Part shown: in pieces, positions 1 through 64,000 of the stretch
Position numbering within the stretch: the stretch's first letter is position 1
Layout: each line of letters opens with the position of its first letter
Assembly (NCBI GenBank): GCA_021904315.1
Contig: CM038909.1
Coordinates: 24,275,032 to 24,339,031, forward strand
Reading direction: 5' to 3'
Length of the DNA: 64,000 nt
From: Sphagnum magellanicum
Lineage: Eukaryota; Streptophyta; Sphagnopsida; Sphagnales; Sphagnaceae
Made by a program: the position numbers and the translations under genes
Notes under the pieces: model-generated
Seen by the model: the letters and a program-made list of their open reading frames with translations, nothing else
Database searches by the model: none
Told to the model about the DNA's origin: nothing

Positions 1-1450
1 CTCCCTCCATCTTTTGCATCGTCATCATCCACAAGAATTTGAGGTATCTCCTCTGTAATGGGGTGCGTTTCTGGAATATCCCCGTGCAAGATGAGCCAAC
101 TACATGGCTTCCATCATCCCAAGCTAATGGTAGCTTCCCAAAAACCCTAAATAACCTAGGATTGTTCTATAAGAGAATCAATTGACCAAGTTTCAACCAA
201 TCTGCACAAAAAAATACTTGCTCCACAGATTTTGGAAATACAAATGGCTGGTCTTTTAGCCTATTTGACTAGTAGACTTGAGTATTATCAATGGCATAAA
301 ACATGTACTCATCATACTCCACAATGCTCCAAAACCACTGGACTTTGAAGACAACCAATTTTGAGCTTTGATCTTTCAAGTTCAAGTAATCCATTTTAAA
401 ATTTTTTTCCAGTAATCCAATGTAGTCGACATCATTGCCACCTTCTTGGAACATATAAGCAATTCTTGAATCACAACTATGCCTTCACTCATCGAGGTTA
501 TGGATTCGATAGTGGCACCCATACACCCGCATGGTGGAGTTTGACTAATAGTTAAAGTTGCAGCCCATTGCTAGAAAGTAACCTGGGAAATAAACAACAA
601 AGTTTTATAATGTTAAATGTACAATAGTAGTAAGGACACATTTCAAAGGATTAAGGCAAAAATTGGATTAGCAGCAAATTTAATACTTGCAATGTTTGAA
701 ACATCTTCATTCATGAAACACCCATCTTCTTTTGCTTTTGCAACTGCATCTCTTACCTAATCACCAAAGTCTGGCATTTTTGCAAGGCGTGGACCTTGTA
801 AGACCTTCATGTTACTTTTGAAGGGCATTTTCAGTCTCTTCTTTCGTGTCCTCATAAGCTTGCAACCATGGGTCCATTATTACCATATTTTGTGCAACAA
901 ACTTGTTGATTTGCTTATAACCCACATCATCATATCCTTGAAATTTTTTTGGTTTTCCCTTTCTTAGCAATATTTCACCTATCAAAAACCAACAATGTCA
1001 GTCATTTATTAGTTTAGTTCATACTTGCAACATGTTCTGACCTCCAATGTGTTGAAAAAATGAATTCAAGTCAAGGTGATCATACCCATTTTTCGGGCAT
1101 TTGATGTCTCTTTCCAAACTCAAAGGGCATATTCCTTGAGGTCTCCAATTAAATCATGGCACTTATTCATTGCTTATTGTATCAAATATCTTTCCATTGT
1201 GCTCCCTTCAAGATGAGCACGTTGTTTGACAAAACCTTTTAGGGTTTTTAAGAACCTTTCAATGAAAAACATATACCTACTTTCCAATGGGCTTGCAAGC
1301 CCTACTTCTTACACCAAATGAATCAACAAGTGAACTTGGGAATCAAAGAATGAAGTAGGCATGTGCATTTCCAACAAAGTAAGAACAATTGCACTATCCC
1401 TTTCCATTACCAAAAGTTCTTACTTATTAATTTCCTTAGCACACACCCAT
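1..1450 (-). mobile_element. Decayed CACTA (En/Spm) transposase remnant, C-terminal part
   Basis: Read on the minus strand, this stretch carries pieces of a TNP2-type CACTA transposase. Around 1440-1090 is a DUF4218-like stretch: the order P-T-S-F-F-D, then H-L-L-I-H-L-V, then a segment with F-I-E-R-F-L-K-T-L-K and a following E-G-S-x-x-E-R-Y matches the conserved DUF4218 core. Around 470-60 is a DUF4216-like stretch (DYIGLLEKNFKMDYL, later VVFKVQWFW, then VEQVFF). The order DUF4218 then DUF4216 along the minus strand is the usual order in these proteins. In-frame stops fall inside both stretches (for example one directly after HLV in the DUF4218 part) and the DUF4216 part needs frame changes, so it is a pseudogene. 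The catalytic domain would lie at higher coordinates on this strand and was not recognised. The element runs off the left edge, so its true ends are unknown. Confidence 0.75.
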
Positions 1451-2600
1451 CATACAATATGGAAAGACGAGCAATGGTTTCATAGACACCTATATGGAAG
1501 TTATCAAGATATTAAAGTTATTTGTAAAGTACCTAAATAGGGGATGAAAATGTTCATTAAAGGTTCAAGACAAGTCAAAATGGTAGGTGATCATTAAATT
1601 GTTTACCTAATTTCCATTGGATGTCATAGTCAAGATTAAACTACATTTTCACAAGTGTTAAAAAAAAATTGTTCTTAAATATAATTTCAATTTAAATCTT
1701 GAGATAGACCATCAAATGATGACTCTTCACATAATTGCATTAAATGCAAATCATAACAAAATTTAGCAATCTCATGTTGAGTTTAGCTATTTGATCAATT
1801 TTTTAAAAACAACAACAATAAAAAAAGGTAACAAAATAAAGAGAGTACCAAAAAAGACTAGACTAGATACAACTTTAATAATAACGTTACTACGAAAGGG
1901 AATTTGCAAGGTTCATCAAATGAAATTGATAGTCAAATAGATGAAAGAAAAAATTCTCCTAAGCCAAAGAATTTTTTTCCTTTAGCTTAAGAATTTATTT
2001 GGCTTAAGAGAAAAGTCAAAATAATCTCAACTCAATTTCACCAACCATTGATCCAAGTTGTCTCTTTTTGGTGAAGTTATGCACTCTTGTCTACATAAAT
2101 AACCCTAGAATTGGTATGAGGAGTGTTCTTTGGGGTGGGGTTGGAAAAGTGGGGCTTTAAGCCAAAGTTTGAATGAAGAGTTGGGAAAAGTAGGTGTGAA
2201 GTAAACAACTCTTTGAGCTCATATGTTGTAAATAGTTGTTTTGGGTCAGATTTGCATGTGGAGGCACAATTGCCCACACATCACAATTGCCCACACAATT
2301 GTTATACTCATGTGTTGGTGAGCATTAAAAGTTGAGGGTAGTATTGTGTTTAGTGCTGCGCATGTGTGATGGTTACTTCTGAAGGTGGTAGCAATTGATT
2401 CACAATTATGAAGTCAATTGGTTGAGTTGCACATTAAGGCATTATATTAACTTAGCCTTCATGATTATTGCCAAGCAGAATTTATTCAATTCTGGGTTTG
2501 TTTGTTTGTTTGCTTTTATAGATCAGGGAGGGCTAAGAAACCAACCCACCAACTTTTGCATACTGAAATTCATGGACCAAGCTTTCACATTTATATGAAC
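1451..2600. other. AT-rich spacer, probably flank or body of the CACTA remnant
   Basis: No gene is visible. Short AT-rich runs and scattered stops in all frames. It may be the decayed upstream part of the transposon whose transposase lies to the left, but no CACTA terminal motif was found to close the element. Confidence 0.4.
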
Positions 2601-2926
2601 AAGGGGTGTGTGTCACACTTGTGGCCTTGCCATTTACATTAAAAAGTATCTTAAGGCAAAAAGAAGAATTATGAAAACTCAAATATTTCACCATGCAAAA
2701 ATACACCTAATCTTCATTAAAAAATCCATTAAAAGAAACCAAACTCCTTCAAGATATTATAACTCTATAACTAATCTCAAGTTTCAACACAAGCCAAAAT
2801 ATCATCTTTCAAAAATCCTCATATAAAAATAGACCTATTATTACCTAGGGGCCAAAAGACCTTAAGCTACTATATGCTATAATGGATCTAAACACAATAT
2901 CCTTGCCTTGGTAGGCAATGCCAATA
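2601..2926 (-). repeat. Dispersed repeat family R1, copy 1 (about 320 bp)
   Basis: One of four copies in this window (others at 42815-43125, 50580-50897 and 56270-56525). The copies share a block with CCTAGGGGCCAAAA, CTCAAGTTTCAACACAAGCC and ATTTCACCATGCAAAAATA. In the fullest copies the two ends carry GGCCTTGCC and its complement GGCAAGGCC, so it could be a MITE with short inverted ends. A solo LTR beginning TGTTGG is the alternative. No coding capacity is seen. Confidence 0.75.
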
Positions 2927-4140
2927 AAAGATTTTAGACTAGGTAACTGGTGAGAGCACATCTTGGTTACTGGAAATAACTGAGCATCAATGGAGCTCTG
3001 AGGGGGAGAGGTAGAGAGAGCTGGAAACAATATTTGCTACTATATTTGGTGTAGTAGTTTTGGGTGCTTTAGATTATTATTGCCGAGACATACTTCAGGA
3101 TATTACAAATTTTTGGACTTGTTGAGAAGAAGAAGAACAAGAAGAAGAAGCTTAGGAACATCTCCAAGTGCAACAACTGTTGCTCAAAGGACATCTGCAA
3201 GAAGAGTAACAACCATTGCACAGGAACATTTTGCAACATTTTGCAAGAGCAATAACCATTGTTCAGGAACAACTGCAAGAGGAACAACTGCCATCACTCA
3301 GGATTATTGGGGAACTAGTTAGAGCATGATATGGAACAACAAATTGCATGAACTTCTTTGGGAGTTATTTGGGGGAACTGGGAACAATAATCCAAGAACT
3401 ACTAGAGCCAGCTTCCACATTAAAAAAAACCATTTAATTTCTTTTTAATGGTTATTTTTTCATGATCTACATAAGTCTACCATGATATTGTCATATGAGT
3501 GGTGAAATTATTCAGATCATAGCCTGCAATAATTATGATGGTTTTCAACACCTTAGCTTCATATTTTCACAAACTTTTTTTTTTCAATATTTGAAGGATT
3601 ATTTAATGATGAAACTAACCCTCAGGTCAGTACTTAGGTATGGGATCTCTATTTCTAAAATGGGTTGTTGGGAGAGCCTAGAAAAACTATGATTCTCAAT
3701 TAACACATGAATTGTGAAATTTGGTGGGGGGGAGTGCAAGAAGGAATGACTAATGGAGAAGAAGATGGAAAGCTTCCTATCATTCCGGATGCACCTTACA
3801 CCTCTCAAGTCTTGCTGCCTTGTGACCTAAATACCTATGCATAGACTTCCAATAATGTTCACCTCCTGCTTTAGGACAGGTAATGGTCACACATGAGTGA
3901 AATTGCTGAAATGTGCGGGGGGCAGGACCTGGTTACCACTTCATCTTCGAAGACAAGAAAAAACACCCCCTAATGAGCATTTTCCAGCACAAAATGTGGT
4001 CAAAATGCTTCGCCTTGTGCATGGGCATTTTGAAAGATGAAATGGTCCTCCCCAAAAACAGAAAGTGCCTCCTCTCAGGAGAGGAGTTATTAGGCTTGGT
4101 ATAGTGCCCTTCCAACACATTGGGAAATTCTCGCCAGGTT
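2927..4140. other. Spacer with a GAACAACTGCAA-rich low-complexity tract
   Basis: Between 3120 and 3320 the sequence is built from degenerate AGAAG and CAACTGCAAGAGGAACAAC-like units. This leaves reading frames open on both strands without protein-like composition. The remainder shows no recognisable gene or repeat. Confidence 0.4.
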
Positions 4141-4199
4141 ATTATGTGCCCTATAACATGGGGGGGTTCTCAAAATAAGAGCCCTAAGATGATGTGATA

Positions 4200-4500
4200 G
4201 TCAAGTGCAGCCCCGCATCTTACTAATGTCTCCCACTCATGGGCTTTACCTATCATAAAGCAGAAGGCAAAATTTATCATGAACCAAACCTATGTAGATC
4301 ACAAGGTGTATGAATGGGAGGGTACTTTTGCCTACTCCTCAATAATGGGAGGGTTCTTACGCCTATAAGTATGCATAATTTTTCTCCCACCCTTGAGGAG
4401 TAGGCATAATATCCCTCACAATTTCTAGGAGGGAAATTCATGGATATAATGTGCCCTCCACATACACTACAAATTTTCTTTGAGTGCATTACGACCATAT
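4200..4500 (+). repeat. Dispersed repeat family F with internal hairpin, copy 1
   Basis: A stem formed by TGCCTACTCCTCAA (about 4331) and its complement TTGAGGAGTAGGCA (about 4393-4406) encloses roughly 50 bases. The sequence on both sides (ATGGGCTTTACC upstream, ACACTACAAATTTTCTT downstream) recurs at 37865-38175, 43385-43605 and 53930-54195. The layout is that of a foldback-type non-autonomous element. The outer ends are not sharply defined. Confidence 0.65.
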
Positions 4501-4743
4501 AAGGTAGGCCTAAGAGTTTACATTGAGGAAATTAAGAACATTGATGAATATGACATCGGGCCTACTAGGAAAATTTACATTGAAGGAGCCCTAAGAACAT
4601 CTATGAAAACACCTGGGTTTGGAACTTGGGACTTTGATGTGGATGTCATTGGGAACAATGGGAACATGATACCAATATGGGAAAAAAAACAAGCAGTTCA
4701 TTGCACGATGATTCCACCCATTTATGTGTATGGTAAAGCCTGA
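4480..4743 (+). other. Unassigned open frame of 87 codons
   Basis: The frame has protein-like composition in its middle (EEIKNIDEYDIG, later TPGFGTWDFDVDVIG) but I do not recognise a family. It begins inside the tail of a dispersed repeat and no splice context or neighbour supports a host gene. It may be a scrap of a transposon protein or chance. Confidence 0.15.
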
Positions 4744-4862
4744 GCTGTGGACTTTACTGAGCATAGTAACCAGAATTTTCTTTTTCAAAATACTTTCCCA
4801 TGATACGAAAAGGGCACTGGCCAAGAGAACCAAACTCTTGGCCCTGTAACCGGACAACACGA

Positions 4863-4982
4863 GAAACTTTCCCTTACTGGATCTAGAATTTCTCATCTAG
4901 ATGCATGCACCAGCCTCATAATCACACTGCACCTGAAACTTTCCTTTACTGGATCTAGAATTTCTCATCTAGATGCATGCAC
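4863..4982. repeat. Short duplicated segment, period 72 bp
   Basis: A 48-bp segment containing GGATCTAGAATTTCTCATC and ending in ATGCATGCAC occurs at 4863-4910 and again at 4935-4982 with a 24-bp spacer. The copies differ at a couple of positions. Confidence 0.8.
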
Positions 4983-5191
4983 TTTTTCGCAAGCTTGCCA
5001 ATACATCATGATAATACAGAAAATACTCAATACTAGAGATGTCACTTACCGATCAGGTCAAGTTTGATCAATCCAGGATTTCATGCCCAAATCTTACACC
5101 AATCCGTAAGGCCTAGTCTTTTCCAAAGAGCCAACCAAAGAAACTGTGTTTTGTTTTCTTACCAAACTGACATCGTAACTTCCAAGCAAAG

Positions 5192-5348
5192 GCATATTTT
5201 ACTTACTCATTTCCCGCAATAAGGAAAAGAAAATTCTAGATCCATCAATCATCCCACTCAGTTTTTTTTTGCATATTTTACTTACTCATTTTCCGCAGTA
5301 AAGAAAAGAAAATTCTAGATCCATCATTCATCCCACTCAGTTTTTTTT
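5192..5348. repeat. Tandem duplication, unit about 79 bp
   Basis: GCATATTTTACTTACTCATT starts both copies, at 5192 and 5271, and each ends in CCCACTCAG followed by a T run. Each copy contains AAATTCTAGATCC, the complement of the GGATCTAGAATTT in the duplicated segment 300 bp upstream, so the two duplications are partly inverted relative to each other. Confidence 0.8.
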
Positions 5349-5389
5349 AAGGTTTTTTTTTTTCTTCAATTTTTTCATGTTGCCTCAAA

Positions 5390-5720
5390 AATGGCAATCC
5401 GTCACAAGAGGATTTAGCCAAATCTGGCTACAAGACAAATAGAGAAAAAGAAAAATCTAGGAATCTTTATTACATGTTGGGGAACCGCTGGAACTTATTA
5501 ACTAAATATGGTGATTTCAAAAGAAGTATGTACCCAAATCCTCCAAAAAGCTTGATGATTTCATAACTTTTTTTTTCCCTCAAAATGTGACCATTTTTTT
5601 GAGAATTTTCCAGAAAGTTCCCTTGACCATGTTGCTTGAGACTTTAAAAAAAATAAAATTAGAAAAATGGCGAATTTTCGCCACAAGAAAAAAGAAAAAA
5701 GAAAAAAGAAAAAACAGTGA
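5390..5720 (-). repeat. Dispersed palindrome-bearing repeat family G, copy 1
   Basis: This copy carries the two family signatures in reverse orientation: GGATTTAGCCAAATCTGGCT near 5410 and the palindrome GGCGAATTTTCGCC near 5669. Other copies are at 8470-8775, 12060-12310, 12640-12850, 39065-39200, 41822-42095 and 49690-49880. It probably represents an old MITE. The ends are poorly conserved. Confidence 0.55.
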
Positions 5721-5729
5721 GATTCCCAC

Positions 5730-7060
5730 TGTGCCTTTCTCTTCTAGAAGCTTCAACGAAATAACTCAGGAAGCTTCCGATTCCGAGCCGAGGAAGAAGC
5801 TTGTCAAAGAAGACAAGATTCCTTGTTTGAATTCGCGCTGCCAGTTAATTTCCGTAATTAGCAGCTCCGTATTACGCACGTACAAGAAGAGATCGGAACG
5901 TCCATGAAGCAAAGCAAAGGCAAGAATGTCTTAGTCTTTTTCTTGTCTCTTGCTGCCTGAATTACATTTACTTCAGATCACTGTAGAAAACTCTGGATTA
6001 GTGTCGTGATTAAGAATACAAAATTTTGTTGTCTAATTAATTGATGGGTCTTTATATATGACACCGTCTTATACTAGCTTAACGATCTGTGTAATTCAAA
6101 CCTGGGAAATTTAATTTGAAGTTTTAATTGCTACAATGAGGAAGAATAGTTTAGTGTAATGAAACTATGTGATGAATTTGATGATGAGCTGCTGCAGGAG
6201 TTGTTGTAATTGTTGTCTAGCTAACTTTGAGATTGTGCTAATACACCTAGCAGCTCCATAGCAGCAGGAGCAGCAGCAGCAGCAACTAGTTATTTGATGT
6301 GTTGTGTTTTGTGATCAATAGGAACAATGGGAGATTAATTAGTTGGAGAGTAAGAAATCACATAGTTGATCATAGACTAGTCTAATTTGAAGACTAAATA
6401 ATTTGCTGGAACATCTATTGAGCCAGAATAATTTTCCTGCAATTTTGTTTGTCTAAAAATTAAGATGATGAAAATGGGTCACTGTTATAAATTCAGGGAA
6501 GTCTGTTTTTGCTGAGAGGTGAAGACAAATGAAGTGATTGATCGATCAATGCCAGACTCGACATTCATTCCTATGATTGTCAGAAAAAAAGAATGTCGCA
6601 TATGTGCATTTTACTGAAACAATCAGCTGACATGCACCCGGGGTTCGGGTACAAAGAAAATTGAAATCTATCGACACCAATGGGTTGTAATAAGATTACT
6701 ACAAACAGACGTCATGAGCAGAAGGTGATCTTTGAAGCTGACAAGGAGCTGACAGAAGATAATCTAAGATTCTCAAGAACAAATTTCTTCTATTACCAGC
6801 TGGGACACTACAGGAGCTGCTGCTGCTGCCTACAATTCCAATCGTATCCTAAATCTGACACTGTGGGAATACCCCTCAATGTCAACTCTGCAATTCATGA
6901 ATGTGGTGATCCTTGAGGGCCTTCGGCGACTGTCGATTTCATAACTTTTTCGTGTAAATTTATGGTCTTAGAACAGCTAGGATCACCGCAGGTCCGAGAC
7001 AATGTCTCAGTTGCGATTTCATCGATCGTCGATCGCGGGCCGAATTGAATGTTGATTGTT
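5730..7060. other. Unassigned non-AT-rich locus, possibly transcribed
   Basis: The composition here is more balanced than in the surrounding repeat DNA. Short frames occur (to 5907 on the plus strand; 6680-6916), along with a CAG/CTG-rich patch at 6180-6290, but none resembles a known protein. It could be the flank or UTR of the candidate gene that follows on the minus strand, or an unannotated transcript. I cannot assign it. Confidence 0.2.
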
Positions 7061-7061
7061 T

Positions 7062-7328
7062 TTAGTTAGACTGGGACGTACTTGATCCGTCCAAGTATGA
7101 GCTGAAATACGGACTACCCAGTTCTTCTTGAATGGCAGAAAGCAGTTCCCGCACATTCACGAATTCCGGTAGTTTGCCACGGCCTTCCAACATCGTCTCG
7201 ATTTGCTGACGACCCGACTTGCCTATCTCCGCTTCGATAGCGGCCAGCAACTCAGATATACTCGCCCATTCTGGGAAAGAGTCCGCAGACAAGTCCCCAA
7301 ACACATCATCACTCCGCTGATGGGCCAT
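7062..7328 (-). CDS. Candidate small protein, 88 aa, with two related helical motifs
   Basis: A minus-strand frame starting at the ATG at 7328 encodes 88 residues beginning MAHQRSDDVFGDLSAD and ending SSTSQSN. It has two similar segments, SISELLAAIEAEIG and NVRELLSAIQEELG, about 40 residues apart. They look like amphipathic helices with a shared x-x-E-L-L-x-A-I-x-x-E-[IL]-G pattern. The codon use looks protein-like. A TATAA-like box lies about 320 bases upstream on the same strand, with a few short upstream ATG frames between. I do not recognise a family, and a plus-strand frame (7327-7695) partly overlaps its start. It could also be the last exon of a longer gene, since the frame stays open some 50 bases upstream of the ATG to a stop near 7380. 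Function unknown. Confidence 0.35.
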   Translation of the reverse strand: MAHQRSDDVFGDLSADSFPEWASISELLAAIEAEIGKSGRQQIETMLEGRGKLPEFVNVRELLSAIQEELGSPYFSSYLDGSSTSQSN

Positions 7329-7645
7329 GTCGACAGCCTCCGGTGGAAGTTTCAAATCTTCTCTCTTCCAATCTCAGGACAAACTTCCTCTGCAGAATCT
7401 GGACAGGAAAATTTTCTTAAAAAAACTCTTCACAAAACTCGATCACTCCTCCACACCAGCTGATCACATTAATTTTTCTCCAATCCTCAATGAGTTTCTA
7501 CAATCTGTTAGCGCAACTCTTTCTACACTCTCGAGCGAGTCTCGACGGACTGTCGGTATTTGCAGTTTGATCTGGAAGCTGATAGTTCAAGCTGCTGATC
7601 ATAAAATGGAGAAGCTCATGCCTTTAACTCCCACATCTACTTCAG

Positions 7646-7656
7646 CTTTATATAAG
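7646..7656 (-). promoter_or_regulatory. Possible TATA box for the candidate minus-strand small gene
   Basis: CTTATATAAAG on the minus strand is a good plant TATA-box match and faces the candidate small protein. It is supported only by position and motif. Confidence 0.3.
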
Positions 7657-7721
7657 TACACAGATATGTACATTACAAGGAAACTCCCCGTATAGCGCAA
7701 GACTTGGGGGCCCGGAACAGT

Positions 7722-7930
7722 GCTCGGTAATTACATCTGAAGGCGTTCAGGGCGCTCGGTAATTACACCTGAAGGCGTTCAGGGCCCAGGCAAACCAGCT
7801 AGCCACCCGCGAGAGCGGGCAGCCAGTAATCACAACCAGCTAATGGGAAGAGACCCTAGGTAGGGCAGCCAGTCACCCGTGAGAGTGAGTAGCCAGTAAT
7901 CATAACAACCTAATGAAAAGAGACCCTAAG
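7722..7930. repeat. Two successive local duplications
   Basis: GCTCGGTAATTACA occurs at 7722 and 7754 (period 32), each followed by CTGAAGGCGTTCAGGG. Then a unit of about 66 bp with CACCCG(C/T)GAGAG, AGCCAGTAATCA and AGAGACCCTA occurs at about 7800 and again at about 7866. The segment is GC-richer than its surroundings. Confidence 0.8.
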
Positions 7931-8469
7931 TACCGCCGTGCAGAAGAAGTTGAAGAAGAATCACCACCATGTCAGGAGGCCTGAGACAGCCTTGTGCGTC
8001 AAGCCACGTCCTGGAAACCAAACACGATGTTTCCTGGCACATTGTCGTCAAAGGGAGGACTTGTCTATACCCTAAATACCTTACCTATGACTGAAGTGCA
8101 GCACAAAATGCTTCATAAAAGTTCTAGCCAGAAAACTAAATAAATAAATAAATTGGTATTTGTTGGAATTTTTGAAAATTGAAAACCATTGGGTTACTAT
8201 TACAAATGTACCACAACACGAAGATGTATTTTGCATACTTATTGCTCAGCTGTTGAAATTCTGAAAAATCAAATTTGAAGCTGTGGAACCTTTGTTTTTT
8301 CTTAAATAAATAAATAAATATTCGGCAAAGAAGTGTCAAACATCACTGGGACTGGACTTAATAAGAGCCAGTCTGATTTGGTTCCTTCCTTCCTTGCTTG
8401 CTTGCTCAAGGAAAGCAAAATGAATCCATCCTGAGAGAGAGAAGTTGAACCCTACTAGGGTTTCTTTCT

Positions 8470-8775
8470 TCTGGTGAAATTTCGCCAAAAAGAGAAACTA
8501 AAATTTCGAAATTTGAAAAAGAAGTGATTTTGGAACCTTTTTAGTCGCCAAAAAGTGAGACAAAAAAACAAGAGTAAAAATCGCCAGATTCATATACTTG
8601 GTTTTCATTCTGTAGCCAAAATTTTAGAAATGATTAAAGATTTACATCTTTTTGTGCAATATAATAGCCAGATTTGACTAAATCCTCTTAGGGGATGATT
8701 GCCACTTTGGCTACAAACAAAAACTCCTTTTTAAAAAAAATTGACAGTGGAGAGAGAGAACCCTGCGAGCTCGCC
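8470..8775 (+). repeat. Repeat family G, copy 2
   Basis: It carries GGTGAAATTTCGCC near its left end and AGCCAGATTTGACTAAATCC with GATTGCCACTTTGGCTACA on the right. AGGGTTTCTTTCTT at the left and the complement of GAGAGAGAGAACCCT at the right give a weak terminal inverted repeat, which supports a MITE origin. Confidence 0.6.
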
Positions 8776-8854
8776 GATTTCATGCGATTCCAAAATTTTA
8801 GCTTTTTTCATGAGAATCCCGTATTAGAAATTAGTGCTGGTAAATAGCACCAAG

Positions 8855-9130
8855 TACTTGCCCTGCTCTCTCGGCTGCTGGGGGCCGTCACCGCTGCTGT
8901 CGTCAGGCCGCCGGGAGCAAGCAGGACCAGGGACGCGATGGACGAGGAGGGCGAGCGAGCTTCGTGGCTGCTGCTCTCCCGCACCTTCGCGCGTTGCTTC
9001 GCACGCGCTTCAGACGCAAGCGCGCGCGCCAAAAGCGACTGCAGTCCGGACTCCGAACATAACCCCCTAGTCCAACCCCGAGGATGGATGACGTGGCTTG
9101 TTCCCATTCGCCGATTTCGGTACAGCTAAT
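8855..9130. other. Isolated GC- and CpG-rich patch
   Basis: About 275 bases are strikingly CpG-rich within AT-rich spacer. Frames are open on both strands (8938-9129 plus, 8808-9107 minus), as GC-rich DNA commonly gives, and neither translation resembles a known family. It may be a promoter or first exon of an unrecognised gene, or inserted DNA. Confidence 0.3.
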
Positions 9131-10990
9131 CCTATTGCAGTGGTGGTGATAGAGCTTGACCTGTCCACGCTTACGTAGCTGGACACCATTGGTCGAATCC
9201 AGTAACCTAATCTTATGGATTTTTTTTCTTTTGGGGGGAGGGGGAGTAGGAATTTTATTTTTTTTTCAATTTTTTTTTTTGGTCTTTCGGGGTTTCGATG
9301 AGGTGTTGAAAAGATGGGGATGGTTCACAAATTCCAAACAAATTCCAATCCAACGTCTTGTTTCGGGTTTGGGTTGAATTTATGTTAAGTCTTGTTAGGA
9401 GTGGCAAATCACATCCAATTGATTTTATTTTCTTTTTCTTTTTTGTTCATCGTTTTGAAGTCGCAAGCTCTTTTTGATTGATTTGGAGGTGCAATTTCTT
9501 ACTTCATTTTATTATTATTACTATTTTGTTTTGGGGTTGAAATTGAGTGAGTAGAATTTCTCAGAACATCTCTAATCCAACCTCATAGAGCTCACCAGCA
9601 GAAATTTTCTAGTGTATTTGCAATGAGAGTTTCTGTCCACTAAAGGTGGAACGTTTCAAAAGCAAAATGCCTGGTCTTCTGGCTGTTTGGTTTTTCTGAA
9701 ATGCACTGTGTATTATTATTTCACTCTTTTCCTGTGATACCTGGTGGGTATCTGTTGGGTATCACAAGAAAAAAATCAAAATACTTTTTTTTATGGGGTG
9801 CTTCAGGGTAGACCGGCCGGTGACCAAACAACAGGGCAGGCTGGGTCCAAGGGGAGGGCTTCGTTGTTTTTCGGTGTCCCAACAAAACTGGAACCTGTCA
9901 TGTTGGCACATCTGCCACACTAACAATCTTTGAAAATGGATTAGAAATGAGAAAGTTATGGTCTTCAAAAGCAAATAGGGTCAAGAACTCAAAAAAACAA
10001 ACCATCAAACATTACAAAGACCGGTTCGTGAACACTCAAAAAATTCTTTGTATGTTGCTCTGTTATTATTAGAGTTCCAAGATGATTTGTAGAACTTCAG
10101 GTAACACTTTTATAACACTTTAAATAATTTAATAATAATAAAAGAATAAAAAGGTTATGATGTTTGAAAGTAGGAGAGGTCTAAAAAGAAGAAAAAAAGT
10201 GTTTTGTAACTTGGAAAACTTTTTTTTTCCTTGTTGTTTTTTCATTACTCCTTTTCCTTTGCACTTCAAAGATGATTTCTACAGCTTGAGGTAGCATTTC
10301 CATAACATTTTAAATCATTCAAAATGAAGCACATATGATAAAGATATAAATAAGTGTTCGATCATAAGTAGATGATCGATGATAGGCCAGTCTAGGTAAT
10401 GCCCTTGGATGCAGGTCACTCTTGATATAATCACCCTGTGACTCCACTTTTGGGAGCCCTTATTTCAAGAACTCCTTGCTCCAAGGTCATTACCCAACAC
10501 TTTTTTGTTGGGGTAGATTTTTGTCTTTTCAAGTGGTACATGCTTCTTTTTGCAGTTGACTATGATTTTACTAGAATTTCAAAACATCTTGAAATTCAAC
10601 CTTTTGGTTAGGAGGCTGATGTTTCTCTTTGGAGTAGAAAAGGGTCAACAAGACAATTTTTGGATGTTCAAAACCAACATTTCCTAAATGTTCCTAAATG
10701 TTGAAACTTTTTGGCTTTCCAGCTTTGCACATTTTGAATTACTTTCTTAGATATGCATATGGAGGATTTGAGTGAAGTTGTCCCGTGGCCTTGGGGATGA
10801 TGATAAGTGCAGACAATACTTACAACTAAAGTTTTTTTGCCAACAAAGACAAACTTTGTGACCAAATTTGTCACATGGTCAACTTGATAGCTAAAAGAGA
10901 GTCCTAATAAGCCCTAAAGGGCGTAGCCTAAGGATCTCGTTCCATTAGGCTATTGTGATCACAGTTACACAGTATTCTATGATTCTTTGT
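9131..10990. other. Spacer without recognisable features
   Basis: Poly-T runs (9220-9280) and short AT repeats only. No frame longer than about 75 codons has a protein-like composition. Confidence 0.5.
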
Positions 10991-10991
10991 T

Positions 10992-11435
10992 GTGATCACA
11001 CAAGCCCAGTGGAAAGCCACTGAAATGAACCCTCGTTGCTTGTGCATGGACAGGCACTTCACATTGGAGAGTTGTAATTGGGCTCAAAATATGTAACTAA
11101 TCTTTTAAAACATTAAGAACATTTTATATGTATGCTATGATCATATGCCGTGATCACAGCAGCCTAATGGAAAGTCACTAAAATGGGCCCAATGGACATA
11201 GACTTTCCATTGGAGACTTGTAAATCGGGTTGAAATATGTAAATAATTAATGGTTAAGAATTTCATCTATATATGATTATTGTATGCTGTGATCACAACC
11301 ACCTAATGAGAAGCCACTCAAATGGACCCTTGTTGCATGTGCATGGACATGCACTTTCCATTGGAGAGTTGTAGCTAAAGATGAAAATATGTAAGGAAAT
11401 AATTAGTGTTAGAAAAATTAGGACATTTCATATGT
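10992..11435. repeat. Three tandem units of about 140-160 bp
   Basis: Units start at TGATCACA at 10992, 11151 and 11290. Each continues through a CCTAATGGAAAGCCACT-like segment, a GGAC-TTGT-GCATGGACA-like segment, CATTGGAGAGTTGTA and ends in AAAATATGTAA. The TGATCACA start is an 8-bp perfect palindrome. The copies are clearly diverged, so the duplication is not recent. Confidence 0.8.
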
Positions 11436-12059
11436 AACTTTCCAAAGAAGGTAAAAAAGAACACGTGTTTCCATTAAAAAGGACAATAGTTATCACCTTC
11501 TAGTAATTGAGTTTGACTCACAACTCTGCATTTGGTCAATGCTTGACCTATAGAGCTTTGGGGTGAGCTAAGGATGTGAGGGTAGCTAGATGAAATAAAT
11601 GTTCATGAAAAGCTAGTGTCGGGGCAAAATCTATGAGAAAGCATCCTAACAAAAAGAAGCCCTAACTTCAGCCCAGGGCCAACTATAGTGACCAAGTGGT
11701 TAAAGTTTTTTCCCAAGAATAGTTGGGATGTTTAGGGAAAATTAATGGAAATTCCAATCCCTAGAAGTTTTGATCCTAAGGTGAATTTGAGGCTTATGCA
11801 TTTGAATAAACAACCATAATTTAAGCTTGCATGCATTACCCATAAAGGAATACTTCATGTATGATTTAAATCTTATTGATGATTTTCATAAAACATCAAT
11901 TGCATTGTTGTGCTTAATGATTATAAATGAAGAAGGAATCAGACTTAATGTTCCTTTAATTTAGCTCCACAATTTTGTATAAAGGAGCATTGTGTGTCCA
12001 TGGACTTCCATGTAAAGGGCTTTCTTTAAGGAGTCCTTTACAATAACCTAGCCAGTGGG

Positions 12060-12310
12060 TTTTTTTTATTTTGGCGAAATTTCACCAAATTGCAACCTAG
12101 AGAATACAATTTTGACCTATAAAAATGATCTTTCATTGGAAAAAATGGCCCAAATTCACCAGATTTCAAAGAAACAAAATTCCAAATTGCCAGATTTTTA
12201 TGATAAGTTTTAGTAGGTAGCCAAGAATAGAGAAGGATTCTACTTTTCTCTACTTTCATACCTAGTATGTAGCCAAATTTGGCTAAATGATTTTATGGAT
12301 CGATGTACAA
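12060..12310 (+). repeat. Repeat family G, copy 3
   Basis: It carries TTGGCGAAATTTCACCA at the left and GTAGCCAAATTTGGCTAAAT at the right with the family spacing. It sits head to head with a further copy 330 bp downstream. Confidence 0.6.
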
Positions 12311-12639
12311 AGGGTGTGGAATAGGCTTGTGTATAGGTGTGTAAAAAAAATGTTATGGCCAATGAAATTGCTGGATTTGGTGGTCCATTGTTTCTCTAAA
12401 ATTCTCAAGAACTTACCGAACCCTATTAAACACATTTAAATGTCAGTTCACTCAACAAAAAAAAAAAAAAGGGTTATGTGTAGACCCAAAGATTGTTTTT
12501 TTCCAGGCCAATGGGATGACTGGATTGGGTTGTCTGAATTTGTTTTCTTAGTTATCTCGAGTGCACTAGAAGTTTAATGTGTAAAAGCTATTTACAGACA
12601 GGGTTCTGGCACATTAGTGTTCTATGAATTTTGTGATCT

Positions 12640-12850
12640 AGCCAAAGTGGTGATCATTCATAGGAAGATTTAGCCAAATCTGGCTATAGACTAGATAGTT
12701 TTAAATACAAAATTTCAACCATCCTTGTATATTTTTGGCTACATACTGGAAACAAACACTAAATTTGTTGATTTTTACATTTTGTTACTAAAAAAACTAT
12801 TAGCAATTGAAACCCCCCAAAAGATCGCTTAATTTTGAATTTCACTCTTT
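12640..12850 (-). repeat. Repeat family G, copy 4
   Basis: This inverted copy is recognised by AGCCAAAGTGGTGATCATTC and GATTTAGCCAAATCTGGCTA, followed by TTTTTGGCTACATACTGG as in other copies. Confidence 0.55.
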
Positions 12851-14815
12851 GGAGAAATAACATGAGTAAAGAAAAAGTTGCACTGTATTTAGAAACTTAT
12901 ATCCATGGATGCCCTTGGTGTGCATTTTGCCAACATGTGGTGGATTTCCACATGGTGCAGACTGGATATGGGGTCATGACTAAAATCCATTAAAATTAAC
13001 AAAATAGATTACTTATGAGAAAAGATTGGCTCAAATTCACCAAACCTAGATCTATGAAATGCCCATTCCTCCTTTAAATATTGCTTCCTGTAGCGACAAA
13101 AGAGGCCCAAAATGTCAAGAAAATTTGTGTGGGTGTGTTTACACAAAGCTCAACATGTAATAACAATGTGCACAAAGGATGTAATTTGCTTATAGAAGTT
13201 TGTATTAGCCTCATGGTTGAGGCTAGTGGAGAGGAGGGGCTGAGAAGCTAGATTTTGGAGAGAATGCAAGTTTGCATTTCGGACTCCCTATCTCCCCCAA
13301 GATGTGGTTGTCTCTTAGATCCTCTCTTGGCTTCGACCATTATTTTCCAAGCACATACACTGACAGCTCCGTAGATGTCTTTGCAGATTGCGAACATAAT
13401 GTTTACCATACTTGCCATTTCAAAATACTACACTAACCTTCTCCTCTTCTGGTTAACAGAAATATCCACCAAGCATGTCTACCACAAACAAAATCAAGTC
13501 ACAGTAGATCAAGTCACTAATCAAGAGACAAAATCATAATCAATTGCCAGCATCTTAAGTGTATAGGTTTACTAATACAGAATCATGAGTTGGATCTTTT
13601 AGAGAACCTCTTCCTTTGGATACCCACAATGGTTTTCCTAATCATGTTGTCTGCCTCTTGAACCAGGACTCTATGATTTTGAAAGGCTTGGTATGCTCCT
13701 AATTCATGGTGATTTTACTCTTTGTATTTGTCCAGTGTCACCATACTTCGAATTTTCATTGTGTGTTTGTTGCTAAAATAAACATAGAACTTTCATCAAT
13801 TGTTTGTGTTTTTTTGTGTGTGGGATGTAATCAATTCCCAACTGTTTTAAGCTTCAACTATCCATACAGCTCATGCTTCAATATTTATAATATCATCAAA
13901 AGTGCACCCATAGTTTCTTAATAAGAGCTACTCATTCAATATTTCAAATAATCTAAAAAAAAAGGCTGGTTCTTATGTATGCGCCTGTGCCGTTGGCCCA
14001 CATGTGAACACATTGAAGGCTCCAGATTTTTCCTTCCAACCTCAATTTTTGCAATTTGTTTGAATTTCCAGCAACAAAATCCATTCAAAAATCAATATCT
14101 CCTACAACTTAGCTCTGGGAATTGTGAAATAAACTCTATTAAATCTGGCTCGCTGAGGGTTTTCCAACAACATCAAAAACACCCCCAAATTCCAATACAG
14201 CTCTCAGTTTTGATTTCATTTAGTTTTCATTGAGAAAATGGGCCAATAATCAATAGCTTCCACACCATAGCTCCAAACAGTCTCTCAGACCAAGTTAGTG
14301 CACCCCTACTAATTGAGAGCTTTCTGAAGATACCAAAGAGCGCAGCATGAAGCACTGTGGTTTGGAAGATCTGAGCATGACAAAACAAAACAAACTACCT
14401 TGCTTGCTTCATAGATACCAATTTGTGAGTTGTTGGGTCTAAAAAAACTGTTGACGTGATTGTCAAATTACTTTTGATTTGGCTTTTGAATATTTAAGAT
14501 ACATGATTTTGTTGATTAATATGTTTGACTAAGTGACAATTAGCCTTTGAAATATATATTTATATATCTCCTTTCTTAACATAATTTTCCATGCACTGAA
14601 GGGCAAATTGTAATATGTTATATAGAGGTACTGACTATAACATAATCCCTTTACTATTGGGATCTTATTCAACATTCAAAAGTTTTACTCATATGTGGCA
14701 TAATTTATGATACACGATTTTTCAGTGTAAAATGGGATTTCTGAGCAAAACATTCGCAACTTTTGTGAAATCAAAATTTTGGGGATGGGGGGTTGGTGAG
14801 CAGACACTTGGTATG
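12851..14815. other. Spacer without recognisable features
   Basis: Short frames only (for example 13706-13921 and 13979-14233), with no recognisable domain. No repeat shared with the rest of the window was noticed. Confidence 0.45.
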
Positions 14816-14819
14816 AAAT

Positions 14820-15075
14820 CTGGTGACTTTGGTACCATTTTTTTTTTGGGTGAATTTTCACCACTTGATGACAAAAAAACCCAGTTCAACCCATACAAAT
14901 GGAATTTTTGTGAAAAAAATGCTCCAAAGTCATCAGATGTCAAGGAAAAATATTCTGAAATCTTACTATATTTTATTGGAGAGAGTTCTGAAATTTCTGA
15001 AATCTTTCTATATTTTATTGGAGAGAGTTCTGAAATTTCTGAAATCTTTCTATATTTGATGAAAAAGCCCAACTA
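14820..15075. repeat. 42-bp tandem repeat in a family-G-like segment
   Basis: A 42-bp unit containing ATTGGAGAGAGTTCTGAAAT is repeated about 2.4 times from 14955. Because 42 is a multiple of three, frames stay open on both strands across it (about 115 codons each way), giving false coding signal. The left part carries GGTGAATTTTCACCA, like the left palindrome of family G. Confidence 0.75.
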
Positions 15076-15079
15076 ACAA

Positions 15080-17055
15080 CAACAATGTGATGGAGCTAAT
15101 CAACAATTTCTCAAAAGACTTCACTCGGATCCATTATTACCCCTTTCATGATTACAGTCATATTTGGTGGACTTGTAAATCTGTTATCAAATCCACCCAC
15201 ACATTGTTGAACAATTCTTCACTTAGATGAAATTGGGATTTTCACGAACATTCTTCTCATGGGTCCTTCTCATCACAGCCAATTTTGCAGGTGTTTGTGG
15301 AAAAATCTGATTGATCTTGAGATTTGCATCTCCATCCCAGCATTGAGAAGCTTGCACATTGAAATTACATTGGCATGCTGCCAAATAAATTATCACCCAC
15401 CAAGAGCATGCACTCAAACTATCAAGTGGCTGTAGTGCAGTTTGCACCATGTACGTTGTATACTACATTTATTTACAGTAACCTGAACCTAACCTACAAG
15501 CTAAATAACTACACCATTTAGTGTTACAATAAAAATTATAGTATGTAACTTTGGTGTTGGTTTTCAAGTATAGTTTGATTGATTTTCCACACCATAGCCC
15601 AAGGCAAGCTTGTCATCAATTATGAGTCCCATTGTCACGGTGCCCAATGTTGGTTTGATGTAAGTCATTGTGAATCCTGTAGTACCTTGGCAGCTTGGCA
15701 CATCTCAAATTGATTAACTAATTTTGAAGAGTCCATTTCAGAAGCAGAACATTCCAAAAGATTCTTCATCAATTTCCATCACAATAATTTCTCTTTAATG
15801 TGAAAGTTTTCTTTTTTTTTTTGGTGAAAATTCCAGCCTTTTAAAAAATAACATAATTTGTGTTGAAGCCACCAAATTACTTGGGTAGTGGATTCCATCC
15901 ATTATGTTATCTTAAAGGCCACAAATGTTGTGGAGGGTTATTCAAACGAGCAAATAACCATTATATGATCAAAGGTTGTTAAATTTCCATCTCTAAATTG
16001 TAGCATTAAAACTGAATTCCAATTTTGTTACCTCTTGAACACCTTGTAGAAGGTAAGAATGTTGGTCGTCGGCATTTTGTCAATAATCATTCAGTGGTGA
16101 AGCTCAATGGCAACTCATGTCACACCCATAAACCTAGTTCTACAAAGCACAACCAAGTTTGAACTAACCCCAAGAAGAATGAAACAACCTAACATGATGC
16201 AAGCACACCAAGACAACATGCACACCAAGTGATGTTCTCTTGAGCACATTTATCTCAAGGAGAACACATGTTGCCAACAAGACAAAGCAGACATGGAGGG
16301 TATATAAGGGTTCACAATTTTATCTTGTCCTTGAACAAAATGGTTGTTCTAGTAAATCACATATGTTCTCAAGGTATGTCTTTCTTCAGACCTTATCCTT
16401 CAACATTTCCTGTACTGGACACACAAGTACCAATTCATCAGCAAACATGTAGAGAGTACAGAGAGTTTGCCAAAATGTTTTGGTTGAATTGGTGAATTGT
16501 TCTCTTTATCCCCTCGGTCCTAGACTCTCCTAGTGATGGAAACATGGAAACAGAGTTTTGCAACTCCAATGAAAAGCAATTTCCACAATGCTAATCTTGT
16601 TTGTGCTATCCACAAATGTTTCTATTACCTCTATGTATATACCACAATCTATCTATCTATGGCAAATCTTCCTTATTGTCTTGTTCATAACATTGAGATT
16701 TGTGGCATTTAAGCAAATACCAAAAGTGGAGATGGAGAAGTAAGCTTTACTTCATGAATGCTTGCATATGCACCTCCAATAAAACCAAAGGCAACTCATC
16801 ATATCGAGAAGCTCAATAGAATCACAGGATTAAGAAATAGGCATACAAAGTTGAAACCCATACAAACAAATTCCTTCACATTGAGATCACATTTTCAGTC
16901 ATAGAGATTGCTGGGACAAGGAAAAAGGAAATCCTGCAGATGAACACACCATCAAGCAGAAGAAGAATGTATGGTGTGGTTGTCGCAATGTGTGAGGGGC
17001 AAGAAGTTGTTCATTTTAGACTTTCTTCACTTGACTGACTAATTCTTTTCTCTCT
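15080..17055. other. Spacer without recognisable features
   Basis: No coding frame with recognisable content and no repeat with a clear partner in the window. Confidence 0.45.
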
Positions 17056-17059
17056 TCAG

Positions 17060-17760
17060 TCGACATGGTTTGTGGCAACAAAAACGCAAGAACAACATTA
17101 GTGGAGCTTTGGATCGCAATATACCCTCTTGCAAGAACAAGAACTGCAAAGAGACATCATCGACGCAAGAGCACTCTATGGTCCAAGAAGAAGGCATCGA
17201 GAGGGGAAAAAAAACTTAAAAAGTCTACTCATAGTTGCATTCAATGTGGGTTGTGAAAGTGTGCGAGCTAGAGATATTGCATAACTGTTGTTCATGTTTG
17301 CAATGATCGCTCTCAATTTTGTGCAAGCAATCAGCTTTACAACAGTTCTAGCTGCCAGAATCCTTGCATTTCACCCACTCCGGATCCATGGCTGCTGCTT
17401 TCAGAATCTGAAGTCTCTATGTGTGCGACAGAATTGCGTTCCTAGATTTTGTCTCTGGACCTCCTCATCACACACATCCCGACATCTGCAGCAACTTTGG
17501 TCGAGAACAGAGTGAATGTTTCTGCCATTCTCCGAAGTTTATGACAGGACGGATGATGATCACTAGGCAAAACTGTCAGGAAAACCCCTAAATATTCGTA
17601 TCATCGTTTCTATCAATCTTTGACGGTTCATGCGCGGAGTTCCTTGCTGTGAGAGATTTGCTCGCATTTCTGCTGTAGCAAAGAATCGAGAGGCGATCAT
17701 GGCAGGCAACGAGGAAACAAGAGAGAGGGCAAGAGAAGAGGCAGCAGCAGTGGGGTTCAT
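17060..17760. other. Unassigned segment with balanced composition
   Basis: Several adjacent frames (17065-17256, 17288-17515 and from 17630 on the plus strand; 17563-17760 minus) look more protein-like than the spacer, for example AGNEETRERAREEAAA near 17702. I cannot join them into a known family or see convincing splice sites. It may be a decayed gene or the flank of an unrecognised one. Confidence 0.2.
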
Positions 17761-17763
17761 TCT

Positions 17764-18035
17764 ACACCATTCTTCATGGTTTCACTGTTTTGTTTCAGTT
17801 TCTAGTTTCTACACCTTGCCATTTGTGAGGTTGCATAATCAAAGTATTGGGATAACGACCATTACACCATTCTTCATCATTTTACAGTTTTGTTTCACTT
17901 ATTTCACCGTGCTTTTTGGGAAATTGCATCATTAAGTTGTTCGCATATAAACTGTTATACCATTCTTCATCATTTCACAGTTTTATAGTTCTGTTTCTAC
18001 ACCTTTCCTTTTGGGAAATTGCATCATTTCTGTTT
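17764..18035. repeat. Three tandem units of about 95-100 bp
   Basis: ACCATTCTTCATCATTTCAC-like segments start at 17764, 17864 and 17957. Each is followed by TTTTGTTTC or a variant and by a TTTGGGAAATTGCATCAT-like segment. The copies differ by small indels. Confidence 0.75.
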
Positions 18036-18599
18036 GACATGAGTAGATGTTCAGTTTTTATGTGGTTGAATTTGGATCAAATTGAGTTGTAGCCTTAACA
18101 TCCTGGAAAAGCTCCAACAGCCAAGGGATTGATGAGTGAAAGAGTGAGATTAAGCCACAAGTGTGTACCCAATGAGGGTAAATCTTGCTAAACCTCAAAA
18201 GATGTTATTGTGACTGCAAACCACCAGGCATCTCTGATTTTCACACAGAAATGTCTGTAACAAATAGCAGGCAGTCTAAACAAACTTGGTGATCACTACC
18301 TCTAATTTCATCATATTTCTTCGAGAAGGACATATGGAGATGTGTTTATCCTTGAACTCTGTGAGATTACAGAGTTCATGCTTTCAATATGGTTCCTTTT
18401 TTTTCATGTGCACATGATACAAGCCATCTGTGTTGTTGTGGGAGTTGTGTCTTTTGGTGAGCCGTCTCTGTTTGGATTTACAAGTTGTTTGAGAAGTAAG
18501 ATTGTTGTGGTGCTACTTTTGGGAGAAAGGTGTAATAGTCGAAGCTATAAGTCTTGCCAATCCAAGTGGTCATGGGCAAACCTTGTCAAATTCATGGAT

Positions 18600-20300
18600 C
18601 TCATTTTGTAGCATAGTTCATTGATTACGGGTTTGGTTGTAGTATAAACTTTCTGTTGTTTTTATGGGTCCTTGGCCCTCACCTACATAATAGAACATTG
18701 ATTAATGCAATCCACCAATTAACTTCCTCTTTAAGATCATATGTTCAGCCACTTGGTCTTCATCTAACTCCTCTTTCATGGTCTCATATAAATAGCACAT
18801 CCTATGTCCTGTCCACTCAACCATGGATTCTGTCCAATTAGCACAAATTGTGGCAAAAAAATGGTTACTCTTTTGCACCAAACAGTCTCTTACAATACCT
18901 TCTTGCATCCAATCAAAAGTTTTGTATTGCATCCCAATCTAAGTCTCCACCACCGGCAAATTCATCGGTGGATAATCATGTGTAGCCTTTACACTTCAAT
19001 AAGCCCAGTACATTAGCTCCCATTCAACTTCCTTGGTCAACTCAATATGGATCTATTTCTTCTTCATCAACGGAGGCCTAATAAAAAACCAACCCTTTCC
19101 CTCTTCTTCCTTGGGCATCTTCTTGTGCTTCATATAAAATCTTTACAGCAATTGACAATTTTATAAGTCTACTATCAAGTTTCACATTCCCTTGCATGCC
19201 ATTCTTATTATTTACAATGTACAGTTTAGGTATCAAACTCAGTTTGAAAATACATCCCATCCACCATGGTTAATCCCAAAACAATAATTGCAACCACTTG
19301 GTTCACTAAGACCCTCAATTTACATCACATTTTCATCTCTGTCATTCCTCCGGATTATGAGCAGTAGACATAGTTAACATTAACATGACATGAATTCAAT
19401 TTGGAAGTTGTGATTTGAGGCATCACCATTCAAATGTTTAACACCAATCTAGTGCATAATTTTCAACTGATTTCTAAGGCATATCCACCCATTTGGTATC
19501 AATCTTGCCTTCATCGAGAAGGGAAGGGTCTGCATATATTCCAATGCATAACTCTCATCTTTCGCGAGATGAAAATATTTTTAAATGACAAACTTTTACT
19601 AGCATAAACTACAACAATTTTGATTACTTCAACTTGAGACAACATTACTCCCACTTCTTTAATAGAGCGCTACATATCCAAGGTAAATGTTTTGGTATAA
19701 TTTAATATTACCAAGGGAAATGTTGAATCCAATTTCAATTTGTAAACATCAAAAAGCAATCTAACAATACGAAGTCAATGAAAACTAGATGTCTTTCTTT
19801 GTTAGCTGAAATAGTTCATTTGTAGTGCAAACATACAAGTATTTCACATAATTATTTCCACTAGTAATATCAGAAAAGGAATTCACATTCGTTTAAGTAC
19901 ACAGGATTAATAAATCAAAGCAATGAGAATAAGCAATTATAGCATTGCTTTGATTTTATTCGGTCTAATTCAATATTGGCCACCATTATCTTCAAAATGC
20001 ATTTCCTCATATTGAATTTCGCCTCAAAGCTTGATATAAATGTTGTAAATGTTCATACCCAATAATACAAAGCACATTCATATCATCCACGAACACCTTT
20101 GCAAAATTGGCCAGATTGTCCTTGAATACTACATCAATGGTTTGACAATATGTACTACTAACATTTTTCAATCCAAGCCTCATCAAATTCTAGTTATATA
20201 CCCTTATATCTTATCATTAAGAATTCATACACATCTTCTGGAGGCATATTGATCAATGAAAATCTAAATTTGAACTACAAATCACTAAACAACTTGGATT
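18600..20300 (-). mobile_element. Ty3/Gypsy-type LTR retrotransposon fossil (pol region)
   Basis: Read on the minus strand, the DNA around 20,110-19,900 resembles the core of a Ty3/Gypsy reverse transcriptase, and that around 19,720-19,530 resembles the adjoining RNase H domain. The order and spacing are those of the family. Unplaced frames continue to about 18,700 and probably belong to the same element. It is clearly broken, with multiple interruptions, and looks old. No pair of LTRs was recognised, so the outer limits are approximate. Confidence 0.55.
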
Positions 20301-21618
20301 TGCATATCTACCTGATTACAAGCTTCTTTCAATCAAATCCACACAGGTAAGAATTCTGCCCTCTTTGTCAAAGGAACTTTGTAATCTAGACAAAATGGTT
20401 ATCATTTATATCTTTTCACAAATAAAGCAACGTGATAAGCATAATGGTGAATTATTGTTTTGTACCTTGCCTAGCTTGAACAAACACATCAAGCTTGATG
20501 AAACACCTCAAATAAAAAGAGGGAAATGGTGCAAAGTGGTTACAAAAGGACAAGAAAGTGCCAAGGTCCCAAAGGACCCCAAAAAGTGCCATGTTTGGCA
20601 CATACTAAGAAGAAATAGAAAAAGAGGTCTTGTTTTCTATCCTTGTGGCAAAGGAGAGGACCTTAATAGGTCAGCTCTTGAAAGCTTGCTTTGAGCCACC
20701 CTTAGAAGTTCACATGCAAAACATAACTACCCCCCTACCTCCATCCCCTTGCATTAATCTAACCCATTTACACCGAAACCATAGTTGGCATAAGTAGCTA
20801 TTAGAAAATTTCAACAATGTTTGACAGCATAAGTTGCTATTCAAAATTCTTAGACAGCACCTTACTAACTATCTTTCTCACGTAATTATAAGTGATGAGT
20901 GTCCCCATCTTGTTGCTTGCTCTATTGTCCATGAACTAGATCAAACAAGCATGGCAATTTTTGTGAAAACCCAACAACATTTCTAATAACTCTAGGGTTT
21001 TTCAAAATACTTTCTAGGCCTAAGCAAATCTCAACCCATATTAGTTTTAGCAAATGCTACTTATGCCACTGGTTGAGTAAATTCCCTAGACATGAAAAGG
21101 GGACAATTAGGAAGGGAACATGTTGCACGAAGAAAGGGAAACATAAGTTTTCTTTACAAAAGTATTGTCCAGCGCAATCGAATAAAGCACATGGTGATTC
21201 AACTCAAGGATCTTGTGCACCGCAACAAAACAAAAGCACATTGTCAACCGTCAACTCGAGACTCTTGTGCATCACAGTAGAAGAACATTTAAGCAAATTC
21301 TGACCTACAATTCAAGAATCTTGTTAGGATATTGTATATTTTATGAAGCACTGGAAATAAAATGGTTTTTAAAAAAAATTGGGTTTGCTATGAAATAATA
21401 AAATATTAAAAACTATTCTATTAAAATTGAGATATATCATATTTTAAATATATTCTCATAATTCAATTCTTGGCACCCTATTTACATTAAAGTGAATTAT
21501 AAATTTTATATTTTCATTAAGTTGTGGACCCTAATATTCTTTTCACATCATTTGGAAAAATTTGGAAGTAATCCACCTCCCTTGGAAATCTTGTCCAATT
21601 TTATCATCCTTCTTCCAA
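20301..21618. other. Spacer without recognisable features
   Basis: A 109-codon plus-strand frame at 20365-20694 has no recognisable domain. The rest is AT-rich with nothing assignable. It may include flanks of the neighbouring retroelement fossil. Confidence 0.4.
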
Positions 21619-21835
21619 AGGTGCATTCACACTTGGTGTTAGGGACTCTAGGGTTGAGTCCGGTAACACCATGCGAGCTAGCCATTTAGGACTTAAACCT
21701 AGTTGCCATGAAAGTTTTATGTTAAGCTAGCATTCACTTAACATTGAGCTATGGTCCATGTAACATTGGGTGCCACCTAGGATGCCACCTAGATTTTCAT
21801 TTAACACCGACTTAACATCAAGTGTGAATGCACCA
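21619..21835 (-). mobile_element. Tourist-type (PIF/Harbinger) MITE, copy 1, about 217 bp
   Basis: Terminal inverted repeats of about 22 bp start GGTGCATTCACACTTG on the left, with the complement on the right. The internal sequence matches the copy at 55927-56139 in reverse orientation, including AAAATCTAGGTGGCATC. Flanks CAA and TAA are compatible with a TAA target duplication that has one change. The element is non-coding and would need a transposase supplied in trans. Confidence 0.8.
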
Positions 21836-21839
21836 TAAG

Positions 21840-23345
21840 ACTCAACCAACACTCTTTAACAATTATACCCACCACAGCAAATGGTAAGTCCACAAGTGGC
21901 ACTCTAATGTCATCCTTGTCATCTCCTCTATGGTACTCTGAATCAGATATGCACCTCTTCATGTGCACCTCTCTTCATGTGAGCTTCAGCATCTTCAACA
22001 TCCTTGCACACTCAAGTTCCAAGAATGTCGACCATCTCTCAAAGTCATAGTAACCAGCTTATGAGAGGGTTGCTTACAAAGTGTCTCAGACTACCACCAC
22101 CACTCACCACCTATCAAAAGCAACAGAAACGATGACCCTCTGAGTGATGATGTTCAAGGACTTAACACTCTTGAAAGAGACATGGAGCTCTAATCAACAA
22201 AGTCAAAGAGTTTATACATCCTCGATCAAGCTTGCACCAAGCTTACGTTTTGTGACCTCGGATTTAATGGGAAAAAAATTATAATTCCTGAACATCAGAT
22301 TTCACCAGTTTTGCAATAAATTATCTTCTTGTAAGGGACAACATAAGGGTTTCGATAGATGGTCGCGAGCGAAAACATTCACGACGTTTGAATGAAGCTC
22401 CGAGCTGATTCAGAACGTCATCATCTTTGTACAAATTGTCTGTTAGAGATTCAATGGAACTGGTGAAGAATTTCATGTTTGTCAAGTAGCTTGAACTCTG
22501 AAAAAATGTACGATTTTGTGTGAGGAACGAAATCGGAATTATTTTTGTCAGTTGCCGTGATTTCATGAACTTCTTCTTCTTCTTCTTCATCTTTTGTTAA
22601 GCAATCTTCGTTCCGTGACGTGCGGCGCAGCTTGGAGCACGCTACCCAAATCTGGCGCATGCACGTCGCGATGCAGTGTGTACGTGTGTACCGCACACTC
22701 ATGGCAGCTCTAGACAGCTTCTTCTCCACTTAGATACGTCACTCTTTTTCTCTCTTTTTCTTCTTAAGGACCTACTAGACTCATCGGTTTCGTGACACCC
22801 AAGTCCGACCACGTGAGCAATCTATAATCTATAGACACTATGTAATGATACCCCGCGCATGCCGCCGGGAATTCTGCAACTCGGAGTCGTACTTACATAT
22901 TCGTGTGATGATGATTCTGTGGGATGCCATGGGTTTTGTTGTTGTTGGCTCTGCCCCTTTAGCCGGGTAGAGACAGACATTGGCACGCACCCACAAACGG
23001 AGGGCCCAAGGTTTGGTATTCCTACATTCTAGGGTCATGTGAAGTCCACTACAGAAACATATCCGGCATAACTGAAGGCTACTCCTCCTCCTGCTCTTCC
23101 TCCTCTTGGGGCAGCTTCACCGTGCTAGGCAACCACCATGTGTTTCCAATTTAATATGTTGAATCTTGTGGGTATCATTTGAAGGAAAGAGCAATAATCA
23201 TGCGACTAGCGATGTTGTCTAGAGCTGTGGAACACAAGAAGAGATGGATACAATTGTGTGACTGAGGAGTCCTATTCATCATTTCATTCTAGTAGTGTGA
23301 ATTTTGTGAGAGTTTGAAGGAAGTGTGGTATAGAAAAAAAAAGAG
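21840..23345. other. Spacer and upstream region of the chlorophyll b reductase gene
   Basis: Frames on the minus strand at 22321-22729 contain a run of Lys and Glu codons from a TTCTTCTTC tract and resemble no known protein. The last 200 bases or so before the ATG at 23346 would hold the promoter and leader, with an A-rich run immediately upstream of the start codon. No clear TATA box was identified. Confidence 0.4.
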
Positions 23346-24357
23346 ATGGCGAGTTTGCAGAATTTAGTAATGGGGTCGAGCTTGCAACTGATGAAGAGCC
23401 ATGGTGATCTTCACTCCAAGGACTTGTCTTTGGTGCAATTTCAGCCAGGAAGTGGAGGAGGAGTTAGGCTGTGCGTGATTCAGAAAGCAGCTTGGAGCCC
23501 GCCTTTGAATCTTGGGCTGAGAAAGCAATTTGAAGGCAAGTTTAGGTTGCGAGGAGATTCGTCGACATACAGAAAATTCGCGAAATTCCCTCGAGAATTT
23601 TTGTCTACGAGAAATTTTCTCCAGAGAGCAGGAGGAGGTGGTGGTGGTGGTGGTGGTGGTGGATGTTTCAAGCGCAAGTTTTCAAGTATGGGGAAGAAAG
23701 ATACAAGGATCAGGAGTTCGCGGCAAGCTCCGGAGGAAGGGGAAAGAGAAGCTCAATCACAACCAGAAGAAGAGCAGGTACTTCAAGCGGAGGAGAGATC
23801 GGAACGCGTAGCTAATGATGATGAGTATCAGAAGCTTGTTGTACAGCTTGGTAGCAGTCAGTCCCCAGGCTCGTCGCTTATGAGGCAGTTTGTGAGCTCC
23901 ATTGTTCGAACCCTGAGTGGGATGCCGCATGCAACAACGGACGCAGCAGAATCCAAGAGGAATAACAAGAACATGGAGCAGCGGGTTAAGCTATGGTGGA
24001 ATCCTCTCCGGATGCTGGACGGCGGTAGTCCTTCAGCCACAGAACCGATCAGGAGGAGGATAGCCAATGGGATTCACAGGGCTGAGGAAGACTTCTTGGC
24101 AGTATGTCTCTCTGTCTGTGCAATCAATCATCAATCCTCATGATTTCTGTTTTCGCATCATCATCATGCATGTCAAGCTTCATATCACTATCAACATCCT
24201 TGTCCTCCTCCACTCCAGAGGATGCAGTCAATTTGTTTGTCTGGACTTGTGTAAACTAGGTTTTGATTGCAGAAATGCTCTGGCAGTGTTGAAAACAGAA
24301 ACAAATTGTGTGTTGTTGAACAACAAGCATGGTTTGCACCTCCAACTTTTCTTGTCT

Positions 24358-24398
<41 letters not shown>

Positions 24399-27300
24399 TG
24401 GGGCCTGAACTCCCTCCCTCATGCATGATTCACAGTTTTCAAAGGAGCTTGGAAAATACATGTTCATCATGACAGCAACAGGAGCCATTCTTGCAACTGG
24501 CTTTCAGCTTTCTGGTAAGCAAGCATATCGAACAACAGCAATCTGGTGTTGCACAGATCACAAACATATATAGCTCCAAGATTTGATGGAATGTATGTAT
24601 GTATGCATCTCTTAACAAGGGTAATTGGTGGTTGGAGTTGTGCAGGAGGTGAATCTCATCAGGAAGGTGTCTTGTGGTTCAGTTGGCTTGCTGGAGTTGT
24701 TGTGGGTTCCATGATCGGTGCTGGTCAGGTTTTGGAGAGTCATGCAAGATCAGGTCACCGGAATGTTGTCATCACTGGAAGGTAAGCAACAGCTCCTAGT
24801 AGTAATCTCTGCTGCAAGCTGAGATTTCTTCAAGTCTGGCTCTTGAAACTCCCGCTCATCATGTCTGCATTCCTTGATGCTGCTAAGAGTCTCCATCTTG
24901 ATGCATTCAACTTTCACATATGTCTGAGAGGGTTCTTTGCATCTGCAATTGGAGTAGTCAAGAATCATTTGCTCTGGCTCTTTGAGTGCTAGCCAATGTC
25001 ACAACTGAGTCTTCAAGTCACTTCCAGAAATGTGCAGAACTTTGTATGACCAAAGTCTGGTGCCATTTGGTATTCAAGAATTCAGAGGCTGTTGCTGGGT
25101 AAACCTGAAGTTCATTTATGGTTACTGATTATTTTATGCTCTGTTTTTTGAGGTCAACAGCACCCGTGGCTTGGGCAAGGCTCTTGCTCGAGAGTTTCTG
25201 CAAGCTGGAGACAATGTCGTTATAGCTTCTCGTAGGTAGGATAAAGTCTACACTCTCTATACTACTTACTGTTTGCTCTTTTCAGTTGTCAGTCTGTCAT
25301 GGCAGTTTGCTATCAGTCTTCACTGCCTCTCATGGAGGCTTAACTAATTGAGATCATTTGCATAGTTGATTTCGTACATATTTGTAGAGCTTTGAGCAAG
25401 TACTTACATGGCTTTTGTTTTGTGGGTGGCTTCCTGGAGGAGATAGCCCTGAGTCAGTGAGAGACACAGTCACAGAGCTCCAACAAGAGGTTGAAGAGAA
25501 ACACCGCAACCTACTCATGGCTGCAGACTCTGAAGCAATGGTATGCAAAATCATAAAAGCCAAACGTAGAGGCAAGAAGGTGGTGGGTATAGCTTGCGAT
25601 GTTGCCAAGAGTGATGAGGTGCAAGCACTGGCAGATTTTGCTGTGAAGAAGCTGGGAAAAATTGACATTTGGGTGAGCTGCAATATCCATGAGTCTTTTG
25701 CATATGCGTTTTGGTGGCTTGGCCAACCTGTTGGAGCAACACCATAGTTGTAGCCAGCAGAAATTTGATAGTGACACAGTAGACATGGTGGCATTGTTAC
25801 AGATTAACAATGCGGGTATGAATAAGGGATTTAGGCCTTTGGTGGAATTCTCAGATGAAGAAATCTCTCAAGTAAGAAACCTGCAGTCTCTTTTCACCAT
25901 GATGGCATTTCTCATGTGGGACCAAGTTTGAAAGATTTCCAGCAACCTTTGTTTGGTGATCAAATGCAATTATTTCTTCAATAGATTCTTGAAATGGGCA
26001 GAATTGAGATGAACAAGATGGAGTAACTGATTGATGGAAGTTTGACAACATGTGCTATGCATTGATTGTTTGCCTGCAGATTGTATCCACAAACCTGATA
26101 GGCTCTTTAATCTGCACCCGTGAAGCTATTCGTGTTATGAGCAAGCAACCGAAAGGAGGCCATATATTCAACATGGATGGTGCTGGTTCTGGAGGCACAA
26201 GTACTCCTCTGACTGCGGCGTAAGCTTCTTCTTTACTGTCAGGATATGGAGGTTGCTAATGATTTGTCTGAACAGTTGTCAACCTTTTCCAGTAGCATTC
26301 ATTGCTTGCATTCCATTTCAAGTTGGCAGTGTTTTTTGCAAGCAACCATATACATGTACTCATGTATTTGTATCTCTCATAAGGGAGAGTCATCTTTGAC
26401 TCATTGGAGGACTCAGATAGTGAAGTTCTCCTCATGATAATCTTTGCCCACAGTGTATTGACATATAAAAAATGTATGTGCCAGTTATGGAGCAACAAAA
26501 TGTGGCCTGAGACAGCTGTCTGGATCCCTGCTGCAAGAGTGCAAGGGTTCTCGTGTTGGCATCCACACAGCATCACCGGGCATGGTTCTTACTGAACTTC
26601 TCCTCAGGTGATCATGTTATTTGATTAGATCCACTTGTGTGTGAACTTTTATGATGTCTGGTTGGAGAATCAAAGCATTGTCAACAACACTATCTTCCAA
26701 ATCACAGGAGCTATGGTACAAGAGTTTTCTCTTTGGGTCTTCTCCACAAGCAAGGAGAAGTTTCAGGACTGATGGTTGCAATGTATAATCATGTTTGTTT
26801 GTTCCAGTACTTACAAGAGTGATGAATGTAACTGCAGTGGTGCTTCACTGCAAAACAAGAAGATGTTCAATATCATATGTGAGCAACCAGAGACTGTTGC
26901 AAGAGCATTAGTGCCAAATTTGCGGACTGTGAAAGGCACCGGCAAAGCAGTCAACTACCTCACTCCCCCACGAATTGTGCTGGCCATTGTCAATGCATGG
27001 TTTCGGCGTGGGCGCTGGTTTGATGAAGAAGTACGTGATTCTTGACTCATTATTCTCTTCAATTCAAGTTCTCTCTAGAGGGAAGAAACTTACCACTAGC
27101 ATTATGGTAGCCCCTTAATTCAGGACAATCCAACAGAAAAGCTCTGACTGGAAAGTGGAGAAACATATAACAATTGTGCTGGTGGAAGGAAAGAGCTACA
27201 GTCTTGAAAATCTGTTTTTCTCAGTTATTGATTTCTAGATATGTTCAAATTCCCAAGTATGAGTTTGGAACATGTGATCACTGGGAGGTACTATCCAGGC

Positions 27301-27574
27301 AAGTATGAGATGCTACCCTATATGACACTTTTACAAGATGATTCTAGGATTCCATTCAAGAGCTGCATGGTTTCATGAACAGGGACAAGCAGTTTATGCA
27401 GCAGAGGCCGAACGGCTACGTCACTGGGCAGAAGGCCGTGAGAAGTCTCCTGTGACTGCAGCAATGGAACTTGCACCCAGTGGTGCTTGGGTTTCTCTCC
27501 TCTCCTCTTCAGTCCTCTGTGTGTATGTTATCCTTTCAAACATATCAGCAGGTGGCAGCCCTCCTGGCACATGA
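23346..27574 (+). CDS. NYC1: Chlorophyll b reductase, NYC1-type short-chain dehydrogenase, 10 exons
   Basis: It reduces chlorophyll b to 7-hydroxymethyl chlorophyll a at the thylakoid membrane, the first step of chlorophyll b and LHCII breakdown. The exons I read are 23346-24101, 24436-24514, 24646-24781, 25161-25235, 25447-25672, 25803-25871, 26080-26219, 26485-26607, 26838-27030 and 27383-27574. All junctions are GT-AG and in phase, giving 662 residues. The first 252 form a plastid-targeting and low-complexity region with an 11-Gly run. Then come two membrane segments (about 259-278 and 288-306), the NAD(P)-binding TGSTRGLG (about 322-329), INNAG (425-429) and catalytic YGATK (495-499). A third membrane segment lies near 634-652 and the protein ends in SPPGT, as in plant NYC1. 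Three membrane segments separate NYC1 from its partner NOL. The N-terminal region seems longer than in Arabidopsis. Confidence 0.95.
23632..23665 (+). repeat. GGT/GGA trinucleotide tract encoding polyglycine
   Basis: A near-perfect GGT run inside exon 1 of the chlorophyll b reductase gene encodes about 11 consecutive glycines in the poorly conserved N-terminal region. The array is likely to vary in length between individuals without harming the enzyme domain. Confidence 0.9.
24361..24394 (+). repeat. TC dinucleotide microsatellite in intron 1
   Basis: An uninterrupted (TC)n run lies about 40 bases before the exon 2 acceptor of the chlorophyll b reductase gene, where it may also act as part of the polypyrimidine-rich region. 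Confidence 0.9.
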
Positions 27575-28459
27575 TTTGTCACCCAGAGATGCACGCCAAA
27601 AAGTTTGCCCAAGTTCATTCATCCCCAACATACAGGTATTATTCTTGAAATTGAGAGACCCTCTTGAGGAAAGTCAGACTCAGAATGTAGCATCCTGGTC
27701 TCACATACAGAAAGAAGGTTCATAGTTGCAGAGGTAGAGAGAGCTCACTGATCTACCACAGAAATTCATCATTTTAGCACATAATAGGAGAATTAGCGCA
27801 TTGGAAGTTCTTGCCATTGATTCTGGCATTTAACATCCAATTTGAAAAAGTTGCAATTCGTATAACATTGTGGATAAAAATCCTGAATCCACTGAAGAGG
27901 AACTTTGTGGGTTTTTCTTCTCATAGAAAGGGAAGGAATGAGCTCCCTCCAAAAAGAGGTTCATATATAGACACAGATAGTGTCTTGATTGTATAGTTGT
28001 GGCTGTGTGTTTTGTATTTTTACATATATATTGAATGTTCCACTTCCTGTCCTCAGAAATTGGACACATAGCAGTATTGCTATAGTCATTGATCCATTCA
28101 GAGAGAGTTATTCATTAATCTACAGGTGGTGTAGAACGTAGGAATTTGTTGCAAGTGATGGGTTTGCTCTTCCTTCTATTCTCCAAAAAGAATGACACCA
28201 CTAGTTTGATTGTTTAAAAGGTTAAAACATTCCACATTCATGGTTTTGGTTCTACTGATGGTTCTTGATGATTTCACTTCACAATTGTGCATGAAAAGCT
28301 GTACATCCTGGATTCACATTTTGAATTTACAAGTCTTGCTTGAAATTGGCACCTTACTTGTTTGTTCAAATTGCAAGAACAAAAGCTGCCAAAAATTGAC
28401 ATGTTGTGTATGCCATGGTCGAAGTCAATAGTCAGATATGATTATAGTCATGTAAGTCA

Positions 28460-29100
28460 AATTCAATTATGTAGGTCATGTAAGTAAGAAATATAAGGTA
28501 TCACGAAAGAGCTTGCACATTGTATAACACAGAATCAGGGGAATATTTTTGAGTACAGAAGTGAATGTTAATGTTAAAAGTGCTCTTCAAGCACCTGATG
28601 CACTTTAAGCAAAATAATGTAAAGCATCTTAAGCAACAATCTTAGATACAATAATTGCGCCTAAAAGTCAAAAAGTGTCCAATTCAATTATGTAGTCATG
28701 TAAGAAAGAAATATGAGGCATCACAAAAGAGCTTGCACATTGTATAACAAAGAATTAGGGGAATAATTTTGAGAGTAGAATAATGTTAATGACAAAAGTG
28801 CTCTTCAAACACCTAATGCACTTTAAGCAAGATGCTGAAGAGCATCTTAAGCAAAATCATTGAGCTCAAGTCAAAAAGTGTCCAATTCAACTATGTAGTC
28901 ATGTAAGCAAAAAAATATAAGTTATCACCAATAAAAGCTTGCACAATGGACATCATATATCTCAAAACTATGTTGAGTATAGAACTTGAATGTTAACTTT
29001 ACAGTGCTCTTCAAACACACCTGATGCAACTTCAAGCAAAATGCTATGCAGCATAAAAAAAGCAACAATATTAAGCACAATCATTGAGCTCAACCCGTTC
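28460..29100. repeat. Three tandem units of about 203-221 bp upstream of TAF9
   Basis: Units begin at AATTCAATTATGTAG at about 28460, 28681 and 28884. Each runs through AAGAAATATAAGG-like, AGCTTGCACATTGTATAAC-like and AAGTGCTCTTCAAACACCT-like segments and ends in AAGCA-rich sequence. Divergence increases toward the third unit, whose end lies about 250 bases before the TAF9 ATG. The array fills much of the spacer between the two plus-strand genes. Confidence 0.85.
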
Positions 29101-29356
29101 TCAACCCGTTCGTAAGATTCGACCTGTGAATGAAACATAAGAATTCTGCTCAGAAAAAATCCGATTTCAAAGGAAGAGAGAAGTATTGGAGAATTGCATT
29201 AATGAGCGGACGTTATCAATCGCAAATCGTCATGTGGAGGAGGAGACGGACAAAATGCTCAAATTACTGACAGAGAACATAACCCCCAAACCCTAATTTG
29301 GAACAAGAGAGACGAGCGAGGGGAGCAACACGCATAGAGAGTCTTGAGATAGGGAG

Positions 29357-30055
29357 ATGGGGCAAGATGAGGAGTTGCCGAGGGATGCAAAGCTCGTGAA
29401 ATCCATTCTCCGATCAATGGGTGTGGAGCATCATGAGCCGCGGGTGGTGAATCAGTTCCTGGATTTGTGGTACAGGTACGTGGTGGACGTGCTGGGTGAT
29501 GCGCAAACGTACTCAGAGCATGCTGGCAAGACTGCCATCGATTGCGATGATGTAAAGCTAGCAATTCAATCTCGCGTCAATTTCTCCTTCTCGCAGCCGC
29601 CTCCCCGCGAGGTAGGTATATAGAACTTGACGCAACAACTTTCTTCTGCCTTGCATGCTTGATCCGGTCTCTGTTCTTTTCTATCTTTTCTTTTTGGGCT
29701 TAAGGGTTTTTGTTTTTTGGTGCCGTGGTGCAAATTCCAGACACTGGTGGAATTGGCCAAGGCGAGGAACAGCATTCCATTGCCCAAGGTCATAGGAAGT
29801 CCAGGCATAGCCTTGCCGCCTGAACTGGATACTCTGATCGCGCCGAATTACCAGCTTGCGGTGCCTACTCGTACGTTCCCCGAAATGGACGAAGACGAGA
29901 CAGAACGAAAAGGTGATGCCAAAAATTCCAAAGACAACGCCACTGCTGCCAAAGATGTTGTTAGTGCACCTTCACAACCTACACATTTGCAAAAGTCTGA
30001 TCAAGATGGTCACAAGGTTTCCTTCTCTCTTGCTGGCAAAAGACCCAAAAGCTAG
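29357..30055 (+). CDS. TAF9: TAF9, histone-fold subunit of TFIID and SAGA, 2 exons
   Basis: It encodes a TBP-associated factor that pairs with TAF6 through histone folds in TFIID and, in SAGA-type complexes, links activators to Pol II. The exons are 29357-29611 and 29741-30055, with a 129-base GT-AG intron in phase 0. The product is 189 residues, close to the plant family length. Residues about 8-85 form the histone fold ([38 protein letters not shown]). After it comes the conserved SFSQPPPRE at the exon junction, then [15 protein letters not shown]. The last third is an acidic and Lys-rich tail ending in a [12 protein letters not shown] motif shared with plant TAF9. The start is the first ATG in frame with the fold, and the preceding bases are in a purine-rich leader. 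Confidence 0.96.
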
Positions 30056-32811
30056 GTACAAACGCCATTACGTGATCTCTAATACCTAATTGCTGTTAAT
30101 TGCCGGATTGACCCTTTGATTTTCTTCCTGTCTTCTTCTTCTTCTTCTTCTTCTGACTTAGATGCTGGAAATATGAGCAATAGTTAGTTTACTCATCGTT
30201 GCTCTTCAGCTTGTAGTGTTTTGGTATATATCCTCCACTGTGGGAGCGTAATGTAGTTGAAGAAGAGTGGGCCTTTTGTACACATAGCTGAGCTTAATCA
30301 TTGCCAATCAATTTCAGCTTCCACTGTAGTGAATTACTTTATTCGAATGAATCAATATGAGCATTATTCCTGTCCAGATCCTGCTTTATCTGCACCTTTG
30401 TTTAAGACCAGAAGCATCTTGAGTATTTGCCACCGCCTACACATCTGGAAGATATCCCTGTTCCTGCCCCCATCCTGCTAAACCCTTTGGAAGATATGTC
30501 TGTTATTCTTGTCCAGATCCTGCTTCATCTCGGCCTGTATTTAAGACCAGAAGTATCTTGTGCAAATTGGAAGATTGTTATGGTAAGCAGTATACAAGGA
30601 GAGCTTCTTCCTGCTCTTAAGGGAAATAAATTACACCTGCAGTGGTAGTGAGAAAAACCAGGTTGGGAGAGCAAGCTTTGGGGTACAAACCCTGTCTCCT
30701 ATCTCTAGCTCTTTTGATCTTGGACAAAAAGGAAAGAACAGCCAATATAGCTTTACAAGCAAGCATTTATTCTCTTTTAACACTTCTTAAGCTCTTTGCA
30801 ACAATATAGTATTTTTCCCTAAAACAACCACTTTGGACATGTGGACTTGGACAATTTTCTGATGGCCATTTTATGTCAACAAAATCATAACTCCAAAGTA
30901 AAACCTATTTTCTACTAATGACCTTTCATAACTGAGCTCAAGTCTTAAGGGAGATTAAAATGGACTGTCAAATATCACTCATCAATTGGCAAATACAGGA
31001 TTTGGAAAGTTGGGACAAAAGTTGGGACAAAAGTGTGCCTCTCCCAGTCTGCATTACCAATTTGACAGTTTTGTGCACCAATTAAAAGCATACAAACAAT
31101 CTCCAAATCCATCCAATGTGTGACACCATCTACTTGAAAAAGTTGTACACCAGTACATACTTGGATTTTCCACAGCACACCCCAATAACAGAAACTTTCA
31201 AGAAGAGAACAGTACCTGCCAAAAAATCTGAATGATTTCCTGCCTCACCAATGAAAACTGATGAACATCAATGGTGGAAAGAAGGTGTAGTATGTGTCAT
31301 GTTGCATGTCACTGTCACATCTACCAAAATCTGAGAAGACATAATAATCAGAAAACAACTTCATCCATTCAGCAGACAATGTGCACAGCCCAAAAGGAGC
31401 CACAAAATCTTTAAACAAGACTCCAAAACTACATCATTTTTTACACCAGGACTAAAAGAATTGTACAAAGGCCGTTTACCTTCCTGATCCACAAAGGGAA
31501 GGACATACAACAGCGGTGCATACTCATTTCATATCCCTTCAGATTTCTAATGACTACATGAGTAGAAAGTAACAAGGGTTTTAAGATGCCAGGCAACACA
31601 TCTTCATTCCTTATCCAGTATTGTTTTCATCAAACTAACAAACTCCCCCAACCTTGCAGTTCTCTTGGTCTGTAGCAAGTATGGAGCTGTTCTTCCACTG
31701 GCCATTACAGAGCTTCTGGTCTGATGAGTTTACAGCCCTTGCATTTGTATGCCAAACTCAATGGCTGATACAGTATGGTCACCATATCTATCTGAGGCTT
31801 GGGAACTAACCTTTATCAGGATTGCTCTATTTAAGCTCATATTTGCATACTTGGAAACCCAAGTTCCATTTCACACAGCTCTCTGATATGGATTCTGAGG
31901 GTCCCTCTTCATGGGAACCTTGTCAATTGAAGCCACTGGTCATCATCACAGTTCATACACCAAACACAGGTCTCACTCTTTTCTTCATGGATCACAAGGA
32001 AGACTTGGTTAGTCCAAACCCACCTGCCACCAGAAAACAGTGTGCACTCACAGCTTAGAACAACCTGTACTGTTTTCAGACATGTCCAGGCAACTGAGGA
32101 ATGAAACTACAGAAAGACATATAGTCTGCCATGAAGTTATCAAGACAACAGTTCAACATAAATTGATAACCAGGAATCTTACAGGAGGGTTGCCATGGTG
32201 CCTCAATGTGGGCAGCACACTGGTCAAGGCCCTGCCTCTTCTTCTGCTTCTGCAACTCAGTTCATTGCCTTCCTAAGATATGATGTTGTTGGCTGCACAA
32301 TTTTGCTCACAAATACATCCTCATAACCTACATTCAAACAGGTTTGACCATGCATCAGCATAATGTTGTTCTCCACTCTCTGCAGGCCAAAACACCATAC
32401 AACTCATACTAAAACACTAGTCACACAATGTAACTGTGTAGTATCATGAAATGTGGACTAGATAACACTCAAAAGTACCTTTCCAGAAGAAAAGGAAGAG
32501 AGGTAAGATATTGCCATTCCAACATGTTCAACCACAGTTCCATGACTCCCATGTAATTTTTTCCTGCAACCCAATTGAACCCAGTTAACCCACAGTGCCA
32601 AAATCACAAAGAAAGACTTCGCCCTCTATTCATTGAGCCTGTCCATCACCAAGCATGCTTTCCACAAAAATGACCACAAATGAAATTTTACTGACTCCTC
32701 ACTACCTCTCCTTGTAGACACACTATGGCATCACTTAGTACATGACAGTCAAAACCTTTGCAGGACCTGTGGACTGGCATAAAGGCAAAAGGATCTCACA
32801 AACATTGAATC
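30056..32811. other. Spacer between convergent TAF9 and ACR genes
   Basis: It holds the 3' ends of both genes. A segment with GTCCAGATCCTGCTT and TTAAGACCAGAAG is duplicated at about 30370-30422 and 30507-30560. No further coding exon was recognised, and the frames at 30427-30648 and 31822-32276 show no known domain. Confidence 0.5.
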
Positions 32812-35138
32812 TCATATCCCAAGTTGAGCAAGAACTCCTGCAGATGTCATAGACTTCCAGTCGAGGTTTGCCAGGCCATAAAGGAACCGCTCTGAGGATC
32901 GGAGGAGACCCACAAGTGTAAGCTTAGACAAACGTTGCAACTCTTGTGGAGGAGGCTTACAAAACCGTGGGGCCTCTTTCACTTCTGATATTGTGTGTCC
33001 CAGTTCCTGTCTCAAAGTTTCTACGACATTTGTGTCTACTGGATCTCCAGAAGCATTGGTAACATAAAACACATTGACAGCCTTGTCATCTCGAGTCGCA
33101 ACATCTGCCCTTGTAACTGATAGACCATTTTCTCGAAACACACGGGTCACATGAGACAAAAGGCCAACCCTATCATTTGTGCAAAGCTCCAGCCTAAGAC
33201 CCTGCACCATGCAAAAATGCAACAGAGACATCAGTTTGAAGAAACACTCTCCCAAGAGCTTTTGCTCACCATCCAAGAAAGTATATCAAACATGTCATGT
33301 GCTGTTGCACAGCAGATAAAAGACCCCACCTCGCAAGATCTCCGATCAATGGCAGCTTCAAGACACTGCTTCATCCATTTCTCAGCTTCCATATCAAGAG
33401 TACAACCATTGACATGACGAATGTAGTATTCCTGTTAAACAAGAGCACATTTTGAGGTCAGGGTCAAGAAACCACTTTCAAACAACAAGACTTCCCACAA
33501 TCAAACATACCATACAGAACCTCCACATTTGCACCCCAACAGCTTCACAGTCTTGTCTTTGACAATCACATCATAGACATATCTTCTTTCAAAAGAAGCC
33601 CATAGACTATCAACTTGATGATAGTTAGCTCAAATGAAGAGTTGTGAAATCTGCAATCTTCCAGTCTGCAGTAACAAATGACATTGTACCTGAACAGCGT
33701 CAGTGCCTTTGGAGTTGACAGTAGCATGGAAGACAACATATTGCATGTCTGTCAAGGTGCAGACAATATCAAACAGAAGCTTGGGTCGGTCTTTGCACGC
33801 AACATTGATCACAGAGTAACCCCTCTCATTACGGCTCTGAATATCAATAACAGGCTTGTCTTTCTTCTCCACCGTGCTGCTTCTACTAGTACTACACCTC
33901 GGTGCTGGTGGGAGCTCAAGAGCTTCATAATCCCTGTCTGCAAACATCATCTGATGCAACCTTCTCTCAGTGTGCGTCACCTCTGTTGCAATGTCTGTTT
34001 TAGCTCCTCCTCCTCCCCTCTTTTCGTCATTGCTTGCTCCTCCTTTCATGACTTTGAAGAGCAGCTCCTTGATGCGTTCAAGTTTTTTTCCATTTGTAAT
34101 CGGCCCTGGAGTCTCTTCATCTGTAACATACAAGACAAAAGCAGCTCTGAGATTGTGTGTCCAGACCTCCGCCGCATTGACATTGCATCCTGTTTCCGTC
34201 AGAACTGCGGAAACCTCAGACAGAAGACCTGGCCTGTCTTTCCCTGTGAGCTCTATCACTGTGTGCTCGGCTATGGACTTCACCCCGACTGAACGACCGG
34301 GACATCGCAAGAGATCCACTGACGAAAGCTCCCGCTTCATCTTAGTTCCTAGAGTCTGCATAAGCAGCCGGAAAAACGCAGTCAGAAAAGCAGTCACAGA
34401 ATGAAAGGCAACGTCTTGACAGACTGCAGCAGAGAGTTGTGCAAGCGACCCACCTGCTGAACATAGCCCATTATACTCTCCTCCGAGACTTTGTTTCCGC
34501 ACAAGTCCGTCACATGGAACACTGTCACCAAGAAGAAAAGCGAGTCAGCAACACACATGAAGAACATGGGAAATGCTTCAAGGCAACAAGAGCACAAGCA
34601 AATGATCTCCCCAAAGAATGGCGTAGCAAAGAGCAGGAATGTGCAGCAGACACACCGTCCATGAACCATTCTCCGTCTGAAGAGATGTACGCTTTGGAGA
34701 TCGCCAGCTCGAGATCGGTGAGCACTTGCACAACGCTTAGAAGAATCCCATGCCTGTTGGCACTGTGGAACTGTGAAAAAGAGCCAGTGTCAGTTGCTGC
34801 TACACAGATACATGAAGATCTGAGACAGTTCTGTTATCGCAGCTGCTAGTGGGAGAAGAGCAAGCCTACCTTCACAACTGTGACATCTTCGTACGCATCG
34901 TTGTCTATAACAACCCTGCAACAAGAAGAAACCTGGCACAGTATGAGAAATAACAAAAGTAAGTGAAACGAAAAAGACAAGTGCGCCGCCGGGGCACCTT
35001 GTCGGAGATAACGCGCCGAGCAACGCCAGAGGTTGGAGAACAGCCTTACCTCGGAGGATTGTAACGAGGTCCGCTTGTTTCGTACTCAGGATCAAAGTAC
35101 GGCCAGCTTCTGGAAACCGCTCCTGAAGCTTCCGCCAT
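32812..35138 (-). CDS. ACT-domain repeat (ACR) protein with four ACT domains, 7 exons
   Basis: Plant ACR proteins are uridylyltransferase/GlnD-like ACT-repeat proteins thought to sense amino acids; no enzymatic domain is present. Minus-strand exons, in coding order, are 35138-35050, 34915-34870, 34770-34656, 34521-34454, 34355-33690, 33431-33330 and 33201-32812. All are GT-AG and in phase, for 491 residues. The start gives [20 protein letters not shown], the typical ACR opening, followed by [12 protein letters not shown] domains lie at about 40-100, 130-200, 268-340 and 363-435, the last three each opening with a [KTN]DR[PV]xLL motif ([24 protein letters not shown]). A conserved [17 protein letters not shown] segment sits between domains 2 and 3. 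The third domain is split between exons 5 and 6. It resembles Arabidopsis ACR3/4/6/8; which paralogue cannot be said. Confidence 0.95.
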
Positions 35139-35159
35139 TTCTGCCGAATCACGAGCAAC

Positions 35160-35682
35160 CAGTGAAGCTTGCTTGGAGCTCAGTGTGAGGATCTCTAGAT
35201 CCAAAACAACAATGCTAAACTCAGACAGGCGGCTGGAGCAGTATCACCGGCTTTCATGAAAAAATCCACAGACACTCCAACAAGTCCCAAGGATTATGCA
35301 AATCTCCTCGCAGAACAGCCTACATTGCTTGTATGACGTTCTTGCAAGGGCCACGCTGTGAAGAAAAAAGACTCCAACCTACAACATTCCGGGAATGTAT
35401 TACAGTAACACAGAGCAGCAGCTCACAATTCTTCTTCTTCTTCTCTTCACAGTCTTCCCGCCAAGCCCATCCAACCAAGTTGACGCAACACGACAAAACT
35501 CCAGCTTTTGCCACCAGAAACAATAAACAAAGACCAACTACTCACACTTGCTCTCAGATTCGGTAAAAAGACAAACTGCAAACCCTGCTTGCAAATTACA
35601 ACAAGTAAGACAAAGCCGGCGGCTACGAAACACACACACAAACACTTTTCTAGCTAAGTGACAAAAAACCAGACCATGCAGT

Positions 35683-35715
<33 letters not shown>

Positions 35716-36150
35716 AATCTACAGTCGAAGGAGAGAAAACACGACGGGAAAAAAAAAGAGCGCTATTCTCGAACAATTGAAGAAAAGCTTCTTTCTTTTC
35801 AGAACAATGGGTACTTGCACAATGCAAAAGCATCAGGATTCACAACAGACAGGAGCAGAGTTGCAGCTAACGAAGATGAAGAGGAGATGCTGCAATACAA
35901 AGAGGAACTCGATAGCAACGCAGGAGCGAAGACAAACGACAATGCTGGCTTTCCCGCCGCTTTGCGGCTTTGCGGCTTTTCTATCGGAAGCGGTGAGAGT
36001 GCGAAAGACAGACAGAAGAGGAGGGAGGCAGTGAGGGAGCTCGGTGGCGGGTGGCGGGCACGGGCTTCGTGCGCACCGTGCAGGACACGGTTTTCCCGTC
36101 CCGTTGGGTTCCCTTGTTCCCAATCACCGTTCTCAGTTAACAGTCACCAT
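35160..36150 (-). promoter_or_regulatory. CpG-rich leader and promoter region of the ACR gene, with GA microsatellite
   Basis: The region upstream of the ACR start is less AT-rich than the spacer and holds a (GA)n run at about 35687-35713, which reads (TC)n on the gene's strand. CT-rich stretches are common in plant core promoters and leaders. Frames on both strands here (to 117 codons) show no known domain. The transcription start is not identifiable from sequence alone. Confidence 0.5.
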
Positions 36151-37860
36151 CAATGATTAACTCCATTAATTCTGTTATTACTTCATTCCGCCTGCCCACG
36201 TCTTTCCCGTATTGAATTTCTCTCCTTCTTCCTGGGCTGCCCGAACTTTCGGGCTGCATGCCAACTCATCTCCCTCTGGCTGGCTGGACAGCCTGGGTTT
36301 CTCTTGCAAGGGGTAAGTAACTAACGTATGGTAAATACGGTTATTACTGTTGTACGTATTAGGTAATTCTCTCAGCCCGCATATGGTAATTATGAATACT
36401 GGAATATGTATAGGTAATTCTAGGAGCTCGGGTAAATATAAATGTAAATTTTTTTTTGCGTTTTATTGGGTGTGGTTTTTCATTGAGTTTCTTTGTTTAC
36501 CTTGGCAGCTTCAATCAACACTAATTATATTTTGTAAAAAAATTATTTTTAAAAAAAATTCTAAAAGATAATACTAATAAAATATTTAAATAATGCACAT
36601 GTATATTTGTAACTATATATAGTCATAATTCAAGTTGCATGTCACATGTTGTTTAGTTATTTATGAATTACATTGTTAGTTACAAAAATAATTAAAATTT
36701 TATTTATTTCTAGAAGTCATTAGTCATGGATGGTATGATTGCATTTTTCATCTTCATTTTCATTCAAACTAATAATAGTTGTAAGTTATAATCACATTTA
36801 TAATTTTAAATCATTTTTAAATTGAATATGTGAATATAAACAATTTTTAACCTAGTGCCACATAGGACAATTGTATTGACAATTGTAAAAATGATTGATT
36901 TGAAAACTTGAAATCACAAACACATGGGTTGGTATAGATAGGATTCTTTGTAATGAATATAAATTTTCAAATTTCCTTACAAATGTTGAAAATAAATCTT
37001 TTTTCAATGCATAAATGATTTAATAACAATACTATAGATTGAGATATGAAGATATATTGTTATACCTTATCATGCATCATTGTTCTTACTATGGGGAGCA
37101 CATATGAACCTACAAAAAATAATGTCATCATATTCATCATACTATTTATTAAAATATACAATGAAATGTAAACCCCGTGATGAATAAGAACATAAAATTT
37201 GTGAAGGAAATAAAGAATCTTTTAGCAGAAATAAAGAAATCCCCTGTACTATTATTCTCAATTTTTGCAGACCAGCTATGTCTAAGCTGGTTGTAATTTC
37301 TCTAAAATTTCCAGTCTTCCAGAGTATAGGGGATATGAGCTGCCTTTTTTATTTTTCCCCTCTTTCTTTTTTTTGCTCTCCAGGTCAGTGAAGAGGAGTT
37401 ATTTTTCAGACCATATATAAATCCTAAATAAATAATTTTTATTAATTGATTTTTTTTTTGGAGGGGTTGATTTTGTTGGTGTCTTGTTTTGGGGTGATTT
37501 GAGTATGTGTTTTCCATCTTTTTTAAATGGGTACCCAAAACCTTGAGCCTTATTAAGGGCCATTGCCACTAATTTCCAAGCTCCACAATTTTGTGCTATC
37601 ACCTGTGTTTTTTTTATGAGAAAGAAGTTCAGCATTAAGGCACAAACCCTTGGATCCCTAATGTTAGTGTAAGTATCCCCACTCTCAACATTAGTAATGT
37701 ATTGTGACAAAGTTGTGGAAAGGGTCAAAATGTTTTAGGCACTCCATCCTAAGTTATACAGCTTTTTTGGTCGGCAACAGTTTTCTCCCAGCCTAGAATG
37801 TGCTGCCAAGATGTCCTATGTGTGTGGATTTTGAAGAAAGGTTGAATAATTTTCTTCATA
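36151..37860. other. AT-rich spacer without recognisable features
   Basis: Long A/T runs and no protein-like frame. The minus-strand frames at 37302-37728 arise from T-rich sequence. Confidence 0.45.
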
Positions 37861-37864
37861 AAGC

Positions 37865-38175
37865 ACTAGGAGAGAATTCCTAATGTATTTACAAAGGCAT
37901 GTTATATGAATGGAACCTTAGATTAATGAATATATCCCTTCTAGAAAAGAGGAGGGATCTTATACCTACTCCTTAAGAGTGAAAGTGGGAGGGATCTTAA
38001 GATAGGCATAAGTAGCTGTAAGATCCCTCCCCCTTGTACACCTCATGATCTATGTATGATTAGATTCATAATAATGTTGCCCTCGTGCCTTATGATGGGT
38101 AAAGCCTATATGGGTAGGGGACATTCTCCAAAGGCTGGGCTCAACAAGGCTCATCACAGGCCCCTTATCGGGGGA
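37865..38175 (-). repeat. Repeat family F, copy 2 (inverted)
   Basis: It carries GAGGGATCTTATACCTACTCC and, further on, AAGATCCCTCCC, which pair as a stem of about 20 bases with a few mismatches. The outer sequence (TTATGATGGGTAAAGCC at the right) matches other family F copies in reverse orientation. Confidence 0.6.
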
Positions 38176-38389
38176 ATTCCCCAACCAACTTAGGTGCTTG
38201 ATTGTAGACTATGAGCCTTTCAATGAAATGAATTCAAAGGATTCCCCAGCCATAAACTTGACAATATGGGAAGTGTTGTCATTGTTGTCCATGTGCAAAT
38301 TTCAAGCTTAGGAAAAACAAAATTCCTTGGAGAGGGTTCAAAGTGAAAACCTTGGAGAGGGCTCACACAGGCATGATACTTACTAGGGC

Positions 38390-38740
38390 CACTTTGAGAT
38401 GACCGTCCAAGGTCTAGGGTTCAATGAAATAGAGCAATCCTATTGGAGGAGAGCCATAAGTTGGACTCACAGCCTTTAGATGAGAGTCCAAGACCAAATA
38501 GTGGCAAATTGAGGTTAAACCTACATGGCACCGTTAAGGAGGGAAAATCAATTGGTTTGAAACAGGGAAAATAAAAAAAAGAGCTGTAAAGGAGAGCTCA
38601 TGATTTGAAGAACCAAGATGTAAGCTAGGGTTTCGAAGGCAGCATCCAACTCAAGGATTCAATTTGCTTCAAATGAGTCCAAATAGGTCCCTAAGAAGAA
38701 TTTGGACTGGGGACCCTCATCTAAAGTGGACCTTCTTAAG
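38390..38740 (+). repeat. Repeat family D, copy 1 (about 340 bp)
   Basis: It is aligned over its length with 39715-40055, sharing TCAATGAAATAGAG, AAAATCAATTGGTT, CTCAAGGATTCAAT and ACAAATGAGTCCAAAT-like blocks. The two copies are in the same orientation, about 1 kb apart, and a partial inverted copy is at 51660-51785. No coding content. The family is not assigned. Confidence 0.75.
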
Positions 38741-39064
38741 TCAATCCTCATGTCCATGGTCCTGGAATCATGACTTACAGCCCCCCACACAAGACAAGAG
38801 GAAGCTCTTGGGGGGATGGATGATTCCATGTTAATTTTTTGGTTCACTTCAAATGAGACTCAGAGATGTGAGTTGTAAAGGAGTGTGCGGAGTGACTTAT
38901 AGACTGACATCCAATTGGATACCAGCTGTTTGTATCACCAAGCTCAAGATACTTCCCACTGACCAAAATGTAATGTTGTTGCAAAGTACACATTCTGCTA
39001 CCTACATGATTGTTGTCTTGCATGTACTTGGGAGTGGTGTATTTTTTTTTCCACCCAATTTTCT

Positions 39065-39200
39065 GATGTTGCTGAAGTGGTGACCATCCATAATAAGTAT
39101 ATCTAGCCAAATTTGGCAATATTCAAAATATGAAAGTAAATCATCTTACGCACCTTTCATATTGTAGGAAATTGTGACTTTTCAGACGCTTTTTTACATT
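39065..39200 (-). repeat. Repeat family G, copy 5 (partial)
   Basis: It is recognised by AAGTGGTGACCATCCAT and TAGCCAAATTTGGCAAT in the order of the inverted copies. It appears truncated. Confidence 0.45.
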
Positions 39201-39714
39201 AAAAATTCCCCTAGAGCTAATTTTTTAAAAAACTAGAATATTTATTAGAAAATATTCTCTTTTTTTATTTGAAAATTCATGAAAGGGAAAAAATTTGCCA
39301 TCAAAAAAACCATCGTTGGGAGTTTTCTTTTCCTCTTTGATGTTTCTCTCAAGAGGATGATTTCACCTCTTTGTACGGGAAATATGTATTTTTCTCCACC
39401 CCCTCCCTGAAAAACTGGTATTAATGTGTTTTCTTTGTGTGCATTCGGGCTGTTGATTGCATCTAGTTTTCTCTCAGAAAGCCCCCTCACCCCTCCCATG
39501 TGATGGGGGTGATCTCTCATTCATCTTCCCCAGAGTCAGGGTTGTCATTCTTGGGGCTGTCAGTCTTCTTGGCCAAGTTGATCAAGAGGTTCCCAACAAA
39601 AAGCTGACCTGACAAAAAAAACAAACTTCATAACTTTTCAAAGGAAAATCACTGACAAGCCAGCTTCAGTTCTCTGCCCCTTTCTTTTGGCAAAATTTGA
39701 GATTAGAAAGGTTG

Positions 39715-40055
39715 CTAAGGGCCACTTTAAACAAGGATCCAAGGTCCAGGGTCCAATGAAATAGAGAAATCTTATTGGATGAGAGCCACAAACTGGACTC
39801 ATGGCCTTTAGATGAGGGTCCAAGACCAAAAAGTGGCATATTATTGAGGCTAAATCTACATGGCATCATTAAGGAGAGAAAATCAATTGGTTCAAACACA
39901 GAAAAAAAGAAAGCCGTTCTAGAGAGAGCTCATGGTTTGAAGAACCAATATGCAAGCAAGGCTTCAAGGTAGGCTTCAACTCAAGGATTCAATATGCTAC
40001 AAATGAGTCCAAATTGGTTCCTACAAATTTGGACCCTGGAACCCAGCTAAAGTGA
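39715..40055 (+). repeat. Repeat family D, copy 2
   Basis: A direct-orientation partner of the copy 1.3 kb upstream. It includes GATGAGAGCCACAAACTGG and TTTAGATGAGGGTCCAAGAC, which are also in the inverted partial copy near 51.7 kb. Confidence 0.75.
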
Positions 40056-40318
40056 GCCTAAGCAAGTACTTGGATCCACAAACTTGGCAACTCTTGATGT
40101 CTTCCTTTAGCACTGGGTAGGCACTGAACCCAACCCTTGCGCAAACAAAGTGAAAGAAGATACCAGTGTTGGTCTGGTATATAGGTCCTATGCCTTGTAT
40201 CAACAAGTGGTTGTAGGTACCTTACCAGTCGTGTATGACCTGAGGCAATACCAGCATTATACCTGTACCTTATGCTGGTAGGAACTAGGAACCTGAGGCA
40301 ATACAAGCCTTGTATCAG

Positions 40319-40411
40319 TTTAGGGTTTAGGGTTGGAGGTTGTATCAGTTTAGGGTTTAGAGTTGTTGGGTTTAGGGTTTAGAGTTTTCAACAGTTTAGG
40401 GTTTAGGGTTG
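40319..40411 (+). repeat. Interstitial telomere-like repeats (TTTAGGG)
   Basis: Four separate short runs of TTTAGGGTTTAGGG or near variants (TTTAGGGTTTAGAG) occur within about 90 bases, separated by short spacers. They match the plant telomere unit but are too broken and short to be a telomere, so this is an internal tract. Confidence 0.85.
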
Positions 40412-41368
40412 GTCCTAGTAGGTACCCTTGCTCATGGGGTATTAGCCCAGGTCAAAAATGGCAATAAACAGTTTTTAAATAAAAAAGTTCATGCACCCAT
40501 TGAGAAGGCTGAACATGCATTCAAGAGGGCTCAGTTTTCTTTTCTTTTTTTGGGTTTTGGGTGATGGGCCAATCAAAGTGGCTCCTTCCCGACCAAAAAA
40601 AACAACTTTAGGTTCACATCCAACTGTTTAATAGAAGCAACAATATGTACTACTCAAAATACCAGTATACTCCTTCACCAGCCAAAAATCTCTCTTGGAC
40701 CCAACAATACCACCACTCCACTGGTATGTACAAAAGTCGGTACCAGACCAAAACTGGAAGATACTAAGCCCGTCCAAAGGATCACCTTACCCTAAGGTCA
40801 GTTTCATCATTAAATAATCCTAAAAATTGTCAATGAAATTTTGTGAAAATATGAAGTTGACATGTTGAAAATCACCATAATTATCACCGGCTACACTATT
40901 CATATCACAATATCATAGTAGTTGATGGAAAATATATATAATTTCAAAAAAAATTAAAATTTTTCTTTTTTTCAAAAAAATATTTATTCATTTTGCAAAT
41001 GTGGAAACTGACTGTAGGCTACAACTTGAATCCACCAACAGGGGAAAAAAAAAAAAACCAATAAACGTGACTGAACTAATTTAGTTTTTCCACAGATATT
41101 AGGTCTTTTGGCATTTTCCAGTGTAGAAAAGAATTATTTCTACAACCTTCTACCAAGGTACCTGTGGGGGGCAAGGCCCAACAAAAGCACCAATCTCGTG
41201 AGTAGACTCCACAGCACTGGGGTAGTCAAGAATAAGTGAAAAAATTGGAAAACTTTGGACGAGGGAATGACAAGCAACCCCATCAACTGCTTGCCAAAAA
41301 AATAACTTAATGTCAAAGCAACTCACCCAGCTTGTTATGGCCCTCTGCCCCTTGTGGCAAGTTCAAAC

Positions 41369-41692
41369 CAGTGTTGGGCGGTTCTTTGAATTTTTCAAAG
41401 AAACTCTGGTTCCAGTTCTTTAAATATTTCAGAATCAAAGAACCATCAGTTCTGGTTCATTCAAAAATTTCAGAAAAGAACCACCGGTTCCTGTTGTTTC
41501 AAAAGCCTTAAAGAATCTACCGTGGTTTCTTGATAGAACCCACGGTTCTTTGGCCCATTCCTTGCCTTTTTAAAATAAATAGGGTTATAGTTGAGTATTT
41601 GAAAATTCTGAGAACTGGCAGGTAAGTGATTCTACACCCAGGTTGATAACCGTCAGGTATCTGTCCCTCAGTGTAAGCACCGCTCAACACTG
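41369..41692. mobile_element. Non-autonomous hAT element (324 bp) with perfect 8-bp target duplication
   Basis: The left end reads CAGTGTTGGGCGGTTC and the right end is the complement of CAGTGTTGAGCGGTGC, so the inverted ends match at most positions. The 8 bases GTTCAAAC lie immediately outside both ends (41361-41368 and 41693-41700), a perfect 8-bp target duplication as expected for the hAT superfamily. The interior is rich in GGTTCTTT-like and AAAGAACC-like units and has no transposase. The intact duplication suggests insertion later than the other repeats here. Confidence 0.9.
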
Positions 41693-41821
41693 GTTCAAAC
41701 CAGCAACAACCATTAAACTCGAGAGATGCTCCCTGACGTTCCCAGAAATGAAGTCACGCTCACACTTAGTGAACATAGGTACCTCAAAATGTGCCACCAA
41801 GCGAAACCTATGTAGTTGGGT

Positions 41822-42095
41822 TCGCAGGGTTATTTTTTGGGGGCGAATTTTGGCAACCCAAAAACTAATCCGGTGCCGCACATACAAAGGATTTTTGTTG
41901 AAAATTTTCAGAAATCGCCATATTTAAATCGCAGGTTCCACCAAGTTCGCCAAAATTTATCAGTATTCTTAAATCTTTTTCTACTTTACTCTTTGGCCTG
42001 TAGCCAAATTTAGCTAATTCCTCTTAAGGATAACCGCCAATGTGGCTACATCACAAAATTGCCAAAAAAAAAAGCCGGTGACCCTATGTAGTCTG
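41822..42095 (+). repeat. Repeat family G, copy 6
   Basis: It carries GGGGGCGAATTTTGGCAA at the left and GTAGCCAAATTTAGCTAATT with CCGCCAATGTGGCTACA at the right. The outermost sequences (GGGTTCGCAGGG and the complement of AGCCGGTGACCC) are weakly inverted, which gives the best view of possible family ends. Confidence 0.6.
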
Positions 42096-42773
42096 GGCAC
42101 AAACACAAAATCAAATAAACAACTACAATCCTCACTAAAACAAAATCTCAAGTAATAATACACACGCTTCTTATGAATGCTACTAAATCAAAGATTTGAT
42201 TTCGCTCCAGGTGTTACAAAATCCAAATATTCCTTTCACAAGTAATTAAATGACAAAACCTTTTTTAAAAACAACAAAAACGAGAGAACCCACCAATAAA
42301 TAAATAATAAACCCAATAAACCCAGGCTAATTGGAAACACGCTAACACAAGCTATAATAATAATGATCCCCCCAATTTTTTAATCATTCCTAATTAATAA
42401 TATTAATTAGGTTATTTCCCAAACAAATCAATTACACATCAAACACAAGTCAATAAACTAAGTGTTTTTTTTTTATAATTAAATTTTCAAAAACAAATTA
42501 ACTCAGTCAGTAAGTAACGTAGGGGGCCCGTAGGGTAACGGTGGAGCATTAATTGAGCGTGTGGCCGCCTCGTGGGGGATCGTGGATCTTACGGCTGATA
42601 GGCCGGACTGAATTTCCACCAATCACAGAGCCTCCCATGGTACCAAAAAACTGACCAGAAAAGTAGCCAAGGTACACAGTTGCTATTAATTACCATATAT
42701 TTTCTTTATTATTATTTGGGTTCACGGAACTCTGATGAATGAACCAAGTAATTGAATGAAAAGGAGGAGGCAA

Positions 42774-42812
42774 ATGAATGAATGAATGAATGAATCTCTC
42801 TCTCTCTCTCTA
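42774..42812 (+). repeat. GAAT tetranucleotide and TC dinucleotide microsatellites
   Basis: (GAAT)n runs directly into (CT)n, abutting the left end of a family R1 copy. Confidence 0.9.
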
Positions 42813-42814
42813 TT

Positions 42815-43125
42815 TGTTGGCCTTGTCTACCAAGGCCCTTAAGGATATTGTGTTTAGATTCATTATAGAGCATATTAGCTTCAGGGATTTTGGCCCCTAA
42901 GTAATAATAATAGGTCTATTTTTATATGAGGATTTTTGAAAGATAATAATATTTTGGCTTGTGTTGAAACTTGAGATTAGTTATAGAGTTATAATATGCA
43001 TCTTGAAGGATTTTGGTTTCTTTTAGAGGATTTTTTTGAAGATTATGTTTTTGCATGGTGAAATATTTGAGTTTTCATAATTCTTCTTTTGCATTAAGAT
43101 ACTTTTTCATGTAAGTGTCTTGGTT
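42815..43125 (+). repeat. Dispersed repeat family R1, copy 2
   Basis: It begins TGTTGGCCTTG and matches the other copies through TTTTGGCCCCTAAGTAATAA and GCATGGTGAAATATTTGAG. The right end has diverged from the GGCAAGGCC end seen in the other copies. Confidence 0.75.
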
Positions 43126-43384
43126 TTTTTACCAATTTACATTACTTCTTGGCTTTGTACCTTTGGTTAGGAGTTTTGTAACGGCTGGCCCCCCATCGTC
43201 CTAAGTGATGGTTTGGTGAATTAAACGGGTCTCATATCCATTTAAATCCCCGGTCTTCTTTCACCATTTTCCACCTGACTATGGGTTTAGATTCATATAT
43301 CATCAGTGCCTTCAAATCAATAGGGTACACCCATAATGCCGGGTATGTGTCTAGGATAGCACAACTTGGATTCTTTCAATTTTG
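43126..43384. other. Spacer between two dispersed repeats
   Basis: No gene. The sequence between family R1 and family F copies has no partner noticed elsewhere in the window. Confidence 0.4.
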
Positions 43385-43605
43385 AGAGGGTTCTTATGCC
43401 TACTCTTCAATAGTGGGACTGTTCTTACACCTATAAGTAGGCATGATTTCCCTCCCACCCTTGAGGAGTAGGCATTGTATCTCTCACACCCTTGGGGAGT
43501 AGGCATTATATCCCTCCCAATCTCTAGGAGGGAAATTCATAGATATAAAGTGCCCTCCACATACACTACAAATTTTCTTCGAATGCTTTACAACTATTTT
43601 AATTT
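43385..43605 (+). repeat. Repeat family F, copy 3
   Basis: It carries TTATGCCTACTCTTCAA and, downstream, CCTTGAGGAGTAGGCAT forming the family stem. One arm is duplicated (a second CCTTGGGGAGTAGGCATTAT). The tail GGGAAATTCATAGATATAA matches copy 1. Confidence 0.7.
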
Positions 43606-45900
43606 TCACTTCACTCATACAAAAAAATTTGAAGAAATGAATATATTAATACAAGCTTGCTAGCTCAAAATAATTTATTTTAGTCATTTTTTGTGTTGAA
43701 GACACAAGAATATTGAAAAAGAATCTTCTATTTAATCACAATTTGGATAATCAACTCATGTCCAAATTGGGAACATGACATTGCATTTGACACCTCTTGA
43801 CAAGAATTAGAAGCAAATGAGTTTTTGACGACTATGGTGACCAAGATTTTGTAAACACTAATTGTTTTGGATTTAAGAGTTAATTTTTGGGAATTTTAAA
43901 CATTTCATCATTTTCAATGGAGTCTTATAAAAATAAGTATGCAAGGGAATAATTCTTCCAATAATGTTCAACATTATCGACGTCAATTTTTTTATGAATC
44001 TTGATTTTTGATTGAGGTTCGAAACATATTATCTCATTTTTTTTATCCACCTTGTCAACAAATTAATTAGACAATCGCCAAAACATTATGCCATTTTGAT
44101 GTTTCAAAAATCTTAACATTTGAACCATATTGCAAATTAACTAGGTAGTTCATTTTCCATTTCACAAGATTTTACTTTATTATGATTTGAAAAATTTCGA
44201 GTCAAGCTACTTGACAAAATCAAAGGCATGTCAATACTCAACCAATAACACCATTTTGCAATAAACATTCAACAATTCCTAATTCTACTTACAAAAGTTG
44301 CCAAGCAAGCCTTACACAAAATAAAATTAATTCCATTTTTGAAATGATGTTGATAATTTATTGTTACAATAATGTACAAAAGTGTGAATTATACAATAAT
44401 GTAGTTCAACAAAACAATCTTGGTCAATTTTGCAATTCATTAATGAATTTTAATAACACTTTGCATACAAATAAGAAGTAGGAAATCCACAAGTAAAAAA
44501 TATTTCATTTCAGATTTTACTTATAGAATAAACTTATTATAAAATAATTCATAAATATGATGCTAAGTATAAGCTACAAGTTAGCTGAAAAATATAGCTC
44601 CGAAGTGAAGATTGAATTTTATTTCTTGTGGTGATGGCTATCTTATCATTTTTCCTACTCAAAAAATTAGTGTCATGGAAGGTCATTTGTAGAAAAGGCA
44701 TAGAAAAGACATATAAAATGTATAGTATAGTATTGACCACAATTACAACTTAAGCAAATCTTCTGGCGATCATGTACACAAGTCCATGTAATCACTAGTT
44801 GTAAGAAAATCAATAATGCCTGTACCATTTTATTCGTTACTTCTAATTAGAACAAATTTTGTAATCATGGTAACAATGTCTTTTTAAATTATACTTTTTT
44901 GACAATAATCATGATTTGTAAAAACTCACAATATGAAGTCATGGGAAAATATATTTACAAATTTATCATAGGGGATGCAAAATCATATCATTAGGTCACC
45001 TATCATGCACAATAAGGGCATTTCATGCTACATCTAAAATCATGTAAAATATGAGGTTGTTAATTGGATTATATATTTGTCTAAAGAAATTATTTAATTC
45101 CAAATTATGATGTCATATAGATTTTTTTTGGATGTCAATGAAATGGAATATTAAAGCATAAGCATAATCATTAAAAAGCAAATTTCATTACCATTTGCAC
45201 TAGTGGGTTCCAATCAATTTTGAGTTCAATACTTATTTCAAATATTTTGTCACAAACCAAATTTATCAAATTTTAATTTCCTCTTATAAGTTTGGTGGAG
45301 TTCATGTAGTGATTTCAAAATCTAATGAAGCTTTTGTTGTGACTAATTATTTTCTCATCAGCACATATTTTGGAAAATATGAATATGTTGTAAATAAATT
45401 GTTTCTTTTGATTTAGGTGAGAAATTGGTGATGGTAACAAATATGATGGTTCTAATATGACCTAAATTATGTCATAAACACCCCCCCCCCCCCAAATCCA
45501 ACTTAATAACTCCCTTCTGAACCCTGGGTAATAATTTCCATACAACCCCTCACTAACTTAGTCAATCTTGATAGAATCCCAATTGTGTCAAAAACAACTT
45601 TAATATTTAGGTGTTTGGATTGAACTTCAATGCACAATTAATCATTCTTTAATCAGTTTTAACACATCCTTGATTATGTCCTAACCCCTAATAAACTCCT
45701 TACCACCATAATTACATCAAATCAGCTTTACCATAATCAAGGAGGTTATGAAAGCCCTGGTTGTCTTAAAACACCCTTAATTGTGTCCTAACTAACCTAT
45801 TTAACCATGGAACAGTCTTAATTAGCACCTAAAGAACTTCAACCCTTAAAGAAGCTGACCTAGTCCTACCAAGCCATAAAGGATTTTGAGGGCCGATTCT
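43606..45900. other. AT-rich spacer with a poly-C run
   Basis: No gene is visible. A homopolymer run of about 15 C lies at 45480-45494 and may mark an assembly or sequencing weak point. Confidence 0.45.
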
Positions 45901-46283
45901 GCACATGTTTAAGGCCTCTTCAGCCCGCTTTACACTAGGAGTCAGGGCTGGAGAAACTTGGGGCCAACTTTGAAGCATTTTTGGCTTGTTGTTTGGTCCC
46001 CAAGTGACTAATGAATGCTAGAACATTGATGTCAGGATATTAATAAATGCTGAAACATTGGTCTCAAGGGGTCGCAAATTGGGTTCCCAAATTCGATGGT
46101 ATCACTTTTTTTCAGGCTTGGGGCCAATAAAAGGCCATAAAGTTCGGCATTTATTGGTAGCTTGGGGCAGATTGAAAATGTTTTTTCTATTTCAGCCTTG
46201 ACTCATAGTGTAAAGCCCTTGGGGCCGATTTCAACTTTTGCACCAATAGGAATGCTTGATTTGGGTTGAATGTCGGCCCTTCT

Positions 46284-46460
46284 CTCCCAACATCTCGCGG
46301 CCCTTAACTAAGAGCAGATCGGTACCGTACGATTTAGACTTTTTCTTAGGGTTTCATCGTCGTCTTGTCTCCCAGCATTTCGGCGCCCTTAACCGAGAAT
46401 AGATCCGAACCGTGCGATTGAGGGTTTGCTCTTAGGGTTTCATCGTCGTCTTCTCTCAGA
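46284..46460 (+). promoter_or_regulatory. Tandemly duplicated telo-box promoter or leader (period about 86 bp)
   Basis: Two units starting TCTCCCA(A/G)CAT run through GCCCTTAAC(T/C)GAGA-like sequence to CTTAGGGTTTCATCGTCGTC. TTAGGGTTT telo-boxes lie at 46346-46354 and 46432-46440, and a third partial unit starts near 46453. Telo-boxes are common near the start of plant genes for translation and mitochondrial functions. The second unit ends about 150 bases before the CHCH gene ATG, so the duplication lies in its promoter or leader. Confidence 0.7.
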
Positions 46461-46599
46461 GCATTTCCCGAACGGGATTTGTCGTCTTCTCCTTCGCGGG
46501 TTTTGTCTGAAGTCTGTTACTCTCGCGTTTGTGTGTGCGCTCTTGGTCGTGGTTTTGTTTTTTTCCCTCGTGCTCGATAATTGAATTCCGTGTGAGAGG

Positions 46600-47034
46600 A
46601 TGCCTCGTCAAAGGAGCGCAGGAGGGCGAACAGCATCTCGGCCGGTGATGCGACGGGCGCCTCCGCCAGCACCGGTGCATCATGCGTCGCCTCCAGCGCC
46701 TGTGCAGCAGAACAGCAGTGGAGGTTCGATGCTAGGAGGTTTGGCTAGTACTATCGCGCAAGGAATGGCGTTCGGAACAGGAAGTGCCGTAGCGCATAGA
46801 GCCGTGGACTCCATTATGGGACCTCGCACCGTTCACCACGAACAAATGCAACAGGAGGGAGGAGGAGCAGGTGCCGCGCCGCTCACCTCCACTGTGGCTA
46901 TGGATTCGTGCGTAAACCAGTCTAAGGCTTTCCAGGACTGTTTGAATGCCAACGGTAGTGATATTGGCAAGTGCCAGTTCTATGTCGACATGCTGAACGA
47001 GTGCCGTCGAGGTTCTGCTCAATTGGTGCTTTGA
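46600..47034 (+). CDS. CHCHD2/CHCHD10-like mitochondrial twin CX9C protein, 144 aa
   Basis: It is a small protein of the mitochondrial intermembrane space whose family (CHCHD2/CHCHD10, yeast Mix17) supports cristae organisation and respiration and is imported through the Mia40 oxidative folding route. The single uninterrupted frame opens MPRQRSAGGRTASRPVMRRA, a basic and Pro/Ala-rich start. The conserved hydrophobic and glycine-rich segment SMLGGLASTIAQGMAFGTG then AVAHRAVDSIMGPR occupies about residues 43-75. The C-terminal CHCH domain has two CX9C pairs, C-x9-C in SCVNQSKAFQDC and C-x9-C in KCQFYVDMLNEC, about residues 103-137. The length is typical. No intron is needed, unlike many plant copies. 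It lies directly behind a duplicated telo-box leader. Confidence 0.95.
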   Translation: MPRQRSAGGRTASRPVMRRAPPPAPVHHASPPAPVQQNSSGGSMLGGLASTIAQGMAFGTGSAVAHRAVDSIMGPRTVHHEQMQQEGGGAGAAPLTSTVAMDSCVNQSKAFQDCLNANGSDIGKCQFYVDMLNECRRGSAQLVL

Positions 47035-49685
47035 TGTGACTTCTGTTGAATCCTCGGATATATTCAACGCTTGTGAAGATAGGAAATTCTATTATGTAGC
47101 AGGAATTGGTAGAAAATTTGGCAGTCAGGTTCCAGATAGAAAGGATAATCAAAGTCGCAGATTATTTGCGTCTTCATGTGCAGATTTTTGACCTTCTTGT
47201 AGGTCTCCCGTCATGTGAACTGGATATGATTATGTGAACATTCTTGATCGGAGTGAATTAACGCGTGTATCTGCGTTTTCTCTTCTCTTTAGAGATAGGT
47301 TTCCTCCCTTCATGCTTGCTGATTTATGGCTGCTAGTTTGTCAGAAAGAACCTACAATCTTATGATCAGGTCATCTGAATTCTCTTCAGGTTGACTCAAA
47401 TAGTATTAGGTACCGAGGAATTCTCCGTACTTATAAATAATTCTTTTGTATTGTTCAGTCTGGCTGTTTTGTGGCTATGTGGATAATGGATTGGGCTGTA
47501 TACGTGATAGTTTCGATGTTACCCAACAGCGGGTGGCCTTGCAGATACACCAGCACATATGTCCATGAGAACCAGGAGCAATTCCAGCAGCTTTTTTTTT
47601 TATCTCCTTCATTGTCTCCTATATCATTTCCATGAGAAAGGTCTCTTTGTGCTATCCAGCAATGATGCTTTTGATAGTGCCTTCCTGCCTACCTTTCTTT
47701 GTGACAGTATGATATTTCTAGCTGACAGCATTGTGTGGCCAAAGTATTGGATGACTTTGCTGTACAAGAGCATTGTACCAGCTGCCAGGAAGAAGATGAT
47801 GATCCATATTGCCTGCTTGAGCTGTGGAAGAATAAGGGAGGAAACTCAATTGTGCATACAATCAGGTTGTATCCCAGTGCCATCTTGTCTATAAAATACT
47901 CATAATTCTACCATTCCTTCATTCAGGTTCTATGATCATCTGTGTGCTGTATTTTTGCAGATGCTTCCTCACACTCTTTAATATGCTGGTTTGGTGGTGT
48001 CAGTCATGTTGAGCTCCTGTTGCACTATTGAATGATGCCATCTTGGTTACCTGTAAGATGGCAAAATCCATGTGATTTTGCATAGTCTTCTTCAAGCTGG
48101 TGTCAGGCCAATGCATCATCTAGCTCTCCTCGTTTGCCCATTGGAGCTGTCAAGGAGTTGTTGGATCCTATCCACTATCATTCCAATGGCCTTGAGGACA
48201 CAGCCTTGTCTATGCAGGTTTCCATGTTTTCCCATTGTCGAGAAGGCCTAGTTCATAGTACATTGTTGTTCTCAACCTCCATCCCTTTGATCTGAGATAA
48301 TTGCTTATTTATTGTGGATGGTGGCAAAGTAACACCAATCATCCAAGGAAGTCATTGGATGGAAGGTTCTGAACACAAGGAGGTTCCAGTAATGGTGGTG
48401 AAGGCAGGAACATAACCATGACTGTCCATCAACCTGATCTTGGATCTTGTGTTCCATCTGCAATTTCTTTGGAGATGCTCCATCCACCTTGCCATCCAGG
48501 TGTGGCCACATTACAGAGACATCACCTGCAGAATTACAATCTCTATTTTGTTTTGTTCACTTTAGTATGCTATCTGAGCTAGTTAAAGTCCCCATTTATG
48601 ATCCAACTGAGAACAGTGCAAATTTCTCTGCAAGCTATCTCTATCTTCCCTGTGGCAATCTCAGAGAAGCTTCAGTACACAGAGTTCGCATTATACGTAC
48701 TTAGAAGATGATGCACTCCAATTGCCTTTTCATTACAGTGTTGCTCTGGTGCTCAGTTTGCAGATTGTTGCTAACATGGTTGAAGACCTGTGAGGAATCC
48801 TCCAGAATGAAGATATGTGACACAACACTAGCACCCATCTATGCTGCTTGTCAGTAAGCTGATATTGATAGTCCTTCACAGGCCAAGCTCAAGAGTGAAT
48901 TGCAGGTACTTCTCTTCATTGTTCCCAAAATTCTGTGATAGTCTGAAGTTGTGTCTTCCAGTTTGAATTTCATCTAGGAGCATAATAAATTTAGTATTGG
49001 TTTATGAACCTTCTGAATGATCCAAAGGTTCCAAATCGGATTCCCAAAAGAGTTTATTGTTGTTTGCAAAGTTGTTGGTCAAGTCATCAATTGTGTTCCC
49101 AATGCCCTTCCATCAAATGGAAAGAATGTAGGAGGATTTAAATATGGCACCAAGATGATGAAGTGACCAACAATGCAGGCAAGGTAAAGCAAGGATGCTA
49201 AGGGGGACAACATGGTTTATTGGACAGGGTTTGGGGAAAGCAATGATGAAAAATGGGTGGCAGCATGTTCACAAACTATGGGAAAGGATGGAATGAAGGT
49301 GAAAGCATGGAATGAGGATGACCAACTTGGGCAAGTAGGGATGCCAAACTTGGACGATATATTGAGTGGATGTGGTTTGGCCAATGGTGGATGAAGAGAA
49401 GGAAGGGGACTGGAAGCAAGGCTCAACAATAATAAAGTGTGGAAGATCAGTGTTGCACAGTGGTTTTTATCCCCCAACAAAATTTGTGAAATTTTTTCTT
49501 AAAAACTCTATTCACAAGTTACTGGCAGTATGTCTTTTGTCTCTAAAACCCCCAAGTTGATTGTGTGTTATTTAGCAATTAGATTTTGTACAAATTAAGT
49601 GTCCTTGAAAATGTTTATTATCCCTAGCACTTATGCTTTCAAAGGTGATTCAACAAGTTAGTTCATACATAACGTTCATTGTTTT
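47035..49685. other. 3' region of the CHCH gene and spacer
   Basis: No further gene is recognised. The frames at 47559-47894 and 49212-49394 have no known domain. The composition is more balanced than the outer spacers, so a long 3' UTR or an unrecognised gene cannot be excluded. Confidence 0.4.
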
Positions 49686-49689
49686 TCTG

Positions 49690-49880
49690 TTTTCAATTTT
49701 GTGATGTATCCAATGTAAGAATAATCCATAAGCCAATTTTACCCAAATCTGGCGATTAAAAAATATGAAAGGAAAATATTTAAACACCCTTACATATTTT
49801 TGGCTACCTATTTGAACTGTTTACAAAAATCTAGTATCTTAAACATTTGTTTGAATTTTGAATTTGTCACAGTTTTTTTG
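49690..49880 (-). repeat. Repeat family G, copy 7 (partial)
   Basis: It is recognised by CCAATTTTACCCAAATCTGGC followed by ATTTTTGGCTACCTATTTG, in the order of the inverted copies. Confidence 0.45.
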
Positions 49881-50579
49881 CACGACAAAAAAGGTGGGTA
49901 CCATTCCCATCAAGAGGAAAATACAATATAAATCATAATTTGTGGCCAAAAGTATTAATGGCATGAATCTTTAAAGATTAGGATTTTGTCACCACTGTTA
50001 TAGACATCATGGAGTCTAAAAGTTAGCAAAATGTGGTATTAAAAGAAATTAAATGTTAAAATTATGAAGAAATGATCACAAACTTTCACCAACAGGGGCA
50101 AGTCTCAAAACACCTAGAATACCAACTCAACTCTTGTTTTGGTCGAGCTAAAGCTTGGAAATAAGGTCCATGCAATTATGGAGATTTTACAAGATTGCAT
50201 GATGGTGAGGTCTTGGAACCCTAGTTTTAACTTAGTTCCTAGTATTATGAACTATGTAGATGGGTTGGCTATCCATTGGGTATTGAAGTTGTCAATTTTT
50301 GGTTTCATTCTGGTTGAAGCTCTTTAATCGGGTCCCCAAATTTTCACCTTGGATTGAGTAAAGTTGTGTAGCTACAAATGGGCCAGTTGATACCATAAAT
50401 GTGACTCATATGTATGTCTAGAAGATTTGAACTTGTGACATTCAACGGAAGTGCAACTGGGCTTATAGCTATAGCACATTGTTGAATTATTTGTTTTGAC
50501 ATGTTTTACACACAAGATGTTCTCATGGTGGCAAGTATCTAGTCATGTAAAAGATTGTGGGGTCTTATTCTTGTACTTT
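49881..50579. other. Spacer without recognisable features
   Basis: A 62-codon frame at 50139-50327 has no recognisable family. Nothing else is assignable. Confidence 0.4.
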
Positions 50580-50897
50580 TGTTGGCCTTGCCTACCAAGG
50601 TAAGGATATTGTGTTTAGATTCATTATAGAGTATAGTAGCTTGAGGGATTTTGGCCCCTAGGTAATAATAATAGGTCTCTTTTTATATGAGGATTTTTGA
50701 ACAATGATATATTGGCTTGTGTTGAAACTTGAGAATAGTTATAGAGTTATAATATGTTGAAAGATTTTGGTTTCTTTTAGAGGATTTTTTGAAGATTATA
50801 TTTTTGCATGGTGAAATATTTGAGTTTCCATAATTCTTCTTTTGCCCTGAGATACTTTTAAATGTAAATGGCAAGGCCACAGTGTGACACACCCCTT
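50580..50897 (+). repeat. Dispersed repeat family R1, copy 3 (fullest copy)
   Basis: It runs from TGTTGGCCTTGCCTACC to GGCAAGGCCACAGTGTGACA and shows both ends of the family. GGCCTTGCC and GGCAAGGCC form a 9-bp inverted pair at the ends. Confidence 0.8.
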
Positions 50898-53800
50898 GTT
50901 TTGTGTACGGTAAAACCAGAGGCCACCGACTTACTATAATTGAGTGAGGCAAAGCTGAGCATAGGCCCCATTCCAGTAAAGCCTATAGCCAAGAGCTTTA
51001 CCAAGTGTAAATGCCTCCTTTGATTATTATTTTCTGTGGTACCCAGCAGTTATCACTGGAAAAAATGAAGAAATTGAGGAGCAGGGGCATTAAAAAAATG
51101 AAAAAGTTTTTGAAACACCCATTCCACCCACTCCAGGGGCATTCCCCCTTTTAAACACCCCCCAAACAGTGAAGGAAAAAATACATTGGGTAAGATGCTC
51201 TCCATTCACACCAAAAAAATTGATCATGTCTTTATGTTTTCCTAAGTAGGATTGGTGGTGCTCTGCCTAACATCATTGTGTTCCTCGGTGGAATTGGCCC
51301 TATGTAACACATTATGATATACCAATTATAAAATTTCAGAATGGTACTTTGAGCATGTTCCTATTCCAAAGAGGGAAAATGTTTTTCAAATAGAAAAATT
51401 AACTTTTCTATGATGACTCAGGAGTTTCCATTGAAAGCAAAAACCATAGTGATCATCCCATTGTTCCAGTGCTCCTGACAAACCTTCCTTGAATAATTGG
51501 GTTCAAAGGTGTAGGTTTGGCAGATGAGAAGTCCCCCCAATTAAAGCAGAAGTGTGTTGTGTATTCCTTTCTAACAAAGAGTGGTCATGATAACTTAACA
51601 TTGTTATGCACTCAATTCCTCATTCACGGGTTCATTCCCCTAATTTTATTCATTCATTCATTAAGCACAAGCAATGTCTTCTTGGTCTTGGACCCTCATC
51701 TAAACACTATTGGGTCCAATTTATGGCTCTCATCCAATAGGATTGTTTTTGGAGCCTTATCTAAAGTTGCCCGAAGTGCCTAAGTATGACAACTCCAAAC
51801 TTTTTTCCATCAAAATATGGTGACTTCTGCAACACAAAAAAAACCCTTTTCACTCACTTTGCACTGATGTTCTTTCAACCAAAAAAAACCACAGGTTCAC
51901 ATGGTCTTTTGTGTTTTTGAAATAACCAAAACTGGTGGTTCTTTCATTGTTATTAGCACAATCAAATACCCCAGAGAACACCAGTGCTGATGCCTGAGCT
52001 AGTTGAATGCTAAGTTGTTCGGAGAAGTCTTATTTGATTCGTGGACAGATGGAGAGTTTGGGTGTCTACAGATAATCAAAGGCTCATACACACTATGTAT
52101 AGTTACATTTCATTTCAAGCTTTTTACAAAAGGCATTTGTTGATCAAAGTGGACCCTATTAGAAACAGGGGATTATTTTTTTCAATTATTTTATATTGAA
52201 AATTTTGTGAGTTTTTCCAAAAATTTAGCAAAACAAGTCAAATTCACAGCAGAAAAAATAATTTCCATTTTTGTCGGAAAAAGATAAAATTTGTCAGGAA
52301 AAAAACACTGATTAGAAATGGCTGGCTTCTAAATACTCTACTGACCACCTTCTTTACACAGATGTCAGTTTGGTGAGTACAAGATATGGATGCCGATCTG
52401 TGAGGTATTCAGTTTTTCAGTTGTATTTGTAACACCAGAGAATCGTTGAAATTATCTTTAAGAAGAAAATTGTGTAAATAAAAATCAAGGATGAGAACCC
52501 ATCCGTCAAAAATACAAGGCAAAAGAGAACACAAGTAGACACAACCCAAAGAAAAAACAAAAGCAAACAATCAACAAAAATCAGATAAAGACCATATGCA
52601 AAGAGGACTCATAACTAAGAAATAACAATAACAATAACAAAGAAGACCTAAGATGAAAGAGCTGTCATGTTTTAAGGCAATTTTCGAACCATATTTGTAA
52701 TGCAGGACAAAATGCTTGCATACAGTTTGATGCAAGTCCTGAGGCATTTAGAGATGTTATGAACAGTCTTTTTTTTTCAATAATTTTTATAATTTTAATC
52801 CAATTTTTTTTGTTAAACTTTGTTTTTTCTAGTATAAATTTGACTAATTATTCTAAAGTATGGGAAAGTTGGACAAATTTTCGATTTCACAATATTGAGG
52901 GAAGAAAAAAGCCTTGGTTATGAATCCATTTTTTGCAAGCATTTTCCTAACTCAAGAAAATGCTGATTTTAATGTTTGTGGGTTCAGCTTTAGCTGGAGG
53001 CACTTGCTGTCCCCACATTAATCAATATTGTGGAGAGGTATGTGTTTGAGCTTTCCAAGTGACGGGTTCAAATATTTGCTAGAGATTGGGCTGGTTTCAT
53101 ATTTTGTGGAGATTTTGCTCACTCAATACTCTGTAGACCCGATCTCTCAGTTTTTCTTTGAAAAGTTCCATAAATTATAAGGAAACCTTCACTCCAACAG
53201 AAGCAAACCCTATAATGTGATCAGCAACTTTATCCACAATATTGTAATAACAGAATAACTGACTTTGAAAGGTTTGAAGTTTGGTGCCAATTCTTCTGAC
53301 ATTTTTTTTCAAAAAAATATTTCTTATCACTTTCTAAATTATCAAGCTGACAAAATAATGTAGTGGAGCAATATTGGACATCAAATGCATAAATTTAAAA
53401 AGTAGAATGTTTCTAAAAGCTTAAAGGAAAAATGCAATTGGTCATTAAGAAAGTTTGCAGTTAAATGACAAACAATTGTCACATAGGCAAATTTTTAAAC
53501 TGTCCACTCACATGAACTATACGCTCTTAAAATTGATTTCACTTTCAAACAACTTTTCACTAAGCTTATAAAAAAATTATTGTTGAATTTTATTATCATT
53601 GTCAAGTGGATTTTTCAGATCATTTGAACATCACATACAAGATGCATTCAACAAATAGCAGCCATCCTTTGGTCTACAACAACAAGTATAAGGAACAAGG
53701 AAGTTCTTAATCGATAAGGTAAGTAACAAGAGGGAAGACATATTTATCTGTTAGTTTAATTCTAACAACTAGGGTAAGGACCTAGGATCAAGGCATTCCC

Positions 53801-53929
53801 TAAATAAGGCCGACGGCAAGGCAATATCCAAGTCTGGCTTGACCTTTTTGGATTGTTGGCAATCTAGGGTAAAGCCCTAAGGGCATTCCCAAAAGAAGTG
53901 GCCTCGGATGGGATGGTAGCTGAATCTGA
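50898..53929. other. Spacer, with a partial inverted family D copy
   Basis: At 51660-51785 the complement of the family D block is found (TTGGACCCTCATCTAAA, ATGGCTCTCATCCAATAGG). A short stretch near 52010-52100 reads FDSWTDG on the plus strand, which faintly recalls hAT transposases but is too short to call. No gene is supported. Confidence 0.45.
51660..51785 (-). repeat. Repeat family D, copy 3 (partial, inverted)
   Basis: It matches the first third of the two direct copies at 38.4 and 39.7 kb on the opposite strand, including the segment reading TTTAGATGAGGGTCCAAGAC on the minus strand. Confidence 0.7.
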
Positions 53930-54195
53930 CCTTGCATTTTGGGACCCTACCCATGCACTTTACCCATCGTAAGTTGTGAAGCAAACATTGTCATGAATCT
54001 AAATGTATGGAGATCACAAGGCATAAGAATGTGATGGTTCTTATGCCTACTCTTTTAGAGGAGTAGGGACCTTACCTTGTACCTTGGTAAGATCCCTATC
54101 ACTTTTAAGGAGTAGACATAAGAATCCTCTTTATATGAATGTAAGCTGCCTTCTAAATACAATAGGACATTTCCCCGAGTGCTTAATGTGATGTG
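53930..54195 (+). repeat. Repeat family F, copy 4
   Basis: The stem GGTTCTTATGCCTACTC near 54034 pairs with AGGAGTAGACATAAGAATCC near 54109. An inner stem is also possible (AGTAGGGACCTTACC with GGTAAGATCCCTA). The flank CATGCACTTTACCCATCG recurs in other copies. Confidence 0.65.
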
Positions 54196-55926
54196 TTAGG
54201 TTAGATATTTTTTGCATCAATTTGATATCCCACATGTGTAGACTATTTGCCAAAGCTAAAAGGACACACCATGCCATCATTACACTGAGACTTAAGAAAG
54301 CTCATTTTTGGTGGCTACCAATTGGCTAAAAAGGAAACATGGAACCAAGGGATGATTGTATTGATGCTAGGCATTATATGAAAGGATCATTTCACCTTCC
54401 CATGAGATTTAAGGATCTTGGAGTAGGGTGTTAGGGTTTGAAAAGTGCTTTAAATGAGTCCTTAGGCTTAGTGATTGAGGTAGTAGGGTTTAGGAAATCT
54501 CTCTTCCAAAAGCTTTTTGGTTGTTGTGTTGGAGTTAAGAATTTCTAGGTTCCTTCTAGTTTCATTAAACTCTAAACTGAACACTTCCTTGGTGAAAATT
54601 TGAAACATCTTTGCAATATTCTTGTCAAAGTTATGGCATGTAAGCATGATTCCTATGCAGAAAAATTATGCTTTGTAAGGTTCTACTACAAAAAGGAAAA
54701 TTAAGGTCAGGCTCTTATGAGACGTGAGAAGTCAACACTGCCATTGCAGGCCTGAAGCCACTAATAAGGAGCACATTGAGACCAGAGCTGGCCGAGAATT
54801 AGACCTGATGGGTTTTAAGGGTTTCTCACAAGGTTTTGGTCATAAGATTAAGTAAGGGCTAGGGTTCTAGGTTTAGGTAGGATTCAATGTTTTTAGCTTC
54901 TAGGATCCTAAGTTTGAGCCCTAAGCCTTTATATACAGGAGCATCTCCTATGGGACCATTAAAATGACATTTACACAAAATTTATGTTGTAATGTTTTCT
55001 ATCTTGTTCAACCTTACATTCCATAAAGGCCCAAATAGGGGCTATGTGAGTGGAGACCAATGATGGTTAAATGTTCTCTATGTTGTTTCCTATTGTTGCT
55101 TTTGGGAACATGTTGAGGAACATTTTAAGAACTTTGGGAAACCATTGGGAAGTAAAGGGAACAATTTAAGAACACCAAAATTCAAAAAGACAATTTCCAT
55201 CTCAAATAATTTTTCCATGTGGTGAAGGCACGGAATGTAAACTAAATTGCAATCCCATCAATATGTCCCACCAAGCTACAAAATGTCTGTTCTACTTGAA
55301 CACAGGAAAAATATTAGGGAGAAAGTTAGGCACTTTTTTGGGGGGAGGCTTTGAATAAACCCTAAACCTAATTAACAAACCTAATAAAGAATTACTTGAT
55401 TTGTTCATCAAGAAGGATATGGTGATGGCAAGTCCAAAGAGGTCATTACTCTGAGATTAGTATCGCCTAGGCTATCCGTTTGATAAAGGGTATGGTCCCC
55501 CCATTGCCCAATAAACAAAAAACAAAAATTAAAAACCTTACATGCATTTGCCAAATAACATGTATATTTGATATCCTTGGTTATATCCTTCACATATAAC
55601 TGGAGCAGCCAGCCATATATCTGCTTCCAGGTGATACCCCCTTTGTCTTGTTCTACAAGGCGTCAAGAAAATGAGGCTCCATTCATGAGCCCAACAGGTT
55701 ATGGTATTCACATCCATGAGCTCAGCAGGTTATGTCATATAACCGTTGTGTGGGTGTCCAATGAGGAAGTGACACCTCATCAAGATGCTCCTTGCTACTG
55801 GCTATGATGTCTGCTCGTGAGCTAGATGTGTGTGTAGAGCTAGTGCACACAATCCATGTAAGTTATATGATCTTTGCACGGCCTGTTGAGCTATCAGGTT
55901 AACGCGGCTTTCTTGCCAAGGTATTA
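54196..55926. other. Spacer without recognisable features
   Basis: Short frames at 55408-55807 without known domains. No repeat partner was noticed. Confidence 0.4.
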
Positions 55927-56139
55927 AGGTGCGTTCACACCTAATGTTAAGTAAGCGTTGAGTGAAAATCTAGGTGGCATCTTAGGTGGCAGCCAATGTT
56001 AAATGGGTGATTGTTTAATATTTATTGGATGTCAACTTAACATCAAATCTTCACAATAAGAAGGTTTATGTCCTAAATGACTAGCTTGGTGTTAGAGGAC
56101 TTAATACGAGAGTCCTTAACACCAAGTGTGAATACACCT
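55927..56139 (+). mobile_element. Tourist-type MITE, copy 2, with TTA target duplication
   Basis: The inverted ends are AGGTGCGTTCACAC on the left and the complement of AGGTGTATTCACAC on the right. TTA lies immediately outside each end (55924-55926 and 56140-56142), as expected for PIF/Harbinger elements. The interior matches the copy at 21619-21835 in the opposite orientation. Confidence 0.85.
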
Positions 56140-56269
56140 TTAAAAGTGCCTAGGTTTCACCAGTCTATAGCTGATAAGTGGCATCCTCAATCTCCAAGGG
56201 TTCTAAAACAATTCCACCTCACCAAATAATTATAATTAATTGGCTATGGTCTATATTGTGCAGTAAACA

Positions 56270-56525
56270 CTTCATGGAAACTCAAATATTTCACCATGCA
56301 AAAATATAATCTTCAAAAAAATCCTCTAAAAGAAAACCACATCCTTGAAAATATTATAATTTTGTAACTAATCTCAAGTTTCAACACAAGCCAAAATATC
56401 GTCTTTTCAAAAATCCTCATATAAAAATAGACCTATTATTATTACCTAGGGGCCAAAATCCCTTAACCTACTATACTCTATAATGAATCTAAACACAATA
56501 TCCTCGCCTTGGTAGACACAAAAGA
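56270..56525 (-). repeat. Dispersed repeat family R1, copy 4 (truncated)
   Basis: It shares AACTCAAATATTTCACCATG and ACCTAGGGGCCAAAATCCC with the other copies in reverse orientation. The GGCAAGGCC end is missing. Confidence 0.75.
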
Positions 56526-57495
56526 GTCTAAATTTTGGCTACAAGATATATCTTAGGGGAATTGAACCACGGTCTGAATGAATCCTGCCCACTGCAACTA
56601 GAAATGATGGGCTTGCAAAACATACAACATATTAATAATATATATCCATAAGTACAAAGCACAATTGCAAGGCATACAATGCCAACATAAAAACTATAGG
56701 AATGGAGCTTGTATTCAATGGAAAATTCATGTTGGAATTTAAAAGTTGAGGGAAAAAATCTCAAAAAGGACAAAATGCAGAAAGAGTTTTTAAGACTTTG
56801 GTCTTTGTCGAAAAATAGAGTTATTGATCTATTGCTCTCCAAACTTTCTTTTATGTCCATTCTTTGATCACAATACCAAATGGAAACCTTTCAAAAAAAG
56901 AAAAAACCTTGCATACATGTGCACAACCAAATTCAAACGTGTTGTGAGCATGTTTCACAATTTGTTCTTCATGGAGGATAATGTGGAGAAACGTTTTTCA
57001 TCCTCAACATTTCCCAAAATCATAGGCATAGATAGTTCCATAGACTTTCACCACTTTGAAAGCTTATGAAAGATAATATGTCTGTTGGCCACCAATGCCC
57101 TCATCTAGGAATATGGATTACAATTAGCTGGTGGCTTCATAGCTGCAACCCCATTTGACATCATTGTCATTTTGAAAAAAATGGTTTGTTCATCGAACAA
57201 AAGGTTCATCAAGAAGGGAGGGAATGAAAAGCCTATTGGCCCCTATGTGCCTATGATAGAATTGGGATTTTATAATGATAAGTTGAAGTAAGAAAATATG
57301 TTCATCTTCTAGATGTAGCCAAAATTGGGGGTATAAATGCATGTAACATTCATGATTTCTTTTAAAGGGAGCCTTTGATCCAATTATTCAATTAGCCCAC
57401 ATTGAGTAACATTGCTACATTATTTTTTCACCTTTTTCACAATTAGAAGCCAATCGACCCTTAAAACCTAACTCAAAATTCCAATCAATGTGCAT
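56526..57495. other. Spacer without recognisable features
   Basis: Frames at 56528-56860 and 56824-57069 have no recognisable family. Confidence 0.4.
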
Positions 57496-57714
57496 CACTA
57501 GTAGAAAAAAACTTTTTTTTACTAGTCTTTGCAACAATTATTTAATTGTAAATGACATTTACAACTAAAATTTTCTTAATTGCCTTGGACAAGTCGCATA
57601 AAACAAATGTCACAAGTGACATGAATTATGGATGTAAAAAAAATCAAAGAAATATGGTTTCATCCTTTGACTTATTGTATGTGTATCATCATTTGCGACT
57701 TACCATGCGACTAA

Positions 57715-57960
57715 TTTGGTCACCCAAACAACAAATGATATGTTGCCATGTGGCAATGTTTTTAATATTAAAAAATATCCACACCATTCATTTCAAATGG
57801 CCATATTATATGACACATGGAAAAATAACATATTGCCATGTGGCATATTAATTGTGTCCATTTTATTTTTTAAAGCCAGTTACTTGGTGCCATGTGGCAT
57901 TATAAATTATATCCATTTATTTTTTGAAAGAAATTTTTTTAATGACACATGGCACGTTGA
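57715..57960. repeat. Short repeated CCATGTGGCA segments
   Basis: TTGCCATGTGGCA or GTGCCATGTGGCA occurs at about 57742, 57835 and 57889, and complementary GACACATGG at about 57810 and 57943, each followed by ATATCCATTTATTTTTTG-like sequence in two cases. Similar GACACATGGCA segments occur in the nested insert near 59965 and 60115, linking the two elements. Confidence 0.6.
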
Positions 57961-58679
57961 AACATTATTTAATATATAATATTTTACCTAATTAATTAAT
58001 TTCAGATTATTTCAATTAAGATCAATAGTTAGGCTGAGGCTAACCAAGTATGTTTACTTGATATTCCTATTTTATCTTGGGTTTCATCCTTTTGGGTCAA
58101 GCCTCTTGTATTGGCTCATCTCTTGAATGACACTTCCACTTTCAAGCCTTCTAATGCACCTATTGATACTAAATATGAAAACAATGAAAGACAAAGCATA
58201 TAAGTTAAACATTTTAATTGCAAGTGTCACCACCCTAGTCACAACTTCTTTCCAACTACCTCCTAATACCCAATGTGTTATTCTAGCTTACTTTACCTAC
58301 TAACTATTTAAATTATTATAAGTAATAAAAGTTAATAAATAATAATAATAAATTATTATTATTGTAGCTAATACATAATCAAGCTGGTTATTTTATTATT
58401 AATATTGTCTCACTTCTTCTAGCTTTTAATAATGATAGTAAACAATATATAATAACACTAATAATAATAATAATAACAAAAATAATAATTTCAGCATCTA
58501 TAGTAGTCTTTTAGTAATTAGTCATGTTATAATATATAATACAATATTTTCAGCAAATTATATATTTTACTACAAAAAAAATATTAATAAGAAAACTTAT
58601 TAGATTATTATTGAAGCTAGTGCCGAGCTATTTTGTCATTAATTATTTTTCTTACTATCTCATTACTTATAGCTTTTCC

Positions 58680-59570
58680 TATAAATTTTCCAAATTCAAA
58701 TATCATTTTTCAAAATTCAAATATCAAATAGCAGAATCAAATTTCTTTTTCAAAATTCAAAATTCGACTTTGCAGTTAAAATTTTCAAATTTTGGAAATC
58801 GAATATAAAATCTAGACTAGAAATATTTATATTTCAAATAATAAATTTCAAAAATGAACTATCCACTTTTAGATTCAAATAAAATTTCACATAACATTTA
58901 CATGTCCATTTTTACTCAATCAATAGTTTTAAATATTCAAATATTCATTTTAAGATTCAAATAACTTTTTTCAGACTTAAATATCAATTCATAGGTTCAA
59001 ATAAAAATTTCCATCTCAAATAATATTTATTATAATTGAGAAATCATTTTTCAAAATTTCAATATTAATTATCAGAAATGAAATATCAAGCTTCAGATTC
59101 AAATACAAAATTTCAGAACCAAATATCAATTTTCAAAATTGACATTTTCATTTTTAGATTCAAATTACAATTTTTAGAACTCAAATTACAAATTAAAAAT
59201 AAAAATGAAAACTGTTAGAATTGAAATAACAATATTCATATACAATTAAGATTTTCAATTTTATTTTTTATAGCTGAAATACCAATTTTCGGCATCAAAT
59301 AATAATTCTCAAAATTCAAATATTAATTTTCAGAATCGAAATATCCATTTTCAAATTCACATTACAAATTTTTTGAATTCAAACTACAAATTACAAATTG
59401 AAATTTTTAGAATTGAAATAATAAATTTCACATTCAAATGAAAAATTTCAAAATTGGAATACCAATTTTCATATGCAATAAAAAATTTCAAATTCAAATA
59501 ATATTTTTTATAATTGAAATGAAAAATTTTCAAAATTGAAATATTGATTTTCAAATTCATATAACAAGTT
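58680..59570. repeat. AT-rich array of about 21-bp degenerate units, left part
   Basis: Units such as ATTCAAATATCAATTTTCAG alternate with AATTGAAAT-bearing units, repeated dozens of times with many changes. The array stops at the left end of the nested CACTA insert and resumes at its right end, so it was continuous before the insertion. No coding content. Confidence 0.8.
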
Positions 59571-60559
59571 CTACACTAATAGAAAACCCCCCTTTTGCAA
59601 CTACATTTTCAATTACATCTTGATTATAAAACAAAGTTGAAATTAATAAAAATAGTTGCAAAGTATTTTTTGCAATTGAAAAATGTTTTTCTCACCTTCA
59701 AACCAAAAAAGTTAACAAGTAAAAGTCAACAATCACATTTTAGTTGAAAAAGTTTCCCACGTGTCAATACCACATCAATAGCCATCATTAACCATTTTAG
59801 TTGCAAACTATCTTACCAACCTAATCACGAGATGTTGTCAACTTTCCTCAATTAATCGATGAATTTCATCTACTAACTACACATGACATCAACAAAATAT
59901 TCAATTGCAATGTTGGACTACATTTCAACTATTTGCATTGAATGTTCAACCAATGATGTGATGACACATGGCACACCCAAAACATTCCACCATTGATCGG
60001 CCATAGGAGAAATTAAGTTGAAAGTGTTGCAACTATGATGGTCAATGCATTTGGCCAATGGTGGGATGACACATGTGATGATTTAATAGGGTTTGGGATG
60101 AGGCAATAATTAAATGACACATGGCATAACCTAGGCCTATCTATGTATATGGTACCTAAACATAGGCAACCATTTAATTACCTAAGGAAAGGCTAAGTCT
60201 AAACATGGCCCCCTAATCTAAACTTATGTTAAAGTTAAACCTAAGCACCTAAGCTAGGCCTAGACAAAAGTGGCCACTTAGCTTAAGCTAAGATTAGACA
60301 TAAGCATTAGGTGAGGCTTAGATCTAAATAAAAAATAAAGTCTTATTTTATTCAACCTAGCCTTTAAAATTGAACCTTTTTAATTAGCTCATTCCAAATG
60401 ACTGTTACAATTTCATGTTTACTTTGATTTTCCTTCATTCTAGTGCACTTGTTAATATATAGTTATTTACATGGAAATCAAACAATATGGGACAAACATT
60501 TTAACTGTCACCTTGAGAAGACAAGCTTTAAAACACACATAAGCCTAAAACTAAACATC

Positions 60560-61040
60560 TTTAGATCTTTTTAATTTCTTGTTTGATTTGAATTATGTAA
60601 AAAATTACATGAATGTCAATATAAACTCTACATTATCTTTTTAAACTCCAAAAGCAAAGGAGCAACACAAAAAAAACATAAAACATGTTTAAATTAGATA
60701 ATGCGTTTTCTCAAAAAATGACCCATTATTTTAGAATGTCATATATTCTTCATTTCTTATTCATTTTGTGTTATTTACAAAGCTATGGGTGCAGTAACCT
60801 AAGTTTTACATTACTTTTTTAAACTTCAAAAGCAAAGGACAACTAGAAAAAAACCACAAAGCGAACAAATGTACTAAATTTTAATGAGTGAATTAAGCCT
60901 ATGAGTGAACACTTACCCACTTCCTTTTAATGCATGTATCTTCTTCGATTTTTATCTATTTTGAATTATCTAAATGTCCATGGGTGCACCAAGTTAAGCT
61001 TTAAAACATCATTTTAGGCTTGAAAAGCAAAGGTAGAATG
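60560..61040. repeat. Three diverged units of about 180-200 bp inside the nested element
   Basis: ACATTATCTTTTTAAACTCC at 60630, ACATTACTTTTTTAAACTTC at 60808 and a related ACATCATTTTAGGCTTG at 61006 are each followed by AAAAGCAAAGG. They mark three successive units. Confidence 0.7.
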
Positions 61041-62079
61041 TATTAGGATTTAAAATTCTCTAATAGTTAAATGTATGTTGGTCAATTAATTTCCCCTAGT
61101 TATAACCTTGTGATAACGCAATTGCAACTTAATTAGTTACAACCTTGTTACAACTAAGTTATAACCTAGTTTTAATTTAGTTAAATTTAGAGCTAAACTA
61201 ATAGTTACCTAACATGAGTTTATTTTTTATGTCAATTACATGTGGTAAGCATTCAGCAAAATTTTAATAATTAATAATAATTACTCTAACAGAAAAATAG
61301 ATAATTATTATATATTTAAAATTTAAAATTTATGAATATCTCCCTATATATAATAAAGTTATATACTACTTAGAATATTATTAAAATAAATTAAATAATT
61401 AAATAATTATTATCCTTATGAAAATAATATTAATACTATTGTAACTAATATAAGTTAAATTGTTGTTTCACTATTATTGTTTGTAGGATAAACAAACTTG
61501 TTATAACTATTATAAATCTATGTAATATACTTTGAATAAAGATAAAATATAGTAAAACTATTGAGGTAAATATAATAGTGTTAAAATCAAAATAGTTTTT
61601 TAGATTATAAAATTATTTATTAAATATTCCTACAAACTATGCAAATTAATATTATTATTTACTATAAAAAATTCATAATGAAATAAATAGTCATCAGATA
61701 TATTCAAGCCAATAGTAACATTAGATTAATTCCAAAAACATCATTAAATTAAAATATATTTAAAATTAAATTAATTACTATATTGATTTCAAATAATCAT
61801 AATTATTTTTTATTACTTATGTTGTTAATGAAAAATTAAATTACATAGAAATAACTATTTCTACATGTGTTGAACATATTGTTATGAATTTGTATTTCAA
61901 TACACATTATTTTATACTTACAATTCAATTTTTTAAAATTATTTTAATATTTTTTATTTAAAATAAAAAATTAGTTGCATAGCACATAACCTTTCATTTT
62001 TATAAATGGAATTTACAAGTAACTTCATTTTAATGACTTTTAGTAATTTTTAAGAACTTTAAAATCGTCATGTGTATAA

Positions 62080-62500
62080 AAGTGACTAAACATTAAAGTT
62101 CCACAAAATACTAATTTTTTATCATTACTTGATATGTTGAAAACTAAATTTGATTTACAAAAAATTAGAAATTACATTTATTAAACATATGCATTATTCT
62201 TCATTTATATTTCAAAGTTTTACTTAATTTTATTATTTAAATGCACAACAATAATATTCCTTTCGATGATCATACGTAACAACTCATTTTTACAAATACA
62301 ATTACATGTATTTTAATCTTTGATGCATTTTGATCATAATTTTTAATAAATGTTAAGCTATCACACACAAAAAAATGAATAAACATTAGGATTCCACAAT
62401 TTACTCCTTAATTATATATCATTATTTGATATGTCTTAAAATAAATTTGGTCTACGTAAAAATCAAATATTACATGTATGAACATATACAAGATTAAATT
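62080..62500. repeat. Diverged duplication inside the nested element, offset about 295 bp
   Basis: AAACATTAAAGTTCCACAAA near 62087 and AAACATTAGGATTCCACAAT near 62382 open similar segments. Both continue through TATCATTACTTGATATGT or TATCATTATTTGATATGT. Confidence 0.65.
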
Positions 62501-63104
62501 ATTGATTCATATTCAAGATAATTGATTCAAAATTTATATGCATTACAACAATTATATACAAATAATTTATTCATTAATACACATTATTTTTAAAACTAAT
62601 TTAATGTTATCATAATTTCGCATAAATATTAACATACGTCGTATGTATAAAAACAAAATTACATATTAGTTGTTTAGTTGAGTGGAGAAATAATTGCAAC
62701 AAAGTTGCAAATGAAATTATATTTCATCCATCCATTAAAATACATTTTATCATCCATACATGTGTTGATAATGTCACCAAAGTAGTTGAACATTAGTTAA
62801 TGTCTTGACTATGTGCCAACTAGAAAACTTTTAATCAAAACATGTTTTTCACTACTTATTAACATAAAGACATTTCAACTTGGAGACATTATTGATGCTT
62901 AGAATATTCAATGGAATATTCGGCAAAATATCACCTAGTTGAAATCTCCTTTCAAACATATATTAATTTAGTTGATGATTCGACTTAATTGGTAATTGCC
63001 ATTATATTATTTCAAAATTAAAAAATTATAGTTGCAACAGAGTTGCAAATACGTTTAGTTTAAAGCTTCTTGGTTTAAAAAAGGAAGTTTTTCTATTAGT
63101 GTTA

Positions 63105-63540
63105 GAACTCAAATATCATTTTTTGGATTTGAAATATTGATTTTTACATTCAAATAACAGTTTTTAAAACTCAAATATCAATGTCATACTCAAAATGTTT
63201 TTTTTAAAGAATTGAAATAACAATTTTCAGATTAAATTAAAACTTCTTAAAACTCAAATACCAATTTTGAAATTCAAATAAGTTTTTTATATTTGAAATA
63301 ATAATTTTTAGATTCAAGTAAAAAAATTCAGAATTGAAATATGCACTTTCAAATTCAAATAAGAATTTTGGAATGTGCATAACAAGTTTTAGAATTGAAA
63401 TATTAATTTTCAGATTTAAAAAATTTTCTGTTCATTTTTTGAATTTACAGAACAATTTTCATAGTTCAAATATTAATTATCAATTTCAAAATATCAATTT
63501 CCAACTTCAATATATGAACATTGGACATACATTCGTATAA
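63105..63540. repeat. AT-rich array of about 21-bp degenerate units, right part
   Basis: The same unit type as 58680-59570 (AACTCAAATATCA, AGATTCAAGTAA, TTTTCAGATT). It resumes directly after the right end of the nested CACTA insert. Confidence 0.8.
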
Positions 63541-64000
63541 TTAATATACAAAAAAAACACACATTTATCATATGGGTAATGTATTTTACATACAATTTAA
63601 TATATACATAAAAACTTATCCCTAAATCGCCATAGAATATCTTTAGTTCAATGCGATTAACTTGGTGATTATTGCAACTAATGGAACATATAAGCCTATG
63701 CATGGATGAAAATAAACATTAAAACCATCCAAGTGATAGGATGAAATTATCAATAATTACAACAAAGTTGCAACAATGATCAAAATAATTGAAGTTTGAT
63801 CTCATAGTTGCAAAAATTCTCAAAATTAATCGCAAACAACTATAGGTTGCATGTAGTTATAAATGTAGTGGTTACATTTGGCTTATTTCTACTAGTGATA
63901 TAAGTGAGCCAAAAATTTAAAAAATTAGCATATTCAATCCTAAAATGTGGGTTCAATAATACATGTGATATAAATCCATTTGACAAGTCTTCACAACAAA

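Follow-up and report, generated by a model that had tools for sequence, protein, structure and literature searches.

The locus considered here raises the question of whether four CACTA-type ends near the right edge of the window (the whole 64,000-nt stretch of Sphagnum magellanicum DNA analyzed) mark one transposon inserted into another and, if so, how the two are related and in which order they arrived. A first-pass annotation, made from the letters of the sequence, had proposed a non-coding CACTA element within a non-coding CACTA element; the nesting it observed is confirmed, and its main reading is supported. With a probability of about 95%, we consider the locus to consist of two old non-coding CACTA (En/Spm) transposons of different high-copy families, the outer inserted into an older dispersed repeat and the inner inserted later into an array of the outer.

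Four ends and their relatives in the genome

The window contains exactly four copies of the pattern CACTANNAGAAA, which begin at 57496 and 59574 on the plus strand and at 63101 and 63897 on the minus strand, compared with 0.21 copies expected; none of 100 shuffled sequences reached four (maximum two). The ends pair as 57496-63897 (outer) and 59574-63101 (inner), with G as the sixth base in the outer pair and A in the inner pair. The outer element (57496..63897, plus strand) has perfect CACTAGTAGAAA ends and full-length paralogs, and measures 2,871 bp once the inner element and one duplication copy are subtracted, whereas the inner element (59574..63101, plus strand; 3,528 bp) has perfect CACTAATAGAAA ends and homologous copies. 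Both show the features of the CACTA (En/Spm) superfamily, namely terminal inverted repeats starting with CACTA and short subterminal repeats in both orientations, the latter being weak at the outer left end. The element region contains 22-25% G+C and is rich in repeats. The motif TTGCAAC (either strand) is enriched in the whole window (34 sites compared with 15.6 expected), and 16 of these sites fall in 57496-63897. The four terminal 300-bp ends hold 3, 3, 1, and 4 sites, the single site being that of the outer left end, and the interiors 5 and 0; the proposal that all four ends share this subterminal motif is thus borne out, each having at least one site.

The window's own assembly (439 Mb) contains many relatives of all four ends. 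The outer left end (57496..57795, plus strand) has at least 40 other matches (40 scored of 940 first-look candidates), and the outer right end (63598..63897, minus strand) also has at least 40 (40 scored of 1071 candidates); the inner left end (59574..59873, plus strand) has at least 39 (40 scored of 246), and the inner right end (62802..63101, minus strand) at least 41 (40 scored of 177). Among the 39 other matches listed for the inner left end, identity is 82-88% and 31 start from base 1, while some sister-copy ends read CATTA or CAATA instead of CACTA. Genome-wide, the short inner end pattern was found 191 times (96+95) and the degenerate outer end pattern 480 times (233+247), compared with 0 for the reversed control in each case. 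The window inner element is homologous along its whole length with four copies derived from two insertion events (83.5-84.5% over 3,310-3,417 aligned columns).

In the window, the inner element is flanked by CTA on the left (59571..59573) and TTA on the right (63102..63104), read from the flanks as a target-site duplication with one change, and the outer element by CAT and ATA, without a 3-bp duplication; the duplication is therefore intact in neither copy. A search for further copies with flanking 3-bp duplications, suggested by the first-pass annotation, found them exact in 8 of the 10 distinct insertions of the inner family and in all 4 of the outer family, compared with 11 of 182 mismatched pairings. 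This census comprises insertions with both flanks read and leaves out the window copies. For the inner element, 15 of 24 pairs had both flanks read, representing 10 events; from a group of three inner copies on C5 the TTG/TTG copy was counted, the other two reading TAA/CAA. For the outer element, 4 of 6 pairs with both flanks were used, representing 3 events, the fourth being the element at C8:2234013 (L093), and the copies at C12:12539199 (one flank) and C12:12454176 (left end unmatched) were left out. When 14 left flanks of 300 bp were compared, 2 of the 91 pairs proved similar, and one of these two was already recognized as a segmental duplicate. Further copies of both elements, starting at CACTA, thus share the boundaries seen in the window.

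Guest-free hosts and the order of insertion

Paralogs at C18:9723664-9726184 and C9:6539786-6542349 match the window outer element from its first to its last base, in overlapping pieces, and a third at C12:12454117-12456664 (C12a) matches it from base 60 to 2866. These copies are 2.5-2.6 kb long, and inner-like matches in them are weak, reaching at most 34-64 bp; host copies without the guest, by which a nested insertion is recognized, are therefore present. At the inner site, C18 reads CATAACAAGTTCCAGAATTG in alignment with the window's ATAACAAGTTCTA/GAACTC, and in C9 and C12a the site aligns to gapped, repetitive sequence with no clean unit visible. When the intact outer element was aligned globally with its paralogs, the large gap was absent or lay off the inner boundaries, and an alignment of the joined outer element was used instead. 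Together with the four perfect ends and the family boundaries, the guest-free paralogs bear out the claim of one CACTA element inside another.

The inner element lies within an AT-rich array of units of about 20-21 bp, the left part of which spans approximately 58686..59573 (TRF rows from 58686 to 59564 and many overlapping off-diagonal matches to outer paralogs) and the right part, past the inner insertion, approximately 63105..63515 (TRF rows from 63106 to 63515). The first-pass annotation had dated the inner insertion by this split array and by the CTA/TTA flanks. That dating holds in part: array rows do occur on both sides, and the flanks form a duplication with one change, but the continuity of the array over the joined junction was equalled by 9 of 300 random junctions when paralogs were included and by 43 of 300 when the window array was taken by itself, and array phase was dropped as proof of nesting. 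The evidence for nesting comes mainly from the paralogs.

The break points of the outer element are likewise visible in paralogous empty sites, found in four of seven flank paralogs, or three if two C3 copies (95.5% alike) are counted once. These sites, at which different break points would have counted as a refutation in the first-pass annotation, join the outer flanks without the element, and compared with them the target next to the window element is short by 14-15 bp. A small deletion may have taken away the outer duplication, in which case the undeleted empty site would read GTG, 14 bases, and CATATAAG. The history that we propose begins with the entry of the outer element, from a family with an internal array of about 20 bp, into an older dispersed repeat. 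The 3.5-kb inner element then entered that array, duplicating 3 bp (now CTA/TTA). Each element may owe its movement to a TNP2-type transposase encoded at another locus and reading the CACTA tip together with subterminal motifs, TTGCAAC among them.

Two other accounts of the four ends were weighed against this nested history. The ends might be neighboring or recombined, with left and right ends of different elements joined by rearrangement, as the missing duplication of the outer copy could suggest. However, outer left and right ends form complete elements with exact duplications elsewhere, the window outer element without its guest aligns lengthwise to single paralogs, and both of its flanks adjoin in the empty sites described above, which makes such a rearrangement very improbable. 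Chance CACTA words among AT-rich repeats would find some support in the base composition and repeat content of the region, but this explanation has already been refuted by the excess of perfect matches over expectation, by the genome-wide end patterns and their empty reversed controls, and by the family boundaries with their 3-bp duplications, and we assign it practically no probability.

Two families and their place among CACTA elements

The first-pass annotation assigned all four ends to one sequence family. The inner and outer left ends agree over 13 bases and the right ends over 12; the inner right and outer left ends agree at 82% over 26 bases. Since the left and right ends of a single element also diverge, beyond 15-23 bases, a comparison of ends alone is not decisive on family identity. 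Of the 39 inner left places listed, 24 have an inner right end facing them at 2.8-5.0 kb, and 6 of the 39 outer left places listed have a facing outer right end; mixed inner/outer facing pairs within 12 kb numbered 0 among the listed end places. This test covered 39 of 39 inner left, 39 of 40 outer left, 39 of 40 outer right, and 39 of 41 inner right rows; the four rows dropped adjoin listed ones, are approximately 27 to 216 bp long, and gave no mixed pair by eye. At E 1e-3 the interiors of the two window elements do not match each other, and among the outer and inner copies compared no match is longer than 89 bp (at 74%). Both elements might still belong to a single CACTA family, with the inner as a self-inserted copy of the outer's kind, since the CACTARTAGAAA tip and the TTGCAAC motifs are common to both; against this, the short agreement of like ends, the lack of mixed pairs, and the unmatched interiors leave that alternative very little probability. 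The single-family assignment therefore holds for the tip and TTGCAAC and not beyond, and on sequence comparison the inner and outer elements represent separate families with little in common past the tip.

Nesting of non-autonomous CACTA elements is a familiar phenomenon, and the window locus is a clear but ordinary case of a transposon landing in a transposon, leaving the general view of transposons unchanged. For two high-copy CACTA families it supplies a verified order of insertion in two layers, and the inner and outer elements should be annotated as two families. Among the papers listed for CACTA elements, nesting, and Sphagnum or bryophytes, we found no account of the locus or of its two families.

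CACTA is reported to be the commonest classified repeat in Sphagnum (Sphagnum divinum), at 6.8% (PMC9946827), and on wheat chromosome 3B, 30,199 nested insertions were reconstructed, with CACTA among the elements scored and up to eight layers, compared with two at the window locus (PMC4290129). The lettuce element LsC1 (3.9 kb, non-autonomous; PMC8195511) resembles the window elements in having no transposase gene, a similar size, CACTA ends with a 3-bp duplication, and a large family; however, it is active and six candidate elements are >96% identical to it, whereas the best full-length match of the window ends among those listed is 88%. The Chenopodium element Jozin is full length, with 28-nt ends CACTAGTAGAAAA...TTTGCAAC and subterminal repeats, and a 3-bp duplication is stated for CACTA in the same source (PMC8978399). 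The window elements are like Jozin in end form, subterminal repeats, and the 3-bp duplication, but unlike them Jozin carries a transposase. The inner left end agrees with two Chenopodium ends at 21 and 20 of 28 bases; 10 of its last 16 bases match, a score that 17 of 5000 shuffles attained. For the other three ends, the match past the tip was equalled in 368, 369, and 1850 of 5000 shuffles. As the inner left end stands out alone, from four ends and five references, the likeness to these Chenopodium ends is modest. That the moss elements and the CACTA elements of flowering plants, Jozin among them, share a 28-base end design (CACTARTAGAAAA, spacer, TTTGCAAC) by common descent is thinkable, though we rather doubt it; if true, the transposase recognition site would have been kept since before the moss/flowering-plant split, with turnover everywhere else in the elements.

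Coding capacity and transposase sources

The longest stop-to-stop frames comprise 56 aa in the inner and 102 aa in the outer element, with no coding sign, and none of 10 frames tested reached the cut-off in a Pfam search. The claim that neither encodes a transposase thus stands, and without a TNP2-type transposase frame both elements are filed as non-autonomous. The genome contains 657 TNP2 and 479 DUF4218 first-look candidates, so that transposase sources exist, and we infer that both elements were mobilized in trans. An element combining matching ends with a TNP2 gene was not found among the ends compared, 150 of 152 TNP2 matches, and 150 DUF4218 places listed; the first 100 of the 191 inner and the first 100 of the 480 outer pattern places were compared with TNP2, and DUF4218 places were inspected by eye. 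Two long inner-type pairs, with ends 13.0 kb apart at C4:21928161-21941195 and 7.4 kb apart at C7:12343881-12351313, would be candidates for such an element.

Three of the ends compared have a TNP2 match within 12 kb on their interior side (C8:2234013, C8:17233844, and C3:10157069). The end at C8:2234013 was rejected as a partner because it belongs to the separate 3.0-kb element L093, which ends before the TNP2 gene. The end at C3:10157069 sits between TNP2 and DUF4218 matches and, by position, looks like a separate insert between these two parts of another element. At C8:17233844, TNP2 lies 11.6 kb away, and the 3.5 kb read there (L108) shows the left end only. Two 10-kb regions at stop-free TNP2 matches (L094 and L095) contain no inner- or outer-type ends and no convincing CACTA pair. 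The transposase remnant noted at the left edge of the window proved real: what is left of a CACTA transposase gene, from a separate element that need not be the partner, lies at 1177..1419 on the minus strand as a disrupted DUF4218 segment (Pfam PF13960), with one piece spanning 1177-1308 (E 2.3e-8) and the other 1312-1419 (E 4.1e-5, which falls below the curated cut-off).

Pairing of the four CACTA ends

The non-autonomous outer element (window positions 57496-63897) and the inner element inserted in it (59574-63101) are bounded by four ends, all of which, at the positions named by the first-pass annotation, are perfect CACTANNAGAAA words; the 64-kb window (G000:C3:24275032-24339031) holds 4 such words vs 0.21 expected, and 4 or more were reached in 0/100 shuffles. 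The two pairs differ at base 6, which is A for the inner and G for the outer ends. Each end was used as a 300-bp query against the genome (438,994,042 bases, 31 contigs), with 40 of 177-1071 candidates scored per end, so that copy counts are lower bounds. Among the matches listed, inner-left lies opposite inner-right at 2.8-5.0 kb in 24 of 39 inner-left places, outer-left lies opposite outer-right at 1.8-2.7 kb in 6 of 39 outer-left places, and mixed facing pairs (inner-left/outer-right or outer-left/inner-right) number 0 at the 39 places per left end. The earlier proposal of one pair inside the other is therefore the pairing that both families use. Genome-wide, the inner-type end pattern occurs 191 times and the outer-right pattern 480 times (reversed controls, 0 in each case). 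At G000:C1:25432592-25438441, the place of a left-right pair is taken by two outer-right-type ends in facing orientation, 5,850 bp from each other, perhaps a nest or fusion of two elements.

Earlier reports describe nesting, subterminal repeats, 3-bp duplications, CACTA ends and abundant members that lack a transposase (PMC8978399, PMC8195511, PMC4290129), and a further source gives CACTA elements as 6.8% of the Sphagnum genome (PMC9946827). The nested pair is a further example of these features.

Inner and outer families

The inner element (3,528 bp, 24.6% G+C) aligns over its whole length with four fetched genomic copies, in one piece with L089 and L091 and in two pieces separated by a gap of ~125 bp with L090 and L092, at 83.5-84.5% of aligned columns. 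Since L089 and L091 show no difference over 3,469 columns, L090 and L092 are 99% alike, and each pair has flanks in common, the four copies derive from two insertion events. Full identity over 3,469 columns, together with common flanks, is seen between the inner-family copies at G000:C23:113835-117307 and C18:16003851-16007324, and their flanks recur around further copies at C18:833884 and C23:20336; these represent a recent segmental duplication or an assembly duplicate.

The outer element measures 2,871 bp once the inner element and one copy of its duplication are subtracted. Two paralogs, C18:9723664-9726184 and C9:6539786-6542349, cover it end to end in overlapping segments, and one at C12:12454117-12456664 covers bases 60 to 2866 (79-81% of aligned columns for all three); a shorter paralog lies at C4:3329552-3331352 (76%), and a fifth, compared in part, at C12:12539199-12541851. 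All are 1.8-2.7 kb long and show just weak 34-64-bp matches to the inner element, and so do not contain it. Their numerous overlapping mid-element matches to the window copy make the ~20-bp array a feature of the outer family. At the aligned inner site, the C18 paralog reads through as a single unbroken array unit at the point of interruption in the window, and the alignments of the C9 and C12:12454117 paralogs are gapped and ambiguous. Array continuity at the joined inner junction was equalled by 9/300 random junctions, a weak test.

Because the inner element is nested in the outer, the outer is the older. Identities to fetched sisters (inner ~84%, outer ~81% at best) are consistent with this order but provide no clock, and no indication of recent movement of either window copy was seen.

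Flanks and the outer insertion site

In other copies, the sequence starts at CACTA, and 300-bp left flanks of 14 copies were alike in 2 of 91 pairs, one of them a known duplicate. With segmental duplicates collapsed into single insertions, 3-bp flanks matched exactly in 8/10 inner and 4/4 outer insertions (mismatched pairings as control, 11/182); uncollapsed inner rows, the window's excluded, gave 11/15, the remaining four agreeing at two of three bases. In the window, the inner element is flanked by CTA/TTA and the outer by CAT/ATA, the two outer triplets having no position in agreement.

A genome search with the joined outer flanks gave 24 candidates with 32 matches in all, two of them in the window itself. 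The others show 67-78% identity, so that the host sequence (window 57196-57495 and G000:C3:24338929 onward) is an old dispersed repeat. Four of seven fetched flank paralogs (on C12, C8 and two on C3) have both flanks adjoining and no CACTA element; two others match the left flank only and one the right only. The two C3 sites, 95.5% alike over 777 bp, may count as one. All four empty sites carry 14 extra bases between the left-flank GTG and CAT, none of which are in the window, where the C of CAT is missing from the right flank as well. This is most simply read as a post-insertion deletion of ~15 bp next to the outer right end, taking one duplication copy; a pre-insertion deletion with a 1-bp loss would give the same appearance.

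Coding content and possible transposase supply

Neither element encodes a transposase, as had been proposed from the sequence: the longest frames are 56 aa (inner) and 102 aa (outer), and 0/10 frames searched reach the Pfam cut-off, the one sub-threshold row being DUF5083 (E 0.043). Supply in trans is plausible, since the genome is rich in genes with the CACTA transposase domains TNP2 and DUF4218, some of which have long open frames; among the places compared, none was found linked to ends of inner or outer type. The transposase remnant noticed at the left edge proved to be DUF4218 sequence from a CACTA transposase gene, broken into pieces across frames (window 1177-1419, minus strand), and need not be the partner of the two elements.

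The window also contains a fragment like the end of the TFIID 31-kDa subunit family (29663-30052, plus strand, E 5.6e-8), two frames with ACT domains of an ACR-type gene (32815-34544, minus strand; Pfam ACT E 1.4e-19 and 3.1e-10) and a 149-aa CHCH-domain protein frame (46585-47031, plus strand, E 1.2e-9).
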